This document shows, one piece after another, positions 1 to 64,000 of a DNA stretch of 64,000 bases. The notes under the pieces are model-generated. The model was not told where the DNA came from, searched no databases, and worked only from the letters and a program-made list of their open reading frames with translations. The DNA is from Capsulimonas corticalis (GTDB lineage: Bacteria; Armatimonadota; Armatimonadia; Armatimonadales; Capsulimonadaceae). Positions within the stretch are counted from its first letter, which is position 1. Each line of letters opens with the position of its first letter. The stretch is taken from positions 4,092,001-4,156,000 of the forward strand of contig NZ_AP025739.1 of NCBI RefSeq assembly GCF_003574315.2. Direction: 5' to 3'. The position numbers were made by a program, and so were the translations under genes.

Positions 1-614
1 CGCACGGAGACGATCGTTCGTCCCGCGGACGCGCCGCTGACGATCAAGCGCCGTGTCGCCGGGTTGAACTGGAGCTGCGCGACGCCCGGCGCCGAGCTTG
101 TCAGGGTGATCTGGTCAGTGGAGACCGCGCCGCCCACGACGACGGTGCGTGTTTCGCGCAGCGGGACGATCAGCGAGCGCTTGGAAACCGTGAACGGCGG
201 CTCCGCGAGCATGTCATGGATATTGGACGCCCACGTGCGCGCGAGGTCCGGCAGCTTCATGCCGTGCGCGGCGGCCTCCGCCGACGTCACCAGCAGCAGG
301 CTGCCTCCGTGAATCGTGATCGACCATGTCGAGCCATCCACCTTCATCGCATCGACGGCGACTGGCAGCGGCCAGGTCTCGATGACGCCTTGCAGCCGTC
401 CCGCCGCCGCTTCCGCCCGCACCGAAGGCGCGAGACCGCCGGCGGACGTGCGCAGCGTAAACGCCGGCCGATCGTTGATGGTGACGGAGGCGAATGTCTT
501 GTCGTTGATCGTTTGTGTCGCCACGGAAATGCGCGGCTGGAACGCGGCGCGGGCCGGCGTGCTGAATATCAAAAGGGCGAAGGCGAAGAGCGCAAAGGCC
601 GTACACCCGGTCAT
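1..614 (-). CDS. Secreted protein of unknown function, 3' end cut by the window
   Basis: About 204 codons are visible from ATG 614 and the frame stays open to base 1, so the C-terminus is missing. The N-terminus has a signal peptide (hydrophobic FALFAFALLIF, then a TPARA-A cleavage motif near residue 23). The rest is beta-rich; the last visible part (VPLRETRTVVVGGAVSTDQI, then RRLIVSGASAGRTIVSV) resembles the N-terminal beta domain of secretin or pilus-formation proteins or a bacterial Ig-like fold, but this is only an impression. An in-frame TTG nine bases upstream (623) has an AGGAG at a better distance and could be the true start. Function not assigned. Confidence 0.7.
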   Translation of the reverse strand, partial: MTGCTAFALFAFALLIFSTPARAAFQPRISVATQTINDKTFASVTINDRPAFTLRTSAGGLAPSVRAEAAAGRLQGVIETWPLPVAVDAMKVDGSTWSITIHGGSLLLVTSAEAAAHGMKLPDLARTWASNIHDMLAEPPFTVSKRSLIVPLRETRTVVVGGAVSTDQITLTSSAPGVAQLQFNPATRRLIVSGASAGRTIVSV

Positions 615-731
615 GTTGCGCAAGGTAAGAAGCTCCTGGTTCGGGCGACTGTCATGTTCATGAAAACTACATCCCAGATTATGCGGGAGCGCCGGGCGAA
701 AGTCAAGCGGTCACCCCGTCCGGACCCGGTG

Positions 732-737
732 TATAAT
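732..737 (+). promoter_or_regulatory. -10 element for the HAD phosphatase gene
   Basis: A perfect TATAAT ends 8 bases before ATG 746, so transcription should begin at or within a few bases of the start codon, giving a leaderless or nearly leaderless mRNA. No good -35 hexamer is visible at the right distance. Confidence 0.55.
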
Positions 738-745
738 AGAGAGAA

Positions 746-1381
746 ATGAAATCTATCGACACGATCCTTTTCGATCTCGACGGCGTCCTCGCGGACACCC
801 ATCGCTGGATCGTCTCCGCTTACGAGCACACCGCCGCCGCGTACGGCCTGGAGATTGACCGCGATCACCTGACGGCGCTCTTCGGCCAGCCGCTCCTCAC
901 GTGTTATGTCAGTCTCTCCCAGCAGCCGGACGGATCTCCGTTCGCCGAGACCCATCGCCGCTATCAGCGCGAAAATCTCCATCTTGTTACCCTCTTTCCC
1001 GGGGTAATCAACCTTCTGGATCGCCTGAAGCAATCCCATTACGCCCTCGCCGTCGTCACCGGCCGCAATGGCCCCTCGGCCGCCGACACGCTCCATCGCC
1101 TGTCCCTGCGGTCCTATTTCGACGCGGTCGTGACGGAGGATGACACCCGCGAGCACAAGCCTCATCCCGCGCCGGCTCTGCGCGCATTGGAGCTGCTTGG
1201 GAAAAATCCGCAAACGGCGATGATGGTCGGGGACGCCCCCGCCGACATCCTCTGCGGCCGCGCGGCAGGCTGCGCGACGGTGGGCGTAACATATGGATTC
1301 GTGGGCGAGGAGATTGTGAAGAGCAATCCGGACTATTTGGTGAGCGCGCCGCGGGAGCTGATGGGGTTGCTTGGGGGGTAG
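746..1381 (+). CDS. HAD superfamily phosphatase (phosphoglycolate phosphatase-like)
   Basis: 211 residues, a normal length for subfamily IA HAD phosphatases. Motif I is FDLDGVLADTH (nucleophile Asp and acid/base Asp), motif II the VVTGRNG strand, motif III the Lys in REHKPHPAPA, motif IV VGDAPADI. The helical cap lies between about residues 15 and 80. It should hydrolyse a small phosphate ester such as 2-phosphoglycolate or pyrophosphate; the substrate cannot be told from sequence. It stands alone, followed by a perfect hairpin and a convergent gene. Confidence 0.85.
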   Translation: MKSIDTILFDLDGVLADTHRWIVSAYEHTAAAYGLEIDRDHLTALFGQPLLTCYVSLSQQPDGSPFAETHRRYQRENLHLVTLFPGVINLLDRLKQSHYALAVVTGRNGPSAADTLHRLSLRSYFDAVVTEDDTREHKPHPAPALRALELLGKNPQTAMMVGDAPADILCGRAAGCATVGVTYGFVGEEIVKSNPDYLVSAPRELMGLLGG

Positions 1382-1391
1382 ATTTGGGTCG

Positions 1392-1433
1392 CCCCATCCC
1401 TCCATCGAGCTAAAGCTCGATGGAGGGATGGGG
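1392..1433. repeat. Perfect 20-bp inverted repeat between convergent genes
   Basis: Two 20-base arms separated by AA; the inner part reads ATCGAGCT-AA-AGCTCGAT and the outer ends are CCCCATCCC / GGGATGGGG. It lies between two convergent stop codons, so it may terminate both transcripts, but it has no T-tract on either side. Its outer CCATCCC/GGGATGG resembles the hairpin at 32084. Confidence 0.7.
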
Positions 1434-1437
1434 AGCT

Positions 1438-2364
1438 CTACCGCCCGCGTCCCGCCGACTGTCCGTTGGCGGTCCCGGGAGCGCGTACGCCGTCTTTGTG
1501 TTCGTGGCCCTGGCGCGCCTGGCGGGCGCGTTCGGCGCGCTCGTGTTTCTTGGCGTGCTTGCCGTGCACGGTGGCGTCCGGGCAGTACATGTGGCAGGAG
1601 TTCTGTTTCATGACGACGGGAGCGATCGCGATGTCGGCATGGTGGACGAGCTCCGCCGTGAGCTGGCCGACGAAGTCGTCTGGATCGTTCGTGTCCGAAT
1701 CGAACATGCCGTAATGCATCGGAATGACTTCGCGCGGCTCGATCTCCAGAGTGAGTTTGACCGCCTGCTCCAGCGTCATGCTTGCGTGCTCGCTGTTGAT
1801 GGGGATCAGCAGAACGTCGGTGATAAACTCCGCGACGGCCGCCGCGAGACCGTCATGGTATTCGCTGTCGCCGACGTGATAGACGACCGGTCCCACGGCG
1901 GTGTCGTTGCCGTGGTTGAAGTCGAAGACATACCCCACGCTGTCTTCCGTGTGGTGCGCGGGAACCACATGAGCGGTGAAGTTCGTGAAGCTCAGGGTTT
2001 GGCCGGGCATCGCGGTGGTGATCTGATCTGAAGGCACGCCGAGCTTGATCAAAAGCCGAGCCGACGACGGAGGACAAACGATCGTCGCTTCGGGATTGGA
2101 CTGGGCAATGGCGGGCGCGGAATGCGGATCCGTGTGATCGGGATGATCGTGCGTGAGAAAGAGATAGCTCAAGCGGACGTCTTTGGGCTTGATGGGGATA
2201 TCGACCAGTCGGGGCGAGGCTCCGTCCGCGTTTGCGCTGTCCGAGAGGTAGGGATCGATGTAGATGAGGTCGCCGCTGTGGTTCTTTAGGCAGAAACCGG
2301 CTTGTCCAAGCCAGTGAACGGCCACGCGTCCCTGCTCGACTTTGGTCTTGCTCGTACGGTCCAT
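1438..2364 (-). CDS. Metallo-beta-lactamase-fold hydrolase, UlaG-like
   Basis: 308 residues. The metal-binding signature LTHDHPDHTD is at about residues 73-82, with further ligands expected in VPAHHTEDSVG, HVGDSEYHDG and PMHYGMFDSD. This motif order and the early HWLGQAGF strand are typical of the UlaG/YycJ-type metal-dependent hydrolases (L-ascorbate-6-phosphate lactonase family). No ascorbate genes are nearby, so the substrate is open. It is cytoplasmic (no signal peptide), with a low-complexity charged tail (about the last 35 residues, rich in Lys, Arg, His and Glu) that ordinary family members lack. Divergent from the acyltransferase gene at 2526. Confidence 0.85.
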   Translation of the reverse strand: MDRTSKTKVEQGRVAVHWLGQAGFCLKNHSGDLIYIDPYLSDSANADGASPRLVDIPIKPKDVRLSYLFLTHDHPDHTDPHSAPAIAQSNPEATIVCPPSSARLLIKLGVPSDQITTAMPGQTLSFTNFTAHVVPAHHTEDSVGYVFDFNHGNDTAVGPVVYHVGDSEYHDGLAAAVAEFITDVLLIPINSEHASMTLEQAVKLTLEIEPREVIPMHYGMFDSDTNDPDDFVGQLTAELVHHADIAIAPVVMKQNSCHMYCPDATVHGKHAKKHERAERARQARQGHEHKDGVRAPGTANGQSAGRGR

Positions 2365-2475
2365 ATGTGTCCTCCGTCGCCAACGTTAAGGTTATCGACG
2401 CAATTGGCGATTGCAATAAGACTATCCTTCCCAAAATTACGGGAAGTGTATCGGTCGTTTGCTTCTCCGTCAGGG

Positions 2476-2504
2476 TTTACACCCCGGAGGCGATCTGCTA
2501 TAAT
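2476..2504 (+). promoter_or_regulatory. Sigma70-type promoter of the CelD-like gene
   Basis: TTTACA (2476-2481) and TATAAT (2499-2504) are 17 bases apart. Predicted transcription start near 2511, leaving a leader of about 15 bases containing AAAGGG just before ATG 2526. This favours 2526 over an upstream in-frame ATG at 2367. Confidence 0.75.
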
Positions 2505-2525
2505 ACCGAGGTTGTCAAAGGGTGC

Positions 2526-3656
2526 ATGAAATCGGACGAGCGTGGGAATATTGTCGCCGAAACGGTGACGGACGTGGCGGGACTTGAGCGGCTTGCGAAC
2601 GAATGGCGCGCGCTTGCGGATTCCTGCCCGGCGGCGACGATCTTCCAAACGTACGAATGGAACGCAGTCTGGTGGCGGCGTCTTGGACGCGCGCCCGGGC
2701 GGCGCCTCCATGTGATCGCCCTGCGCGGCGCGGACGGCGCGCTCGTCGGCCTGGCGCCGCTGATGACGTCGTTTTGGCGCGGATCGCCGCTGCGGCTGCT
2801 TTCGTTCCTGGGCGTCGGCGCTTCGGACTACACGGACATTCTGGCGGCGCCGGGCCGCGAGGCCGATGTCGCCGACGCGTTTTATCGCACGCTGGCGAGC
2901 TCCGGCGGCTGGCAGGTGTTCGACTGCGCGCAGCTGCGCGTCGGGGGACTGCTCACGGATGTCCTTCCGAAGCCTGGAGTTCGCCTGAGCTGGTCCGAAA
3001 CCGTCGGGGAGCCGTGTCCGTATGTGGCGCTGCCCGCCGATTGGAATGGCTTTCTCGCCGGCCTTGGAAAGAAAACGCGCGCGAACGTGGGGTACTACGA
3101 CCGCGCGCTGCAAAAGATTTATGAGGTGGAGATCGCGTCCGTCAGCGATTCTGGGGAACTCCCGGAGGAGATGACGCGCTTATTCGATCTGCACCAGCGC
3201 CGCTGGAACCAGCGCTGGCTGCCGGGCGTGTTTGGCGGCAAGCGCATCCAGGCGTTCCATCGCGAACTGGCCGAGGCGCTGCTGGAGCGCGGATGGCTGC
3301 GTTTGTTCTGTTTGCGACTGGACGGCGAAACACAGGCTTGCCTGTACTGTTTCTCGTTCGGAGACCGCATGTGTTATTACCAGGGCGGCTTCGAGCCGAC
3401 GCTGGCGAAGCTAAGTTTGGGAACCGTCCTCACGGCCCGCGCCGTACAGACGGCGATCGCCGAGGGCAAAACGACCTTCGATCTGCTGCGTGGCGATGAG
3501 CCTTACAAAGCGAAGTGGACCGGAACGTCGCACGTGAATCGCCGCCGAATGATCACGAAGTATCGGTTTCCACTGGGCATGATCGCGGCCGGCATGCAGC
3601 GCGCCGAAGGCGCGATCGAGCGGCGCGTGAAGGAATGGGCGCGAACGCGCAAGTAA
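2526..3656 (+). CDS. GNAT-type acyltransferase of the CelD/BioF2-like family
   Basis: 376 residues from ATG 2526, chosen because a promoter lies inside the longer reading frame and AAAGGG precedes this ATG. The opening (EWRALADSCPAATIFQTYEWN, split across residues about 25-45) and the C-terminal FDLLRGDEPYKAKWTG motif are characteristic of the BioF2-like / CelD acetyltransferases related to FemAB, often linked to exopolysaccharide or cell-wall modification. The following small TM protein and GT2 glycosyltransferase are tightly spaced (17-base gap, then an 11-base overlap), so the three probably form one operon for a surface glycoconjugate. The acyl donor and acceptor are unknown. Confidence 0.8.
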   Translation: MKSDERGNIVAETVTDVAGLERLANEWRALADSCPAATIFQTYEWNAVWWRRLGRAPGRRLHVIALRGADGALVGLAPLMTSFWRGSPLRLLSFLGVGASDYTDILAAPGREADVADAFYRTLASSGGWQVFDCAQLRVGGLLTDVLPKPGVRLSWSETVGEPCPYVALPADWNGFLAGLGKKTRANVGYYDRALQKIYEVEIASVSDSGELPEEMTRLFDLHQRRWNQRWLPGVFGGKRIQAFHRELAEALLERGWLRLFCLRLDGETQACLYCFSFGDRMCYYQGGFEPTLAKLSLGTVLTARAVQTAIAEGKTTFDLLRGDEPYKAKWTGTSHVNRRRMITKYRFPLGMIAAGMQRAEGAIERRVKEWARTRK

Positions 3657-3673
3657 GCGGGCCGGGACTTTCG

Positions 3674-4105
3674 ATGATCCGACGATTTTTAACGCGAGTG
3701 CTGATACTGTTTTTGATCGGCCTGTGCGGCTACACCTGGTGGCAATTGCGCCAGACGCAGGCGCAGGTCGTGCGCCTGCAAGCCGAATTGAACGCCAGCA
3801 AACGGCGCGCGGGGCATACCGTGGCGGGGACGATCCCGGCGAACGACTGGACGGACCGCGCCGAGCGACACGCGGCGCTCGCGCGCGCCGCCGCGCAGCG
3901 CGGAGATATTTCCACCGCGCAGCATGAGCTGTCGCTGAGCGCGGACGCCGCGCGGAAGGCGATCGCGGAGCCGGCGCTGCGCACCGAGGGCCAGATCAAG
4001 CGGATGCAGGCGCTGGTGAAGTCGGCGCAGACCGAGGCCGCCGCCTTGGTGCGTACGGGGCGCCAAAGCCTGGACAGCGCTCAAGGAACCAGCCATGCGC
4101 CTTAG
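3674..4105 (+). CDS. Small single-pass membrane protein with helical domain
   Basis: 143 residues from ATG 3674 (MIRRFLTRVL). One membrane segment (about residues 6-22) is followed by an amphipathic, Ala/Gln/Arg-rich helical region (LRQTQAQVVRLQAELNAS) likely to form a coiled coil. No known domain recognised. A longer in-frame start would overlap the upstream gene by about 140 bases and add an Arg-rich segment unlike a real N-terminus. It sits between the acyltransferase and the glycosyltransferase and may be an accessory or scaffold protein for them. Confidence 0.65.
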   Translation: MIRRFLTRVLILFLIGLCGYTWWQLRQTQAQVVRLQAELNASKRRAGHTVAGTIPANDWTDRAERHAALARAAAQRGDISTAQHELSLSADAARKAIAEPALRTEGQIKRMQALVKSAQTEAAALVRTGRQSLDSAQGTSHAP

Positions 4106-4862
4106 TACGCCGCCGCCGATCCCGCGCGCCGCGCCCAATTCTGACATCGCCGGTTGCCCGGCAACCGCGGCTCGATCACGGAAGGCCCATTTGAAAGTCG
4201 CCGCAGTCATTCCCGCATTCAACGAAGAGCATCGTATCGGCGCCGTTTTGAAAACGCTGGCGGCGTCGCCGGAAATCACGGATATCATCGTCGTCTCCGA
4301 CGGCTCCACGGACCGCACGTACGAAGTCGCCGCCGCCGTTCCCGGCGTCCGAGCGACCCAGCTTCCGACGAACAAAGGCAAAGGCGGCGCCATGCGCACC
4401 GGCGCCCTGCAAACCGACGCCGATATCCTGCTGTTCTTCGACGCGGACCTGGTCGGCCTGACCCCCCAGCACGTCCACGATATCCTTCAGCCCATGCTCG
4501 CCGGCGAAGCCACCATGTCCATGGGCATCTTCCAGGGCGGCCGCTGGGCTACGGACATCGCCCAGCGCTTCTCACCCGGCATTACCGGCCAGCGCGCCAT
4601 TCGCCGCGAAATCTTCCTGCAAATCCCCAACCTCGAAAATGTCGGCTACGGCATCGAACTCGCGATCACCTACTACGTCCGCCACCACGATCTGGTCCGC
4701 AAGGACGTCATCCTGCGCGGCGTCACCCACCCGATGAAGGAAGAAAAGCTCGGCTGGGTGCGCGGCGCCGGATCGCGCATGATCATGTACTGGCAGATGC
4801 TGCGATTCCGGATCTCGTATGAGCTGTACGGACGGCCGCCGCGAATTCGGAAGAAGAAGTAG
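4095..4862 (+). CDS. Glycosyltransferase family 2
   Basis: 255 residues, overlapping the preceding stop by 11 bases, which suggests translational coupling. GT-A features: AVIPAFNEEHRIG (residues about 37-49), VVSDGSTDRT, and the metal/nucleotide motif FFDADL. The N-terminal 35 residues are Pro/Ala-rich and probably disordered. No membrane helices are evident. Similar proteins are often annotated as dolichol-phosphate mannosyltransferase-like or glucosyl-3-phosphoglycerate synthase-like; donor and acceptor are unknown. Confidence 0.85.
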   Translation: MRLSTPPPIPRAAPNSDIAGCPATAARSRKAHLKVAAVIPAFNEEHRIGAVLKTLAASPEITDIIVVSDGSTDRTYEVAAAVPGVRATQLPTNKGKGGAMRTGALQTDADILLFFDADLVGLTPQHVHDILQPMLAGEATMSMGIFQGGRWATDIAQRFSPGITGQRAIRREIFLQIPNLENVGYGIELAITYYVRHHDLVRKDVILRGVTHPMKEEKLGWVRGAGSRMIMYWQMLRFRISYELYGRPPRIRKKK

Positions 4863-4873
4863 AGTGGGGCGCC

Positions 4874-6646
4874 TTACCCCACAATCCCCACAAATGTATC
4901 GATATCCTCCCGAATCGTCCCAAGACTCGCGCGCCAGAACTCTGGGCTGCGGGTGTCGATGCCGAACTTTGCCGCGAGCGTGGCCGCGTCGGCCATCCCC
5001 GTCGAGGAAAGCAGGTCGTCATACATCGACTTGAAGCCGTCGGGGTCTTGTTCGTACCGGGCGTAGAGGCCGAGGGCGAAGAGCATGCCGAACATGTAGG
5101 GATAGTTGTAGAAGGAGCCGGTGCTGTAGTAGTGCGGCTTGACGGCCCACATGTAAGGGTGGCGCTTGTCCGGGAGCAGGGCGTCGCCGTAGGTGTCGTC
5201 TTGAGCTTGCAGCATGGCGGCTTTGAACTCGTCGGCGGATAGCTCTCGGTTCGAACGGGCAGAGAAGACGCTCTGCTCGAACAGATAACGACTCGTGATG
5301 TCCGTGACGATCTGGGTGGCGCCTTGCAGTGAGGCCTCCAGGATCGCGAGCTGGTCGGCTGGTGTTCCTTCGCGGACGCCCGCCTTGCGGATGATCGTTT
5401 CGCAGAAGATGCTGGCGGTTTCGGCGAGGGTGGACGGCGCCGCGCGCAGGATGGCCGGGCGCGTCGAGAGACAGAGGTTGTGGTAGCCGTGGCCCAGCTC
5501 ATGGGCGAGGGTGCTGACGCTGTCGAAGGCGGGGTGGAAGTTCATCAGGATGCGCGACTCGTCGCCGCGCACGCCCGCGCAGAACGCGCCGCCGACCTTG
5601 CCCTCGCGCGGCTCCGCATCGGTCCAATATTCTCGGAAGGATCGCTCGGCGAACTCCCCCATGCCCGGCGAGTAGCCGTGGAACTGCGCCGCGATGAACT
5701 GCGTGGCGTCATTCCACTCCCACGCGCGGCTTTCGCCGGGCAGTGGGGCGAAGATATCGTGCCACGCCAGTTTTTCCAGACCGAGCGCGCGGGCTTTGGC
5801 GTTCAGATAGCGGCGGAAATCCGGCATCGATTCGCGCGCCGCGCCGATCATCGCGTCGAGTGTTTCCTGGTCGATCTGGTTTTCAAAGAGGCTTTCGGCG
5901 AGCGGCTTGTCCCAATGCCGGCGGCGCGAGAGGGTGTTGACCTGACCTTTGATGCTGTTTAAGGCGGCGGCGATCGGCGTCTCCACGCCTTTCCAGGCGG
6001 CGAGTTCGGCTTCGTAAGCCGCGCTCCGGACATTGCGGCTTGGGTCGGTGGCGCGGTTGCGCACCGCGCTCATGGGGATCTGCTCGCTCGCGCCATTGGT
6101 CTCGACCGTCACGAGAAGCTGTGAGGTGACATCGCCGTGCAGCTTGCCCCAGGCGGTCGCGCCCGTCACCTGGAGCTCCGCCGCCAGTGCTTCCTCGGCG
6201 GGGGACATCAAGTGCAGCGCCTGTTCTTTCTGCCGCCGAAGCATGTACGCAAACGGCGCCCGGTCTTCGGACGACGCCAGAAACGGCTCGATTTCCTGCT
6301 CCCCGATCCACGCCGTGATGAGCGCCTGCTGCTGCGACATCGCCACAAAAAGCTCGTGGATCTCGCTCATGCGCGCCTGCGCCGCCGTGTCGCGGGTGTC
6401 GGCCTCGACAATGCATCCGACATAGGTCGCCACCACGCCGCAGAGCTCCGCGAGCGCGTTTTGCCGCTCGATCAATTCCTGCAACCCCGCTGTTGTTTCC
6501 TGGGAAGGGAGCGATTCCACGAACGCTGTCATGGATTGGATCGTCGCCGCCATCTGGGTGTAGGCGGCGGAGAATTCGGGACTGTCGAGGCTTGGGAAGA
6601 ACGGGGTCATATCCCAGCGGGGCAGGGCGGATGCGGATGCAGTCAT
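4874..6646 (-). CDS. M3 family oligoendopeptidase (PepF/thimet type)
   Basis: 590 residues, usual for PepF-type enzymes. The zinc-binding HExxH motif appears as LAHELGHGYH at about residue 376, with the downstream Glu expected in TLAETASIFCE. It is a cytoplasmic zinc metallopeptidase that cleaves short peptides. GGAG lies five bases before the ATG. It reads convergently toward the GT2 gene and follows the VanW gene on the same strand, separated from it by a terminator. Confidence 0.92.
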   Translation of the reverse strand: MTASASALPRWDMTPFFPSLDSPEFSAAYTQMAATIQSMTAFVESLPSQETTAGLQELIERQNALAELCGVVATYVGCIVEADTRDTAAQARMSEIHELFVAMSQQQALITAWIGEQEIEPFLASSEDRAPFAYMLRRQKEQALHLMSPAEEALAAELQVTGATAWGKLHGDVTSQLLVTVETNGASEQIPMSAVRNRATDPSRNVRSAAYEAELAAWKGVETPIAAALNSIKGQVNTLSRRRHWDKPLAESLFENQIDQETLDAMIGAARESMPDFRRYLNAKARALGLEKLAWHDIFAPLPGESRAWEWNDATQFIAAQFHGYSPGMGEFAERSFREYWTDAEPREGKVGGAFCAGVRGDESRILMNFHPAFDSVSTLAHELGHGYHNLCLSTRPAILRAAPSTLAETASIFCETIIRKAGVREGTPADQLAILEASLQGATQIVTDITSRYLFEQSVFSARSNRELSADEFKAAMLQAQDDTYGDALLPDKRHPYMWAVKPHYYSTGSFYNYPYMFGMLFALGLYARYEQDPDGFKSMYDDLLSSTGMADAATLAAKFGIDTRSPEFWRASLGTIREDIDTFVGIVG

Positions 6647-6667
6647 AACGGCTCCATTGGATGTCGA

Positions 6668-6700
6668 GAAAAAGACGCCGCTCGATGTGAGCGGCGTCTT
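6668..6700 (-). terminator. Intrinsic terminator of the VanW gene
   Basis: Stem GACGCCGCTC (6674-6683) pairs with GAGCGGCGTC (6689-6698); on the minus strand the stem is followed by TTTTT. It lies directly downstream of the VanW stop codon and upstream of the peptidase gene. Confidence 0.85.
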
Positions 6701-6722
6701 GAGTTTGCGGTCAGCGTCGGAT

Positions 6723-8018
6723 TTACCGGCTGTAGTCCAGCGCGGGGGTCCACTTGTAGGCGCTGTAGAATGGCTTGTCCTTCACGACCGTGCCGTCCGG
6801 GTTGGTGACGACCCGGTAGAAGACGCCGGTGTAGTGGCGCTCGCCCAGCTTCTTGTAGTGGCTGACCAGCGTGACTTTGCGTCCCGGCGCGCCGGCGCCG
6901 AAGAGCGAGACGATCGCATGGCTGCGCGTGGTCTTGTAGGAGATGTAGAGCGGCGCGCTGGTGAGGTTCTGGATCTTCAGATCCTTCTGTCCCCAGTAAA
7001 CCGTGGCGTCGCGGCCCGGATCGGCGTACGGGATCGTGCGGACGTGCTGGTGGCGCTCGACGATCTTGAGGTCTGCGAGCATCGCCGCGTTGAACAGCGT
7101 CGTCGCGACCTGGCACATGCCTCCGCCCTGCTGCACTTCCATCTTGCCGTTGATGAAGACATGTCCTTTGCCAAAGCCGCGCTCCGCCGTCCGCTCGCCG
7201 ACCGTGTGGTTGACGGAGAAGACGCCCTGGGGCGGGACGACCGCGCCGTCGATGATGTTGATGGCGAGGCGGACGGTCTGCGTGCGGCCGACATCGCCCG
7301 GGTTAAAGCGGGTGACGAAGTAGCCGATGCGGGAGTTGACGCCCTGGAGCTGGGACGCGATGATGCGCGCCGGCTTGATCTTGACGGGCAGCACGACATG
7401 GATCGTCGACGGATCGCCTTCGATAGAGCGCGCGACGAGATCCGTCGCGGCGTCGAGGTCGAGCGATGCGCCGTTGATTTCAGGTATGATTTTCGCCGGG
7501 ACCTGCTGGGCGTCCACATTAGTGGCGGACGCGCTGTCCACGGCGGCCCGCGCGTTCACGGGAGAACGCAGAATGTACGGAGCGGTCCCCGCAAGGTACT
7601 TGCGCAGCTTGGCGCGGTCCACGACGAATTTGAAGGCGCCGGAGATGCTGGCGTCGGATCCGCCCGGCGCGTAGGCCACGCCGATCTGCTTGCGGCTGGG
7701 GCGCCACATCCGGACGCCGTCGCCCAGACGCAGACGCGTGGACAAACGATCTTTGGGGTCCGTGGGCGGAAGCGGCGCCTGGACGGGCGCGGACTTGTGG
7801 ATGACGCGCGCCACTCGGCGGACGACGCGGCGCTTGTGGCGTCGCTTGCGGGGCGCGGTGTGCGTGACTGCCTTTGCATGCCCGGCGGGCGCGGTTTCCG
7901 ATTGCTGGGCCAGAGGCGGGAAGAGCGGCTGCTGGGCGTTTGCGGTGACGAACGGATCGGCGCAGGCGACCGCGGCGATCGCCGCGGCGGTAGTCAGGCA
8001 TCGGTTCAGGCGATGCAT
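6723..8018 (-). CDS. Secreted VanW family protein
   Basis: 431 residues from ATG 8018, chosen because it begins with a clean signal peptide (MHRLNRCLTTAAAIAAVACA, then ANAQ). A Lys/Arg/His-rich linker follows (about residues 45-75). The C-terminal half has the VanW signature: GRTQTVRLAINIIDGAVVPP, FSVNHTVGERTAERGFG, GGGMCQVATTLFNAAMLA, then HVRTIPYADPGRDATVYWG. VanW proteins are named from vancomycin-resistance clusters, but most occur in ordinary genomes and have an undefined cell-envelope role; nothing here suggests resistance. A monocistronic gene with its own terminator. Confidence 0.9.
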   Translation of the reverse strand: MHRLNRCLTTAAAIAAVACADPFVTANAQQPLFPPLAQQSETAPAGHAKAVTHTAPRKRRHKRRVVRRVARVIHKSAPVQAPLPPTDPKDRLSTRLRLGDGVRMWRPSRKQIGVAYAPGGSDASISGAFKFVVDRAKLRKYLAGTAPYILRSPVNARAAVDSASATNVDAQQVPAKIIPEINGASLDLDAATDLVARSIEGDPSTIHVVLPVKIKPARIIASQLQGVNSRIGYFVTRFNPGDVGRTQTVRLAINIIDGAVVPPQGVFSVNHTVGERTAERGFGKGHVFINGKMEVQQGGGMCQVATTLFNAAMLADLKIVERHQHVRTIPYADPGRDATVYWGQKDLKIQNLTSAPLYISYKTTRSHAIVSLFGAGAPGRKVTLVSHYKKLGERHYTGVFYRVVTNPDGTVVKDKPFYSAYKWTPALDYSR

Positions 8019-8154
8019 ATGTAGGTTTCTCCAGTCGGTGCGTTTGGCCCGGAAAGTCAAAGACTTGCGATTTAGAGACTATTGTACCATGGGGAACCTT
8101 TGTTCTAAACTTAGTGGGAGCCTCCTAAGAGCACGAAACAATGGAGAATTTTAA

Positions 8155-8499
<345 letters not shown>

Positions 8500-8687
8500 A
8501 ATAATTGCCAGACAAACCAGACGAGCTTGTCGATTAAATTGGATATTAATTGGGTAATATTTCTCGGAGTAATTCATGCGCGACGGCGCGCCGGCGCTGC
8601 TTTGCGCCAAAATTTTCCCCAGCCGTCGTTTGCTCTTGTCGTCAACGCCGTCAATTTTCCTGAGTTCTTTCAAGGAGTGCTTCCTCG

Positions 8688-11600
8688 ATGCCCGTTAAGT
8701 CCGCCGCCGGCGAATTAGAGCCGATCTACACCGCCGATGAACTTCGGCCTGTGCTTGAGGCGCTTCGCGCCGCGAAAGCAGGCGATTTTTCCGTCCGATT
8801 ACCCAGCAGCGACAATGGAATTTTAGGTGAGCTCTCCGCCGCCTTTAACGACTGTGTCGCCATCAACGAAAAGATGGCGCAGGAGATTGTGCGTGTCGGC
8901 CGTATCGTCGGCCGTGAGGGACGCATGACCGAGCGGGCGGAGCTGACCGGCGCGGCGGGCTCCTGGGCCGAGAGCGTCGATAGCATCAACGTTTTGATCG
9001 AGGACCTCGCGCGTCCGACCACGGAAGTCGCCCGCGTCATCACCGCCGTCGCCGACGGCGATCTGACGCAGAAAATGGCGCTGGAGATCGAAGGCACCCC
9101 GGTCAAGGGCGAGTTCCTCCGAATAGGCGCCACGGTCAACACGATGGTCGATCAGCTCAGCTCCTTCGCCGCTGAGGTTACTCGCGTTGCCCGCGAAGTC
9201 GGCACCGAAGGGAAGCTCGGAGGCCAGGCGGAAGTCAAGGGTGTTTCCGGAACCTGGAAGGACCTGACCGACAACGTCAACGGCCTCGCGGGTAACCTGA
9301 CCAACCAGGTGCGTAATATTGCTCTTGTGACAACGGCCGTCGCGAATGGCGACCTTTCTCAGAAGATCACGGTTGACGCCAAGGGTGAAATCTTAGAACT
9401 CAAAGACACGATCAACGTCATGGTCGATCAGCTCAACTCCTTTGCTGCAGAAGTAACTCGCGTCGCCCGCGAAGTCGGCACCGAAGGGAAGCTCGGAGGC
9501 CAGGCGGAAGTCAAGGGCGTTTCCGGAACCTGGAAGGACCTGACCGACAACGTCAACAGCCTTGCCGGCAACCTGACGGATCAGGTGCGAAACATCGCCT
9601 TGGTTACGACTGCCGTTGCTAACGGCGACCTTTCTCAGAAGATCACGGTCGATGCGCGCGGCGAAATCTTGGAGCTCAAAAACACGATCAACGTCATGGT
9701 CGATCAGCTCAACTCCTTCGCCGCTGAGGTTACCCGCGTTGCCCGCGAAGTCGGCACCGAAGGGAAGCTCGGAGGCCAGGCCGAAGTCAAGGGCGTTTCC
9801 GGAACCTGGAAGGACCTGACCGATAACGTCAACCTACTTGCCGGTAACCTGACCGTCCAGCTGCGCGACGTTTCCAAAGTCTCAACCGCCATCGCGAACG
9901 GCGACCTGACCCAGAAGATCACGGTGGACGTCAAAGGCGAGCTGCTGCAAATCAAGAACGTCATCAACCAGATGGTCGACAGTTTGGGAACGTTCGCCGG
10001 CGAAGTCACCCGCGTGGCGAAGGAAGTCGGCACCGAGGGCATTCTGGGCGGTCAGGCGAAAGTGCCGGCGGTCGCGGGCACCTGGAAGGACCTGACCGAC
10101 AACGTTAACTACATGGCCTCCAACCTGACGACCCAGGTCCGAGGCATCGCCAAGGTCGTCACCGCCGTCGCCAACGGCGATCTCGATCAAAAGCTCGTCG
10201 TCGAAGCGAAGGGCGAAGTCGCGGCGCTCGCCGACACGATCAACAGCATGACCGATACGCTGGGCATCTTCGCCGAGCAGGTCACCACGGTGGCGCGCGA
10301 AGTCGGCACCGAAGGAAAGCTCGGAGGCCAGGCCGACGTCCCCGGCGTTGCGGGCACCTGGAAGGACCTGACCGACAACGTTAACTACATGGCCTCCAAC
10401 CTGACATCCCAGGTGCGTAATATCGCGTTGGTCACCACCGCCGTCGCCAACGGCGACTTGTCCCAGAAGATCACGGTTGACGCCAAGGGTGAAATCTTAG
10501 AGCTCAAAGACACGATCAACGTCATGGTCGATCAGCTCAACTCCTTTGCCGCAGAAGTAACTCGCGTCGCCCGCGAAGTCGGCACCGAAGGGAAGCTCGG
10601 AGGCCAGGCCGAAGTCAAGGGCGTTTCCGGAACCTGGAAGGACCTCACCGACAACGTCAACGGCCTCGCGGGTAACCTGACCAACCAGGTGCGAAACATC
10701 GCCCTTGTCACCACCGCCGTTGCGAACGGCGACTTGTCTCAAAAGATCACCGTCGACGCCAAGGGCGAAATCCAGGAGCTGAAAAACACGATCAACGTCA
10801 TGGTCGATCAGCTCAACTCCTTTGCCGCTGAAGTAACGCGCGTTGCCCGCGAAGTCGGCACCGAAGGAAAGCTCGGGGGCCAGGCCGAAGTCCGGGGCGT
10901 CTCGGGAACCTGGAAAGACCTGACGGATAACGTGAACGGCCTCGCGGGGAACTTGACCGCTCAGGTGCGAAATATCGCCTTGGTGACTACTGCCGTCGCC
11001 AACGGCGACTTGTCCCAGAAGATCACGGTTGACGCCAAGGGTGAAATTCTCGAACTGAAGAACACGATCAACGTCATGGTCGATCAGCTCAACTCCTTCG
11101 CCGCTGAAGTAACGCGCGTTGCGCGCGAAGTCGGCACCGAAGGAAAGCTCGGAGGCCAGGCGGAAGTCAAAGGCATCTCCGGCACCTGGAAGGATCTGAC
11201 GGATAATGTGAACGGCCTTGCGGGGAACTTGACCGCGCAGGTGCGAAACATCGCCTTGGTTACTACCGCCGTCGCCAACGGCGACCTTTCTCAGAAGATC
11301 ACGGTCGATGTCAAAGGCGAGATCCTAGAGCTCAAAAACACGATCAACGTCATGGTCGATCAGCTCAACTCCTTTGCCGCCGAAGTAACGCGTGTTGCGC
11401 GTGAAGTCGGCACCGAAGGAAAGCTGGGCGGACAGGCGGAAGTCAAGGGTGTTTCCGGAACCTGGAAGGACCTGACCGACAACGTTAACTTCATGGCCTC
11501 CAACCTGACGACCCAGGTCCGAGGCATCGCCCGCGTCGTCACCGCCGTCGCCAACGGAGACCTCAACCAGAAATTGCAGGTCGAAGCGAAGGGCGAAGTC

Positions 11601-14600
11601 GCGGCGCTCGCCGACACGATCAACAGCATGACCGATACGCTGGGCATCTTCGCCGAGCAGGTTACCACGGTGGCGCGCGAAGTCGGCACCGAGGGGATTT
11701 TGGGCGGCCAGGCGAAGGTTCCTAACGTCGCCGGCACCTGGAAAGACCTGACCGACAACGTTAACTTCATGGCCTCCAACCTGACGACCCAGGTCCGAGG
11801 CATCGCCAAGGTCGTCACCGCCGTCGCCGACGGCGACCTGACCCAGAAACTGCGCGTGGACGCCAAGGGCGAGATCGCGGCGCTCGCCGACACGATCAAC
11901 AGCATGACCGATACGCTGGGCATCTTCGCCGAGCAGGTTACCACGGTGGCGCGCGAAGTCGGAACGGAAGGGAAGCTGGGAGGGCAGGCGAAGGTTCCCA
12001 ACGTCGCCGGCACCTGGAAGGACCTGACCGACAATGTAAACTTCATGGCGAACATTCTGACCGACCAGGTGCGCGCGATCTCCGAAGTCGCCACCGCCGT
12101 CGCCAACGGCGACCTGACGCGGACGATTACCGTCGAAGCCGAGGGAGAGATCCTCAAGCTCAAAGACAACATCAACCAGATGATCGCCAACCTGAAGGAT
12201 ACGACCCAGAAGAACACCGATCAGGACTGGCTGAAAACCAACCTGGCGCGCTTCTCGCGCATGATGCAGGGACAAAAGAACCTCGAATCGGTGTCCCGCC
12301 TGATCATGTCCGAACTGACCCCGCTCGTCTCCGCGAACCACGGCGTCTTCTATATCAACGACAACGCCGGCCACGATCCACTGCTCAAACTCATGAGCAG
12401 TTACGCCTATCGCGAGCGCAAGCATGTCGCCAGCGTCTTCCGTCCGGGCGAGGGGCTGGTCGGGCAGTGCGCCCTCGAACGCAAGAGCATCATCCTGACG
12501 CGCGTGCCGAGCGACTACATCCAGATCAGCTCCGGCCTGGGCGAAGCGCCGCCGCTGACGATCATCGTCCTTCCCGTTCTCTTTGAGGGCGAGATCATGG
12601 CGGTGATTGAGCTGGCGAGCTTCCAGGTCTTCAGCGAGATCCACGTGACGTTCCTGGATCAGCTGATGGAAAGCATCGGCGTCGTTCTCAATATGATTAC
12701 GGCGAACATGCGCACCGAGGAACTGCTGGAGCAATCCCAGTCGCTCACGCAGGAGCTGCAAAGCCAGTCCAAGGAACTGCAAAGCCAGCAGGACCAGCTC
12801 AAGCGCTCCAACTCCGAACTGGAGGCGCAGGCCAAAGAGCTGGAGGACAAAGCCTCGCTGCTCGCCGAGCAGAACAACAAGGTCGAGCTCAAGAACCGCG
12901 AAGTCGAGCTTGCCCGGGCGGCGCTGGAGGAAAAAGCCGAACAGCTGGCGCTCAGCTCCAAATACAAGTCCGAATTCCTCGCGAATATGTCGCACGAGCT
13001 CCGCACTCCGCTCAACTCCATGCTGATCCTGGCGAAGCTGCTTTCGGACAATACCGAAGGCAATCTCACCGCGAAACAGACCGAGTTCGCAAAAACCATC
13101 TACGCCTCCGGCGGAGACCTGCTGACCCTGATCAATGAGATCCTCGACCTTTCCAAGGTTGAGGCTGGAAAGATGGAGATCGATCTCACCAATGTCTCGC
13201 TGACGCAGGTGGGGGATTATGTCGAGCGCACCTTCGCGCATCTCGCCGACGAAAAGGGATTGGGCTTCCATGTCCGTGTCGATCCCAAGGCGCCGCCGAC
13301 GATCCGCACGGACGTGCAGCGCTTGCAGCAAGTGCTGCGCAACCTGCTCGGCAACGCGATCAAGTTTACGGAAAACGGATATGTCGATCTCAACATCGGC
13401 GCGGCCCAGCAGAGCATTGTCGATGCGACTGGAGCCATTGTCCCCGCCGACCAGTTGGTGGCGTTCTCCGTCGTGGACACCGGCATCGGCATCTCGCGGG
13501 ACAAGCACAATCTGATCTTCGAGGCGTTCCAGCAGGCCGACGGCACCACGAGCCGCAAGTACGGCGGCACCGGCCTCGGACTGTCCATCAGCCGCGTGAT
13601 CTCGGAACTGCTCGGCGGGCGGATCGCCATCAAGAGCGAACCCGGCCAGGGCAGCGTCTTCACGCTGTATCTGCCGCTGGAGATTTCGGACAAGCTGGCG
13701 GACGCCATTGAAGAAGCCTCGTCCATCGTGGAGGCGCCGTCGCGCAACCTGGATCTGTCCTCCCGCCGCGCGCCCGATCCGTCGTACTCCATGACGCCGA
13801 TCGTTCGCCAGACCGAGATCGTTGACGACCGCAATGCGATCCTGTCCGGCGACCGCGTGGTGCTGATTATCGAAGACGACCTCAACTTCGCCGGCATCCT
13901 TCTCGAAGTCGCGCGTCAGCAAGGCTTCAAGGGATTGGTCGCTCTGGACGGCGAAACGGGCCTGGATCTCGCGAACGAGCGCAAGCCGGACGCCATTACG
14001 CTCGATCTTAAACTCGGAGGGATCGACGGCTGGGCGGTTCTCGACCGGCTCAAGCGCAACCCGGCGACGCGCCATATTCCCGTGCAGGTCGTTAGCGTCA
14101 TGGACCGGCAACAGGGGACGGCGCTGGGCGCCATCTCCTATCTGGAGAAGCCAGTCAGCGGCGAGGCGCTCGCCGGCGCCTTCGCGCACATGACCAACTT
14201 CATCGAGCGCGATATCCGCGAGCTACTGATCGTGGAGGACGATATCGTCCAGCGCAACAGCATCATCGAGTTGATCAGCAGCGGCGGCGACGTGCATGTT
14301 GTGGCGGTGGACAGCGCCGAGGCGGCGCTGACTGAGCTTGGGAAAAATCAGTACGACTGCGTCGTGCTGGATCTCAGTCTTCCCGGGATGAGCGGCCTGG
14401 ATCTGCTCAAGCAAATTAAACAGCAATCAAACTACCTCGATCTGCCGATAATCATCTACACGAGCAAGGATCTTTCTCGTCAGGAAGAAGCGCAGCTCAA
14501 GAAGTACGCCGTCAGCATCATCACGAAGGACGCGCGATCCTCCGATCGGCTGCTGGACGAAACCGCGCTCTTCCTGCACCGGGTCGTCGCGAACCTTCCG

Positions 14601-15161
14601 GACAGCACGCGCCGGGTCGTGGAACAATTGCACCCCGTGACCGAGTCTCTCATACGTACGCCGCACGCGGAACCAAACGGCCGCGGCGGATCGCCTAAAG
14701 TAGAGACGGCTCCCAAACCGCCGGCTCGGCCCGTGAAAGCCGGCCGCGGCAAGAAGGGCGCGGCGCCGACCGTGGATCTGAATGGCCGGAAAGTGCTGAT
14801 TGTCGACGACGATTATCGTAATATCTTTGCGCTGACCAGCATGCTGGAGACCTACGGAATGAGCGTCGCCTTCGCCGAAAGCGGCAAGGAAGGAATCGAT
14901 ATCCTGCAAAGCGATCCCTCCATCGAACTGGTGTTCATGGATATCATGATGCCGGAGATGGACGGTTACCAGACGACGCAGGCGATCCGGGCCATGGAGC
15001 AGTTCCATGACCTCCCGATCGTCGCCCTGACCGCCAAGGCCATGGAAGGCGATCGCGCGAAGTGCCTGAACGCCGGCGCGTCGGATTATATTACCAAGCC
15101 TGTCGATATCGAGCAGCTTCTCGTCATGCTGCGAGAACTGCTCGGCAAGGCGCAGGCGTAA
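8688..15161 (+). CDS. Giant cytoplasmic HAMP-array hybrid histidine kinase
   Basis: 2157 residues with no transmembrane segment. Residues about 18-1170 are a tandem HAMP array: two divergent HAMP units, then 11 units of 92 residues, each with a ...TAVANGDL... HAMP and a divergent partner carrying [15 protein letters not shown] and [10 protein letters not shown]. Then come a GAF domain (about 1195-1340), a Gln/Glu-rich coiled coil (1340-1425), HisKA with phospho-acceptor His1436 in [11 protein letters not shown], HATPase (N-box near [31 protein letters not shown]) and three receiver domains starting near 1724, 1845 and 2035 (Asp in LDLKLGG, LDLSLPG and [10 protein letters not shown]). This layout resembles fungal group III (Nik1-type) osmosensing kinases and bacterial HAMP-array kinases. 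It heads a cluster with two receiver proteins that probably act downstream. Confidence 0.95.
9156..12190 (+). repeat. In-frame 276-bp tandem repeat array inside the kinase gene
   Basis: Eleven copies of a 276-bp (92-codon) unit. Several copies are nearly identical at DNA level including third positions (for example around 9365-9590 and 10465-10680), while copies with the SNLTTQVRG variant form a second class. The mosaic suggests recent duplication or gene conversion. Because the unit is a multiple of three, copy-number change would keep the reading frame. Confidence 0.92.
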
Positions 15162-15170
15162 GGCGGGGAA

Positions 15171-16400
15171 ATGATGTATGAACGCGCACAGGCGAAGGTT
15201 CTCGTGGTCGACGATCGGCCCGAGAACCTCATCGCACTGGAGGCGATTCTGGAGCCGCAAGGGTTCCATCTCGTCAAGGCCAGTTCCGGGGTGGAGGCGC
15301 TTAAGCATCTGCTGACGGATGATTTCGCGGTGATCCTGCTGGATGTCCAGATGCCGGAGATGGACGGGTTTGAAGCGGCGTCGCTGATCAAGCAGCGCGA
15401 GCGCTCCCGGCACATTCCGATCATCTTTATCACGGCGCTCAGCTTTGAGGATCGCCATGTCTTCCAGGGATACTCGGTCGGCGCCGTGGATTACATGGCC
15501 AAGCCGCTCAACCCCGATATCCTGATCTCCAAAGTCCGAGTTTTTGTCGATCTCTTCGAGAAGAACCAAGAAGTGCGGGAGCAGGCCGATCAGCTGCGCC
15601 GCCAGCAGCTGCGCGAGGCGGAACTGCACGCCGAATATCTGCGCGACCGGCGCATCGCGGAGGTCCTGCAAAACGCGATGCTGATGTCGCCGCCCAAGGA
15701 TCTGTATCCCGGGCTTCAGATTTCCACGCTTTATCAGGCGGCGTCCCATGAAGCGCATCTGGGCGGCGACTTCTTCGACGTGTTCAAAATCGGCGACCAG
15801 AAGATCGCGATGATCGTTGGCGATGTCAGCGGCAAGGGCCTCCAGGCCGCCGCGCGCACGGCGGAAGTCAAGTTTACGCTGCGCGCGTTTCTCAAGCACA
15901 CGCGCAATCCGGCCCAGGCGTTGCAGCATGTGAACGCGATGCTGTGCGGCTCGGAGGATGCCGACCGGAACGGCGTCGCCGCCTTCACCTGTGTCACGCT
16001 GGTCGTGCTCCATTTGCAGACCGGCGCGGCCGATGTGATCAGCGGCGGCATGGAGCCGCCGCTGGTGCTGAGCGCCGATGGGAGCGTTCGCGTGCTGGAG
16101 GCCCGGGGCTTTCCGCTGGGAATCCAGGCCGACGCCACATACGCCGTAATGAAAACCAAGATCGCCGTCGGCGAAACCATCATCGCGTTTACGGACGGAG
16201 TGACGGAGGCGCGGCAGGGATACGATCTTTTCGGTTACGATCGCGTCTGCCAGGTGGCGGCGGCCGGCGCCTCGTCGGTCGCCGTGGAGGAGATCGGGGA
16301 GCAATTGCTTTGCGCGGCGCGCGATTTCGCGGGCGGCAGGCTGCAAGACGACGCCTGCCTGCTGCTGGCGCGACGCGTTGCGGTTTGGGACGCGAGTTAA
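15171..16400 (+). CDS. Response regulator with PP2C (RsbU/SpoIIE-type) phosphatase output
   Basis: 409 residues. The receiver domain (about 8-125) has phospho-acceptor Asp in VILLDVQMPEMDG. A coiled-coil linker (130-165) follows, then a PP2C-like phosphatase domain (about 190-400) with metal-binding motifs LGGDFFDVF, VGDVSGKGLQAA, FTDGVTEAR and LQDDACLL. Such proteins dephosphorylate anti-anti-sigma (STAS) proteins when the receiver is phosphorylated. It starts 9 bases after the HAMP-array kinase stop, with GGGGAA before the ATG pair (15171 or 15174), so kinase and regulator are almost certainly co-expressed partners. No STAS gene is in view. Confidence 0.93.
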   Translation: MMYERAQAKVLVVDDRPENLIALEAILEPQGFHLVKASSGVEALKHLLTDDFAVILLDVQMPEMDGFEAASLIKQRERSRHIPIIFITALSFEDRHVFQGYSVGAVDYMAKPLNPDILISKVRVFVDLFEKNQEVREQADQLRRQQLREAELHAEYLRDRRIAEVLQNAMLMSPPKDLYPGLQISTLYQAASHEAHLGGDFFDVFKIGDQKIAMIVGDVSGKGLQAAARTAEVKFTLRAFLKHTRNPAQALQHVNAMLCGSEDADRNGVAAFTCVTLVVLHLQTGAADVISGGMEPPLVLSADGSVRVLEARGFPLGIQADATYAVMKTKIAVGETIIAFTDGVTEARQGYDLFGYDRVCQVAAAGASSVAVEEIGEQLLCAARDFAGGRLQDDACLLLARRVAVWDAS

Positions 16401-16432
16401 GATCCGTGCGGAAACAGTTAGAATCAAGAACA

Positions 16433-17455
16433 ATGTCGCATCTCGCAAAAATCCTGATAGTAGACGATCGCGCGGAAAACCTGCTCGCCCTGGAGGCGAC
16501 TTTGGAGCCGCTGGGGCAGGAGCTTGTGCGCGCCCGAAGCGGCGTCGAGGCTCTTAAACGTCTGCTGCTGGACGACTACGCGCTCATCCTGCTCGATGTC
16601 CAGATGCCGGGCATGGACGGCTTTGAAACGGCGGCGCGAATCAAAGAGCGTGAAAAATCGCGTTATATCCCGATCATCTTCCTTACGGCGCTCAGCACAC
16701 AGGAGCAAGATGTCTTCCAGGGCTACACCGCCGGCGCCGTGGATTACATCGCTAAGCCCTTCCACCCGGAGATTCTGCGCTCCAAAGTTCGTATCTTTAT
16801 GGAGCTCTACGAAAAGACCGAACAGGTCAAAATGCAGGCCGATCTGCTGCGCCAGCGCGATCTGCGCGACGGCGAGCGTCTTCTGCGCGAGCTCCAGCGG
16901 GATCTCGAACAAAAGCACTTGATGGACATGGCGCAGCTTCAGTTTGGATTCCTGCGGGACGTGCTGCTCAGCGTCACCGAAGGCCGTCTGACGCTATGCC
17001 AGTCGGAAGAGGAATTTCCGGAGCCGCTGTCCGTCCCCATCGGTCATGTCTCCCTGTCGCCGCACGGCGCCATTCGAGATTTGCGCGACTGCGCCCGGAA
17101 GGCGGCCACGCAGGCGGGACTTCCCGACCTTCGCTGGCAGGACCTCGTGACCGCCGCCAGCGAAGCGGCGATGAACGCGGTGGTTCATGGCCGAAACGGC
17201 GAAGGGCAGGTCTATCTGGATCCCCGAGGATCCGTCCAGGTCTGGATCCGCGACCACGGACGCGGGATCGCCATCGAAAACATCTCCCGCGCCACGCTCG
17301 AACGCGGCTACACGACCGCCGGCACCATGGGCCACGGCTTCTGGCTGATCCTCGAAACTGTCGACCGCGTATTTCTCAACACCGGCCCCACCGGCACCAC
17401 GATCGTCATCGAACAAGCCCGAACCCGCCCCCAGCCGCCGTGGCTGCGGGAGTAG
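16433..17455 (+). CDS. Response regulator with anti-sigma-type HATPase output
   Basis: 340 residues from ATG 16433. The receiver domain (about 5-125, Asp in LILLDVQMPGMDG) is closely similar to that of the preceding gene. A charged coiled coil (130-165) leads into a C-terminal HATPase domain of the RsbW/SpoIIAB class (about 225-330: AASEAAMNAVVHG N-box, DHGRGI, GTMGHGF). No phospho-acceptor His domain is present, so it should act as a protein serine kinase or anti-sigma switch rather than a histidine kinase. Its C-terminal module, from about residue 175, is clearly homologous to the end of the protein at 62254. No clear Shine-Dalgarno is seen. Confidence 0.88.
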   Translation: MSHLAKILIVDDRAENLLALEATLEPLGQELVRARSGVEALKRLLLDDYALILLDVQMPGMDGFETAARIKEREKSRYIPIIFLTALSTQEQDVFQGYTAGAVDYIAKPFHPEILRSKVRIFMELYEKTEQVKMQADLLRQRDLRDGERLLRELQRDLEQKHLMDMAQLQFGFLRDVLLSVTEGRLTLCQSEEEFPEPLSVPIGHVSLSPHGAIRDLRDCARKAATQAGLPDLRWQDLVTAASEAAMNAVVHGRNGEGQVYLDPRGSVQVWIRDHGRGIAIENISRATLERGYTTAGTMGHGFWLILETVDRVFLNTGPTGTTIVIEQARTRPQPPWLRE

Positions 17456-17482
17456 GGAATAGAGCCTCCGCCTCCTCGCTTC

Positions 17483-17512
17483 TTGCAAATCTCCCGCATT
17501 ATTCTGTATAAT
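17483..17512 (+). promoter_or_regulatory. Promoter of kdsD with leaderless geometry
   Basis: TTGCAA (17483-17488) and TATAAT (17507-17512) are 18 bases apart. TATAAT ends 8 bases before ATG 17521, so the transcript should start at or next to the start codon. No Shine-Dalgarno lies between them. Confidence 0.7.
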
Positions 17513-17520
17513 GTCTCCCT

Positions 17521-18528
17521 ATGGACAGTGTTGACCGTGATCAGTGGCTAGGCGAAGGCCGCCGCGTGCTGGAAGAGGAAGCGCAGGCGCTCCGTTCGCT
17601 CGCCGCGCGCCTGGATTCGCAATCCTGGGCGGCGGCGGTGACGCTTCTTTTGGAGGCGAAGGGCCGCGTTGTCGTGACGGGGATGGGCAAGAGCGGCGCC
17701 GTCGGCCACAAGCTTGCCGGGACACTGGCGAGCACGGGAACGCCCGCGCTGTTTTTGCATCCCGCTGAGGCGGTGCATGGCGATCTCGGGATGCTGGCCC
17801 CCGCCGATGTGGTGATCGCTCTCTCCTATAGCGGCGAGACCGACGAGATTCGCGCCATTCTTCCCACCATCAACCGGCTCAACGTTCCCATCGTCGCCCT
17901 GACTTCCAACAAGCGTTCGACTCTCGCGCAGAGCAGCGCCGTGGTGCTGGACGTCGCGATCGGTCAGGAGGCGTGTCCCATGAACCTGGCCCCGACCACC
18001 AGCACGACGGCGATGATCGCGATGGGCGACGCGCTGGCGCTGACCGTGATGGGCGCGCGCGGATTCGACGCCGAAGACTACGCCCGCCTGCACCCCGCCG
18101 GCTCGCTCGGACGCCGGCTGACCCTGCGCGTGGCCGACGTGATGCGCACGGGCGAAAACCTCGCCATCGTTTCCCAGGACGCCGTGATGTTCGACGCGGT
18201 CTTCGCGATCACGAACGCGCACGCCGGCGCCGCCATCGTGGTCGACGGCGATGGGCGTCTCACGGGCCTCGTGACCGACGGCGATATCCGCCGCCACTTG
18301 CTGGACGGTCAGGATCTCCTCCAGCGCTCCGTGTTTTCCGTCATGAACCGCAAGCCCGGAACCGTGGCTTCGGACATCCTCGCGATTGAGGGCTTGCAGC
18401 GTCTTGACGACTTCCACCCCGATCCCGGCAGCAAGGCCGGCGAAGCGCCCGTCGTGGACGCCGAAGGCCGCCCGGTCGGAATGCTGATGCTCAAAGATCT
18501 GGTCAAAGCGGGGATCGTGCTGGAATGA
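17521..18528 (+). CDS. kdsD: D-arabinose 5-phosphate isomerase
   Basis: 335 residues, the usual length for KdsD/KpsF/GutQ. The SIS domain (about 35-180) contains GMGKSGAVGHKLAGTLASTG, VIALSYSGETDE and CPMNLAPTTSTTAMIAMGDA; two CBS domains follow (about 205-330: ADVMRTGENLAIV... and SVMNRKPGTVAS...). It converts ribulose 5-phosphate to arabinose 5-phosphate, the first step to Kdo for lipopolysaccharide. kdsC lies downstream, separated by an inserted palindromic element; the kdsA and kdsB steps are not in this window. Presence of the pair argues for an outer membrane. Confidence 0.95.
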   Translation: MDSVDRDQWLGEGRRVLEEEAQALRSLAARLDSQSWAAAVTLLLEAKGRVVVTGMGKSGAVGHKLAGTLASTGTPALFLHPAEAVHGDLGMLAPADVVIALSYSGETDEIRAILPTINRLNVPIVALTSNKRSTLAQSSAVVLDVAIGQEACPMNLAPTTSTTAMIAMGDALALTVMGARGFDAEDYARLHPAGSLGRRLTLRVADVMRTGENLAIVSQDAVMFDAVFAITNAHAGAAIVVDGDGRLTGLVTDGDIRRHLLDGQDLLQRSVFSVMNRKPGTVASDILAIEGLQRLDDFHPDPGSKAGEAPVVDAEGRPVGMLMLKDLVKAGIVLE

Positions 18529-18536
18529 AAGATGTG
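18525..18536 (+). repeat. Left copy of 12-bp direct duplication
   Basis: ATGAAAGATGTG, identical to 18707-18718, the first four codons of kdsC. It overlaps the kdsD stop codon as ATGA. It reads as a target-site duplication around the element that lies between the two copies. Confidence 0.65.
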
Positions 18537-18706
18537 GCGTTTGCCCCGGATATAAAATCCGGATCTGGGAAGGCTTCGCCTAACCGTCCGTGCCGGACGG
18601 ACAAAATAGGCTGTTGTCGAAATGCTAATTTGTTTGTCCGGCACGGACAATTAGTCGCGAAGCGACTTCCCAGACCCGGATTTTATATCCGGGGGCAGGC
18701 GAGTGT
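18537..18706. mobile_element. Palindromic MITE-like element inserted between kdsD and kdsC
   Basis: 170 bp with long imperfect terminal inverted repeats: the left arm at 18544-18572 (CCCCGGATATAAAATCCGG then ATCTGGGAAG) matches the right arm at 18666-18694 in inverted orientation. Inside, further inverted segments (CCGTCCGTGCCGGACGGACA and TGTCCGGCACGGACA) extend the fold. It encodes no protein. It is flanked by a 12-bp direct duplication of the start of kdsC, as expected for a transposed non-autonomous element. No transposase is nearby. Confidence 0.65.
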
Positions 18707-19243
18707 ATGAAAGATGTGACCTGGATCGTGCTCGATGTGGACGGCACATTGACGGATGGCAAAATTATCTACGATGACAAAGGCGGCGAGACGAAGGCGT
18801 TCCATGTGGCCGACGGTCTGGGGATCGTGATGGCGCAGTCGATGGGCTTGCGGATCGCCATTCTGTCGGGGCGGAGCAGCACGGCGGTCGCGCGCCGCAT
18901 GGCGGAGCTTAAGGTTACGCAGATCGTTCAAGGCGCGGGGGATAAGGCCGCGAAGATGCGCGCGTTGATGCGCGAACACAATCTTATGCCCGAGCAAATC
19001 GCCTATGTCGGCGACGATTTGAATGATTTACCCGCGTTCGATGTCGCCGGCGTGCGCATCGCCGTCGCGAACGCCGACGCGTTGCTGCTGGCGCGCGCGG
19101 ATTATGTTACGCCGCGCGCCGGCGGCGCGGGCGCCGTGCGCGACGCGATTGACGAAATTTTGCGTCGCCAGGGACGCTATGACGACGCCGTCGCGCAATA
19201 CCTGCGGACCTCGGCGGCGAACGCCGCCACGCCATCCCAATGA
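18707..19243 (+). CDS. kdsC: 3-deoxy-D-manno-octulosonate 8-phosphate phosphatase
   Basis: 178 residues, a normal capless HAD (C0) phosphatase of the KdsC family. Motifs: LDVDGTLTDGKI (nucleophile and acid/base Asp), AILSGRSS, and VGDDLNDLPAF. It acts as a tetramer removing phosphate from Kdo-8-phosphate in lipopolysaccharide synthesis. Its first 12 bases are duplicated at the end of kdsD; without the inserted element the two genes would overlap by ATGA. It overlaps the next gene by ATGA. Confidence 0.92.
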   Translation: MKDVTWIVLDVDGTLTDGKIIYDDKGGETKAFHVADGLGIVMAQSMGLRIAILSGRSSTAVARRMAELKVTQIVQGAGDKAAKMRALMREHNLMPEQIAYVGDDLNDLPAFDVAGVRIAVANADALLLARADYVTPRAGGAGAVRDAIDEILRRQGRYDDAVAQYLRTSAANAATPSQ

Positions 19244-19989
19244 CACAGACCCTGCACATCCTCCACACCAACGATTTTCACAACCACCTGACGGATGAAC
19301 AGGCTCAGTTTATCGCGCGCAATAAGGCCGAGCTGGACAATGTGCTGCTGCTCGACGCCGGCGACGCCATCTCGGCGGGCAATGTCGGCGTGCGCGTCGG
19401 CGGCGAACCCATCCTCGTTCGGATGTCCGAGACGGGGTATGACGCCATGACGATGGGCAACCGCGAGTTTCACGTCGCCGATACGCTGCTGCGCACGAAG
19501 ATCAATCGCGCCGCGTTTCCCATTCTGTGCGCGAATATCCGATGGCGCGAAGACCGGGGCGAAACGCTGCCGACCGCGCCGTCGGTCGTGAAGACGCTGC
19601 CCAATGGCCTGCGCGTGGGGATCTTCGGCGTCACGGTCCCCATGGTCACGGAAAAGATGGCGGCGCGCATCGTCAGCGCGTTTTTGTTTGACGATCCCCT
19701 AACCGTCGCCCGGCGCGAGATCGAGCGTCTGCGGCCAGACGTCGATGTCTTGATCGCCCTGACGCATATCGGTGTGAAAGAAGATCGCCGCGTGGCCGCC
19801 GCCTGTCCCGAACTGGACTTGTTGATCGGCGGGCATACCCACGTCGTTCTGGAGGAGCCGGAGCGGGTGGGAGAGGTCCCCGTGGTGCAGGCGGGATGGT
19901 TCGGCCACTATCTGGGCCATGTGACGATGACGCTGGACGACGGCAAGGTTTCGTCGGTGACGGGGCGGCTGCTGCCGCTGAAAGGTTGA
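19240..19989 (+). CDS. 5'-nucleotidase-like metallophosphoesterase, catalytic domain only
   Basis: 249 residues, overlapping kdsC by four bases (ATGA). Metallophosphoesterase motifs: LHTNDFHNHL (residues 6-15), LLLDAGDAIS, THIG and GGHTH. It corresponds to the N-terminal catalytic domain of UshA-type nucleotidases; the C-terminal substrate-binding domain is absent and there is no signal peptide. The conserved GNH(E/D) motif reads GNREF, so the catalytic His is replaced by Arg, which may weaken or change activity. Substrate unknown; the operon position suggests a link to envelope sugar phosphate metabolism. Confidence 0.85.
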   Translation: MTQTLHILHTNDFHNHLTDEQAQFIARNKAELDNVLLLDAGDAISAGNVGVRVGGEPILVRMSETGYDAMTMGNREFHVADTLLRTKINRAAFPILCANIRWREDRGETLPTAPSVVKTLPNGLRVGIFGVTVPMVTEKMAARIVSAFLFDDPLTVARREIERLRPDVDVLIALTHIGVKEDRRVAAACPELDLLIGGHTHVVLEEPERVGEVPVVQAGWFGHYLGHVTMTLDDGKVSSVTGRLLPLKG

Positions 19990-19999
19990 CGGGATCGCG

Positions 20000-21946
20000 A
20001 TGCCGCTTCTCATCTTGCCGATTATTTGGATCCTGACCGCCGCCGGCCGGAACCTGACGCGAAAGGTCAAGTTTGCCTCCGAGCCGACCGTGCTGGAGCG
20101 GAATCTGATCGGTTACGCGATTGGTCTTGGCTTGCTCGCCTACGCGATGCTCGCGGTCGGCCTCGCTGGCGCGCTTTACCCGGCGGCGGGCCTCGCGATT
20201 GTCGTCGCGCTGGCGGCGCTCGGCGGCTGCCGCCACCGGGCGATGTTTCAGGAAGCGCGCGAGCGGCTGGCGACGTGTTTCCACCCGCCCGCGCATCTCT
20301 GGGGCATGATCGTCGCGATTGTCGTGTTTGGCGTCGTTTCCTTGATCGGAGACTTCAGCCCGCCGACGCTGTTTCTGAACGGCCCGCCGTCCGACACGCT
20401 GCCGGGCCTCGGTTATACCGAGTGGGACAGTCTTTCCTACCACCTCGCCGATCCCAAGCTCTTTTTGGCGGCGCACCGTATTTACTTCATCCCCTGGGAG
20501 CACCACTCCAACTTCGCCTTCACGGCGGAGATGTGGTACACGCTGGGCTTGATGGCGCACAGCGTTCCGCTCGCAAAGCTTTTCCACCTGACATGCGCCA
20601 TCGGAGCCAGCCTGACGATCTACGCCATTGGGGCGCGGCATTTGGGCGGCAAAGTCGGCGCGCTGGCGGCGGCGCTGTTCGCGTCGCTTCCGATTGTCTT
20701 TTGGGAGGCGGGAACGGCGTACGTGGACCTCGCCGCGACCTTCTTCGTGACGCTGACATTGATGGCGCTCGCCAACGGGATCCTTGGCAAAGACACGCGC
20801 TGGGTGGCGATCGCCGCCTTGATGATGGGGCTGACGCTGAGCGCGAAGGCGACCGCCGTGGCGACGCTCGCGCTGTTCGCCATCGCCGTTTGGGCGTGGC
20901 GCAACAAGAGCCTCGGCGAGAGCGTCCCAAAGTCTCTGGTCGGCGCCGTGAAGTGGGGTCTGACGGCCGTGGCCGTTGGCTCGCCCTGGTTCTTGAAGTC
21001 GATCGCCTATACCGGCAACCCGATCTATCCGTTCTACTACAAGATCTTCGGAGGCAAGTACTGGAGCGCGGATAACGCGGCGACATACGACGCCGCCAAC
21101 GCCCACTTCGGCTTAGGGCGCCAAGCGCTGGATCTGCTGCTGGCCCCGTACAACCTGATCATGTACCCCCTGCCGGGCCATTCTCCGCTCTCATATCTGT
21201 TTTTGGGCAAAGGGCTCGGCGACAAGCCATTCAACGATTTCCAGAGCGAGCTCGTCGCGCTGTCTCCACTGCTGCTGGCCGTTCTCTTTGTCCCGGCGTT
21301 TCGCAAAGGCCAGACTCCGGGACTCATCAAAGCCCTGGGTGCGTTCGCCGCCGTGTCCATTGTCCTCTGGTTCGCCACTACGCAATATCTGCGTTACTTG
21401 CTGCCATTGGTCCCTGTGCTGTGCTTGATCGCCGCCTGGGTGCTGGTTCAGATGCGCGAGGAGCGAACCGTTACTGGCTGGGCGCTGACGGGTTTGGCGG
21501 CGCTCTCATTCGGCTTCTCCGGATTTGTCGGCGTGCGCCTGGCTTCTCTGCAAGCGCCCGTCGCGCTGGGGCAAGTTTCGAACGATGCATACATCGCTTC
21601 GGGGTTCGGCGCGTATCCGGCGCTGCAATACGTCAACACGCAACTGCCGTCGAACGCCAAAATCGTCTTCTACGGCAATCCCTTCGGCTACTACTGCGAC
21701 CGTCCCTATCTGTGGGGCGAAGCCGGCCACAGCACCTACATCCCATATTCGACATTCCAGAGCAAGGATGATTTATTGCGCTGGTATGAAAGCCAGGGCA
21801 TTACCCACGTCCTGGTCAACCCGAAATTCTTTGGACTTGGCCCCGGCCCCGGCTGGAGCGGCTGGGTGTACGATCTGACGGCAGGCTCGTCGCAGCCCAT
21901 CTTCCAGGAGCGCGGGGTTTTGGTGTTTGCGCTGCCGAAATCTTGA
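20000..21946 (+). CDS. Polytopic GT39/PMT-like membrane glycosyltransferase
   Basis: 648 residues with about 12 hydrophobic segments. The loop after the first membrane block has GYTEWDSLSYHLADPKLF, where an acidic residue in a large extracytoplasmic loop is typical of ArnT/PMT-type (GT-C fold) transferases that use polyprenyl-phosphate sugars. The C-terminal soluble region (about residues 520-648: PALQYVNTQLPSNAKIVFYG...) is also common in this group. It starts 10 bases after the phosphoesterase, so it is probably the last gene of the kdsD operon. Sugar and acceptor unknown. Confidence 0.82.
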   Translation: MPLLILPIIWILTAAGRNLTRKVKFASEPTVLERNLIGYAIGLGLLAYAMLAVGLAGALYPAAGLAIVVALAALGGCRHRAMFQEARERLATCFHPPAHLWGMIVAIVVFGVVSLIGDFSPPTLFLNGPPSDTLPGLGYTEWDSLSYHLADPKLFLAAHRIYFIPWEHHSNFAFTAEMWYTLGLMAHSVPLAKLFHLTCAIGASLTIYAIGARHLGGKVGALAAALFASLPIVFWEAGTAYVDLAATFFVTLTLMALANGILGKDTRWVAIAALMMGLTLSAKATAVATLALFAIAVWAWRNKSLGESVPKSLVGAVKWGLTAVAVGSPWFLKSIAYTGNPIYPFYYKIFGGKYWSADNAATYDAANAHFGLGRQALDLLLAPYNLIMYPLPGHSPLSYLFLGKGLGDKPFNDFQSELVALSPLLLAVLFVPAFRKGQTPGLIKALGAFAAVSIVLWFATTQYLRYLLPLVPVLCLIAAWVLVQMREERTVTGWALTGLAALSFGFSGFVGVRLASLQAPVALGQVSNDAYIASGFGAYPALQYVNTQLPSNAKIVFYGNPFGYYCDRPYLWGEAGHSTYIPYSTFQSKDDLLRWYESQGITHVLVNPKFFGLGPGPGWSGWVYDLTAGSSQPIFQERGVLVFALPKS

Positions 21947-22000
21947 CGCAAAAGCTTGGCGATGTCGTGCATTGATGTGTTCGCTTGGTAATCACAGAGC

Positions 22001-22174
22001 GGCCGGCGGTTGAAACCGCGCCTGCAAGCGCGCAGAAGTCCGCCTGTGCGGACTGCATTGTCCTTGCCGATACCGCCGAGGGCGGGGCGTTTCGTGAGGC
22101 GGACACGCCGGCGATTTTGTAGTCCACGCAGGTGGACTTCTGCATACATGCAGGCGCGGTTTCAACTGCCGGCC
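22001..22174. repeat. Palindromic element, family C copy 1
   Basis: 174 bp with 26-bp terminal inverted repeats differing at one base (ends GGCCGGCGGTTGAAACCGCG at 22001 and its complement ending at 22174). Nested inside is an inverted AGTCC(A/G)CC...GGTGGACT block. A second copy lies at 50481-50642. Non-coding; it lies between the two membrane glycosyltransferase genes. Confidence 0.8.
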
Positions 22175-22261
22175 ACTCTTGCTTGCCGTCGTCGTTGCGT
22201 TTATTATTTGGGGACCTTGCGTTGCGTCATTTACGCCAAGGGAATATTTGGTGACGAAATC

Positions 22262-23641
22262 ATGAGTATCGATCTCGAACACAACGGCCCGGCGCCGTTT
22301 TCCATGACGCGGGGCCTCTGGGCGATGCTCTTTGGCGTGCTGGCGTTGTTTGTCGTGCTGGCCGTCGCCTACAGTCAGGTGACGCCGGCGGGGGTGGCCG
22401 AGCAGCACAACGCCGATGAAAATGCGCATATCGCTTACGTGCAGACGCTGGCGAGCGGGCATTTGCCGGTCTTTAAAGTCGGGGGCGCCGATTACGAAGC
22501 CCATCAGCCGCCCCTGTATTACGTTCTTGCGGCGCCGGCGTACCTCGCGACGCGCGGGGCGGACGCGGCGACGCAGGCGCGGGCCATGCGGCTGGTGTCC
22601 ATCGTGATCGGCGCTTTGATCGTATTGGTTGCGTTCTTTTGCACGCGGGAGATCCTGCCGCGCGCGCCGGGGGCGGCGCTGGCGGTGGCGGCGTTTATCG
22701 CGCTGCTGCCCGGATTCCTGGCGATTAGCGCGTCCGTCACGAACGACACGCTGACGATGCTCGTGATTGGCGTGGGGCTTTTCCTGACCGCGCGTCTGGC
22801 GCGCTGGAGTCAGACCGAGGATGTCGCGGACAAATCAAAGCTGCTCTACCAAGAGGCGGCGCTGATCGGTTTGGTCCTGGGGCTGGGCGTGCTGACGAAG
22901 ACGCTGACCGCGCCGCTGTTTCCGACGGTGATCTTCGCCTTTCTGCTTCTGGCGTACGGGAAGCGGCTGACGGGACAGCAGGCGCTGGTGTCCGTCGTGA
23001 TCTCCTGCGGCGTCGGCGTGCTGGTCGCCCTGCCCTGGCTCATGCGCAACAATGCGCTTTACGGCGACCCCATCGCCTCCCATCTCTTCCAAACGGCGTT
23101 CAACGACACGCGCTTTACCATGACCGCCGATATCATGATGCGTGTCTTCGGCGGGTTCAATGATTACCTGCGCGTTGTGTTCCAGTGGGCGTTTGCATCT
23201 TACTGGGGTGGCTTTGATTCGATGCGCGCCTTCTGGGGATTGGATCCACACAAGAAAGGCCCGAACTTTGGACGCGGTCCGGCGGAGATCTATACGGTGC
23301 TGGCGCTGATTTGTCTGGCGGCCGTGATCGGCCTCGCGCGCGGCGTGAAGTCCGTCAAGGGCGACGGGGCGGCGACGGCGATGCTGGGCGCCTGCGCGGC
23401 GCTGACGGCGTTCACGCTGATCGCCTTCATGCAGTTCAATTTGACCTATTTCCAGTGCCAGGGACGGTATTGGTATCCGGCGGTTTACCCGCTGACTCTC
23501 TTCTTTGTGGCGGGATGGCGCGGCCTGCTGTCGCAGGATCAGGCGCGGCGCGGGGCGTATGTTGTCGCCGCGGCCGGGATGGTCGGCCTGAATATCTATA
23601 CGATCGCCGCGCTGCTGATCCCACGGTTCGCCGGGGGATAG
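22262..23641 (+). CDS. Second polytopic GT39/ArnT-like membrane glycosyltransferase
   Basis: 459 residues from ATG 22262 (MSIDLEHNGP); an in-frame extension upstream would run into the palindromic element and is rejected. One membrane helix (about 20-40) is followed by a loop with HNADENAHIAYVQTLASGHL and YEAHQPPLYYVLAAP, the acidic and QPPLYY signatures of GT-C glycosyltransferases, and then about ten more helices. It is likely to transfer a sugar from a polyprenyl-phosphate donor. It is separated from the previous GT by family C copy 1. Confidence 0.82.
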   Translation: MSIDLEHNGPAPFSMTRGLWAMLFGVLALFVVLAVAYSQVTPAGVAEQHNADENAHIAYVQTLASGHLPVFKVGGADYEAHQPPLYYVLAAPAYLATRGADAATQARAMRLVSIVIGALIVLVAFFCTREILPRAPGAALAVAAFIALLPGFLAISASVTNDTLTMLVIGVGLFLTARLARWSQTEDVADKSKLLYQEAALIGLVLGLGVLTKTLTAPLFPTVIFAFLLLAYGKRLTGQQALVSVVISCGVGVLVALPWLMRNNALYGDPIASHLFQTAFNDTRFTMTADIMMRVFGGFNDYLRVVFQWAFASYWGGFDSMRAFWGLDPHKKGPNFGRGPAEIYTVLALICLAAVIGLARGVKSVKGDGAATAMLGACAALTAFTLIAFMQFNLTYFQCQGRYWYPAVYPLTLFFVAGWRGLLSQDQARRGAYVVAAAGMVGLNIYTIAALLIPRFAGG

Positions 23642-23644
23642 CGG

Positions 23645-23650
23645 GTATAA
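23645..23650 (+). promoter_or_regulatory. -10 element for the tRNA-Glu-like gene
   Basis: TATAAT 17 bases upstream of the tRNA 5' end, only four bases after the preceding stop codon, so its -35 would fall inside the glycosyltransferase gene. It argues that the tRNA-like gene is still transcribed. Confidence 0.55.
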
Positions 23651-23667
23651 TCGTGTCAGCCCAATGT

Positions 23668-23747
23668 GGCCCATTCGTCTAGGCAGGCCCAGGACGTCAC
23701 GCTTCTCGGCGTGGAAACAGGTGGTTCAAATCCCCTATGGGCTACCA
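23668..23747 (+). tRNA. tRNA-Glu-like gene with irregular anticodon arm
   Basis: 80 bases including encoded CCA. The acceptor stem GGCCCAT/ATGGGCT, the D-arm (GTCTAG...AGGAC) and the T-loop TTCAAAT match bacterial tRNA-Glu. The anticodon arm is odd: the only good 5-bp stem, CACGC/GCGTG, encloses a 6-base loop TTCTCG; opening its top pair gives an 8-base loop CTTCTCGG. The anticodon could be CTC or TTC (Glu), less likely TCT (Arg). The T-stem has a T-C mismatch in its middle pair. It may be a pseudo-tRNA, a specialised tRNA or a sequence error; Glu identity rests on the D-arm and acceptor. Confidence 0.6.
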
Positions 23748-23783
23748 GATCGCGCTAGCGGCGCTATTCTCCGAACAATTGAG

Positions 23784-23813
23784 TTGACGGGAATCGGCTT
23801 TTCCGGTTATAAT
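23784..23813 (+). promoter_or_regulatory. Promoter of pyk
   Basis: TTGACG (23784-23789) and TATAAT (23808-23813) with an 18-base spacer. The leader to the pyk ATG is about 107 bases and contains a terminator-like hairpin. Confidence 0.75.
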
Positions 23814-23842
23814 ACCGCTAGGAGAGCGAATCCCCTGATTTT

Positions 23843-23871
23843 ACGTCGGGACCACTGCTCCCGACGTTTTT
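23843..23871 (+). terminator. Terminator-like hairpin in the pyk leader (possible attenuator)
   Basis: ACGTCGGGA (23843-23851) pairs perfectly with TCCCGACGT (23859-23867) around a 7-base loop, followed by TTTTT. It lies downstream of the pyk promoter and 55 bases before the pyk ATG, so it could cut transcription early unless an alternative fold forms. Confidence 0.65.
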
Positions 23872-23926
23872 CCGTCATCGAGTCGCCCCGTGGCGTCTCT
23901 TTACAGATTTTAGAGTTTTCACCGAC

Positions 23927-25369
<1,443 letters not shown>

Positions 25370-25426
25370 CGCGGGATCGGACAACCGACCGCGTCGAATT
25401 CGTGTTCGCCGACTGAGGACACCGCC

Positions 25427-25909
25427 ATCGACCGCCACAGCAGTAAACATCGTGACGAGCAGGGAACAACGGTCCGCGCCAAGCGCACCGGACGCAGGCG
25501 TCCGCGCCGCATCCTGGGCCTTTGGGCGCGCCTCGCTCTGATCACCGTGTTCATTGGAATGCTGATGGCCGCCGCGGTGGCGCTGGTGGCGAAGGCGATC
25601 CGTCCGTACCGCGAGGCGAGCATCCAAAGCAGCCAGCTGGCGGATTCCAACGGACAGATCCAGAGTCTTGATGCGGAGAATGCGGCCCTGCGCCGCCGCA
25701 TCGCCTATTTGCAAACTTCGGAAGGCGAGATGAGCGAAGCCCGTAAAATGGGCTATTTGCGCCCGGGAGAGATCCCCATCGTGGTGGAGGGCGCCGCGAC
25801 CTCGTGGTCGGACGCGCCCGTCCAGCCCTCGCCTTCCCCCGCGCAGAATAACTTTCGCGAACGCGCCCAGCACTTCTGGCGCTCGCTGACAGGCCTGCGC
25901 TCTCACTAA
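25427..25909 (+). CDS. FtsB/DivIC-like small membrane protein, unusual start
   Basis: A basic cytoplasmic N-terminus (rich in Arg/Lys), one membrane helix (around ALITVFIGMLMAAAVALVA) and a short coiled coil (IQSLDAENAALRRRIAYLQT) match the FtsB/DivIC layout of division proteins. The frame is open upstream of the first GTG (25547), but that GTG would begin inside the membrane helix and remove the positive N-terminus. The only Shine-Dalgarno-placed codon is ATC 25427, 7 bases after GAGGA, giving 160 residues. The start is therefore uncertain: 25427 if ATC is used, otherwise 25547 (120 residues). RNase G follows after 15 bases. Confidence 0.65.
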   Translation: MDRHSSKHRDEQGTTVRAKRTGRRRPRRILGLWARLALITVFIGMLMAAAVALVAKAIRPYREASIQSSQLADSNGQIQSLDAENAALRRRIAYLQTSEGEMSEARKMGYLRPGEIPIVVEGAATSWSDAPVQPSPSPAQNNFRERAQHFWRSLTGLRSH

Positions 25910-25924
25910 CTAAGAGAGTTTTGG

Positions 25925-27730
25925 ATGGCTAAAGAAATTATCGTCAACGTCGGACACCGCGAGACACGGATCGCGGTGCTCGACGATAAGCTGCTCGTGG
26001 AGCTCCATGTGGAGCGCGAGCAGCGTGTTGTCGGCAACCTGTACAAGGCGAAAGTGGATAACGTGCTGCAAGGCATGGACGCCGCGTTCGTCGAGATCGG
26101 TCTGGAGCGCAATGCGTTTCTCTACGTCGCGGACATTCTGCCCGAAGACGACGAAGAGGGCGGGGGACGCTTCCGTGGCCGTGACCGCCGCGACCTTCAT
26201 ATCAAGGATTTGGTTCAGCGCGGCGATCAGCTGCTCGTGCAGGTCGTCAAAGGCCCGCGCGGCACCAAAGGCTCCCGCGTCTCCACCCGTGTCTCCCTTC
26301 CCGGCCGCTTCCTCGTCCTCATGCCCGAGGCTAACAACCTGGGCGTCTCCCGCAAAATCGACGAAAGCAAAGAGCGCGACCGTCTGAAAAAGATCGTGCA
26401 GAGCTTCCGCGAACCGGGCTTCGGCGTCATCGTGCGCACGGAAGCCGAGGGACGCGGCGCCGCCGAACTGCGCCAGGACTACTTAATGCTCACGGAGACA
26501 TGGCGCGAAGTCCAGGCCAAGTCCAAGACGACGCAGGCGCCCGCCCTGATCCATCAGGACATGGGCCTGGTCTACAAAATCCTGCGCGACGCCTTCGGTT
26601 CGGACATCGGCCGCCTGGTCATCGATTCGCCGACGGACTACGCTCAGGCGCACGAAATTATCTCCCGCATCTCCCCCGATCTTCAGGACCGGATCGAGCT
26701 TTACGATGGCGAAAAGCCGATCTTCGAGTTCTTTAAGATCGAGGACGACATCGAGCGCCTGCTGCGCCGCAAGGTTCCGCTGAAGTCCGGCGGCTCGCTG
26801 ATCATCGATCAGACCGAAGCGCTGGTCTCCATCGACGTCAACAGCGGCAAGTTCACCGGCACCACCGGCCTTGCCGATACGATTTTGAAAACCAATCTTG
26901 AAGCCACGGAAGAGATCGCCCGCCAGCTGCGCCTGCGCGACCTGGGCGGCATGATCATTCTGGACTTTATCGACATGGACAGTCCCCGGGACAAGAAGAC
27001 CGTCATGGACGCCTTCGTGAAGGCGCTGAAGGACGACCGCTCCCGCACTAAGATTTCCAGCATCTCCGCCCTCGGCCTCATCGAGATGACGCGCAAGCGC
27101 ACCGGCGAGACCGTCGACACGGCGATGACCGAGATTTGCCCGTACTGCCACGGCCTGGGCCGCGTTGACAGCGCCGAGACCGTCTCGCTGAGCGTCGAGC
27201 GCGAACTGCGCCGCCTGGCCGCCACCACCCAGAGCGAAGCCTTCGTGGTCACCGCGCACCCGGATGTCGCCGCGCACCTCGTCGGCGCGCAGGGCGAAGA
27301 CCTGGAGATCCTGGAGCGCCAGCTGCGCCGTTCGATCTATGTCCGCTCCGGCCCGTCCTGGCACCACGTCGAGAAGTACGACATCGATCAAACGTCGATC
27401 CAAAAAGTCGAGCAGACTCTCGCCGTTCCGCGGCGGGGGCAGGTTGTCGAATGCGTCGTCTCCCGCGACGATCCGCATGGCGAGCGCGCTCCCTGGGCGA
27501 TCTCGTACCTCCTGCCGCAGCGCGCCTTCCAGGTGGACCTCGCCAACGGCGCCAAGTACGCCGGCCAAACCGTCCGCGTCCGCCTGACGGACGTCCGCCG
27601 CTCCATCGCCATCGGTGAAGTCGTCGGCGGCGCCTCCAAGGGCGGCAGCCGCGAGAACAGCAATGGCGGCAACGAACGAACCGGCGGCGGCGAACGCCAC
27701 CAGCCGCGCGAGCGGACGCCTTCGAATTAA
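25925..27730 (+). CDS. rng: Ribonuclease E/G family endoribonuclease
   Basis: 601 residues. An S1-type RNA-binding domain (about 35-120) is followed by the catalytic DNase I-like region, whose magnesium-binding Asp residues are in LVSIDVNSGKF and IILDFIDMD, and the zinc-link CPYCHGLGRV near residue 405. It lacks the long RNase E scaffold tail but has a C-terminal Gly/Asn/Arg-rich disordered tail (last 35 residues). It processes rRNA and initiates mRNA decay. The gene order before rplU-rpmA is common in bacteria. AAGAGAG precedes ATG 25925. Confidence 0.95.
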   Translation: MAKEIIVNVGHRETRIAVLDDKLLVELHVEREQRVVGNLYKAKVDNVLQGMDAAFVEIGLERNAFLYVADILPEDDEEGGGRFRGRDRRDLHIKDLVQRGDQLLVQVVKGPRGTKGSRVSTRVSLPGRFLVLMPEANNLGVSRKIDESKERDRLKKIVQSFREPGFGVIVRTEAEGRGAAELRQDYLMLTETWREVQAKSKTTQAPALIHQDMGLVYKILRDAFGSDIGRLVIDSPTDYAQAHEIISRISPDLQDRIELYDGEKPIFEFFKIEDDIERLLRRKVPLKSGGSLIIDQTEALVSIDVNSGKFTGTTGLADTILKTNLEATEEIARQLRLRDLGGMIILDFIDMDSPRDKKTVMDAFVKALKDDRSRTKISSISALGLIEMTRKRTGETVDTAMTEICPYCHGLGRVDSAETVSLSVERELRRLAATTQSEAFVVTAHPDVAAHLVGAQGEDLEILERQLRRSIYVRSGPSWHHVEKYDIDQTSIQKVEQTLAVPRRGQVVECVVSRDDPHGERAPWAISYLLPQRAFQVDLANGAKYAGQTVRVRLTDVRRSIAIGEVVGGASKGGSRENSNGGNERTGGGERHQPRERTPSN

Positions 27731-27735
27731 AGATT

Positions 27736-27779
27736 TGCGCTAAAACTCAACGCTATATTTTGGGTTTTGGCGCATTTTT
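27736..27779 (+). terminator. Intrinsic terminator after rng
   Basis: A 15-bp stem (27736-27750 with 27760-27774, including three G-T pairs) around a 9-base loop, followed by TTTTT. It separates rng from the ribosomal protein genes. Confidence 0.85.
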
Positions 27780-27824
27780 GTGCGTGTTTCACGCCATTCA
27801 CAGTAAATATATGACCATTAACCC

Positions 27825-27854
27825 TTGACAACGGCTGGTCGTTTCTGTCATACT
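27825..27854 (+). promoter_or_regulatory. Promoter of rplU-rpmA
   Basis: TTGACA (27825-27830) and CATACT (27849-27854), 18-base spacer. The leader to rplU is about 33 bases. A direct copy of the motif ACTAGCCGTTGTC follows and may be a ribosomal-protein control region, but no specific structure is recognised. Confidence 0.65.
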
Positions 27855-27893
27855 ACTAGCCGTTGTCTTGTTGATTGCGAAAGGAAACGAAGC

Positions 27894-28208
27894 ATGTACG
27901 CTATCGTCCGCGCCGGCGGAAAGCAATATCGAGTAGAAGAAAAGAACATTATCGCGGTCGATAAGTTCGAAGGCGCCGCTGGCGACACTGTCACCCTGGG
28001 CGAGGTGCTTTTCATCGGCGGGAATGATAACCCCCAGTGGGGCGTCCCTGTCGTTTCGGGAGCGACTGTCACCGCGAAGATCCTGGCCCAAGCCAAAGCG
28101 AAGAAGATCGACGCCTTCACCTATAAGGCGAAGAAGAACGTCCGCAAGCATTGGGGACATCGCCAGCAGATCACGCGTGTGCAGATCGAGTCCATCAGCG
28201 CCGGCTAA
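27894..28208 (+). CDS. rplU: 50S ribosomal protein L21
   Basis: 104 residues, normal length. Starts [14 protein letters not shown] and contains the conserved [12 protein letters not shown] segment of L21. ATG 27894 is preceded by AAGGA at good spacing; the upstream in-frame ATG lies in the promoter and is rejected. Binds 23S rRNA in the large subunit. Forms an operon with rpmA 51 bases downstream. Confidence 0.97.
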
Positions 28209-28259
28209 TCGCCGTTTGCGTTGGTTCGTTCGCCATTATTTAAATCAGGAGAGTTTACC

Positions 28260-28526
28260 ATGGCCCATAAAAAGGGCGTCGGGTCGACACGAAACGGCCG
28301 CGACAGCAACCCCAAGATGCTCGGTGTGAAGGAATTCGCCGGCGAAGAAGTTCGTGCGGGCAACATCTTGCTCCGCCAGCGCGGCACCCAGTTCGATCCC
28401 GGCGTCAACGTCGGCATGGGCCGGGACCACACCCTGTACTCCTTGATCGACGGCTTCGTCGAGTTCGAGGGGCACAGCAAGGCCACCCGCCGCATCAGCG
28501 TTTACCCGGAGCGCGTCCAGCACTAA
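28260..28526 (+). CDS. rpmA: 50S ribosomal protein L27
   Basis: 88 residues. The N-terminus [16 protein letters not shown] is the standard L27 start that reaches the peptidyl-transferase centre, without the cleaved pre-sequence seen in many Firmicutes. AGGAGAG precedes the ATG. Last gene of the rplU-rpmA operon; obgE, the frequent next gene, is absent and a terminator follows. Confidence 0.97.
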
Positions 28527-28544
28527 GCGCCCACAAAAAGATTG

Positions 28545-28575
28545 AGCCCCGTCGCTATGCGACGGGGCTTTTCTT
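28545..28575 (+). terminator. Intrinsic terminator of rplU-rpmA
   Basis: AGCCCCGTCGC pairs with GCGACGGGGCT across a 3-base loop, followed by TTTTCTT. It lies 18 bases after the rpmA stop codon. Confidence 0.92.
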
Positions 28576-28600
28576 ATTGGGGTGAGGGGCTCCCTCTTCG

Positions 28601-29509
28601 CTATCCCAACACAACCACCGTCCGCTCCTCAACTCTCGCCTCCGGCATCGTCCCATCCTGCCAGACGTACTTCAATCCCTCCGACAGCGTAAACCCTCCA
28701 TGGTTACCATGCCGGTCCAGAGTGACCATGCTCATCGCCGGGGCGATTTCCGCCGGCATGGGAAGGAGCGCCAGGTCGGCCATGGCTTCGCGGGCGGCGT
28801 CGGGGATGCTTAGACCGCGCGCCAGGGCGGCGACGGTCATGCGGGCAAGGCTGGCGCGGATCGCAAGCTCTCCGAGGCCCGTGCAGGCGCAGGCGCCGTA
28901 GCGGTTGTCGCAGTAGTTGCCGGCGCCGATGATGGGGCTGTCGCCGACGCGTCCGGGGTACTTGAACGCCCATCCAGACGTGCTGACGGCGCTGGCGATT
29001 TGGCCGCGATCATCGAGCGCCAGGAAGTTCACGGTGCCGACGGTCTTCTCCGGATCCTGGGCCATGCGCGCCTGGACCGTGAGCGATGCTTCGGCGAAGC
29101 CGGGACGTCGTGTGACGCGTCGCCAGGCGGCTTCGGCTTCGGGGGTGAGCAGCGTCATGGGCGTGAAACCATGCTCGGCGGCGAACTGAGCCGCGCCCTC
29201 GCCCGCCAGGAGCACATGATGGGGAAGATAGTCCAGAATGGCGCGGGCGACCGAAATGGGGTGCGGGTAGCCTTTGATCGCGGCCACGGCGCCGGCGCGC
29301 CGTGCGGCGCCTTCCATGATCGAGGCGTCCAGCTCCACCTCGCCTAAGATGTTGGGGTATCCGCCAACGCCGACGGAATGATCGCTTTCATTCCGCTCCA
29401 CCTCACGCGTCGCCGCCTCCACGGCGTCCAGCGCCGATCCGCCGGCGCGCATCGCCGCGATGGCGGCCCCGATCCCGACGCTTCCATTCTCACTCGCGAC
29501 CACGAGCAT
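28601..29509 (-). CDS. Isoaspartyl peptidase / L-asparaginase (Ntn-hydrolase)
   Basis: 302 residues from ATG 29509. It matches the aspartylglucosaminidase-type Ntn-hydrolases: autocleavage and nucleophile at Thr156 in KTVGTVNFLALD, then SAVSTSGWAFKYPGRVGDSP and GAGNYCDN, with TGLGE near the C-terminus. After self-cleavage the enzyme removes beta-aspartyl or N4-(GlcNAc)-asparagine linkages. No signal peptide. It starts 5 bases after the MFS transporter stop, so uptake and hydrolysis are probably coupled. Confidence 0.9.
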   Translation of the reverse strand: MLVVASENGSVGIGAAIAAMRAGGSALDAVEAATREVERNESDHSVGVGGYPNILGEVELDASIMEGAARRAGAVAAIKGYPHPISVARAILDYLPHHVLLAGEGAAQFAAEHGFTPMTLLTPEAEAAWRRVTRRPGFAEASLTVQARMAQDPEKTVGTVNFLALDDRGQIASAVSTSGWAFKYPGRVGDSPIIGAGNYCDNRYGACACTGLGELAIRASLARMTVAALARGLSIPDAAREAMADLALLPMPAEIAPAMSMVTLDRHGNHGGFTLSEGLKYVWQDGTMPEARVEERTVVVLG

Positions 29510-29514
29510 ATTGT

Positions 29515-30873
29515 CTAATCCTCCAGCACTCGGTTTTTGGTTTCGATGACCCATGGCAGGAACATCAAGCCGATGATCGGGACGGCGGCGACAAAGCACA
29601 GAATATGCAGGACGCTGCCGAGGGCGCTTGGTCCCGCCTTGGCGTAGCTGCCGACGATGAATGGCCCGATCGCCGTGATGAACCGTCCGGCATTGTAGCA
29701 GAAGCCCGCGCCGGTGGCGCGCAGACGGGTGGGGAAGAGCTCGGGAAGGTAGTAGGTGCAGGCTCCGAAGACGCCGAAGACGGTGACGCCGATCGGGAAG
29801 AACAGCCAGAGCTGCGTGATCGGATCCCAGCGATGTCCGAACGCCGTGAAGAGCGCCGCCGCCGAGCCGAGAAAGTAAACGCCGAACATCGTGCGGCGGC
29901 CCAGGTATTTGGCGGCGGGGATCGTCAGCAGCGTTCCGAGCAGGCCGCCGCAATTAAAAGCGTTGGAACCGAGCGTGATCCAGGACGTTTTGAGCGCCGT
30001 CGTGGCGTGCGCGGTCAAGCCCTGCGCGGCGGCGGTCGCCAGCGCCATGTCGGCCGCGATGACTTGCAGGAACGCATTGCACGTCCACCACGTGATCAGG
30101 ATCGTGAGGGCGGGGATAAATCCGCTGAGCGTCGCGCTTCGATACTGGGGCGTAAACAGTTCGCGGATCCGTCCGCGCTGGCGGATATCGCTCCGCTCCC
30201 AAACTTCGGGCTCCTTGACCAATGACCGTACGAAAAAGGCGAAGGCCGCCGGGATCAGGCCGCACGCCAGCACATAGCGCCACGAACTTTCCGGGCGATC
30301 CGCGAAATAGACCGTGGAGATGACGCTGTTCACGAAAACGGCGAAGAACAGTCCGAACGGCGCCGACGTGTACAGCAGCGCGCCGGCCTCGACGCGCCGC
30401 TTTTCCGGGACCACTTCCGCGACCAGCGAAGCGCCCGCCGCCCACTCGCCGCCAATTCCCAGGCTCGCAATGAACCGGAACAGCAGCAGCAGCGGCAGGG
30501 ACGGCGCGATGGCGCAGGCGGCGGTGCCGCCGGCGTAGAGCAGGATCGTGAGCATCAGCGTGCGCGAGCGTCCGATCCGGTCGGCGATCTTGCCGAAGAC
30601 GATTCCGCCCATCGCCCAGCCAATGAGAAGGATGGAGGTGGCGACCCCTGTCCAGTACGCCGTCGCGTGCTTGGCGGCGTCGCTGCCCGCGCGCAAGTGG
30701 AGCAGTGTCGGCACGCAGTTGGGCGCGACAAAGTTGAACAGCAGGCCGTCAAAGACATCGAAGCCCCAGCCGAGCCAGGCGGCGAAGAGAACGGCCCACT
30801 GGTACCCGTTCATATCCAATAAATGCTTGCGAGGCCGGCTCGCGGGGTCGATTGTCGCGCTATGGTCGCTCAT
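29515..30873 (-). CDS. MFS transporter, metabolite:H+ symporter type
   Basis: 452 residues, 12 predicted membrane helices. The GKIADRIGRSRTL loop between helices 2 and 3 and RFIASLGIGGEWAAGASLVAE match the sialate/aromatic-acid/MHS families of major facilitator transporters. The substrate is unknown; the following gene encodes an asparagine-linkage hydrolase, so an aspartyl compound or glycoamino acid is a guess from context. The middle gene of a minus-strand operon with a ferredoxin-like gene upstream. Confidence 0.88.
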   Translation of the reverse strand: MSDHSATIDPASRPRKHLLDMNGYQWAVLFAAWLGWGFDVFDGLLFNFVAPNCVPTLLHLRAGSDAAKHATAYWTGVATSILLIGWAMGGIVFGKIADRIGRSRTLMLTILLYAGGTAACAIAPSLPLLLLFRFIASLGIGGEWAAGASLVAEVVPEKRRVEAGALLYTSAPFGLFFAVFVNSVISTVYFADRPESSWRYVLACGLIPAAFAFFVRSLVKEPEVWERSDIRQRGRIRELFTPQYRSATLSGFIPALTILITWWTCNAFLQVIAADMALATAAAQGLTAHATTALKTSWITLGSNAFNCGGLLGTLLTIPAAKYLGRRTMFGVYFLGSAAALFTAFGHRWDPITQLWLFFPIGVTVFGVFGACTYYLPELFPTRLRATGAGFCYNAGRFITAIGPFIVGSYAKAGPSALGSVLHILCFVAAVPIIGLMFLPWVIETKNRVLED

Positions 30874-30917
30874 CAGGACAAAGTCCCTTTCTGAAAATCA
30901 TTCATCCATCCGTTCCT

Positions 30918-31259
30918 CTACCAGAGCCGGGCTTCCGCCGGCATCCGCAGGCGCTCGACGACGGCTCCGTGGTCGAGATGCGCGGCAATGATCTCTTCAA
31001 CATCACTCACCGTCACGCCGCTGTACCAGGTCCCTTCGGGATAGACGACCAGGTTGGGACCGAGCAGGCAGGGCGTCAGGCATCCCGTCGCCGTGACTTT
31101 GACGCCGGCCGGCCATCCTCGGCGCGCGACGCCCTGGCGAAACGCGTCGGCGATCGCCGAACCGCCCTGGGGTCCACAGCTTGGCAGCAGGCTATCGGAC
31201 GGGCGAGTGTTGCCGCAGATGAGAAAGTGGTATCGGACGTTATGGCTGTTAGGTGTCAC
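30918..31259 (-). CDS. Thioredoxin-like [2Fe-2S] ferredoxin
   Basis: 113 residues. The four cluster Cys pattern is visible as CGN..., SCGPQGG, GCLTPCLLGP, as in the thioredoxin-fold 2Fe-2S ferredoxins (NuoE-like/Shethna type). It probably carries electrons in the cytoplasm for an unidentified partner. First gene of the minus-strand operon leading to the MFS transporter (44-base gap). Divergent from the BI-1 gene. Confidence 0.85.
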   Translation of the reverse strand: MTPNSHNVRYHFLICGNTRPSDSLLPSCGPQGGSAIADAFRQGVARRGWPAGVKVTATGCLTPCLLGPNLVVYPEGTWYSGVTVSDVEEIIAAHLDHGAVVERLRMPAEARLW

Positions 31260-31384
31260 GGGTTCGTGATGGTATTTCGGCAGATGGGATTGCCTTTCCT
31301 GTGCGGGAACTTGTGGCTGGCAATATTCGTTCTATAAGTGGGTATTATTTGTGTGACTGTGCTTGTCTCGATGGAGTGATTGCA

Positions 31385-32074
31385 ATGAACAACTACCCTA
31401 ATTATAGTGAAGCGAGGTCAGTAGCAGGAGAGACTTCGCTGATCCAGCGCGTTTGTTATCTGCTCGCCTCCAGCCTTCTGGTGACGGCCGGCGCGGCCTG
31501 GTGGGCGGCGAGCGCGGGATTGCCGCCAGTGTTGTTCTTTCCACTGGTGATAGGAACGTTTATCTGTGTTGCCGCTGTGTATTTCACGCGCCGCCAACCA
31601 GTGATCAGTCTGCTGCTGCTGTATGCGCTAAGCATCATGGAAGGCTTGATCATGGGTCCCGTGCTGGGCATGATCTCAAAAAGCTTCACCATGGGGCCAA
31701 TGATTATCGCCGAATCCGCTGCGCTTTCCGCGCTGCTTGTGGTCGGTTTGGGCAGTTATGTCTGGATCTCGAACAAGGATTTTGGCGGCTTGGGTAAGAT
31801 GCTCTTCTGGGCGCTCATCGGTCTGCTCGTCGTGGGCGTGATCGGCATGTTTGTGAACATGGGCGCAGGCGGCACACTGCTCTACTCGCTTGCGGGCACT
31901 GCGATATTCTGCGGCTTTGTGCTCTATGATGTCTCCAATATCAAGCACCGCTTTGGCCCGGAAGATTACGTGATCGCAACCGTGGAGTTGTATCTGGACT
32001 TTATCAACTTGTTCTGGTACATCCTTCAGATCCTTCTGACCGTCAGCGGCGGCGGCTCTCGACGAAACGATTAA
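31385..32074 (+). CDS. Bax inhibitor-1 / YccA family membrane protein
   Basis: 229 residues from ATG 31385, with GGAGTG just upstream. Seven hydrophobic segments; the segments SIMEGLIMGPVLGMI and FCGFVLYDVSNI, followed by ATVELYLDFINLFWYILQIL, are the conserved BI-1/TMBIM signatures. Bacterial members form pH-sensitive calcium leak channels or interact with FtsH. Single gene; a hairpin follows the stop codon. Confidence 0.9.
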   Translation: MNNYPNYSEARSVAGETSLIQRVCYLLASSLLVTAGAAWWAASAGLPPVLFFPLVIGTFICVAAVYFTRRQPVISLLLLYALSIMEGLIMGPVLGMISKSFTMGPMIIAESAALSALLVVGLGSYVWISNKDFGGLGKMLFWALIGLLVVGVIGMFVNMGAGGTLLYSLAGTAIFCGFVLYDVSNIKHRFGPEDYVIATVELYLDFINLFWYILQILLTVSGGGSRRND

Positions 32075-32083
32075 TGCAGAGCT

Positions 32084-32120
32084 CCATCCCAGGCCGAAGT
32101 AAATTTCGGCCTGGGGATGG
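32084..32120. repeat. Inverted repeat after the BI-1 gene
   Basis: CCATCCCAGGCCGAA (32084-32098) pairs with 32105-32120 except for one extra base. No T-tract follows. Its outer CCATCCC/GGGGATGG resembles the perfect repeat at 1392-1433, so both may belong to a small palindrome family. Confidence 0.6.
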
Positions 32121-32179
32121 AACTCCCCCAAATCCCCAGCCCAGCAGGAACGAACGCTCCCTAAGTCGAACATAGCGGC

Positions 32180-32923
32180 ATGTCAAACACAAGCCGTATT
32201 CTCCTTCCCCTTGATACCGACACCGCCGACAAGGCTGTCGACCTCGCCGTTCGTCTCAAGGACGATGTCGCCGGCTTCAAAGTTGGCCTCGAACTGATCA
32301 ACGCCGCCGGGTTCGATGTCTTTGAGCGTATCTATGACGCCGCCGGAAAAGACGCGAAGATCTTCTACGACTGCAAATTTCACGATATCCCCAACACCGT
32401 CGCCGGCGCGTCGCGCGCGGCGGCGAAGCGGGGCGTTTGGATGTTCAATGTCCATGCGTCCGGCGGCTCGGCGATGATGCGCGCGGCCGTACAGGGCGCG
32501 GCGGAAGGCGCGGAGGCGGGCGGTCATGCGCGCAAGCCTCTGGTGCTGGCGGTGACGATCCTCACCAGCATCGCGCCGGAAGTGCTGTCGGGCGAATTGG
32601 GCGTGGAGCGGCCGCTGAAGGACCATGTCGTGAGTCTGGCGCGTTTGGCGCAGGACAGCGGGTGTGATGGGATCGTGGCGTCGCCGCATGAGATCGCGGC
32701 GATCCGTGAGGCGTGCGGGCCGGACTTTGTGCTGGTTATCCCCGGCGTTCGTCCGGCGGGCGCGGATGTCGGCGACCAGAAGCGCGTGATGACGCCCGGC
32801 GAGGCCGTCGCGCTCGGCGCGGATTATCTGGTGGTGGGGCGGCCCGTCTACGGGGCTCCGGATCCATCGGCGGCCGCGCGCGCGATCAATGCGGAAGCGG
32901 ACGCCGCGCGGAACAACGGATAG
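32180..32923 (+). CDS. pyrF: Orotidine 5'-phosphate decarboxylase
   Basis: 247 residues. The catalytic Asp-Lys-Asp array is in FYDCKFHDIPNTV; other family motifs are LLPLDTDTADKA at the start, VHASGG, and VIPGVRP with GADYLVVGRPVYGA near the end. It makes UMP from OMP, the last step of pyrimidine synthesis; a cytoplasmic TIM-barrel dimer. No other pyr gene is in the window. Confidence 0.95.
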   Translation: MSNTSRILLPLDTDTADKAVDLAVRLKDDVAGFKVGLELINAAGFDVFERIYDAAGKDAKIFYDCKFHDIPNTVAGASRAAAKRGVWMFNVHASGGSAMMRAAVQGAAEGAEAGGHARKPLVLAVTILTSIAPEVLSGELGVERPLKDHVVSLARLAQDSGCDGIVASPHEIAAIREACGPDFVLVIPGVRPAGADVGDQKRVMTPGEAVALGADYLVVGRPVYGAPDPSAAARAINAEADAARNNG

Positions 32924-32982
32924 ATTCTTTTCGTCTTGTGGGTATGGATCAACAGACTTACTCACGGACAGGGAGAATCACC

Positions 32983-33966
32983 ATGTGGAAATCGTGGACC
33001 GGCGCCGCGCTGGCGCTGAGCTGCATCGGTACGATCGTCGCGCTTCCCACGACGGCCCGCGCGGCGCAGGATAACTCGTCCTATCCCTACCAGGGACAGG
33101 AAAACTTTCACATTGACGGGCGTATCGACAAGGTGGACTCGGAGCGCGACACCATCGTCGTGGTGAGCGACAAGGGACGCGCCTATACGGTGGATACGAC
33201 CGACGCCAAGATCCAGCTGCCGCGCGGCGGCAAGAACGCCGAGACCGGCGATCTTGTCCCCGACATGCGCGTCAGTCTGGATGGGCGCTTGCTGTCGGAC
33301 AATATCCTGGCCGCCGACACGCTGAAGGTTCAGCCCGGACAGCCTGGCCGCAGCGTCGATCCCGCGCCTCCTTCCGAGCAGCCGGATCGCGACCCCAATC
33401 GCCCGTCTCCCAGCAATCACCCCGATCCCTCGTCCGAAACGCACGCCTACCGGCAGCAGCCGATTGAGATGCGCGGCACAGTCGTCAAAGTTGATGACGA
33501 CCGAGGCCGCCTGGTCCTCCATGTCAACGACCACGAGCGCACCATCGCCGTGGATGACCGCACGGACCTGCGCGGCGTTCCCGGCGGCGACGCCGACCAC
33601 ATCGGCGTCAGCGTCGGCGATCGCCTCACCGTACGCGGCCTCCTGCGGCCCGACGGCGTCGTCTATGCGAACGCCCTGAGCCTGGGGCGGCAGATCGACG
33701 GCGCGCTGCCCGGAAATGCGAATACCGATCATCTCTTAGTCGGCCGAGTCTCGCAGACCAGCAACCGTTTGGAGACGCGCGACCTCAAGGTCCATATCGC
33801 CGGAGACCGTGACGTGAAGGTCATCGTGCCGAGCGGGATTCCGATTGAGCGCGACGGCAAGCGGATTTCGGTGCACGATCTGAGCAAGAGCGATACGATT
33901 CGGGTGGAGGGCAGCTACGACGGAGACGAGTTCCGGGCAGATCGGATTGAGGTGCTGGCGGGATAA
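32983..33966 (+). CDS. Secreted protein with repeated DUF5666-like beta domains
   Basis: 327 residues from ATG 32983 (GGGAGA upstream). A signal peptide (MWKSWTGAALALSCIGTIVA, cleavage near ARAAQ) is followed by three similar beta modules (about 45-115, 165-240 and 250-325) with the pattern GxVxxVDxDRxxIVV...VxxG..V...G, typical of DUF5666/OB-like domains. A Pro/Ser/Asp/Arg-rich disordered linker (about 115-160) separates the first two. Exported; function unknown. No transcriptional partner is evident; pyrF ends 59 bases before it. Confidence 0.75.
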   Translation: MWKSWTGAALALSCIGTIVALPTTARAAQDNSSYPYQGQENFHIDGRIDKVDSERDTIVVVSDKGRAYTVDTTDAKIQLPRGGKNAETGDLVPDMRVSLDGRLLSDNILAADTLKVQPGQPGRSVDPAPPSEQPDRDPNRPSPSNHPDPSSETHAYRQQPIEMRGTVVKVDDDRGRLVLHVNDHERTIAVDDRTDLRGVPGGDADHIGVSVGDRLTVRGLLRPDGVVYANALSLGRQIDGALPGNANTDHLLVGRVSQTSNRLETRDLKVHIAGDRDVKVIVPSGIPIERDGKRISVHDLSKSDTIRVEGSYDGDEFRADRIEVLAG

Positions 33967-33992
33967 GGGATGAGAGGCGTGTGGTGGACTTG

Positions 33993-34262
33993 ACCGGCGC
34001 TTCGCGCGCTCCCGTATCCCCCAGGCGCTTAGCGCCACCCCTCCCGGGTGACCTATCCCCGGCCTTCGGCCGCCCCCTCCCTTGCAAACCCGCCCCGGCG
34101 CTTCGCGCCACCCCTCCCGCCGACGGGAAGGGTAATTTCAGAGCGTGTCATCGCAGGCGGCTTTCGTCAGAGGCAATCCTACAAACCCTTCCCGTCGCGG
34201 GAGGGGTGGCGCGAAGCGCGGGGGTGGGTTTGCAAGGGAGCGCGCGAAGCGCTGGGTGAGGG
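33993..34262. repeat. Palindromic element, family B copy 1
   Basis: The core element is 34082-34234 (153 bp): inverted arms beginning TTGCAAACCC and ending GGGTTTGCAA, each with a small hairpin GGCGCTTCGCGCC and the block CCACCCCTCCCG. Partial arm copies (GGCGCTTAGCGCCACCCCTC and GGCCTTCGGCC) extend it on the left to about 33993, and a further arm remnant on the right to 34262. The central 50 bases (ATTTCAGAGCGTGT...GAGGCAATCCTAC) match copy 2 at 46031-46189. No coding potential; it fills the gap between the DUF5666-like gene and ald. Confidence 0.82.
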
Positions 34263-34266
34263 CCTC

Positions 34267-35385
34267 TTATCCCGCGATCCACGCCGCCGCCGAGCCCTGC
34301 GGCAGGTCGAATGCCTGCGCGACGGTTGGGAGGAACATCTTGCCGTCGGCGACACTCAGGCCGAGCGCGAGGCCGGCGTCGTCGCGTAGCGCTTGCTTCA
34401 CGCCTTTGTTCGCAAGGGCGAGCAGGTAGGGGAAGGTTGCGTTAGTCAGCGCGTAGGTCGAAGAGGCGGGGACGGCGCCGGGGATGTTGGCGACGCCGTA
34501 GTGAATGACGTCGTCCACGGTGAAGACCGGGACGGCGTGGGTGGTGGGGTGCATCGATTCAATACAGCCGCCTTGATCGACCGCGACGTCCACGATGACC
34601 GAGCCGGGTTTCATGCGCTGCAAGTCGGCGACGGACACCAGGACCGGGGCCTTTTCGCCTTTGATCAGCACGGCGCCAATCACCACATCGGCCGTCGGCA
34701 GGATTTCGCGAATGTGCAGTGGGTTGGAGAAAAAGGTCGTCACATTCGCCGGCAGAACGTCGTCCAGGTAGCGCAGGCGCTCCAGATCGATATCCATGAT
34801 CGTCACGTTCGCGCCCATGCCCGCCGCGATCTTCGCGGAGTTGATCCCCACCACGCCGCCGCCCAGAATTACCACATGGGCCGCCGGCACGCCCGGCACG
34901 CCGCCCAGCAGAATTCCCCGGCCGCCCTGAGGCTTCTCCAGATACTTCGCCGCTTCCTGCACCGCCATCTTGCCCGCGATCTCGGACATCGGAGTCAGCA
35001 GGGGCAGGGTATGGCGTTTATCCTCCACCGTCTCGTAGGCGATGCAGACGCCGCCGCGCTCCACCATCGCTTCGGAAAGCTCGCGTGATGCGGCGAAGTG
35101 ATAGTACGTGAACAGCGTCTGACCGGGCTTGAAGAGCGGCCATTCCTGCGCCTGAGGCTCTTTCACCTTGACGACGATATCCGCGACGGCCCACACTTCC
35201 TCCGCCGTGGGAACCAGCGTCCCGCCGGCGGCGGCGTACTCGGAGTCCTGAATGCTGGTGCCAAGCCCCGCGCCCGCCTCCACGGTGACGGTATGGCCCG
35301 CGCGGACCAGGCTCTCCACGCCCGACGGAACGACGGCGACACGGTTTTCGTTATTCTTTATCTCGCGAACGACTCCGATATTCAA
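34267..35385 (-). CDS. ald: Alanine dehydrogenase
   Basis: 372 residues from TTG 35385, the normal length; AAAGG lies 7 bases upstream on the minus strand and the protein begins MNIGVVREIKNNENRVA. Motifs: VKVKEPQ (substrate Lys), FTYYHFA, the Rossmann loop VILGGGVVGINSAKIA, and VDVAVDQGGCIE. It interconverts L-alanine and pyruvate + ammonia with NAD. Expressed from its own minus-strand promoter. Confidence 0.95.
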   Translation of the reverse strand: MNIGVVREIKNNENRVAVVPSGVESLVRAGHTVTVEAGAGLGTSIQDSEYAAAGGTLVPTAEEVWAVADIVVKVKEPQAQEWPLFKPGQTLFTYYHFAASRELSEAMVERGGVCIAYETVEDKRHTLPLLTPMSEIAGKMAVQEAAKYLEKPQGGRGILLGGVPGVPAAHVVILGGGVVGINSAKIAAGMGANVTIMDIDLERLRYLDDVLPANVTTFFSNPLHIREILPTADVVIGAVLIKGEKAPVLVSVADLQRMKPGSVIVDVAVDQGGCIESMHPTTHAVPVFTVDDVIHYGVANIPGAVPASSTYALTNATFPYLLALANKGVKQALRDDAGLALGLSVADGKMFLPTVAQAFDLPQGSAAAWIAG

Positions 35386-35449
35386 TGACTTACCTTTCTG
35401 ACACTCACGAACGAACATTCTGCCTTGCCGAGCTATTCTACATGCGCGA

Positions 35450-35478
35450 TATATAAAAATTACTACAAGAAATGTCAA
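35450..35478 (-). promoter_or_regulatory. Promoter of ald
   Basis: On the minus strand, TTGACA (35478-35473) and TATATA (35455-35450) are separated by 17 bases. Transcription should start near 35443, giving a leader of about 58 bases to the TTG start. Confidence 0.72.
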
Positions 35479-35572
35479 AAGTCAGTACGAAAAATGTCAG
35501 AGCGAATCCGGGGCGCCGTTTGTTCTCGGAGAAGGCTCTGAGAATTCCGTGAATTCACGATCTATAGATGGG

Positions 35573-35578
35573 TATAAT
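35573..35578 (+). promoter_or_regulatory. -10 element of the ABC exporter operon
   Basis: TATAAT with predicted transcription start near 35585. The leader then contains GGAAGGA (35598-35604) nine bases before ATC 35614, the probable start of the permease. Confidence 0.6.
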
Positions 35579-35613
35579 GGCTCTGTCGACTGTTCTGGGA
35601 AGGACCATTCACC

Positions 35614-36759
35614 ATCGCACGCCCACTCTCGCCGATAACCTATTTCCGGCGGAACCTGAATCGAACTTTGCCTCTCGGCTTCGTGATCATCCTGTCGGTG
35701 TTTTTGATCGCATCTGTTGTGACGATTGTCAACTCAATCGACTTGACTGTCTTGACGATCTACAATTACACACGCGTGTTCACCCCGATTATACCGCGCT
35801 CGGGGCATCTCCATGTGAGCGCTCCGATCCAGAAGCAAGTCCGCGCTTATCCAGAGACCGATCGGGTCATCGATAACAGCTCGTTCTTCTTCAATATCAA
35901 TACGGTTTTCGGCCGCGTGCCGTTCGCCTGCTTCGGCGTTTCCGACGACGACCGGAATTACCTGATCGCGCGGGGGCACGACCGGCTGACCAGCGGCCGC
36001 CTGCCCATCGCCGGCGAGCCCGAGGCGATTATCTCCGAGGGGATCGCCCGGAACCGTAAGGTCAAACTCGGCGATGTGATCGCCAGTCCCACGGATACAG
36101 GGGCGCTTGTCAGCGTTCCGGAGCCGGTCCACGTCGTCGGGATCCTTTCGGGGCCGACCTGGTGCGCGTTTACGTCGAAGGAATTCACGGACAACGCGCT
36201 GCCGCTCGTGCCGCACTCGCTGCTGGTGACGACGCGCAGCGGAAATCAAAGCGATCAGGTCGCGTTCGGAGATAAGCTGTTTCGATCTCTGGACAAAGTG
36301 CAGACCCAGGTCTTTTCGTTCAACTCGCTGGTGAAGGATCTGCGAACATCTCTCGCCTCCATGTATATGATCATGGGGCTTGTGAACGGCATGGTGATCT
36401 TTGTCGTCGCGCTGATGGCCGGCATGCTGTCCAATATCTACTTCACGCAGCGGATCAGCGAGTTCGCCGTTCTCTCGGCGATCGGGCTGCGGCGCAGTAT
36501 TCTGATCTGGCACGCCATCTCGGAAACGGCGATTTTGACCAGCATCGGCTGGATCCTCGGCGTCATCGTCAACTTCAGTATTCTGAGCGTGCTGCGCGGC
36601 AGCGTCTTTGAACCGCGCGGGATGCTGATCAACCCGGGCGATCTATTCGCGTATGCTTACACGCTGCCGATTCCGGTGTGCATCACGCTGTTCGCGGTGG
36701 CGACGATTACCTATCGCCTGTCCCGCCTGGACCCGGTGACGATTATTGAAAGGCGATGA
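35614..36759 (+). CDS. FtsX/MacB-type ABC transporter permease, unusual start
   Basis: 381 residues if initiated at ATC 35614; the first standard start is TTG 35668 (363 residues). The upstream extension adds ARPLSPITYFRRNLNRTLPL, a basic cytoplasmic N-terminus normal for this family, and is preceded by GGAAGGA at 9 bases, whereas TTG 35668 starts right at the first membrane helix without a Shine-Dalgarno. One N-terminal helix, an external domain of about 210 residues, then three C-terminal helices, ending in YRLSRLDPVTIIERR, the usual FtsX-like tail. Works with the ATPase 4 bases downstream. Confidence 0.78.
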   Translation: MARPLSPITYFRRNLNRTLPLGFVIILSVFLIASVVTIVNSIDLTVLTIYNYTRVFTPIIPRSGHLHVSAPIQKQVRAYPETDRVIDNSSFFFNINTVFGRVPFACFGVSDDDRNYLIARGHDRLTSGRLPIAGEPEAIISEGIARNRKVKLGDVIASPTDTGALVSVPEPVHVVGILSGPTWCAFTSKEFTDNALPLVPHSLLVTTRSGNQSDQVAFGDKLFRSLDKVQTQVFSFNSLVKDLRTSLASMYMIMGLVNGMVIFVVALMAGMLSNIYFTQRISEFAVLSAIGLRRSILIWHAISETAILTSIGWILGVIVNFSILSVLRGSVFEPRGMLINPGDLFAYAYTLPIPVCITLFAVATITYRLSRLDPVTIIERR

Positions 36760-36763
36760 TCCG

Positions 36764-37489
36764 TTGACCGATTTGCTGACGACCGACAAAATTTCTCTGG
36801 TCTATACCGACGGCGAGCGAAACACTTATGCGCTTCGCGACGTTAGCATAGAGATACCTGACCGAAAGTTCATTGGGATTATGGGGCCTTCGGGCTCGGG
36901 CAAGTCCTCGCTGCTGTATATTTTGAGCGGATTGAAGCGTCCGACGGGCGGCGAGGTCCGATTGAAGGACTATGCATACGGCGGACGCCCGGATCGGGAA
37001 CTGGTGGACCTGCGCCGCACGCGCTTCGGCTTCGTCTTCCAACAGCCCTACCTCCTGGTGTGGCAGACGGCGATGGAGAACGTGCTGATGGGCGCGCCGG
37101 AGCTTCATGAAGAAGCGCGGCGCAAGGCGCAGACCTATTTCGATCAGCTCGGCATTGCGCGACTGCAAAACAAACTGCCGTCTCAGCTCTCGGGAGGCGA
37201 GAAGCAGCGCGTCTGCGTCGCCCGCGCGATGATGAACGATCCGGAGATCATCTTCGCCGACGAGCCGACGGCGTCCCTGGACCACACTAACGGCCGTCTG
37301 GTAATCGATTTGCTCTCGGCCTATCGCGAGCGTGGAACGGTGATCGTCGTCACGCACGACCCCGAAATGCTGACCGGAGCGGACACGGTGCTGATGATGC
37401 GCGATGGCGAAAGCCAGGGCTGGGTGACCCCCGACCAGCTCGCGGAGGTTGGCGCCAAGAGCAAGACGATTTCTTTGGGTGAGCGTTGA
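36764..37489 (+). CDS. ABC transporter ATP-binding protein (LolD/MacB type)
   Basis: 241 residues from TTG 36764 (AGGCGA upstream). Walker A GPSGSGKSS (41-49), Q-loop FVFQQPYLL, signature LSGGEKQR, Walker B IIFADEPTASLD and H-loop VVTHD. The first residues and size are typical of ATPases paired with FtsX-like permeases in macrolide, lipoprotein or peptide export. Forms an operon with the permease and, by an overlapping ATGA, with the esterase gene. No periplasmic adaptor (HlyD) gene is nearby. Confidence 0.92.
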   Translation: MTDLLTTDKISLVYTDGERNTYALRDVSIEIPDRKFIGIMGPSGSGKSSLLYILSGLKRPTGGEVRLKDYAYGGRPDRELVDLRRTRFGFVFQQPYLLVWQTAMENVLMGAPELHEEARRKAQTYFDQLGIARLQNKLPSQLSGGEKQRVCVARAMMNDPEIIFADEPTASLDHTNGRLVIDLLSAYRERGTVIVVTHDPEMLTGADTVLMMRDGESQGWVTPDQLAEVGAKSKTISLGER

Positions 37490-38442
37490 TGACCGAGTTG
37501 GAGCAGACACGATCCGTTGTTCAGCGGCCGGAGGACTTTGATGAGTTCTGGCGCGCGACGATGGCGGAACTCGACCGAACGCCGATCGCCTGGAAACGCA
37601 CGCCTTCGAACCTGACCGCCGAAGGGTACACGGTAGAGACGCTGGAGTTTGCGTCGCTGGGCGGCGTCGCCGTTTATGGCTGGATCGCCGTTCCGGAAGA
37701 TGCGGAGCGCCTATCGGCGCCTGGGTTTCTCTGGCTGCCGGGTTATTCGCACGGCAACCCGCCGCCGGGGCCGGAAAGCCTCTACGCGGGCATCGTTACA
37801 CTGGGGCTGAATGTACACGGCAATCTGCCGGACACCGCCTACGTGCATCCGAGCACGCTGGGGCGCGATTATATCGCCGAGGGGATCGATACTCCACAGA
37901 CATATGTGTTCCGCGCGATTGTCGCGCACTGTCTGCGGGCGTTCGAGGTGCTGGCGCTCCAGCCGGAGGTCGATCCGGACCGCGTGATCGCCGGCGGTAT
38001 GAGTCAGGGCGGGGGATTGGCGCTGATCGTGGCGGCCCTCCGGCGCGACGCGACGTGGCTCTGTCTCGCCGATATGCCGTGGCTCAGCGATCTCGACCGG
38101 GCGCTTTCTCTGATCGATCGGGAGCGGTACCAAAAGTTTCCGCAACTTTCCGTGCCGGACAAGCGTCTAATCATTGAGCAGTATGCGGAGGCTCACCCGG
38201 AACGGCGAGAAGAGGTCTTTCGAACTTATCGCTATTTCGATCCGCTCTCGCACGCGGGGAATATCGCCTGTCCGACGCAGATGAGCGCCGGCGGCCGTGA
38301 TCCTTCGTGCCGGCCGCCGACGATCTATGCGGTTTACAATGAGATAACAGCGGAAAAGGAAATGATCTATCTTCCGACCACGGGCCATCAAATCGTGCCG
38401 GCCATGCATATGGCGCACGAGAACTGGGTAAATTCGCACTAA
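37489..38442 (+). CDS. Alpha/beta-hydrolase, acetyl xylan esterase (AXE1)-like
   Basis: 317 residues from ATG 37489, overlapping the ATPase stop as ATGA. AXE1/cephalosporin-C deacetylase features: FDEFWRATMAELDRTP near the start, PGYSHGNPPPGPE, nucleophile Ser in GGMSQGGGLAL, the Asp region ACPTQMSAGGRDPSCRPP and the His in TTGHQIVPAMH. It should deacetylate a sugar or another small ester. No signal peptide, so it is cytoplasmic. Translational coupling with an exporter is unusual and may point to a secreted acetylated product or an esterified substrate. Confidence 0.82.
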   Translation: MTELEQTRSVVQRPEDFDEFWRATMAELDRTPIAWKRTPSNLTAEGYTVETLEFASLGGVAVYGWIAVPEDAERLSAPGFLWLPGYSHGNPPPGPESLYAGIVTLGLNVHGNLPDTAYVHPSTLGRDYIAEGIDTPQTYVFRAIVAHCLRAFEVLALQPEVDPDRVIAGGMSQGGGLALIVAALRRDATWLCLADMPWLSDLDRALSLIDRERYQKFPQLSVPDKRLIIEQYAEAHPERREEVFRTYRYFDPLSHAGNIACPTQMSAGGRDPSCRPPTIYAVYNEITAEKEMIYLPTTGHQIVPAMHMAHENWVNSH

Positions 38443-38493
38443 CTACGAAACTCGGCATACGAACGAAGAAAAAGCAAGCACGCGAACAGCGGG

Positions 38494-38745
38494 ATGAGGA
38501 GGACAAAGTCTCTGGAACAGAATAACAGCGCGCTGCAAAACGACGATATCCTGTCGGCGGTGGACAAAATCATTGGGAAGTATGGGCGAAGCGGCTCCGG
38601 ACGCGCATCGGCGCTCCGTTTGATCGGGGCCTACGTCATTATCGAAACGGAAGGCATCTCTGGATTGCGCAAGCGCGGCTTTAGCCGCGGAAGCATTCAG
38701 CTTTATTTGGAAAAACTGCACGACGTCGATGTCCGTGTTCCTTAA
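38494..38745 (+). CDS. Small hypothetical protein
   Basis: 83 residues, basic, predicted mostly helical; the C-terminal GLRKRGFSRGSIQLYLEKLHDV looks like a helix-turn-helix-like segment but no family is recognised. The overlapping AUG region has only GCGGG upstream, so the start is uncertain. It may be co-transcribed with the esterase (51-base gap). Confidence 0.5.
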   Translation: MRRTKSLEQNNSALQNDDILSAVDKIIGKYGRSGSGRASALRLIGAYVIIETEGISGLRKRGFSRGSIQLYLEKLHDVDVRVP

Positions 38746-38770
38746 CGCCGGGATTAAAACAGGGCGAAAA

Positions 38771-38813
38771 ATGGGAATGTCCTTTTCAGAGAAGCTGGAA
38801 AGGACATTCCCAT
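38771..38813 (+). promoter_or_regulatory. Hairpin enclosing the ribosome-binding site and start codon
   Basis: ATGGGAATGTCCTTT (38771-38785) is a perfect inverted repeat of AAAGGACATTCCCAT (38799-38813), with a 13-base loop. The right arm contains the Shine-Dalgarno AAAGGA and the first two bases of ATG 38812. In the mRNA this would block ribosome access until melted or bound; at DNA level it could also be a repressor operator. Confidence 0.72.
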
Positions 38814-39093
38814 GACGGATCAACAAATTGGAACGGTGGACCCGGAGAACGCCTTTGTGCAGACGACCGCCGGCGCATCGGTGACTGGGCAATCGGTCGT
38901 GACGGATCACGGCGTCGATAAGGAAGTGGTTTCGCTGCATCCCGTGGCGGGAGCGAGCAGTGAGGCTCCGGCCTCCAGCGGAATTCCGAGCGCTCGAAAT
39001 CAGCAAAGCGCCTCGCATGACTCCACGGCGGCGCAGAATACTCCCCGCATGTCGGATCGCTTGCAATCCGTCAGCGACGGTTCTCAGCCATAA
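38812..39093 (+). CDS. Small Ser/Ala-rich hypothetical protein
   Basis: 93 residues, low complexity, rich in Ser, Ala, Gln and Asp, probably disordered, with no signal peptide or membrane helix and no recognised family. Evidence for translation is the Shine-Dalgarno AAAGGA seven bases before ATG 38812, and the striking hairpin that contains both. The preceding small gene ends 66 bases upstream. Composition resembles stress-related disordered proteins, but that is a guess. Confidence 0.5.
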   Translation: MTDQQIGTVDPENAFVQTTAGASVTGQSVVTDHGVDKEVVSLHPVAGASSEAPASSGIPSARNQQSASHDSTAAQNTPRMSDRLQSVSDGSQP

Positions 39094-39119
39094 TCGAAGA
39101 TTTTCGACCAGAAAAGTGG

Positions 39120-39148
39120 TTGACGTGGAGTGGGATCGGTGTTATACT
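39120..39148 (+). promoter_or_regulatory. Promoter of an orphan short transcript
   Basis: TTGACG (39120-39125) and TATACT (39143-39148) with an exact 17-base spacer. Only a terminator about 110 bases later, and no plus-strand gene, lies downstream. Confidence 0.65.
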
Positions 39149-39154
39149 GAATTC

Positions 39155-39263
39155 ACTCCACCGGACACTCTCCGGTTGCGCCACGGGCTGTATGAATTTA
39201 CAACCTCGCGCAAACAAGAAGCCGTCCCATCCGGACTAAAGACCCGGCTGGCGCGGCTTTTTT
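39155..39263 (+). ncRNA. Candidate small RNA with own promoter and terminator
   Basis: About 109 bases from the predicted transcription start to a terminator-like hairpin (AAGCCG at 39219-39224 with CGGCTT at 39254-39259, an inner CCGG/CCGG pair, then TTTTTT). It contains a small hairpin ACCGGACACTCTCCGGT near its 5' end. The next gene is on the opposite strand, so this is not the leader of any visible gene. No known RNA family is recognised. Confidence 0.5.
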
Positions 39264-39299
39264 ATGCGCCCCGAACCACTCCCCACGCAGAAACCCATC

Positions 39300-41336
39300 T
39301 CAACTCGACGACTTGACAGCAGCAAGATCTGGAAAGATCGTGACGCGCAAATGCGTGGATCCATAGGGAATGAGCGTTAAGGTCTCCCGTAAATCGGCCA
39401 CTTTGCTCGCGCCGAATTCAGGCAGCGGCGGGGTGAACTTCTGGTCGGGATCGTCGGGATTGACCTGGAGCACCCAGTCCTCGATCTTTTTCGCGGAGAC
39501 GATCAGCCGGGTGGGCGGATTGCTCCAGGGATCCGAGGAGACGGCGCGCCGCTCGAACTGAACGGAATCTTTGAGCTTCGCCGCGTCCAGAACGATCCCG
39601 TAATTCCAGGCGCTTGTGGGCGTGGCGTTCCAGCTAGGATATTTGGAGGTCGTATACCGTTCCTCGACGACCGGAGTCCAATTCGCCTCGATCGGCAGGG
39701 AATAAACGAGCGGGCCGTGCTCCAGGCCGACGCCGTTCTGGGGCCAACGCGAGATGGCTGTCTTCATGGGCAGAGTCAGCGTGATCCTGTCTCCAGGCTG
39801 GAACGTCCGGCGGAGTGTGACGAAGCCATCCCTGATGGACAGCTTGCCGATCGGCTTGCCGTTTCGTGTGAGGTGCGGATCATCACACCACTCGGGAATA
39901 CGCAGGGACAGCGCGAAGGAAACCGCGCGCTTCAGGCCAATCGTGAAGTGGATCTGTTCTTCAAAGGGATATTCCGTCGTCTGGGTAATTTCGATGGGCT
40001 CGTTTTTGGAGCCGACTGTCGTAGTGAGCTTCGATGGGCCGTACAGCGTCGCCGCCAGCCCGCCATCGGGCTGTTTCATCCACATCCGCATGACGTAGTT
40101 GGGCAATAGTCGATGAACATTTCCGCCGCAGCAGGCGGTGTGCTGGCCGGGGTTGGGCTGGTACGCCATCATCCGGCCGCCGTGCGCCATGACGTTATGG
40201 TCGGAGTTGAGCGTGGCGAGGAACTGGTTGGGACAGGAAAAATATTGTAAGGCTTTCCAGTCGTTTTTGATCGCGCCCGGCCCGGCGTTGAAGCAGGCGC
40301 GCTCGATGCGGTCGCCCCACACGCCGCTCCCGGTCGCGGTCAGGAGGTATCCCCACGACCAGGTGTGATCGGAGATGTCGCAGGTTTCATGGGAGTCGAG
40401 CGATGTCTTCGTGCGGTACCATTCCGAGGTCGAAGGAATGCCGTCGATCAGCATGTGGTGGTCGAAGACCCGGCGCTGCGCCGCCAGAGCGAATTTCAGA
40501 TACTCGGCCTTGCCGGTGTGGGCGTACAGGATTGCCGGCTGCTTGGCCGTCTCCATATAGGTGACGCCATGGGCGTCGATCGGCGCCGCTGAGAATACCC
40601 GCAGCTCCGAGAGGTCTCCGTGTTCCGCGTCGTGGGCGACCGTTAGATATTCCCGCCAGGAATTTTCGGCAAGCGCCAGCAGCCGCGGATCGCCGGTCCG
40701 CTCGTAGCACCAGAGCATCGTCTCGATATTGACGACGTTGCGGGTGGGTTTTCCGTAAGCGGCCTTGTCGGAGAGATAGTGCTTGCGCATCGCCTCCGCG
40801 ATCTCCGTCTCGCCCGTGGCGTCCGAGGCCGCCGCCAGACTTCGGAAGAAGAGCGCATGCGGCCAGCGATGGAAGTCGCCTGTGGGCTCCTCAAAGAACT
40901 TCGGCCCAAGATACCCGTCCGCGCTGGCGTGGGTCAGCGCGTAGTCAATTGCCTCTCGCACCTGCCGCATCAGCGCTTTATCGTTCAGCACGATGGCGAG
41001 GCGTGTCGCGCCGTCGATCCAGTAGGACATTTGCTCCCACGGCCACCACGATTCGCCCTGCTCCTCGCCCTTCCAATACGTTCCCGTAAACGGCCACGAG
41101 ATTTGCGGCAGCTTGGACCCAAGGTGCTCCGCCTGCTTCTCCATGTTGGTCCGCAGCCATCCACTCGGCTCGATCGCTCCGGCGGGAAGATCCTGAAACA
41201 CCGCATAAGATCGCGTCTTCAGCGGCGGTGGGACCGCCGCTCGGCTTCCAAGCTCCGCAGACAGAAGCATCCCCGAGCTAATCATGGCGAACTGGATAAA
41301 CTGACGCCGGGTCATTTCGAATTTGGTCGTACTCAT
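39300..41336 (-). CDS. Secreted GH127/DUF1680-like glycoside hydrolase
   Basis: 678 residues. The N-terminus MTRRQFIQFAMISSGMLLS (after MSTTKFE) is a Tat-like signal. The (alpha/alpha)6 domain has DUF1680 hallmarks: GWLRTNMEKQAEHLG, SSHETCDISDHTW-type Glu region (LDSHETCDISDHTWSWGYL) and the Cys motif HTACCGGNVHRLLPNY; in characterised GH127 beta-L-arabinofuranosidases a Glu and a zinc-bound Cys are catalytic. Beta-sandwich domains follow (about 440-678). It probably removes arabinofuranose from plant polysaccharides or glycoproteins. It is next to a second secreted glycosidase and a divergent AraC regulator. Confidence 0.87.
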   Translation of the reverse strand: MSTTKFEMTRRQFIQFAMISSGMLLSAELGSRAAVPPPLKTRSYAVFQDLPAGAIEPSGWLRTNMEKQAEHLGSKLPQISWPFTGTYWKGEEQGESWWPWEQMSYWIDGATRLAIVLNDKALMRQVREAIDYALTHASADGYLGPKFFEEPTGDFHRWPHALFFRSLAAASDATGETEIAEAMRKHYLSDKAAYGKPTRNVVNIETMLWCYERTGDPRLLALAENSWREYLTVAHDAEHGDLSELRVFSAAPIDAHGVTYMETAKQPAILYAHTGKAEYLKFALAAQRRVFDHHMLIDGIPSTSEWYRTKTSLDSHETCDISDHTWSWGYLLTATGSGVWGDRIERACFNAGPGAIKNDWKALQYFSCPNQFLATLNSDHNVMAHGGRMMAYQPNPGQHTACCGGNVHRLLPNYVMRMWMKQPDGGLAATLYGPSKLTTTVGSKNEPIEITQTTEYPFEEQIHFTIGLKRAVSFALSLRIPEWCDDPHLTRNGKPIGKLSIRDGFVTLRRTFQPGDRITLTLPMKTAISRWPQNGVGLEHGPLVYSLPIEANWTPVVEERYTTSKYPSWNATPTSAWNYGIVLDAAKLKDSVQFERRAVSSDPWSNPPTRLIVSAKKIEDWVLQVNPDDPDQKFTPPLPEFGASKVADLRETLTLIPYGSTHLRVTIFPDLAAVKSSS

Positions 41337-41372
41337 GATGGAGCCTTTAACATTGTTTTCGTGCGCGTAACT

Positions 41373-43760
41373 TTACAGAGCCGGCTTCAAGCCTTCCCAC
41401 CGTACGTCCCATTGTCCATCGAGTGGGAAGCCCGGACTACGATGCGCTGGAGCGCCGCCCCATCCAGCCGCCATCATTGCGACGGCGTACAGCAGGCCGC
41501 CGTTGGCGGGGAAATAGGGGTATGGCCCTCCGGTACAGTATCCGCCGTCGTCAAACTGAAAGCCGCTCGATGGATGCAGCAAAAAATCAACGGCTTGGGA
41601 TGGCTTGCCCACGCGGGCGGCGGCCATCGCGAGCATGGGGAAGTCCCAGCCCCAGGTGCGTTCGAGATTCCAGGTTTGGGAGACGCGGTCCAGTGTCTTC
41701 ATCGCCGTTGGGACATCCACGCCGTCGCCGGGCAGCATGCCGTAGACGCCGATCAGGGCCGGGTGTTCGAAATTGTACTTCGTCCACATGTATTTGACGC
41801 CTTCGTGGAGGATGTAGACCCCATCCTCCACGGGCAGCGGCGCGAGGTTATTCCGAACCCTTTCCCACTCCGGATCGGGCGGAAGCCCGAGGCGTCGGCG
41901 CCAGGTCTGCGCGATCCGCAGGCCGAATCGCCAGTAGGACAATTCATAGGTCGGGTTCTGCGTGACTGCCGGCTCGGTGTTCTCCGAGACAATATAGATC
42001 GGCGGCCCTAGGTCATAGCGTTTCGTCTTCTCGTCCCAGAACGCGAACGAGCTGAGAAACTCCGCCGTATTGAACACGATCTCACGCCATTTCTCCAGCG
42101 TCGCCCTGGTCGGGTGCGCCTGGTAATCCAATTCGGCGAAAAACATCGGGTGCGGCTGCTGCCAGATCAGCATGGCGTTGCAGGGATGGACGGACTCCTG
42201 TCCCTCCGCCGTGGTCATCTTCGGCCAGCGCGCGCCGCGCACTCCCTGGGATTTGGCGCGGGCCTGCGACGAGTGGAGGAAGCGTTTGTAGATCCCCTGG
42301 CTGCGGTCAAGGATTCGCCACCGGTCCCAAAGGGCGTAGTGGGCGGCGTGCCACCAGTACATCTCCATATGGAACTTGCCATGCCAGCCGTCATTGACCA
42401 GGCCGCTTTCCTGCTGCGGCAGATCGCCCGCTTCATTGACCGCCATCAAATACTGCGACAGCACGATCCGGCGCTCCAGCTCTTTCCAGCGTGGATCTTT
42501 GCTGTGGGAAAGATCGATCGCGCCCCCGGAGTTCCAAAAGGCGGGCCAATGCTGTTGGGAGGCGGCAAATGTCGCCTGCGCCGTCGGCGGAGCTTGCGGC
42601 GAGGCGCTGGGCGTGAAGGAGCAGGTGAACTCCATTGTGTCGCCCGTGGCCGTCAGGGTAAAGCGATGGCGGCTGGGGCGCGACGGGATGCTCAGCGTCC
42701 CGTTTTCGCCGACCTCGGTCTGCTGCGTTTGTCCGTCCAGAGTATACGTCACATGCAGGACTTTCGGCTGGCGGAGCGCCGGGTCGCCGCCCATTGTTTC
42801 GTTCGTGACATCCATCGCCAATTGATTGTCGTGGATCGCGTTTTGGAGCAGCAACGTGACATCGGCCACATGCTCGCCCGCCCCGTACTCCGCCTTTGTA
42901 ATCGTCAGCGCCTGAGCGGTCTTCGGCTCGGCGGGTGGGTGGAAGGTCATCGTCGGCCCCCAGCACAGCGCGGCGTGATGCTCGGAATCGTCCTGGCGGT
43001 GTACGAGATCGGCGCGCTGCGCGCTCTGGCGGACGATCTGTGACTGATGCTGGGCGTCGCCATCCCATGCGCCGACATAGTCCGCGAACTCGCGCCCGTC
43101 GTCGCGCGGGAAGTGCAGAAAGGCGGCCAGCCGACCGGCGGCAATCAGCGGCGAATGAACGCGGACGGCGATCGTATCGTGATTGGGATGGCAGGAGGTT
43201 TCGACGCGGACCGGCTGGCCCTCCCATTGAAACCGGCTGTCCAGTGTTCCGGTCCAGAGATCGAGATCCTGGACGCAGTTGGTGAGATCGCTCGCCGATG
43301 CTTCCGATCCATCGGCTTTCGTCAGGACCAGGCCGATCCTGCCGAGGTGGATTCGGGTCGGGTTGGCGTAGATCCAGGCGCCCAGTTCCGGCTGCTCCTT
43401 GCTCCAGCTGGGATAACGCGTCGGGCGGCCGTGCGTCTCCCAGACCGTCCCCCGAAAATCCGAAGGCTTTTGTCCCGGCGGCAACGGCTGCGTATGCCAG
43501 CCCCAATCCGACATCGTGTTGAACCCTACGAACGTTTGCAGCCCCGTAATGTCGGCGCCGAACGCGAAGCTCCCGTTGCCGACTTGCAGCGGACTGCGTG
43601 TGCTGAGCTGTGTTCGCCGGACATTATGACGCGTGATCAGAGCGCGTCGATCAATCGCGTTCGGAGCGAGATTCGTTTGTGGAGCATTGCGTTCGAAAGA
43701 CGAGGAGTAGGGGACCGCGGCGCTCAGCCCCAGCAGCAGAAATGACCTTCGGTTTAACAT
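41373..43760 (-). CDS. Secreted six-hairpin glycosidase (GH65/GH95-like)
   Basis: 795 residues from ATG 43760 (MLNRRSFLLLGLSAAVPYSS, a Tat-like or Sec signal). The N-terminal beta-sandwich (GNGSFAFGADITGLQTF...) followed by an (alpha/alpha)6 barrel with MYWWHAAHYALWDRW, GARWPKMTTAEGQES and LIWQQPHPMFFAELDY matches clan GH-L and related six-hairpin enzymes; family GH65 versus GH95 cannot be decided by eye. Likely cleaves an alpha-linked sugar in the periplasm or outside. A start 12 bases upstream (TTG 43772) is possible but lies right on the Shine-Dalgarno. Same-strand neighbour of the GH127-like gene, 36 bases apart. Confidence 0.8.
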   Translation of the reverse strand: MLNRRSFLLLGLSAAVPYSSSFERNAPQTNLAPNAIDRRALITRHNVRRTQLSTRSPLQVGNGSFAFGADITGLQTFVGFNTMSDWGWHTQPLPPGQKPSDFRGTVWETHGRPTRYPSWSKEQPELGAWIYANPTRIHLGRIGLVLTKADGSEASASDLTNCVQDLDLWTGTLDSRFQWEGQPVRVETSCHPNHDTIAVRVHSPLIAAGRLAAFLHFPRDDGREFADYVGAWDGDAQHQSQIVRQSAQRADLVHRQDDSEHHAALCWGPTMTFHPPAEPKTAQALTITKAEYGAGEHVADVTLLLQNAIHDNQLAMDVTNETMGGDPALRQPKVLHVTYTLDGQTQQTEVGENGTLSIPSRPSRHRFTLTATGDTMEFTCSFTPSASPQAPPTAQATFAASQQHWPAFWNSGGAIDLSHSKDPRWKELERRIVLSQYLMAVNEAGDLPQQESGLVNDGWHGKFHMEMYWWHAAHYALWDRWRILDRSQGIYKRFLHSSQARAKSQGVRGARWPKMTTAEGQESVHPCNAMLIWQQPHPMFFAELDYQAHPTRATLEKWREIVFNTAEFLSSFAFWDEKTKRYDLGPPIYIVSENTEPAVTQNPTYELSYWRFGLRIAQTWRRRLGLPPDPEWERVRNNLAPLPVEDGVYILHEGVKYMWTKYNFEHPALIGVYGMLPGDGVDVPTAMKTLDRVSQTWNLERTWGWDFPMLAMAAARVGKPSQAVDFLLHPSSGFQFDDGGYCTGGPYPYFPANGGLLYAVAMMAAGWGGAPAHRSPGFPLDGQWDVRWEGLKPAL

Positions 43761-43791
43761 CTCGAGTCTCAACCTCTCGTTCCGATCGAAT

Positions 43792-43811
43792 GGACAATCA
43801 TACCATTGTCC
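43792..43811. promoter_or_regulatory. Dyad in the divergent glycosidase/AraC promoter region
   Basis: GGACAAT-N6-ATTGTCC, a perfect 7-bp dyad centred about 40 bases upstream of the glycosidase start. Another imperfect dyad (TGAGG...CCTCA) lies at 43823-43842. Either could be an operator, but AraC-type sites are usually direct repeats, so the binding protein is uncertain. Confidence 0.45.
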
Positions 43812-43856
43812 CGTTCCGCGCCGTGAGGACAGTCTTGCCTCAGTGATAGCACAAAA

Positions 43857-43885
43857 TTGACATCGCCATCGTGGAGCCCTATAAT
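43857..43885 (+). promoter_or_regulatory. Consensus promoter of the AraC gene
   Basis: TTGACA (43857-43862), 17-base spacer, TATAAT (43880-43885): a perfect match to the consensus. TATAAT ends only 6 bases before ATG 43892, so the transcript is leaderless if that ATG is used. Confidence 0.85.
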
Positions 43886-43891
43886 AGGAGG

Positions 43892-44848
43892 ATGCGCGGC
43901 GTGAGAATGTTTCACCTGTCGAAGGAAGATTTTTTTGGCGATGAAGGGGCGCGTCTCTTTGTGAGTGATCCCGTCATGGAGGGAAACAACTACGCGCACG
44001 ACCATGACTTTTTGGAGATTGTGCTTGTCGCCAGCGGAACGGGCGCGCATATCTCGATCCATGGCGCCCAGACGCTGAAGCGCGGTGATCTGTTTGTCCT
44101 GCGGCTGGGGGCATGGCATGAATATCTCGACTGCCAGCATCTGCATGTCTACAACTGCTGCTGCGCGCCGCAATTTCTGCGGCGCGACCTTGCGCTGCTG
44201 GGGGACGATCCGGCAGTCTCTCGGCTCTTGTGGCTGGAGCCGCTCGCGCCGCGAGTGCGCGGCGTTCTGCATTGCACGCTGACTGAGGAGCAAACACAGC
44301 GCGCCGTGGCGTATTTGAACCCGCTGTCGCATTTTCTGAACGAGTCGTTCACCGTGCGCGCGGGACGCCTTTTAGTACTGCTGGGCTACTTAGGACAGTG
44401 CGTCTACCCAAACGAACGCGACCGAAAGGGCGGGCTGCACGCCGCCGTGCGCGAGGGAATACAGCAGATGGAAGATTCCTGTGATGAAGAGTGGGATCTT
44501 ACTCGCCTGGCCGAACTCACACGGCTGAATCCGTCCTACTTAACACGGTTGTTCAAAGCCGCCACGGGACGATCGCCGATGCAGTATTTGACTCGGCATC
44601 GGGCGGAGCTCGCCGCCAGCCTTTTGGTCGCCACCGACCATCCCATCGGCGAAATCGGCGCGCGAGTCGGGTGGCGAGATCCCAACTATTTTGCGCGCCG
44701 GTTCAAGGCAGTGTTCGGGGTGACGCCCAGCGCCTATCGGTCTCATCAGGCGGCGCAATCGATGGATGCGCCCCAGCGGAAACGAGGCCCTCAGAGTGTC
44801 ACGACAAATGGCTCCTCCTTACCCTTCTCTGGCGATACTGGGGTATAA
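43892..44848 (+). CDS. AraC family transcriptional regulator with cupin domain
   Basis: 318 residues from ATG 43892; ATG 43907 (MFHLSKEDFF) is a good alternative because AGGAGG lies 15 bases before it, while for 43892 the AGGAGG abuts the codon. The N-terminal cupin (about 25-110: YAHDHDFLEIVLVASGTGAH) senses a ligand, probably a sugar; the C-terminal pair of helix-turn-helix motifs (about 190-290: RLNPSYLTRLFKAATGRSP and GWRDPNYFARRFKAVFGVTP) binds DNA. It is transcribed divergently from the two secreted glycosidases, so it most likely regulates them. Confidence 0.88.
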   Translation: MRGVRMFHLSKEDFFGDEGARLFVSDPVMEGNNYAHDHDFLEIVLVASGTGAHISIHGAQTLKRGDLFVLRLGAWHEYLDCQHLHVYNCCCAPQFLRRDLALLGDDPAVSRLLWLEPLAPRVRGVLHCTLTEEQTQRAVAYLNPLSHFLNESFTVRAGRLLVLLGYLGQCVYPNERDRKGGLHAAVREGIQQMEDSCDEEWDLTRLAELTRLNPSYLTRLFKAATGRSPMQYLTRHRAELAASLLVATDHPIGEIGARVGWRDPNYFARRFKAVFGVTPSAYRSHQAAQSMDAPQRKRGPQSVTTNGSSLPFSGDTGV

Positions 44849-44849
44849 T
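44844..44849 (+). promoter_or_regulatory. -10 element of the deacetylase gene
   Basis: TATAAT overlapping the AraC stop codon; predicted start near 44856, leader about 26 bases. No clear -35. Confidence 0.5.
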
Positions 44850-44881
44850 CGCCGTAATCCACCTCGTCACGCGTGAGAAAC

Positions 44882-46003
44882 ATGTTAGACACCACACAAC
44901 GCTTCCATCGCCCCGCCCTCGCCCGGATCGCCGCCGCCGCGGTTCTGTTTGGAGGGATTTCGCTGGCCTCCGGCTGCAAAATGCCGTTTCATCTGCACAG
45001 AGAAGCGAAAGTCGCCGCGCCGCCCAAGCCCGTCGCGCCTCAGCAAACGGCGATGCTTCCGCTCGATCTGACAAAGGTGCAGCCGAACGAAGCCGGTATG
45101 GTCCCGATCTTGGAGTACCACGATCTGGTCGCCTCCAGTAAAGTATCTGGCTATCAATACCCGGCCGCCTCGTTCCGTCAGGACATGGAGTGGCTGTACG
45201 CGCACAACTACCGCCCGATCAGCCTATCCGAATATGTCCAGGGACGCATCGACTGCCCCGCCGGGATGTCGCCCGTGATCCTGACATTCGACGATGCGCT
45301 CAAAGGCCAGTTCTACTATACGCCGGACGGCAAGATCGACCCCAACTGCGCCGTCGGCATTCTGGACGACATGCATGCGCGCCACCCCGATTGGCCGCAG
45401 AAGGGCACATTTTTCGTCCTGACCAACGGCGATCCCAAGCTGCCGCCGGCCTTCTATCAGGCCCAGTACGCTCAGGGCAAGATGGATTACCTCGTGAAGG
45501 AAGGGTACGAGATCGGAAACCACACGATCCACCACCTCGCGGGCATTCGCCACTGGCCGGACACCAAGGTGGAAGCCGAGTTCGCCGGCGCCGTCAAAAA
45601 TATTCAGGCGATGCTGCCCAATTATGACGTCAACACGCTCGCGCTGCCGTTCGGCGTTTACCCCAAGAACCAGAAGCTCGTCATCAGCGGCGAAAGCGAC
45701 GGCATGAAGTACCACAACCTCTGCGCCCTCCTCGCTGGCGCCGCTCCGGTGCGTTCGCCCATGGATAAGGACTTCAACCCCTATCGCATGCAGCGTATCA
45801 TTCCGGGGACGGAGAAGTTTGCGATGAAGTACTGGCTGGACTGGCTCGAAAAGAACAAATCCGAAAAGTTCGTCAGCGACGGCGACCCGAACACGTTCAC
45901 GGTCAACACCATCTCGTCCGGCAAGCTGGACCCCGCGAAGATCGCGAAGAACCACTTCCACCTGCGGACATACAACGGGACGACGGTGGCTTCGTCGAAG
46001 TAG
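44882..46003 (+). CDS. Polysaccharide deacetylase lipoprotein
   Basis: 373 residues from ATG 44882. A signal peptide ends at the lipobox-like LASGC, so the mature protein should be a lipid-anchored exported protein. NodB-homology motifs: LTFDDAL (Asp-Asp), GNHTIHH (metal-binding HxxxH) and LALPFGVYP (third motif). It is expected to remove N- or O-acetyl groups from a polysaccharide such as peptidoglycan or exopolysaccharide using a divalent metal. A family B palindromic element follows. Its own promoter suggests it is separate from the AraC gene. Confidence 0.88.
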   Translation: MLDTTQRFHRPALARIAAAAVLFGGISLASGCKMPFHLHREAKVAAPPKPVAPQQTAMLPLDLTKVQPNEAGMVPILEYHDLVASSKVSGYQYPAASFRQDMEWLYAHNYRPISLSEYVQGRIDCPAGMSPVILTFDDALKGQFYYTPDGKIDPNCAVGILDDMHARHPDWPQKGTFFVLTNGDPKLPPAFYQAQYAQGKMDYLVKEGYEIGNHTIHHLAGIRHWPDTKVEAEFAGAVKNIQAMLPNYDVNTLALPFGVYPKNQKLVISGESDGMKYHNLCALLAGAAPVRSPMDKDFNPYRMQRIIPGTEKFAMKYWLDWLEKNKSEKFVSDGDPNTFTVNTISSGKLDPAKIAKNHFHLRTYNGTTVASSK

Positions 46004-46030
46004 AGACCTATTTCCGCGTTTCGCGCGCCT

Positions 46031-46189
46031 CTGGGCAAACCCACCCCGGCCCTTCGGGCCACCCCTCCCGCCGACGGGAAGGGTGATTTCAGAGCGTGTT
46101 ATCGCAGGCGACTTTCGTACGAGGCAATCCTACAAACCCTTCCCGTCGGCGGGAGGGGTGGCCCGAAGGGCCGGGGTGGGTTTGCCCAG
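46031..46189. repeat. Palindromic element, family B copy 2
   Basis: 159 bp; the inverted arms begin CTGGGCAAACCC and end GGGTTTGCCCAG. Each arm holds a hairpin GGCCCTTCGGGCC, where copy 1 has GGCGCTTCGCGCC: the change keeps the pairing and occurs in both arms. The asymmetric core (ATTTCAGAGCGTGTTATCGC...) is nearly the same as in copy 1. Non-coding; lies between the deacetylase gene and the ilvB promoter. Confidence 0.85.
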
Positions 46190-46276
46190 GAGCGCGGCTG
46201 GGTTTGCCTGGGAGAACTCAGCCTCAGAGCCCAGAGTTGCTTTGCCAGAACTCTCAGGAAAAACTTTCGTGCGCGG

Positions 46277-46305
46277 TTGACAACCCCATTTTCACCCGGT
46301 ATAAT
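46277..46305 (+). promoter_or_regulatory. Consensus promoter of the ilvB T-box transcript
   Basis: TTGACA (46277-46282), 17-base spacer, TATAAT (46300-46305), a perfect consensus. Transcription should start near 46312, producing a 5' leader of about 320 bases before ilvB. Confidence 0.9.
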
Positions 46306-46329
46306 ATCTGCCACAACTGAATTGAAATG

Positions 46330-46597
46330 TGTTGACGAGGACAATGTTACTGCTCGGAGCTTTCAGAGAGCCGTCGCTTGGTGCGAGACGGCAGCGAAGC
46401 GCAGTGAATCTCCCCTCCGAGCAGGCTGTTTGAAAATATGCGCTCGCGCAGATGATTAGGATGGCACGGGGTCGCCCGTGATAGCGTTCCAAGTGCGGCG
46501 TGTATGGCAGGACGGTCTGCGATCTCGTCGAATGAGGGTGGTACCGCGTGAGCTATTAAAAGCCTCTCGTCCCTTACCAGTGGGCGGGGGCTTTTTT
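46330..46597 (+). promoter_or_regulatory. T-box riboswitch and terminator upstream of ilvB
   Basis: Stem I is closed by GCTCGGAG/CTCCGAGC and has the AGAGA-type and GGTGCGAGACGG features. The conserved T-box AGGGTGGTACCGCG is at 46535-46548, followed by the antiterminator partner CGTCCCT and a terminator (stem of about 46561-46573 with 46581-46592, then TTTTTT). The specifier region reads GTGAATCTCCCC just before CTCCGAGC: ATC (Ile) fits best, CTC (Leu) is an alternative. The TGGT bulge fits a tRNA with discriminator A. Uncharged tRNA should stabilise the antiterminator and turn on ilvB. Confidence 0.9.
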
Positions 46598-46634
46598 GTT
46601 TGTCTCCGCCAAGCGTCTAAAAAAGGAACACCAC

Positions 46635-48419
46635 ATGAGAGTCAAAGGAAGTCGTGCGCTGCTGGAATCGCTGAAGCGTGAAGGCGTCGACACCATCTTT
46701 GGATATCCGGGCGGGGCGGTCATCCCCATCTACGATATGATTTACCAGTTCCCGGACATCCGCCATATCCTCGTTCGCCACGAGCAGGGCGCCGGGCATA
46801 TGGCCGAAGGATACGCCCTCGCCACCGGTAAGGTCGGCGTTTGTCTGGCGACCTCCGGACCGGGCGCGACGAACCTTGTCACCCCGCTGGCCGACGCGAT
46901 GATGGACTCGGTCCCGATCGTCGCGATCACCGGACAGGTCCGCTCGAACCTGATCGGCACCGACGCCTTCCAGGAAGCGGACATCACCGGCATCACCATG
47001 CCGATCACCAAGCACAACTGGCTGGTGAAGGATGTCAACCAACTGCCAGAGATCGTCGCCGAGGCGTTCCATGTGGCGCGCTCCGGCCGACCCGGCCCGG
47101 TTCTGATCGACATTCCGCGCGACGTGTCCGACGCCGAGTTTGAGTACACGCCCGTCGAATCCGTCGATATCCCGACCTACAAGCCGACCACGCGCGGCCA
47201 CTCCGTGCAGATCAAGCGCGCGGCCGAGTTGATCGACCAGGCCAAAAAGCCGATCCTGTACGTTGGCGGCGGCGCCAACCACGCCTATGCCTTCAATGAA
47301 GTGCGTGAACTGGCTGAAAAGATCAATACGCCGGTCACCACGACGCTGAAGGGTCTGGGAGCATTCCCCGAGACTCATCCTTTGTCGCTGGGCATGCTGG
47401 GCATGCACGGCACGGCGTACGCCAACTACGCCGTCAGCGAATGCGATCTGCTGATTGCCGTCGGCGCTCGCTTTGACGACCGCGTCACGGGCAAGGTCGC
47501 CGAGTGGGTGCCGAACGCGAAGATCATCCACATCGATATCGACCCGGCGGAGATTGGCAAAGTCTTACTGGCCGATGTTCCGATCGTGGGCGATGTCAAG
47601 GCGATCTTAACCGAGCTGAATAAGGTCGTGAAGGGCAAGCAGCATCCGGAGTGGGTGTCGCAGATCAACAAGCTGAAGCAGGACTTCCCGCTGCACTACC
47701 CCAACGACGGCGTGCTGCACGGTCAGTATGTCATCGAGCAGATTGGCGAAGTGAGCAACCATGACGCGATTTGCGTGACGGACGTCGGCCAGCACCAGAT
47801 GTGGGCGGCGCAGTTCTTCAAGTGCGAGCGTCCCCGCCAGTTCGTGACCTCGGGCGGCCTGGGAACGATGGGCTTCGGCCTTCCCGCCGCGATCGGCGCG
47901 CAGTTCGGCGCTCCCGACAAGCCGGTCTTCTGCGTGACGGGCGACGGTTCGATCCAGATGTGCATCCAGGAGCTGATGGTCGCGACCATCTACAAGCTGC
48001 CGATCAAGATCTGTATCCTGAACAACCAGTTCCTCGGCATGGTGCGCCAGTGGCAGGAGCTGTTCCATGAGAACCGCTACTCCTCGGTGGACCTGGAAGC
48101 GTCCCCGGACTTCGTCAAGCTCGCCGAAGCTTACGGCGCGCATGCGATCCGCTGCTTCAAGCCGTCGGGCGTCCGCGCCGCGCTGGAAGAGGCGATGAGC
48201 ATCACCGACCGGCCGACCGTGCTGGACTTCCGTATCTCCAAGGAAGAGAACGTCTACCCGATGATCCCGAGCGGCGGCACCATCCACCAGATGGTCGTGC
48301 AGCGCCCGCCGGACATGGTTCCGCTGGACAGCTATATCGCCAGCGAGACTTACATGGGCGAGGACGATCAAGCCACGCAGGAAGAAAAGGAGACCGTGCC
48401 CGTTCCGCGCGCAAAGTAG
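46635..48419 (+). CDS. ilvB: Acetolactate synthase, large subunit
   Basis: 594 residues from ATG 46635 (MRVKGSRALLESLKREGVDT). ThDP-dependent enzyme: catalytic Glu in VRHEQGAGHMAEGYA, the central FAD-binding region, and the ThDP motif GDGSIQM...NNQFLGMVRQWQ. It condenses two pyruvates, or pyruvate and 2-ketobutyrate, in Val/Leu and Ile synthesis. Its only clear control is the T-box leader. The small subunit gene follows after 47 bases. Confidence 0.97.
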   Translation: MRVKGSRALLESLKREGVDTIFGYPGGAVIPIYDMIYQFPDIRHILVRHEQGAGHMAEGYALATGKVGVCLATSGPGATNLVTPLADAMMDSVPIVAITGQVRSNLIGTDAFQEADITGITMPITKHNWLVKDVNQLPEIVAEAFHVARSGRPGPVLIDIPRDVSDAEFEYTPVESVDIPTYKPTTRGHSVQIKRAAELIDQAKKPILYVGGGANHAYAFNEVRELAEKINTPVTTTLKGLGAFPETHPLSLGMLGMHGTAYANYAVSECDLLIAVGARFDDRVTGKVAEWVPNAKIIHIDIDPAEIGKVLLADVPIVGDVKAILTELNKVVKGKQHPEWVSQINKLKQDFPLHYPNDGVLHGQYVIEQIGEVSNHDAICVTDVGQHQMWAAQFFKCERPRQFVTSGGLGTMGFGLPAAIGAQFGAPDKPVFCVTGDGSIQMCIQELMVATIYKLPIKICILNNQFLGMVRQWQELFHENRYSSVDLEASPDFVKLAEAYGAHAIRCFKPSGVRAALEEAMSITDRPTVLDFRISKEENVYPMIPSGGTIHQMVVQRPPDMVPLDSYIASETYMGEDDQATQEEKETVPVPRAK

Positions 48420-48466
48420 CGCCTCGAACGGCCGCCTCTCAAAATTAAGAGCGGACCGGAAAAGCC

Positions 48467-48964
48467 ATGACGCAAACACAGCAACATACCATCAGCGTTC
48501 TCGTGGAGAACAAGCCCGGCGTCCTCGCGCGCGTCGCTCTTCTGTTTTCGCGCCGGGGCTACAACATCGAAAGCCTCGCGGTCAGCATCACGGAGAACCC
48601 GTCGATTTCGCGTATGACGGTCGTCGTCAATGGCGACGAGCAGGAAGTCGAACAGATCACCAAGCAGCTGCACAAGCTGATCGATGTCAGCAAGGTCCAG
48701 GACTATATCGACGTTCCGATCATCGCCCGCGAGCTGGCCTTGATCAAGGTGAACGCCGAGGTCAACAACCGCACGGCGATCCTGCAATTGGTGGAGATCT
48801 TCCGTGGCCGTGTCATCGATATGTCGGACAAGACGTTCGTCATTGAAGTGACGGGCGGCAACGACAAGATCGACGCCCTGGAGAAACTGCTGGAGCCGTA
48901 TGGCATCCGCGAGCTGGTCCGCACGGGCCGCATCGCGATGGCGCGCGGCGTCCGGGGTATGTAA
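48467..48964 (+). CDS. ilvN: Acetolactate synthase, regulatory small subunit
   Basis: 165 residues with the N-terminal ACT domain (HTISVLVENKPGVLARVALLFSRRGYNIESL, split over residues about 6-36) and the C-terminal ALS_ss domain. It binds valine and mediates feedback inhibition of IlvB. Also called ilvH in other genomes. A perfect hairpin follows the stop codon. Confidence 0.96.
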   Translation: MTQTQQHTISVLVENKPGVLARVALLFSRRGYNIESLAVSITENPSISRMTVVVNGDEQEVEQITKQLHKLIDVSKVQDYIDVPIIARELALIKVNAEVNNRTAILQLVEIFRGRVIDMSDKTFVIEVTGGNDKIDALEKLLEPYGIRELVRTGRIAMARGVRGM

Positions 48965-48984
48965 ATCGTTCAGCCATTTTCACT

Positions 48985-49022
48985 GGGTGGCATGCCTGCG
49001 CAGAACCGCCGGCATGCCACCC
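48985..49022. repeat. Perfect 12-bp inverted repeat after ilvN
   Basis: GGGTGGCATGCC (48985-48996) and GGCATGCCACCC (49011-49022) around a 14-base loop, no T-tract. It may stabilise the 3' end of the ilvBN part of the message or be a fragment of a repeat family. Confidence 0.65.
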
Positions 49023-49058
49023 GGGGAAATTGCCGAATAGATGTAGTCGGGAGGCCGC

Positions 49059-49364
49059 TTGAAAGAGCTGATCACGATCCATCAGGCGAATCTGCTAATG
49101 CTGGCGCTGCTGATCGCCGCGCCGGCGATCGGCGTGATGTGGGGCGGCGCCGTCAAGAAGATCGGGCGCGGCGCTCTTGTCGGTCTCTTGATCGGCGCTG
49201 GAAACTACGCGCTCTGGACGGTGTACAACGCCATCACGGATCGATTGGGGCTGGATACGGTCAAAAACCTCGTGACCAATCTCGCGCTCTTTATCGCTGT
49301 CGGCGCGGCGGCGGGTTTCGCCGCCGCCTGGTTTGGACGTCGACGAACGGACTCCAACCCATAA
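49059..49364 (+). CDS. Small membrane protein, unknown
   Basis: 101 residues from TTG 49059, with GGGAGG four bases upstream (tight spacing). Three hydrophobic segments (about 12-30, 40-58, 72-92) and a basic tail WFGRRRTDSNP. Family not recognised. It is inserted between ilvN and ilvC and reads in the same direction, so it is probably co-transcribed; a role in BCAA transport or membrane sensing is only a guess. Confidence 0.6.
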   Translation: MKELITIHQANLLMLALLIAAPAIGVMWGGAVKKIGRGALVGLLIGAGNYALWTVYNAITDRLGLDTVKNLVTNLALFIAVGAAAGFAAAWFGRRRTDSNP

Positions 49365-49416
49365 TTTCGCAAGTTTTTCGGACGTTTGACGAATTTCACT
49401 AGGAGAATATCATAAC

Positions 49417-50436
49417 ATGGCCGCAAAGGTTTATTACGAGAACGACGCCGACTCGACACTCTTGAACGGCAAGAAGATCGCCGTCATCGGCTACGGCTCC
49501 CAGGGCCACGCGCATTCGCTGAACCTCAAAGACAGCGGATTCGACGTGCGCGTCGGACTTCGCGAGGGCTCCAAGTCCTGGGCGAAGGCGACCGAGGCCG
49601 GCCTGTCGGTGAAGACAGTCGCCGAAGCCGCGAAGGAAGCCGACATCATCATGATCCTCATCAACGATGAGTACCAGGGCGATGTTTACCGCGAGAGCAT
49701 CGCGCCGTATGTCGAAGAGGGCAACGCGCTCGTCTTCGGCCATGGCTTCAACATCCACTTCGGCCAGATCAAGGCGCCGAAGGGTGTGGACGTCTTCATG
49801 GTCGCCCCGAAAGGCCCCGGTCACCTCGTGCGCCGCACCTACCAGGAAGGCAAGGGCGTTCCGGCGCTGATCGCCGTCCACCAGGACGCAACGGGCAACG
49901 CTCGCGCTCTGGCTCTGGCCTGGGCGAAGGGCATCGGCGGCACGCGCGGCGGCGTCTTGGAGACTACCTTCCGCGAAGAAACTGAAACCGACCTTTTCGG
50001 TGAGCAGGCTGTCCTTTGCGGCGGCGCGACCGCGCTGGTCAAAGCCGGCTTCGAGACCCTGGTGAACGCCGGCTACCAGCCGGAGATCGCTTACTTCGAG
50101 TGTCTGCACGAGCTGAAGCTGATCGTCGACCTGCTGTACGAAGCGGGCATCGCCGGCATGCGCTACTCGATCTCGGACACCGCCCAGTACGGCGATATGA
50201 CCCGCGGCCCGCGCATCGTCACCGACGCCACCAAGGCCGAGATGGTCCAGATCCTCAAGGAGATCCAGACCGGACAGTTCGCCAAGGAATGGATCCTGGA
50301 GAACAAGGCCAACCGCCCATCGTTCAACGCGCTCGCGGCGATCGATCAAGAGTCCCAGCTGGAAGCCGTTGGCAAGCAGCTGCGCGGCCTGATGTCCTGG
50401 GTCAAGAAGACGGACGTCGTCGAAGCGACGGAGTAG
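49417..50436 (+). CDS. ilvC: Ketol-acid reductoisomerase (class I)
   Basis: 339 residues, the short class I form. NADPH-binding loop [21 protein letters not shown], the DxxxE metal-binding region in the C-terminal knotted domain ([16 protein letters not shown]) and [13 protein letters not shown] are visible. It rearranges and reduces acetolactate or acetohydroxybutyrate. AGGAGA precedes the ATG. Second gene set of the branched-chain cluster; a family C palindrome follows. Confidence 0.97.
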
Positions 50437-50480
50437 GGGAGCGGCCCCAAGAGCTATCCTTACGCCGGTCGTTCTGCATA

Positions 50481-50642
50481 AGAACGGCCGGCGGTTAAAA
50501 CCGCGCCTAGAAGTGCGCCAAAGTCCACCTCCGTGGACTCAATGCCAATTTTCGGTAGTCAAGACACTCGGATTGAGGCATTTAACCTGCGCAGGCAGGT
50601 TTTGGCGCTCTTCTAGGCGCGGTTTCAACCGCCGGCCGTTCT
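50481..50642. repeat. Palindromic element, family C copy 2
   Basis: 162 bp with about 42-bp imperfect terminal inverted repeats (ends AGAACGGCCGGCGGTTAAAA and its complement GGTTTCAACCGCCGGCCGTT). An inner hairpin AGTCCACCTCCGTGGACT is shared with copy 1. It separates ilvC and leuA, 46 bases before leuA. Confidence 0.82.
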
Positions 50643-50687
50643 GGCTAGCGCGGGGGGATGGGGCGAATTTTTCGGAGGCAACATTCG

Positions 50688-52253
50688 ATGTCGAACAACC
50701 AAGTCCAAATTTTTGATACGACGCTGCGGGACGGCGAGCAGTCGCCGGGCGCATCGCTCAATATTGACGAGAAGGTGGAGATCGCCCGCCAGCTCGAACG
50801 GCTCGGTGTGGACATCATCGAGGCCGGCTTCCCGATTTCCAGCCCCGGCGATTTCGAGGCTGTTCGTCGCGTCGCGGCGACGGTGAGCGATCGGATTACG
50901 ATTTGCGGTCTGACGCGCGCGGTGCCTAAGGATATCGATGTGGCCTGGGACGCTTTGAAGGGCGCCAAGCGGCCGCGCATCCATACGGGACTGGGCGTCA
51001 GCGACAACCATTTGCAGCACAAGCTGAAGAAGACGCGCGAGCAGGCGATGGAGATCGGCGTCAACGCCGTCAAGTACGCCAAGTCTCTCGGCTGTGAAGA
51101 TATTGAATATTTTACGGAAGACAGCGGCCGCGCCGATAAAGAGTACTTGTATCGCGTCATCGAAGCCGTGATCAAGGCCGGCGCCACGGTCATCAATATT
51201 CCAGACACCACGGGCTATATGTCGCCCGAAGAGTACGGCGCGCTGTTCGCGGGCGTCCTGAACCACGTTCCTGGGTCAGAGAATATTATTCTCTCGGCGC
51301 ACTGCCACAACGACCTGGGGATGGCGACCGCCAATTCCCTGGCGGCGGTGAAGGCGGGCGCGCGGCAGGTGGAGTGCACCATCAACGGCATCGGAGAGCG
51401 CGCGGGCAACACGTCGCTGGAAGAAGTCGTGATGGCGCTGCATACGCGCCGCGATATTTATCAGGTCCAGTCGAACATTGTGACGACGGAGATCTATAAG
51501 ACGTCGCGTCTGGTCTCGACGCTGACGGGGATCCTGGTCCAGCCCAACAAGGCGATTGTCGGGGCGAACGCCTTCGCGCACTCGTCGGGCATCCACCAGG
51601 ACGGCATTCTCAAGCAGCGCGACACCTATGAGATTATCGATCCGGCCACCGTTGGCATCAGCGAAAGCAAGATTATCCTTTCGGCGCGCTCTGGCCGCCA
51701 CGCGCTGCGCGACCGCCTGTCGAAACTGGGGCATGAGTTCCCGAATGACACTGATTTCGAGCGTGTATACGCCCGCTTCCTGAACGTTGCGGACAGCAAA
51801 AAGGTCGTTTACGACGAAGATTTGGACGCGATCGTGTCCGACGAGACCTCCACCGCGCCGCAGGCGTTCGAGCTGGTGCAGGTCCAGGTCTCCTGCGGCG
51901 ATCACGCGATTCCCACGGCGACCGTCAAGCTGCGCAACGCCGAAAAGGCGATCCTGCTCGACGCCGATACCGGCAACGGTCCCGTCGACGCCATCTATCG
52001 CGCCATCAATCGCATCGTCCAGGTGCCGAACGATCTGATCGAGTACACCGTTCAGAGCGTTACCGAGGGCATTGACGCGATGGCCGATGTGACCATTCGG
52101 ATCAAGGCCGAAGGCGACATGATCTATACGGGACATTCGGCGCACACGGACATCTTTGTCGCTTCGACCAAGGCGTACCTTCAGGCGCTGAACAAGCAGA
52201 TCGCGCGCGTTTCGGGCCGCAAACAGGAAGAGCGCATTCTGGAGCATGTGTAA
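50688..52253 (+). CDS. leuA: 2-isopropylmalate synthase
   Basis: 521 residues from ATG 50688 (GGAGG upstream). DRE-TIM metallolyase: [16 protein letters not shown] at the start, metal-binding [20 protein letters not shown], and [14 protein letters not shown]; the C-terminal LeuA allosteric domain (about 400-521) binds leucine. It adds acetyl-CoA to 2-ketoisovalerate, the first step of leucine synthesis. The next gene starts immediately after the stop codon. Confidence 0.95.
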
Positions 52254-52724
52254 TTGATTCGCGAGACGATCATCCGGTCGGCGGTCGTGGACGATATCCC
52301 GACGATCGTCTCGCTCTGGCGCATGCTTCAGGAAACCAATGCGCTGCACGACCCTTATCTAACGCCCGGCGACGGCGCGGAAGACTGGTTTCGTGAGTAT
52401 CTCAAGGCGCAGATGAACGGCGCCCTGGGGATCTTCGTGGCGCTGCGCGACGGCGAGATCGTCGGCTACACCTTCGGACAGATCGTCCAGCGCCCAACGC
52501 TCGCCGCCGGCGAATGCGGCTACGTCGCCGACCTTTGCGTCCGGCCGGACGCGCGCGGACTTGGCCTCGGCCGGCGTTTGTATGAGCGCCTGCGTCTTTG
52601 GTTTCATGAGAACGGCGTGCACAGCATCGAAGTGCAGGTCGTGCGCGCCAACCCGGCGTCGCAGGCGTTCTGGCGCAAGATGGGCTTCGGCGAATTTTTG
52701 AAAACGCTTCGAACCGAAATTTAA
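52254..52724 (+). CDS. GNAT family N-acetyltransferase
   Basis: 156 residues from TTG 52254, immediately following the leuA stop codon. GNAT motifs: GIFVALRDGEIVGYTFGQ, then YVADLCVRPDARGLGLGRRLYERL (acetyl-CoA pyrophosphate loop) and VQVVRANPASQAFWRKMGF. The substrate is unknown; the position between leuA and leuB suggests acylation of an amino-acid-related metabolite or protein, but this is inference. leuB starts 21 bases later. Confidence 0.88.
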   Translation: MIRETIIRSAVVDDIPTIVSLWRMLQETNALHDPYLTPGDGAEDWFREYLKAQMNGALGIFVALRDGEIVGYTFGQIVQRPTLAAGECGYVADLCVRPDARGLGLGRRLYERLRLWFHENGVHSIEVQVVRANPASQAFWRKMGFGEFLKTLRTEI

Positions 52725-52745
52725 CCACTCAAGGAAACGATAGAT

Positions 52746-53816
52746 ATGGCGAAGATAGCAGTTTTGGCGGGCGACGGGATCGGCCCGGAGATCATTGCCG
52801 AAGGTCTGAAGGTCCTGAAAGCCGTTGCGCCGCAGCATGGCCAGGACCTGGAGTTCACTGAGGCGCTTGTGGGCGGCGCCGCCTACGACGCCACCGGCCA
52901 CCCGCTGCCGCCGGAGACGCTGGAGCTGGTGCAGAACTCCGACGCCATCTTCTTCGGCGCCGTCGGCGGTCCGAAGTACGATGTGATCCCGGACCCGAAC
53001 ATGCGTCCCGAGCGCGGCGCCCTGCTGCCCCTGCGCAAGAAGCTGGGCCTGTACGCCAACCTGCGCCCCTGCATCCTGTACTCGGCCCTCTCTTCGGCCT
53101 GCCCGCTGCGCGCGGATCTGGTGGAAGGCGGCTTCGACATTCTGGTCGTTCGCGAACTGACCGGCGGCCTCTACTTCGGCCAGCCCAAGAGCTGGGAAGG
53201 CGACAACGCCATCGACACCTGCCTTTACAGCCGCGAAGAGATCACCCGGATTCTGCACGTCGCGTTCAAAGCCGCGCAAAAACGACCAAACAAGCGCGTC
53301 GTCAGCGTCGATAAAGCCAACGTCCTGGAAACCTCTCGCCTCTGGCGCGACACGGCCACCAAAGTCGCCGCTGAGTATCCCGACGTCGAACTCTCGCACC
53401 AGCTCGTCGACGCCACCGCTATGGACCTCGTCCGCCGCCCGCAGTCCTTCGACGTCATCGTGACCGAGAACCTCTTCGGCGACATCCTGAGCGACGAAGC
53501 CGCCCAGCTCACCGGCTCCCTCGGCATGCTTCCCTCCGCCTCCCTCGGCCAGGGAACCTTCGGCCTCTACGAACCCAGCCACGGCAGCGCCCCCGACATC
53601 GCCGGCACCGGAAAAGCCAACCCCCTCGCCACGATCCTCAGCGCCGCCCTTCTGCTCCGCTACTCCCTTGGCGCCGAAGCCGCCGCGCTGCAAATCGAGA
53701 AAGCCGTCGAGATCGTCCTCAACGCCGGCCACCGCACTGGCGACATCGCCGAGACGCCGGACACGAAGATTGTTACTTGTACCGAGATGGGTGATTTGGT
53801 CGTCGCGGCGCTGTAG
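52746..53816 (+). CDS. leuB: 3-isopropylmalate dehydrogenase
   Basis: 356 residues. [11 protein letters not shown] at the start, substrate-binding [27 protein letters not shown], and the metal-binding [22 protein letters not shown]. The NAD motif [18 protein letters not shown] is standard. It oxidises and decarboxylates 3-isopropylmalate to 2-ketoisocaproate. leuC and leuD are not in this window. A perfect hairpin follows the stop codon. Confidence 0.96.
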
Positions 53817-54218
<402 letters not shown>

Positions 54219-54219
54219 T

Positions 54220-54300
54220 ATGGACATGACACACACGACACACCTTGTTATTGGGATCGCGATTTCCGCGGGCATCATGATTATCTGCCCGGCCGGGTGA
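54220..54300 (+). CDS. Isoleucine-rich leader peptide of cimA
   Basis: A 26-codon ORF begins two bases after the PII stop codon and ends before the cimA leader terminator. It has six Ile codons (ATT and ATC), plus Leu-Val next to the first; the middle reads HLVIGIAISAGIMIICPAG. This is what is expected for ribosome-mediated attenuation: when Ile-tRNA is scarce the ribosome stalls at the Ile codons and an antiterminator can form. ATG 54220 or 54226 could be the start; no strong Shine-Dalgarno. Confidence 0.72.
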   Translation: MDMTHTTHLVIGIAISAGIMIICPAG

Positions 54301-54357
54301 CACGCTGCGCGCGCCTCCCCGGCCGGGATATCGGCTTGTGGCGGCGCGCATTTTTTG
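54288..54357 (+). promoter_or_regulatory. Attenuator (antiterminator and terminator) before cimA
   Basis: CCCGGCCGGG occurs at 54288-54297 (end of the leader peptide) and again at 54318-54327; these are mutually complementary and could pair. The terminator stem is TGCGCGC (54306-54312) plus GCC with GGC plus GCGCGCA (54344-54350), followed by TTTTTT. The two folds cannot form together, the classic attenuator design. cimA starts 27 bases after the T-run. Confidence 0.72.
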
Positions 54358-54383
54358 TTTTACACCCGAATAAGGAAGATCCA

Positions 54384-55985
54384 ATGACGGCAAACTCCTC
54401 CTCTCGAAAGATCGACATTTATGATACGACCCTGCGCGACGGTTCGCAGGGCGAAGGCATCTCGTTTAGCGTCGAAGACAAAGTCAAGATCGCGAAGCGG
54501 CTGGACGCGTTTGGCGTGGACTACATCGAAGGCGGATGGCCGGGGAGCAATCCCAAGGACATCGAGTTCTTCGACCGCATGAAGTCGATCCCCCTGAAGC
54601 ACGCCAAGCTCGCAGCCTTCGGCAGCACGCGCCGTCCAACCACGACGGCGGAGACCGACCCGATGCTCCAGCAGCTTTTGGACGCGCAAACTCCGGTCAT
54701 CACGTTTGTCGGCAAGAGCTGGGATTTCCATGTCACGGAAGCGCTGCGCATCCCCCTCGAAACCAATCTGGAGATGATCGCGGACACGACGCGCTATCTG
54801 AAGTCCAAGGGCAAGGAAGTCATCTACGACGCCGAACACTTCTTCGACGGCTATAAGCGCAATCCCGAGTATACATCGAAGTGCGTCGCGGCGGCGCTGG
54901 ACGCCGGCTGCGATGTGGTCGCGCTCTGCGACACCAACGGCGGCACGCTGCCCAATGAAATCTCCAAGATCGTTTCCGAGATCGGCGCGCGCTTTCCATA
55001 CGGCAAATTCGCCATCCATACGCATAATGACGCCGAGTGCGGTGTGGCGAACAGCCTTGCGGCGATTGAAGTCGGCGCAATCCAAGTGCAGGGAACGATC
55101 AATGGGCTGGGGGAGCGGACGGGCAACGCGAACCTCACCAGCATCGTCCCGAGCCTGGGCTTGAAGCTGGGCTATACGCTTTCCTGCATGCCGCGCATGA
55201 AGGAGCTCGCCGAGCTGTCCAACTTTATCGACGAGATCGCGAACGTTCCGCCCAAAACCTGGGCGGCGTATGTCGGACGCAGCGCCTTCGCGCATAAAGC
55301 GGGTCTGCACGTGGACGCCATGCGCAAGAATTCGGAGACCTACGAGCACATCGATCCGATATTGGTCGGCAACGAGCGGCGTATCTTAGTCAGCGAGCAC
55401 AGCGGCGCCTCAACCATTCTGGAGAAAGTCCAGCGCGACAATTCCGATCTGCGCAAGGACAGTCCCGAGACGAAAGAGATCCTGAAGCAAGTCGCGCGCC
55501 TGGAGCACGAGGGCTACTCGTTCGAAGGCGCCGAGGCCAGCTTTGAACTGCTGGTGAAGAAGGCGACGGGCAATTATCGCTCGCTGTTCGAACTGACGGG
55601 ATACCGGGTGATCGTGGAGCGGCGCGGCGGCGACAAGGAAGCGATCACCGAAGCGACCGTCAAGCTGCGCGTGAACGACCAGGAAGTGCTGACTGTTGCG
55701 GAAGGCGACGGTCCCGTGAACGCCTTGGACAGCGCGCTACGCAAAGCGCTCGCCGAGCACTATCCCGACCTGGCCGATATTCGCCTGACCGATTTCAAAG
55801 TCCGCGTGGTCAACGCCAAAGAAGGCGCCGCCGCCAAGGTCCGCGCGATCGTGGATAGCGCCGACTCCTCGGACACCTGGAGCACGATCGGCGTCTCGAC
55901 CAATATTATCGACGCCAGCTGGCACGCACTGGTGGACAGCATCGAATACGGACTTCTGCGCGAGAGCGCCCGCGCCGGCGAATAA
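54384..55985 (+). CDS. cimA: (R)-citramalate synthase
   Basis: 533 residues from ATG 54384 (AAGGAAG upstream); an ORF start at 54297 lies before the attenuator and is rejected. DRE-TIM enzyme: IYDTTLRDGSQGEGISFSVEDK, IHTHNDAECGVANSLAA, and a C-terminal LeuA-type allosteric domain (about 400-533). The GEGISFS and GGWPGSNPKD features are those of CimA rather than LeuA. It makes citramalate from pyruvate and acetyl-CoA, the threonine-independent entry to isoleucine, which fits the isoleucine leader upstream. A terminator follows the gene. Confidence 0.92.
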   Translation: MTANSSSRKIDIYDTTLRDGSQGEGISFSVEDKVKIAKRLDAFGVDYIEGGWPGSNPKDIEFFDRMKSIPLKHAKLAAFGSTRRPTTTAETDPMLQQLLDAQTPVITFVGKSWDFHVTEALRIPLETNLEMIADTTRYLKSKGKEVIYDAEHFFDGYKRNPEYTSKCVAAALDAGCDVVALCDTNGGTLPNEISKIVSEIGARFPYGKFAIHTHNDAECGVANSLAAIEVGAIQVQGTINGLGERTGNANLTSIVPSLGLKLGYTLSCMPRMKELAELSNFIDEIANVPPKTWAAYVGRSAFAHKAGLHVDAMRKNSETYEHIDPILVGNERRILVSEHSGASTILEKVQRDNSDLRKDSPETKEILKQVARLEHEGYSFEGAEASFELLVKKATGNYRSLFELTGYRVIVERRGGDKEAITEATVKLRVNDQEVLTVAEGDGPVNALDSALRKALAEHYPDLADIRLTDFKVRVVNAKEGAAAKVRAIVDSADSSDTWSTIGVSTNIIDASWHALVDSIEYGLLRESARAGE

Positions 55986-56002
55986 GCCGCCGTAATCCCT
56001 CT

Positions 56003-56036
56003 CAGCCCCGCAGAATGGTCTGCGGGGCTGATTTTG
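56003..56036 (+). terminator. Terminator of the branched-chain cluster
   Basis: CAGCCCCGCAGA and TCTGCGGGGCTG (12-bp perfect stem, 4-base loop), followed by ATTTTG. It closes the cimA transcript. Confidence 0.88.
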
Positions 56037-56064
56037 TATCGAGGGCGTTTTTTAAGGACAAATC

Positions 56065-56898
56065 ATGAGCAAAGATTCGCTGGGCGACCGCATGAAGGGC
56101 TACTACGAAAACCGAACGCGGGTTTATCTGCCGCGCCGGACATACACCATTCTTCGCGTGGACGGCAAGAGCTTTCACACTTATACGCGCGACTGTGAGC
56201 GGCCCTTCGACACGCGTCTGATGGAGGATATGGACCAGACGGCGCTGGCGCTTTGTAAGGGAATCGAAGGCGCACAATTTGCCTATGTGCAGTCCGATGA
56301 GATCAGCGTTCTTCTCACGGATTTTGGGCAATTACAGACGCAGGCTTGGTTTGACGGCAACGTGCAGAAGCTCGCGTCGATCTCCGCATCCATGGCCGCC
56401 GCGCATTTCAACGCCGCGCGCTGGCGCCGTCTGGCGTCCGCCGGCGGCGACGATCCGCTGGCCGGCGCTCCGATTGCCTACTTCGACAGCCGCGCATTCA
56501 CGATCCCCGATCCCGTGGAGGTGGAGAACTACTTCGTCTGGCGCGGGCAGGACGCTACTCGTAACTCCATCTCGATGACCGCGCACGCAAATTTCGACCA
56601 TGATCTGCTGCAAGGAAGGACATCGGATGAGCTCCAGGAGCTGCTGTGGAAGCACAAAGGGATCAATTGGAACGATATGCCCGGCGGTTTTAAGCGCGGA
56701 CGATGCGTCGTCAACAACCGTGTCAAAGAGGATGTCGTCTACACCGACAAACGTACTGGAGAGGAGCATGTGGCGCTCGGCGTGGAGCGAAATGTCTGGG
56801 AGATTGTGACGCCGCCCATCTTCACGCAGGACCGCGCCTGGCTTCAGTCGCATGTCCCGCGCCATGGAGGTAGTGAAACGTTTAACATTTCAATTTAG
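56065..56898 (+). CDS. Thg1-like 3'-5' nucleotide polymerase
   Basis: 277 residues. The Thg1 catalytic core is visible: metal-binding Asp33-Gly34 in ILRVDGKSFHTYTR, Asp78-Glu79 in YVQSDEISVLL, then FDSRAFTIP and VWRGQDATRNSISM. Eukaryotic Thg1 adds G-1 to tRNA-His; bacterial and archaeal Thg1-like proteins can repair truncated tRNA 5' ends by templated 3'-5' addition. Its C-terminal region (MPGGFKRGRCVV) is also typical. Next to the tRNA-Arg gene. The role in this organism is not known; bacterial members are scattered and may be gained by transfer. Confidence 0.93.
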   Translation: MSKDSLGDRMKGYYENRTRVYLPRRTYTILRVDGKSFHTYTRDCERPFDTRLMEDMDQTALALCKGIEGAQFAYVQSDEISVLLTDFGQLQTQAWFDGNVQKLASISASMAAAHFNAARWRRLASAGGDDPLAGAPIAYFDSRAFTIPDPVEVENYFVWRGQDATRNSISMTAHANFDHDLLQGRTSDELQELLWKHKGINWNDMPGGFKRGRCVVNNRVKEDVVYTDKRTGEEHVALGVERNVWEIVTPPIFTQDRAWLQSHVPRHGGSETFNISI

Positions 56899-56910
56899 TG
56901 TCTGAAAAGT

Positions 56911-56939
56911 TTGACATCGCATGTTCGGTATGCTATAAT
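56911..56939 (+). promoter_or_regulatory. Consensus promoter of tRNA-Arg
   Basis: TTGACA (56911-56916), 17-base spacer, TATAAT (56934-56939): perfect consensus. The tRNA starts 30 bases after the -10. Confidence 0.9.
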
Positions 56940-56969
56940 TAGCCGGCTCGTAACTAATAGCCGTTTTGT

Positions 56970-57045
56970 GCGCCGGTAGCTCAGTGGATAGAGCATCAGT
57001 CTTCGGAACTGAGGGCCGGGGGTTCGAATCCCTCCCGGCGCACCA
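56970..57045 (+). tRNA. tRNA-Arg (anticodon TCG)
   Basis: 76 bases with encoded CCA. Acceptor GCGCCGG/CCGGCGC, normal D-arm, anticodon arm TCAGT-CTTCGGA-ACTGA giving anticodon TCG, T-arm GGGGGTTCGAATCCCTC. All stems pair correctly. Confidence 0.96.
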
Positions 57046-57386
57046 AATTTTCCTTTAACGTTCGACGCGGGCCAGTTTGGCCGCCGCGCTCGCGCCGCGT
57101 GAGGCGAGGAGCGCCCGCTCCCGAGTCTCAAGACGATCTTTGCCTTCTAGAACCCGTCTTTCTCATGAGCGTAAAGCGATCAAAAGTTTCCATACGAATT
57201 TTCAATGTTCTATTGACAGGACAATCCGGAGCTTCTATAATTGGCAGGCGGCTCGCGCCTTATGGTATCTATCCCGTTAGCCTGATTACGAGAGACAGTC
57301 TTGTCTCGCAAAGATATATTTGCTGTTAGCCTCAGTCGCCAATATCATATTTGCGACTAATTCACATCAGGAGCCGATCGAAAACT
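57046..57386 (+). promoter_or_regulatory. Promoter and leader of the sugar ABC operon
   Basis: In this 341-base gap the only clear signal is TTGACA (57213-57218) with TATAAT (57236-57241), spacer 17. The leader is about 140 bases and contains a small hairpin GAGACAGTCTTGTCTC and AGGAG 14 bases before the ATG. No ORF, tRNA or known riboswitch is recognised in the rest of the gap. Confidence 0.8.
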
Positions 57387-58409
57387 ATGGTTTGGGACAA
57401 AAAGCACACCTCAATGGTGCTCGCAGGATCGATCGCAATTGCGATGCTCGCCGGTTGTAATAAGGGGAACGAAACTGCGTCGCCGCCCGCGCCCGGCGCG
57501 CCGACTGCGCCGTCGGCGACGCCCAGCGGCGGAGCTGTTCCGCTGGCGTTCGTCACCAACAACGCTTCCGACTATTGGACTATCGCGCACAAGGGTGTTG
57601 ACGCGGCTTCCAAAGAGCTGCCAAACGTCAATGTACAGTTCGTAATGCCTGCGGACGGCACCGCCGCCACGCAGAAGAGCGATGTCGACGACCTGCTGGC
57701 CAAGGGTGTCAAGGGCATCGCGATCAGCCCGGTCGACCCGAATAACCAGATCCAGATGCTCAATGATGTCGCCAAGAAGACCATCCTGATCACCCAGGAC
57801 AGCGACGCCGCCACCAGCGATCGCGTCTGCTACATCGGCACCGACAACCACGCCGCCGGCCTGATGGCGGGCGGTCTGATCAAGGAAGCCATCCCGCAGG
57901 GCGGCAAGATTATGATGTTCGTCGGCGCGCGCGATGCGCAGAACGCCAAGGACCGCGAGACCGGTATCCGCGACGCTCTGAAAGGCTCGAACATCACGGT
58001 CGTGGACGTCCGCACCGACGACGCCGACCATGCGAAGGCGAAATCGAATGTCGCCGACGCCCTGGTCAAGACCCCGGACCTCGCGTGTCTGGTCGGCCTG
58101 TGGAGCTACAATGGCCCCGCCATCCTGAACGCCGTCAAGGACGCGCATAAGGTCGGACAGGTCAAGATCGTCTGCTTCGACGAAGAGGATGAGACGCTCG
58201 CGGGCGTCAAGGACGGCTCGATCTACGCCACCGTCGTCCAGCAGCCGTACCAGTTCGGCTACCAGGGCGTCAAGCTCCTGAACGATCTGGTCGCGGGCAA
58301 GAAGGACGGCATCCCCGCCGGCAAGCAGATCTTCATCCCGACCCAGGCGATCAAGAAGGACAACGTCGACGACTTCCAGGTCAAGCTGAACAAGCTGCGA
58401 GGCCGTTAG
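57387..58409 (+). CDS. Sugar ABC transporter substrate-binding lipoprotein
   Basis: 340 residues. Lipobox LAGC with Cys24 after a short hydrophobic signal. A Pro/Ala-rich linker leads to a periplasmic-binding protein of the RbsB/LacI family (AFVTNNASDYWTIAHKGVDAA..., KGIAISPVDPNNQ, YIGTDNHAAGLMAGGLI). It delivers a monosaccharide to the permease. First gene of a three-gene operon (binding protein, ATPase, permease). A strong hairpin separates it from the ATPase gene. Confidence 0.93.
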   Translation: MVWDKKHTSMVLAGSIAIAMLAGCNKGNETASPPAPGAPTAPSATPSGGAVPLAFVTNNASDYWTIAHKGVDAASKELPNVNVQFVMPADGTAATQKSDVDDLLAKGVKGIAISPVDPNNQIQMLNDVAKKTILITQDSDAATSDRVCYIGTDNHAAGLMAGGLIKEAIPQGGKIMMFVGARDAQNAKDRETGIRDALKGSNITVVDVRTDDADHAKAKSNVADALVKTPDLACLVGLWSYNGPAILNAVKDAHKVGQVKIVCFDEEDETLAGVKDGSIYATVVQQPYQFGYQGVKLLNDLVAGKKDGIPAGKQIFIPTQAIKKDNVDDFQVKLNKLRGR

Positions 58410-58456
58410 TAATATCGGATCACGCCTTCGTCGTGGTCGCCGGCGCCGCCGGAATG

Positions 58457-58484
58457 TGCGCCCGCGAGTGTTCTCGCGGGCGCA
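58457..58484 (+). repeat. Strong GC hairpin between binding-protein and ATPase genes
   Basis: TGCGCCCGCGAG and CTCGCGGGCGCA, a perfect 12-bp stem with a TGTT loop, ending immediately before the ATPase Shine-Dalgarno GAGGAG. Such hairpins often protect the 3' end of the binding-protein message and raise its level over the transporter subunits. Confidence 0.75.
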
Positions 58485-58496
58485 GAGGAGCAATGA

Positions 58497-60059
58497 ATGT
58501 CGAAATCCGAATCTCAGCCAGCCCCTATCCTTGAAATGAAAAGGGTTAGCAAGCGTTTTGCCGGCGTACAGGCGCTTCGTAACGTCAGTCTGGAGCTTTA
58601 TCCAGGCGAAGTGATTGCGCTCATCGGTGAAAACGGAGCCGGAAAATCGACGTTGATGAAGACTCTGGGCGGCGTCCACCAGCCCGACGAAGGCGAAATC
58701 CGCGTCAGCGGACAGGTCGTAAAGATCACAGGCGTCAAAGACTCAATCCGTTCGGGCATCAGCTTCATTCACCAGGAGCTGAACGTTCTGGACAACCTCG
58801 ATATCGCCGGCAACGTTTACCTCGGCCGAGAGCCGCTGACCGGCCCGCTGCGGCTCGTGGACACAGCGCGCATGGCGGCCGAGACACAGCCGTTTTTGGA
58901 TCAGCTGGGGCTCAACTTCTCCAGCCGAACCCCACTCAAAAGTCTTTCCCTCGCCCAGCAGCAGATGGTGGAGATCGCCAAGGCGCTTTCGCTGAACGCT
59001 CAGATCCTGATCATGGACGAACCGACGTCCAGTCTCACGCTTTCGGAGACGGATCGCCTGCTGACCGTGGTTGAGGAACTGCGCGCCAAGGGCGTCAGCA
59101 TTATTTATATTTCCCACCGCCTGGGCGAGATCATGCGCATCGCGGACCGCGTTGTCGGTCTGCGCGACGGCCAGAACGCCGGCGGCCTGAGCCGCGCCGA
59201 ACTGACGCATGACGCCATGGTCAAGCTGATGGTCGGGCGCGATCTGGACAAAACGCACCTCGCGCACGATACGTCGAACTTACCGGTTCGCTTCAGCGTG
59301 TCGGGCCTGCGCACCGGCAAGTATCCGAACAAGGAAGTCGCGTTCGAAATTCGGCGCGGCGAGATCCTGGGGATGGCCGGTCTCGTCGGCGCGGGACGCT
59401 CGGAGACCGCGCAGGCGATCTTTGGAATCGATAAATCCCAGGGCGGCGTTTTCACGCTGGACGGAAAAGTGCTCTCGATCAAGAGCGCGCAGGACGGCAT
59501 TCGCAATGGCATTTATCTGGTGCCCGAAGACCGACGCCGCTGCGGCCTGATCACCGACCTTCCGATCCGGAATAATATCACGCTTCCGGCGCTCAACCGC
59601 TTCTCCGTCGCCGGTCTCATCAATCGCGATAAAGAACGTACGTCGGCGCAGAAGGCAAGCAAAGCCCTGAATGTGAAGACGCCTACGGTGGAATTCCTCG
59701 CGAAGAACCTGTCGGGCGGAAACCAGCAGAAGGTCGTTCTGGCGAAGTGGCTCTCCCTGGAGCCGAAGCTGATGATCTTCGACGAGCCGACACGCGGCAT
59801 TGATGTCGGCGCGAAGGCTGAAATTTACGACTTGATGCGCAACCTCGCCAAAGAAGGCGTCGCAATTCTGATGATCAGCAGCGACATGGAAGAAGTGCTG
59901 AGTCTGAGCGACCGCGTGGCGGTTATGCACGAAGGCCGTATCACGGGAATTCTGCCCTTTGACAAGGCGTCCGAGGAGTCCATCATGCAATTTGCGGTCG
60001 GCGGCGAACGTCCGGCGACCGGAGCCCGTCCGCTGGACACAGGCGCGGCGGCAGTCTAA
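58497..60059 (+). CDS. Sugar ABC transporter ATP-binding protein (RbsA/XylG type)
   Basis: 520 residues with two ABC domains. First: Walker A GENGAGKST, signature LSLAQQQMVEIAKAL; second: the degenerate Walker A region GLVGAGRSETAQ and LSGGNQQKVVLAKWL, Walker B LMIFDEPTRGIDVGAK. GAGGAG precedes ATG 58497 at 6 bases. It drives uptake with the permease below. The exact sugar (ribose, xylose, galactose) is not evident. Confidence 0.95.
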   Translation: MSKSESQPAPILEMKRVSKRFAGVQALRNVSLELYPGEVIALIGENGAGKSTLMKTLGGVHQPDEGEIRVSGQVVKITGVKDSIRSGISFIHQELNVLDNLDIAGNVYLGREPLTGPLRLVDTARMAAETQPFLDQLGLNFSSRTPLKSLSLAQQQMVEIAKALSLNAQILIMDEPTSSLTLSETDRLLTVVEELRAKGVSIIYISHRLGEIMRIADRVVGLRDGQNAGGLSRAELTHDAMVKLMVGRDLDKTHLAHDTSNLPVRFSVSGLRTGKYPNKEVAFEIRRGEILGMAGLVGAGRSETAQAIFGIDKSQGGVFTLDGKVLSIKSAQDGIRNGIYLVPEDRRRCGLITDLPIRNNITLPALNRFSVAGLINRDKERTSAQKASKALNVKTPTVEFLAKNLSGGNQQKVVLAKWLSLEPKLMIFDEPTRGIDVGAKAEIYDLMRNLAKEGVAILMISSDMEEVLSLSDRVAVMHEGRITGILPFDKASEESIMQFAVGGERPATGARPLDTGAAAV

Positions 60060-60068
60060 GAGGAATCT

Positions 60069-61097
60069 ATGTTAACGAAAGCATCGACTGACACGACGCC
60101 GCGGCTGGCGACACCGACGGGATCCCCGCCGCGCCTGCCGATCAAAAGCGCCAGCAAAGAGCTCGGCATCTTTATCCTGCTGGTTGTTCTCTGCGTTGTC
60201 GCCAGTATTAAGAACCCGAATTTCGCTCATATCGACAACGTGCAGAACCTGTCGCGTTTGATCGGTCTGTTCGGAATTTTCAGCCTTGGCCTCGGCCTGA
60301 TCATTATCACGAGCGGTATCGACCTGACCGTCGGCTCGGTGTTCGCGCTCTCCGGCGTCATTCTCTCGATCATACTTACGGAAAAACATTGGAACCCCGT
60401 ACTTTCCGTATTTACGATTTTGGCGCTGACGATGGGGCTCGGTCTCATCCATGGGCTTCTGATAACAAAAATACCATTGCAGCCTTTCATTGTGACCCTT
60501 TGCGGTTTGCTATTCTATCGCGGTATCGCACGATTTATTGCCGGCGACGAGACCAAGGGGTTCGGGAACGCGCAGGGTTTTGAGGCCCTTCAGAAGCTCG
60601 CGACAGGCGATGTGGCCGGCGTTCCGATGCCGTTCGTTCTGCTGATGGTGTTTAGTTTGATTATGTGGGTGGTTCTGCACCGCTCCGTGTATGGCCGCCA
60701 TCTTTACGCGGTGGGACGCAACGAGGAAGCCGCGCGCTATTCGGGCATCAACTCTCAGCGTGTCATCATCACGACCTACGTGATCGCGGGTGTCCTGACC
60801 GGGTTCAGCGCCATCCTGTTCGCCTTCTACACGAACTCGATCTCGCCGTCCACCCACGGAAACTCTTACGAGCTGTACGGGATCGCCGCCGCCGTATTGG
60901 GCGGATGCAGCCTCCGAGGCGGCGAGGGGTCCATCCTGGGCATTTTGATCGGCGCCGCGCTGATCCAGGTCCTGCAAAATCTCGTCAACCTGCTGGGTAT
61001 CCCAAGCTCGCTGAACTTCGCCGTCATGGGCTCGGTTATACTCCTGGGCGTTATCGCCGACGAGCTCACCAAGCGCCGTGCGGCCAAGGTCAAATAG
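60069..61097 (+). CDS. Sugar ABC transporter permease (RbsC type)
   Basis: 342 residues, about eight membrane helices. The RbsC pattern SGIDLTVGSVFALSGV and, later, YAVGRNEEAARYSGI and YELYGIAAAVLGGCSLRGGEGS are conserved. It begins 9 bases after the ATPase stop. Terminator downstream at 61121. Confidence 0.95.
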   Translation: MLTKASTDTTPRLATPTGSPPRLPIKSASKELGIFILLVVLCVVASIKNPNFAHIDNVQNLSRLIGLFGIFSLGLGLIIITSGIDLTVGSVFALSGVILSIILTEKHWNPVLSVFTILALTMGLGLIHGLLITKIPLQPFIVTLCGLLFYRGIARFIAGDETKGFGNAQGFEALQKLATGDVAGVPMPFVLLMVFSLIMWVVLHRSVYGRHLYAVGRNEEAARYSGINSQRVIITTYVIAGVLTGFSAILFAFYTNSISPSTHGNSYELYGIAAAVLGGCSLRGGEGSILGILIGAALIQVLQNLVNLLGIPSSLNFAVMGSVILLGVIADELTKRRAAKVK

Positions 61098-61120
61098 TCC
61101 TTCCCGATCGTTTTACTCCC

Positions 61121-61151
61121 GCCCCGAGACCACATCGTCTCGGGGCTTTTT
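61121..61151 (+). terminator. Terminator of the sugar ABC operon
   Basis: GCCCCGAGAC and GTCTCGGGGC, 10-bp perfect stem, 6-base loop, then TTTTT. Confidence 0.93.
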
Positions 61152-61171
61152 CATGTCCGGAAGCAGTTCTC

Positions 61172-62107
61172 ATGACAACCCACGATCCCCAAAATATCTC
61201 ACGAACGCTGCGCAGTCCCCGGCTGAGCGTGGAGATCGACGTTCCTGGCGCGCGGTATCGAGGCTCGCGTTACGATTGGACAAGCTTCGTGAGGCAAGTG
61301 ACGCTCGATGGCGCCCACACGTTCTGCGGCGTGGAATCGCCGATTCCGGGGCAGGGCGACGGAGGGGTAGGGCTCTGCGGCGAGTTCGGGATCTTCACCG
61401 CGCTGGACTATGAAGCCGCCAAACCCGACGAGAAGTTCTCAAAGCTGGGCGTCGGCATGCTGACGCGGATTGACGAGGCCAGATATCAGTTCAGTCGCCC
61501 GTATGAGATTGAGCCGGCCATCATGGCGTCGACCTGGACCGAAGACTCCGTTTACCTTGTGATTGAGCATCACGATTGCCGTGGAACGGCCGCACGCTTA
61601 GAGAAGATAATCCGCGTGGAAGACAATCATCTGATCGTCGCCTCTCGATTGGTGAATACCGGCGCGGCCATACTGCGCACGGAAGAGTATGCACACAACT
61701 ATCTGGCGCTGGACGGCGCCCCGATCACTCCCGACTATTCGCTGTCCGCGCCAAGCGCCATTCGCGACATGCTGATCGCCCATCAAGCGGAGCGGGGAAG
61801 CTGGGGCGCGACCTGGACGGTCGATGAGAAGTCTCTCTTGCGCGCCAAAAGCCCCGCCGAAGGCGCATTCTATCTCCGCGCCGCGCCGCCGAATCACACG
61901 GCGCCTCCGCTGGCCGAAGCGGGAACCTATTGGGAGATCACAAACAATACGACGGGCCTGACCGTACGAGAAACGACCGACTTCCCCTGGTGGAACTTCG
62001 CCCTCTACGGGACAGAACATACCATCTGCCCCGAAGTCTTTATCCGCCTTAATGTCTCTCCCGGCCAGTATCAATCCTGGTCACGCCGCTATACTTTCAC
62101 GGACTAA
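61172..62107 (+). CDS. Galactose mutarotase-like protein
   Basis: 311 residues from ATG 61172. The all-beta architecture, with conserved charged/aromatic segments SRYDWTSFVRQVTLDG, GEFGIFTALDYE, TEEYAHNYLALDG and NFALYGTEHTICPEVFI, is like the galactose-mutarotase superfamily (aldose 1-epimerase-like or related sugar-binding enzymes). No signal peptide. It follows the sugar ABC operon after a terminator, so a role in processing imported sugar is likely but unproven. Confidence 0.65.
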   Translation: MTTHDPQNISRTLRSPRLSVEIDVPGARYRGSRYDWTSFVRQVTLDGAHTFCGVESPIPGQGDGGVGLCGEFGIFTALDYEAAKPDEKFSKLGVGMLTRIDEARYQFSRPYEIEPAIMASTWTEDSVYLVIEHHDCRGTAARLEKIIRVEDNHLIVASRLVNTGAAILRTEEYAHNYLALDGAPITPDYSLSAPSAIRDMLIAHQAERGSWGATWTVDEKSLLRAKSPAEGAFYLRAAPPNHTAPPLAEAGTYWEITNNTTGLTVRETTDFPWWNFALYGTEHTICPEVFIRLNVSPGQYQSWSRRYTFTD

Positions 62108-62253
62108 TGGTGATTGAAAATATGCGCTAGGATGAACTTCCTTTACGTAGAAATGCCGTCACCCGCATTTGCGTCCCACTGCTTTTGTCCAAGGAGATGA
62201 AAGAAGAACCGAGTCGGGAAGGCAACCAGTGTGGAGAGTGGTCCCACGCGGAG

Positions 62254-64000
62254 CTATAACCACTCTGGCGCCGGGGTTTCGCGCTCCTGTTCGAGCACGA
62301 TCGTCGTACCACTGGAGTCCGTGACGAGGTAGACGCGGTCACACGTTTCCAGAATCATTTTGAGACCGTGGCCGAGTGTCCCCTTGGTGCTGTAACCGCG
62401 AGCGAAGGCCGCTTTGTGCAAATTCATGGCCGCAATTCCGCTGCCGTAATCCTTCACTCTCACCTGTACTAGGCCGTTTTCGTTGAGTCGGACGGATGCC
62501 TCGCCGCCGCCTGCATGGACGATGGCGTTCATTCCCGCTTCACTGGCCGCGGTTACCAGATCGTCCTGCCGATCTTGGGCATATCCCGTATGCTGCGTCG
62601 CTTGCCGCACCAGGTGTCGCAGTTCCCGTAAGCCTTCGGTGGGAGTGAGGGAGAGATTTCCGACGACTTGCCCCACCGAAGCAGGTAAGCTCGCTTCGTC
62701 GAACGCCAAATTGAGCTTGCCGCCCGTGACGCTCGCAAGAACATCGCGAAGGATCGCTCGTTCTCGCTGGCGCGCATGCGCCGCTTCGACGGCTCCGCGT
62801 GTTTGAGAAACGGTGGTCTCTACAAGAGCGATTTCCTGCTCCGTCCAAATGCGCGCCTCGGTCGCCATCGCTACCACCAGGGCTGTCGTTTGGCCGTCGC
62901 GCTGGATCGGCGCGCGCACCATCGCTCGAATACCGGCTTTCTTGGCGGCGTCGTTGTTTGGCAGCAAAAATACGTCTTCAATAATATTTGTTTTATCTGA
63001 GAAATACTCCTCGTTTCGATTCGGGGCGTGTTCGGACATGCGATATCTGCCGGCCAGGGATGGGATACCCTCGCGGCGCCATTCGGGGCCGACGACGCTG
63101 TGATCGCTCTGCGGGTCGTAAGTGACGTAATAACAGCGATCCACATCCAGAGCCTGGCCAAGCGCTTCCGTTGTGGTTTCCATGACTTGCTGCGGATCGG
63201 CGGAGCTGCGGACAGTGCGTCCAATGCTGCTGGTCAGCAGGAGACGATGATATTCGGAGGTGATCTGCGCCTGCGCATCATGCAGGCTCGTGTCGTCACT
63301 CACAAACAGCATGAAACCGAGTACGGCGCCCGTGGCGTCCTTCTCAGGGACAAGGGTAGTGCGGACAAACCGGCGCCCCGCGCCGGCGTATTGCATCGTC
63401 ATATCGTAGGTCACGATGTTACCGGAGAGAGCGGACTCTAAATGATGGCTGATCGAGTGGTAAGCCGAATCTCCGATGACTTCCCGGACTTCTTTGCCAT
63501 ACAGGTCAGCCGCGTTGACGCCAAACCACTCGGTGTATGTGCGGTTGTTGAAACGGTAGCGCCGATCCGCGCTGACATACGCAATCAGCAGCGGAGAGTT
63601 GTCCGCAATCAGGCGTAGGCGTTCCGCAGCAATCGCGCGGTCTTCGATGAATATGGATGGAGCCTGCGGGTTGTCAAGGCTGGACAGAATGCTCCTGGGG
63701 AGCTCCGCTTCTTCCTGGTTCACGGCTGCATCGCGACGCACAAGCAGTATCGCCACGTCGTCACGGAAATTGCCGCTTGCAAATAGGCTCACCTCATTGA
63801 CCAATCGTTCGGCTTGCGACTGGACATCCGCCTCCGCAGGCAGCGCATTCAAAAGCCTCATCAATCCATCCAGCCCAAATAGGTTGAGGCGATTTGGCCC
63901 CGCTTCGGAGAGGCCGTCTGTGTACAGAAGCAGTTCATCTCCCGCCAGAAGCGTAACTTTCTGGTCCCGATATGCCGACTGCTCGGCCATTCCTAGTGGC
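62254..64000 (-). CDS. PP2C-PAS-GAF-HATPase regulator, 5' end cut by the window
   Basis: The frame runs past base 64000 without a stop; upstream codons complete PLGM, the usual start of the PP2C motif before GDELLLYTDGLSEA, so the true start is outside. Visible parts in order from the right edge: the C-terminal half of a PP2C phosphatase (to about residue 90, RDDVAILLV), a PAS domain (about 120-230), a GAF domain (about 250-400) and a C-terminal HATPase of the RsbW class (AASEAGMNAIVHAGGG, DYGSGI, GTLGHGLKMI). The last 160 residues are homologous to the C-terminus of the REC-HATPase protein at 16433. A combined phosphatase-kinase switch in partner switching is likely. Confidence 0.9.
   Translation of the reverse strand, partial: PLGMAEQSAYRDQKVTLLAGDELLLYTDGLSEAGPNRLNLFGLDGLMRLLNALPAEADVQSQAERLVNEVSLFASGNFRDDVAILLVRRDAAVNQEEAELPRSILSSLDNPQAPSIFIEDRAIAAERLRLIADNSPLLIAYVSADRRYRFNNRTYTEWFGVNAADLYGKEVREVIGDSAYHSISHHLESALSGNIVTYDMTMQYAGAGRRFVRTTLVPEKDATGAVLGFMLFVSDDTSLHDAQAQITSEYHRLLLTSSIGRTVRSSADPQQVMETTTEALGQALDVDRCYYVTYDPQSDHSVVGPEWRREGIPSLAGRYRMSEHAPNRNEEYFSDKTNIIEDVFLLPNNDAAKKAGIRAMVRAPIQRDGQTTALVVAMATEARIWTEQEIALVETTVSQTRGAVEAAHARQRERAILRDVLASVTGGKLNLAFDEASLPASVGQVVGNLSLTPTEGLRELRHLVRQATQHTGYAQDRQDDLVTAASEAGMNAIVHAGGGEASVRLNENGLVQVRVKDYGSGIAAMNLHKAAFARGYSTKGTLGHGLKMILETCDRVYLVTDSSGTTIVLEQERETPAPEWL

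Follow-up and report, generated by a model that had tools for sequence, protein, structure and literature searches.

A 170-bp insertion at the kdsD/kdsC junction of Capsulimonas corticalis is probably a REP-like doublet linked to a Y1 transposase

A 170-bp element made of two inverted, multi-hairpin arms lies between the kdsD and kdsC genes of Capsulimonas corticalis, framed by an exact 12-bp direct repeat. We consider it probable that the element is a non-autonomous REP doublet (REPIN-like), derived from full-length arm-tnpA-arm copies, whose Y1 (HUH) transposase fits subclass 1.2. Insertions of this kind are rare in that a sister genome reveals their exact ends, here because coding sequence lies on both sides, and this copy illustrates how insertion into a stop/start overlap can leave both genes intact. 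The features in the window, by which we mean the whole 64,000-nucleotide stretch of DNA that was analysed, are as follows (G001 is a genome of the same genus).

17521-18528, + strand: upstream gene with SIS and CBS domains, kdsD-type arabinose-5-phosphate isomerase; its stop TGA lies within the left 12-mer (ORF list, Pfam)
18525-18536, + strand: left 12-bp direct repeat ATGAAAGATGTG, duplicated target (single copy in G001)
18537-18706, no strand assigned: inserted element: two inverted arms, with 7 nt beyond the left outer hairpin and 12 nt beyond the right one (sequence, fold, G001 empty site)
18544-18562, + strand: left arm, outer hairpin H1 CCCCGGATATAAAATCCGG
18571-18581, + strand: left arm, middle hairpin H2 AGGCTTCGCCT
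18584-18600, + strand: left arm, inner hairpin H3 CCGTCCGTGCCGGACGG, with CTAA just before it, which fits a CNRA foot
18634-18650, - strand: right arm, inner hairpin H3 TTGTCCGTGCCGGACAA (read on the - strand), foot CTAA, unlike the left H3
18653-18667, - strand: right arm, middle hairpin H2 AGTCGCTTCGCGACT (read on the - strand), unlike the left H2
18675-18694, - strand: right arm, outer hairpin H1
18707-18718, + strand: right 12-bp direct repeat, in which the downstream gene has its start codon (sequence, ORF list)
18707-19243, + strand: downstream gene, HAD hydrolase, kdsC-type KDO-8-P phosphatase (ORF list, Pfam)

The two copies of the 12-mer are 100% identical, are separated by 170 bp and directly abut the element edges (offset 0/0). 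Chance can be dismissed as the cause of such a match at the exact edges, because cross-paired flanks of different family copies share direct repeats of at most 9 bp. The TGA of the upstream ORF ends at 18528 and the ATG of the downstream ORF begins at 18707, and excising the insert together with one repeat copy yields GAATGAAAGATGTGACC. The orthologous junction in G001 (locus L056) is an empty site, with one related 12-mer and a plain ATGA stop/start overlap (...GTGCTGGA/ATGAGAAATGTCGCATGG); ATGA overlaps are also found at the corresponding junction in G005 and G003. The empty site therefore points to a gain of the element and 12 bp in the Capsulimonas corticalis lineage, and the insertion and its duplication are real and are most simply dated after the split from G001. 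An earlier, sequence-only reading of this DNA had concluded that the element arrived in one piece with a 12-bp duplication and split two ATGA-overlapping genes, so that removing it with one repeat copy would restore the overlap. This part of the reading is supported: the repeats lie exactly where it had placed them, and the empty site that it proposed to look for in relatives is present in G001, as a single 12-mer. The gene names kdsD and kdsC, also taken from that reading, are compatible with the Pfam domains of the two proteins (SIS+CBS upstream, HAD downstream), which indicate general families only.

The same reading had described a 170-bp palindromic element. The inserted length is right, and the insert folds far better than its shuffles (-114 kcal/mol, z = -12.8), but it is not one long palindrome: it consists of two unlike arms. 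The 7 nt and 12 nt beyond the outer hairpins arrived together with the element. Each arm of the family follows the order outer hairpin, CTGGGA-type linker, middle hairpin, CTAA foot and inner hairpin. Among the 74 of 76 arms in which the middle hairpin could be parsed (two were unparsed), 35 distinct versions occur, 30 of them with at least four nested pairs (1000 shuffles: mean 1.96, maximum 7), and the two arms of one copy carry differing middle hairpins in 34/36 copies. Individual hairpins are thus preserved and the long palindrome is not, so that each arm is a conserved unit and behaves like a REP of its own, two of them being joined as a heterodimer. A full CNRA foot precedes the inner hairpin in 34 of 78 cases; among these 78 inner hairpins, which were found in 82 arms, position -4 is C in 47 and position -1 is A in 49. 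This incomplete agreement counts against the REP-doublet reading, as does the fact that the left and right arms of one locus are not independent.

At the DNA level, matches to the element occur in 2/61 genomes, the own genome and that of the same genus. The 7.65-Mb own genome holds at least 98 matches at at least 39 places, a minimum obtained by scoring 40 of 58 candidates and clustering places by eye. Copy statistics are based on 38 copies, the own-genome ones plus three from G001, leaving out the tandem array L003 and the single arms L032, L043 and L045. None of these 38 copies was found to interrupt a convincing gene; two (L026, L029) were flagged inside ORFs, the starts of which look over-extended. 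The exact outer hairpin of the window copy has no other occurrence in its own genome, and the best DNA match of this copy (88%) lies in G001, so that its donor and dedicated tnpA are not pinpointed by its matches, a further point against the REP-doublet reading.

Other repeats were seen beside this family. A 30-bp tandem array of GGGAGGGCTTCGCCCTAACCGTCCGTGCCG, with about 20 copies or more, lies at C1:2349654-2350336 of the own genome (L003, L050) and is made up of the part of an arm that holds its middle and inner hairpins. The window holds further long inverted repeats at 46024-46196, 50481-50642, 21996-22179, 34020-34246 and 48962-49045, and the one near 34 kb bears hairpin modules of the GGCGCTTCGCGCC type, another palindromic family.

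Which enzyme is associated with the arms? The own genome has five Y1_Tnp matches. One of these genes, tnpA (P0001), lies between the arms of the copy at 2171829-2172414. These arms are near-identical along 77 nt, and a TAG within one of them serves as the stop codon of tnpA. A second tnpA (2822421-2822825) adjoins the L039 copy and has inverted flanks of 91 nt; its counterpart in G001 (L122) likewise has inverted arms. P0001 scores 75.9 bits against PF01797 (cut-off 23) and passes the IS200/IS605 model NF033573 (62.3 bits, cut-off 55), while it fails REP_Tyr_transpos (24.8 against a cut-off of 80); by sequence, its closest solved structures are IS200-type transposases (E 3e-6). The Y1_Tnp fold match and the DHVH and YIKNQ motifs identify it as IS200/IS605-like, and its motifs DHVH, WQ and YIKNQKQHH match exactly the subclass 1.2 entry in the table of PMC6006769. 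P0001 is thus a Y1 (HUH) transposase that fits TnpA-Y1 subclass 1.2 by its motifs. Inspected by eye, the 47 armatimonad homologues carry DH[VI]H in 43 cases and Y---Q--HH in 37.

Homologues of tnpA are present in 25/41 genomes, and inverted arms of 23 to 107 nt flank 37 of the 47 armatimonad tnpA loci, an arm being scored where the inverted-flank score exceeds 20.5, the 99th percentile of cross-genome pairs (the maximum of this control is 85.5, and related loci inflate it). No inverted arms were found at 17 control-gene loci or at 500 random window positions. Six of ten Nostocales genomes have homologues, at 8 places, and inverted flanks scoring at least 20.5 occur at 4/6 parsed loci (two of the eight were unparsed). 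The ten armatimonad tnpA loci without clear arms and the two such parsed Nostocales loci speak against the REP-doublet reading. The armatimonad ten include L118 and L119 of the own genome, two further Y1 genes with no detectable inverted arms, one of which has subclass 1.2 motifs. Arms also recur away from tnpA in 10 of the 11 armatimonad and Nostocales genomes searched. Matches were obtained in 8/8 armatimonad genomes (G004 25, G015 6, G018 2, G014 14, G010 24, G008 4, G022 70, G034 14), frequently as close inverted pairs, and in 3/3 Nostocales genomes (17, 24 and 30), counts for which all arms served together as one query and to which those at tnpA loci contribute; the matches in G018 are just the two arms at its own tnpA.

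Is the 12-bp duplication a general property of the family? In 30-bp flanks of 37 copies (L052, at a contig edge, was excluded), the 36 other copies show direct repeats of 3-7 bp, the same as the cross-paired control, and 12 bp is found solely at the window copy. The 200-bp flanks of 35 own-genome copies likewise show no general duplication, like the control; a 12-bp match at L023 is part of a further hairpin module and has unequal offsets. At tnpA loci, direct repeats measure 3-9 bp in 34/35 (two of the 37 arm-bearing loci were left out). Repeats of 7 bp occur there at 7/35 loci, against 3.9% in the cross-genome control, and were rejected as target duplications for their inconsistent offsets. 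The remaining locus, L164 in G025, is flanked by a 17-bp exact direct repeat, unlike the other 34. The sequence-only reading had noted that 12 bp is long for common MITEs and that the mobilising enzyme may therefore be unusual. With none of the 36 other copies above control, the 12 bp are no signature of such an enzyme, and half of what that reading had named as refuting evidence, the lack of 12-bp duplications at other copies, is what we find. The available text of Nunvar 2010 (PMC2817692) states that Y1/HUH transposases make no large target duplications, which agrees with 36/37 copies and makes the window copy the exception. The duplication therefore seems peculiar to the kdsD/kdsC insertion, and as a product that Y1 transposition is not expected to yield, it weighs against the REP-doublet reading.

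Another order of events would account for this exception: the 12 bp may first have been duplicated as an in-frame tandem of kdsC codons 1-4, the Y1 element then landing exactly between the copies. A tandem of this kind, being four codons long, would probably do no harm, Y1 elements require no target duplication, and no other copy of the family has one. We nonetheless regard this scenario as rather unlikely, since it requires two events, the second at the exact junction, and the tandem form was not seen in the relatives examined at this junction.

Comparison of gaps between orthologous genes gives a wider picture of turnover. A search of G001 with gene pieces from 34 copies yielded 24 matches; 22 locus pairs were compared and 14 displayed. 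A different palindromic element occupies the same G001 gap at 6/14 sites (L033, L017, L005, L013, L029, L042), the gap is short at another six (L036, L019, L006, L034, L026, L023), one arm-tnpA locus is in common (L039) and one site (L041) is not assigned to any of these classes. In the reverse comparison, two loci were shared and two held different elements, and there was one case each of a hairpin remnant, a short gap, a partial match and a paralogous match. Palindromic elements seem to come and go readily in such gaps; at compared sites other than the coding junction of the window, the insertion points are obscured by flank divergence. The palindromic elements that G001 has at orthologous intergenic sites (L087, L090, L091, L095, L098, L106) in place of the window family are unrelated to it, for example of the CCCTCACCCCCCGGCCCC type. 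A full arm doublet in G001 stands against a lone outer hairpin in G000 (L176 versus L113), a pair that resembles an internal deletion.

The presence of other palindromes in 6/14 sister-genome gaps could mean that these gaps favour hairpins, and, with the very stable fold and the lack of copies inside convincing genes, it would suit a view in which the hairpins are not a mobile repeat but are retained for a function in the RNA between the two cistrons, as attenuator, processing site or terminator. This is improbable: the gene pair exists without the element at the G001 empty site, a promoter and terminator scan of the element found no pattern, and Rfam gives only miRNA models below gathering scores, matches that are due to the long stem. 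A later RNA role of the hairpins may nevertheless have been acquired. The least credible alternative, a classical MITE mobilised by a DDE transposase with 12-bp target duplication (elements of the IS4 kind are an example), would explain the exact duplication, the empty site and the inverted, TIR-like arms, but is largely refuted by the flank test, in which duplication length is not constant (12 bp at 1/37 copies, 0/36 others above control), and also conflicts with the Y1 enzyme between the arms and with hairpin differences in 34/36 copies, unlike TIRs read by one DDE enzyme.

How would a REP doublet have come to lie between kdsD and kdsC? The arms beside tnpA are an association in sequence, from which we infer that TnpA may mobilise them. 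TnpA would recognise the arms as single-stranded hairpins with a 5' foot and would move doublets as single-stranded DNA, by analogy with TnpA-REP and IS200/IS605 enzymes. One copy would have landed on the kdsD/kdsC ATGA overlap after the split from G001, the target 12 bp being copied by a staggered break, by a template switch in repair or replication, or by an earlier 12-bp tandem duplication. The duplication would have preserved both the kdsD stop and the kdsC start, leaving the insertion tolerable at that site. An insertion without duplication at a stop/start overlap would cost one gene its end, so that survivors would be biased toward overlap-copying events. Between the kdsD stop and the kdsC start there are now 178 bp with strong hairpins, and translation of kdsC has probably been uncoupled from kdsD. 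Tentatively, subclass 1.2, for which no substrate has been known so far, could form a further REP-mobilising lineage in Armatimonadota and Cyanobacteria, with its own format (up to three hairpins per arm, CNRA foot) and with integration able to duplicate the target, of which the 12 bp at kdsD/kdsC would be the record; target duplication is not known for Y1 enzymes.

Several known systems resemble this one in part. The PATEs of the archaeal Haloquadratum are small palindromic elements linked to IS200/IS605-type transposases. Classical IS200/IS605 elements have no terminal inverted repeats, in contrast to the inverted arms at 37/47 loci here. TIRYTs, as far as the consulted text of Di Nocera 2013 (PMC3733652) describes them, share a Y1 gene between long inverted repeats that form small dispersed families; according to the available parts of PMC6006769, most of them belong to subclass 2.1, have an HTH tail and show GGGG[AT][CG]A[CG] as the consensus of their repeats, whereas the genes here are 1.2-like. 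Class 3 TnpA-Y1, in the same parts of that paper, has atypical hairpins whose 5' foot, CnGA, resembles CNRA, a Y----Q type motif and a high repeat copy number, as here, but its motifs are NHVH, W[TA] and YV..EQ instead of DHVH, WQ and Y---Q--HH.

The closest parallel in organisation is REP/REPIN/BIME with RAYT (TnpA-REP, class 2), for which the accessible text of Nunvar 2010 (PMC2817692) likewise describes a Y1 gene with an inverted palindromic repeat on either side, numerous intergenic repeat doublets, paired changes by which palindromes are maintained, and no large target duplication. Two inverted palindromic units flank tnpA here and recur as intergenic doublets, as in class 2. The differences lie in the enzyme motif (Y---Q--HH here, not Y---NP), in the foot (CNRA here, GT[AG]G in class 2, a sequence that none of the listed feet has) and in the arms, which here are about 60 nt long with as many as three hairpins. 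Literature searches, within full text and outside subscription papers and preprints, gave no paper that combines the armatimonad phylum with 'REP-associated tyrosine transposase', and no REP partner of subclass 1.2 or armatimonad RAYTs.

With subclass 1.2 the agreement lies in the enzyme. The portions of Quentin et al. 2018 (PMC6006769) available to us describe HuH DH[IV]H, WQ, Y---Q--HH, about 150 aa and low genomic copy number, all shared by the genes here, name members mostly from Cyanobacteria and Bacteroidetes, and list neither REPs nor, in general, terminal IS200 structures; Armatimonad* has no occurrence in the text of PMC6006769. That absence of REPs is a negative survey result and not a defining feature of the subclass. 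The published lack of nearby REP-like structures does not extend to the 37/47 and 4/6 loci that have arms: unlike the subclass as published, most homologues here are flanked by inverted multi-hairpin arms that are also dispersed in the genome. These arms thus offer a probable substrate for a transposase subclass published as lacking REPs, in a repeat format amenable to in vitro tests, and would extend REP-doublet systems to the Armatimonadota.

Follow-up and report, generated by a model that had tools for sequence, protein, structure and literature searches.

The short region between the gene for a P-II family nitrogen regulator and cimA in Capsulimonas corticalis raises the question of how the citramalate synthase gene is controlled in this organism. 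The locus was examined within a 64-kb stretch of the genome, referred to here as the window; the genome itself (G000) is a single contig of 7.6 Mb. The classical attenuators of branched-chain amino acid synthesis are those of ilvGMEDA, with its leader ilvL, and the Leu leader (RF00512); in the ilvL-type leaders of the enterobacteria the codons are a mixture of Ile, Val and Leu. An earlier note on this DNA had proposed that an isoleucine leader peptide and attenuator precede cimA. Judging from the predicted structures and the comparison of genomes described below, it is very probable that positions 54220-54356 constitute an isoleucine-specific, ribosome-mediated transcription attenuator of this gene.

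The leader ORF and the RNA structures upstream of cimA

The features of the locus are collected in Table 1. The leader ORF starts one base past the stop codon of the P-II gene and, as the earlier note had read it, carries six Ile codons among its 26 (codons 11, 13, 15, 19, 21 and 22, at positions 54250, 54256, 54262, 54274, 54280 and 54283). When the intergenic region was shuffled with its dinucleotides preserved, a small ORF with at least six Ile codons arose in 13 of 2000 cases, and the binomial probability of six Ile in 25 is 0.005 for the window leader; such chance figures for Ile content alone are suggestive only, and it is conservation in relatives which settles whether the ORF is real. 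A clear Shine-Dalgarno site is absent from the window leader, hence its translation may need reinitiation after the P-II gene, to which it may be coupled.

Table 1. Features of the cimA leader region and of the ilvB T-box, in window positions.
Feature	Position	Strand	Basis
T-box leader before ilvB; specifier CUC (Leu) at 46410-46412	46323..46577	+	RF00230, 101.3 bits
P-II family nitrogen regulator gene, upstream of the leader	53880..54218	+	gene identification; upstream gene also in G001 and G005, not in G003 and G004
Leader ORF, 26 codons, MDMTHTTHLVIGIAISAGIMIICPAG, then stop	54220..54300	+	translation; Ile-rich leader kept in G001, G003, G004 and G005
Block 1, CCCGGCCGGG, predicted antiterminator 5' arm overlapping the last codons up to the stop	54288..54297	+	folding, covariation
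Terminator hairpin (predicted), base GCGCGCC/GGCGCGC	about 54309..54349	+	folding, -29.5 kcal/mol
Block 3, CCCGGCCGGG, predicted antiterminator 3' arm and part of the terminator apical stem	54318..54327	+	folding, covariation
Terminator U-tract TTTTTT	54351..54356	+	sequence
Shine-Dalgarno-like AAGGAAG of cimA	54372..54378	+	sequence inspection
cimA, citramalate synthase (gene under predicted control)	54384..55985	+	TIGR00977, 726.8 bits (cut-off 450)

Block 1 consists of the last three leader codons together with the base preceding them, and reaches as far as the TGA stop. Its sequence occurs exactly twice in the window, where 0.2 occurrences would be expected by chance, and is its own reverse complement, so that block 1 and block 3 are mutually complementary, just as the earlier note had described for the end of the ORF. 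Since the loop of the predicted antiterminator contains the terminator 5' arm, only one of the two structures can form at a time. The terminator and its run of six T were likewise found where that note had placed them, 27 bases separating the U-tract from the ATG of cimA at 54384. Such a distance leaves no room for a promoter, so that expression of cimA should need read-through.

The identification of the downstream gene as citramalate synthase is upheld by a TIGR00977 score well over its cut-off (Table 1). The idea that citramalate is the sole isoleucine route in this genome was unsupported: two ilvA-type matches exceed the cut-off, and citramalate is therefore not the only possible route. 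A T-box in the cimA leader was rejected, as positions 53700-54700 gave no match at E-values up to 5 to the T-box model RF00230, which is marked by a Stem I specifier loop and a GGTGG bulge; over the same region and threshold the Rfam families of amino-acid leaders, those for Leu, Thr, His and Trp among them, gave none either, and the sole Rfam match listed was a sub-threshold sRNA, upstream. Further upstream, between leuB and the P-II gene, an 11-bp inverted repeat, CGTACCGGCCATTTATGGCCGGTACG, was noticed at 53827-53852; it has no proper U-tract.

Conservation within the family

Seven genomes of the family were sampled, and the region upstream of cimA was readable in six. In five of these six an Ile-rich ORF ending in PxG and the stop codon is followed by a complementary block and by a terminator-like hairpin, with cimA directly after. 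Retention of the Ile codons and the terminator in relatives was the comparison which the earlier note had put forward as a check of its proposal; both are conserved, with compensatory changes in the blocks. In the sixth genome, G002, the element is absent and the P-II gene runs almost straight into cimA.

Ile accounts for 6 of the 26 codons in the window leader (binomial P 0.0048), 4 of 21 in G001 (MQYLLIEIAIFAGFTIMSPVG; 0.039), 5 of 19 in G004 (MPKRTLDIAIRIMIIRPTG; 0.0051), 6 of 19 in G005 (MTRISISILSSIIIMRPTG; 0.00075) and 5 of 17 in G003 (MYAFIQIIRSIIRHPAG; 0.0029). The window and G001 have the leader frame and stop position in common, without indels. A G+C-rich hairpin followed by six to nine T is found in four of the five sequences, the U-tract of G004 being imperfect (TTGTCT). 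P-II precedes the leader in the window, G001 and G005; in G004 an acetyltransferase-like gene, itself preceded by P-II, takes this place, and in G003 leuB does. As the upstream gene changes while the element stays, the element goes with cimA.

The helix between blocks 1 and 3 comprises 10 bp, and 96% of its cells are paired across the five family sequences, against at most 62% in a control in which the partner was slid along. Two pairs have changed on both sides (G-C to A-U) and one has changed to U-G. In a set of five related sequences such covariation gives the predicted antiterminator modest, though consistent, statistical support. Four of the sequences (window, G001, G004 and G005) have the terminator 5' base arm between blocks 1 and 3, whilst in G003 block 3 itself forms the 5' arm, which is the classical layout. 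A possible pause or protector (1:2) pairing, CGGGCA/TGCCCG in the window and ACACCC/GGGTGT in G003, is not conserved.

A covariance model built from the five family sequences (R1) was searched against 19 genomes of the class. Each of the five genomes gave a single strong match, immediately ahead of cimA (E 4.5e-14 or better), and there were no further strong copies in the 19, the next best match having an E-value of 0.025; the window's genome has a single strong copy and none elsewhere. Since the five matches are the model's own training sequences, the informative part of this search is the absence of further copies.

Folding with the ribosome in place and a proposed mechanism

For each of the five sequences the RNA under the ribosome was masked, to nine bases past the A-site codon, and the remainder folded. 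In nascent RNA, with the polymerase just past block 3, every one of the five sequences gave an antiterminator pairing probability of 0.5-1.0 with the ribosome at most of the Ile codons and of 0.0 once it had reached the stop codon. Pairing was lower for stalls at the last Ile codons (codon 22 in the window, codons 14-15 in G004 and codon 14 in G005), where a stalled ribosome itself covers block 1; these codons may therefore contribute little. Equilibrium folds of the full-length RNA were mixed, the terminator being favoured at several Ile positions of the window, and the model thus relies on the antiterminator forming first, as the order of transcription allows. Untranslated RNA folded mostly into the antiterminator in four of the five sequences, so that default termination without translation is not predicted for the cimA leader, unlike in the trp paradigm.

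The mechanism proposed is as follows. The polymerase would arrive from the ilv-leu and P-II genes, or from an unseen nearer promoter, and transcribe the leader with a ribosome following on the 26-codon ORF. When charged tRNA-Ile is plentiful this ribosome would reach the stop codon and cover block 1, leaving block 3 to fold into the terminator, and transcription would end before cimA. When Ile-tRNA is short the ribosome would halt on the Ile codons upstream of block 1, which would then be free to pair with the newly made block 3; the loop would trap the terminator 5' arm and the polymerase would read through into cimA. We infer translation of the leader, stalling, termination in vivo with its efficiency and the response to isoleucine from these features.

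Alternative explanations

The hairpin might instead be an ordinary terminator of the ilv-leu/P-II transcript and the small ORF a chance frame, as terminators between genes are common and the shuffled region did occasionally yield an Ile-rich ORF. However, an ordinary terminator so close to cimA would leave that gene no room for a promoter, the Ile-rich ORF and complementary blocks recur in five of the six family genomes with compensatory changes, and the element accompanies cimA past a change of upstream gene, all of which make this explanation highly improbable. It is barely credible that the product of the ORF is not a sensor peptide but a small membrane protein with a function of its own: although the peptides of the window and G001 are hydrophobic, length (17-26 aa) and sequence vary, those of G003 and G004 contain several Arg, His or Lys, and the only fixed part, PxG and the stop, doubles as an antiterminator block.

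Two further explanations accept a regulatory leader and are likewise highly improbable. The signal could be something other than charged tRNA-Ile, such as translational coupling to P-II or general translation speed, which would suit the start of the leader immediately after the P-II stop and the presence of P-II upstream in G001 and G005 also. Yet it is the Ile content that is conserved and not the contact with P-II, G003 and G004 having other upstream genes, and elsewhere in the phylum Ile-reading T-boxes take the place of the device on cimA; we hold a different signal to be very unlikely. The least unlikely of the four, though still very improbable, is that the leader acts on translation of cimA or through Rho-dependent termination rather than by intrinsic termination. 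The lack of a clean U-tract in G004 would fit this, but the other four sequences have the G+C-rich hairpin directly followed by its T run, and the Shine-Dalgarno sequence of cimA lies outside both structures. Attenuation of cimA transcription by a ribosome reading Ile codons thus remains the preferred explanation.

Relation to known attenuators

The cimA leader would be a further case of a known kind of control, ribosome-mediated transcription attenuation. It shares with ilvGMEDA/ilvL and RF00512 a short ORF rich in codons for the product of the pathway, exclusive antiterminator and terminator structures, and a U-tract just before the structural gene. It differs from them in having cimA as its target and not ilv or leu genes, in the dominance of Ile codons, in the position of the terminator 5' base arm within the antiterminator loop (four of five members) and in the lack of an Rfam match.

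In the ilv-leu system of S. aureus a Leu-rich attenuator peptide with three Ile codons precedes ilvD, and the isoleucine input comes mainly through CodY (PMC5794164). The present case would resemble it as leader-peptide attenuation outside the Proteobacteria; the S. aureus operon, too, answers Ile and Leu via separate devices (PMC5794164). For ilvB in Actinobacteria, leaders have been described in which Ile, Val and Leu codons form runs (PMC1262725), and a 2013 survey of cis-regulatory RNA regulons deals with Leu, His, Thr and Trp leaders and T-boxes, with no mention of citramalate or cimA in its text (PMC3766115). The earlier note knew of no described Ile leader on cimA, and our search, which covered the open-access literature and so does not establish priority, likewise found nothing joining cimA or citramalate to leader-peptide attenuation or to a T-box. 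With the cimA leader, attenuation by leader peptides would reach the citramalate pathway to isoleucine and the phylum Armatimonadota.

T-boxes on the same pathway

The earlier note did not include the Leu T-box of ilvB, the Ile T-boxes found on cimA within the phylum or the parallel deltaproteobacterial clade described below. The ilvB T-box is separate from the cimA attenuator and heads the ilvB-ilvN-ilvC-leuA-leuB genes of the window's cluster. Its specifier was read in the register that yields GUC (Val) for the valS T-box (L154), also from this genome. Given the CUC specifier of the ilvB T-box, leucine is probably sensed at the start of the cluster and isoleucine ahead of cimA, and we infer that the two sensors may act in series. 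In another genome of the family, G005, a T-box and a leuA-type gene lie on contig C15 and cimA on C58.

In two other Armatimonadota families cimA is itself preceded by a T-box which reads AUC (Ile), at loci L132 and L016. A third case, L048/L131, has an AUC-type specifier context, AAAATCACCCC, and the motif GGTGGTACCACG before cimA, without an Rfam match at an E-value of 0.001. In three or four Armatimonadota families, then, cimA seems to follow the charging of tRNA-Ile, through one or the other of two devices. The cimA T-boxes (RF00230) act on the same gene as the window attenuator with tRNA-Ile as the signal, but they differ from it in that the RNA structure senses the uncharged tRNA directly, with no leader peptide. 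For hisS, an exchange between T-box and leader peptide has been described (Naville and Gautheret, 2010; PMC2965389). With control by tRNA-Ile charging apparently exerted through either device on one gene in one phylum, such an exchange could be studied on the tree. There is also a use in annotation, where cimA is readily mistaken for leuA and vice versa: either Ile device, leader or T-box, speaks for citramalate synthase function.

A T-box was also seen before a threonine-synthase-like gene (L153, 119-400; G000:C1:5173918-5174199). In the valS register its specifier columns read AUG (Met) and not a Thr codon, a reading made uncertain by an alignment gap at that point.

Ile-rich leaders on cimA in other lineages

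A blind detector, which searches for a small ORF with an excess of any one of the 20 residues and a terminator after it, picked Ile in four of the five family loci, G005 being missed by the cut-offs. It picked Ile in none of 41 other Armatimonadota loci, among which the element was not found outside the family. The corresponding figures were 25 of 30 loci in the deltaproteobacterial clade to which L092 belongs, 2 of 38 in a sample spread evenly over its phylum and 2 of 67 GTDB loci; residues other than Ile were picked in at most four loci of any set.

L092 itself, from a deltaproteobacterial MAG among 80 GTDB cimA loci, has the peptide MKRDTATIIIAGIIIRPEHRSGLMMG followed by a 12-bp terminator hairpin. 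The design is present almost throughout its relatives (at least 25 of the 30 loci), for example as MKINTIIIIINGIIIRPPHIKGLIMV (L171), MKSIIGIIIPIIIDIIGIRPGGVGG (L182) and MAGNMITIIIRPIIIIEGIILVSKT (L160). Its presence throughout the phylum of L092 was ruled out, since among 40 regions of the evenly spread sample it was confined to two, those next closest to L092 (64-65% CimA identity). These leaders resemble those of the Armatimonadota in the Ile-rich ORF and terminator before cimA; however, they show no recognisable sequence similarity to them beyond the Ile codons, and the arms of the RNA differ. As the peptides of the two lineages share nothing obvious but Ile codons, the deltaproteobacterial leaders probably arose independently.

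On balance we favour, with some reserve, a wider view in which cimA is a recurrent target of Ile-sensing RNA devices, attenuators having arisen independently in at least two phyla and been exchanged with Ile T-boxes within one of them, and in which the leucine T-box and the cimA attenuator would act in series to give two-level control of one cluster.

Some further loci were noted. An Ile-rich ORF in a BRC1 MAG (L091) was rejected because a convincing terminator is absent. At about positions 1270-1410 of L101 a leader, MNMNYRVSKNIISIIIINLS, with six Ile, a terminator and a long antiterminator lies before cimA; it may be a third Ile attenuator, but is a lone, unconfirmed example, and its MAG carries the label Candidatus Staskawiczbacteria, an assignment which is doubtful. 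In Abditibacteriaceae-type loci the ORFs upstream of cimA, MTRISARISQPAGLFRRR in L037 (G036), MFRITTRDG in L044 (G060) and MYQESRIIARISKSAVEPVRRC in L039 (G022), have only one to three Ile codons and are followed by terminator-like hairpins before cimA; these are perhaps a weaker or different attenuator. Between the terminator-like hairpin and cimA of L039, at positions 173-251, lies a gene for tRNA-Ile with the anticodon UAU, which is rare in bacteria.
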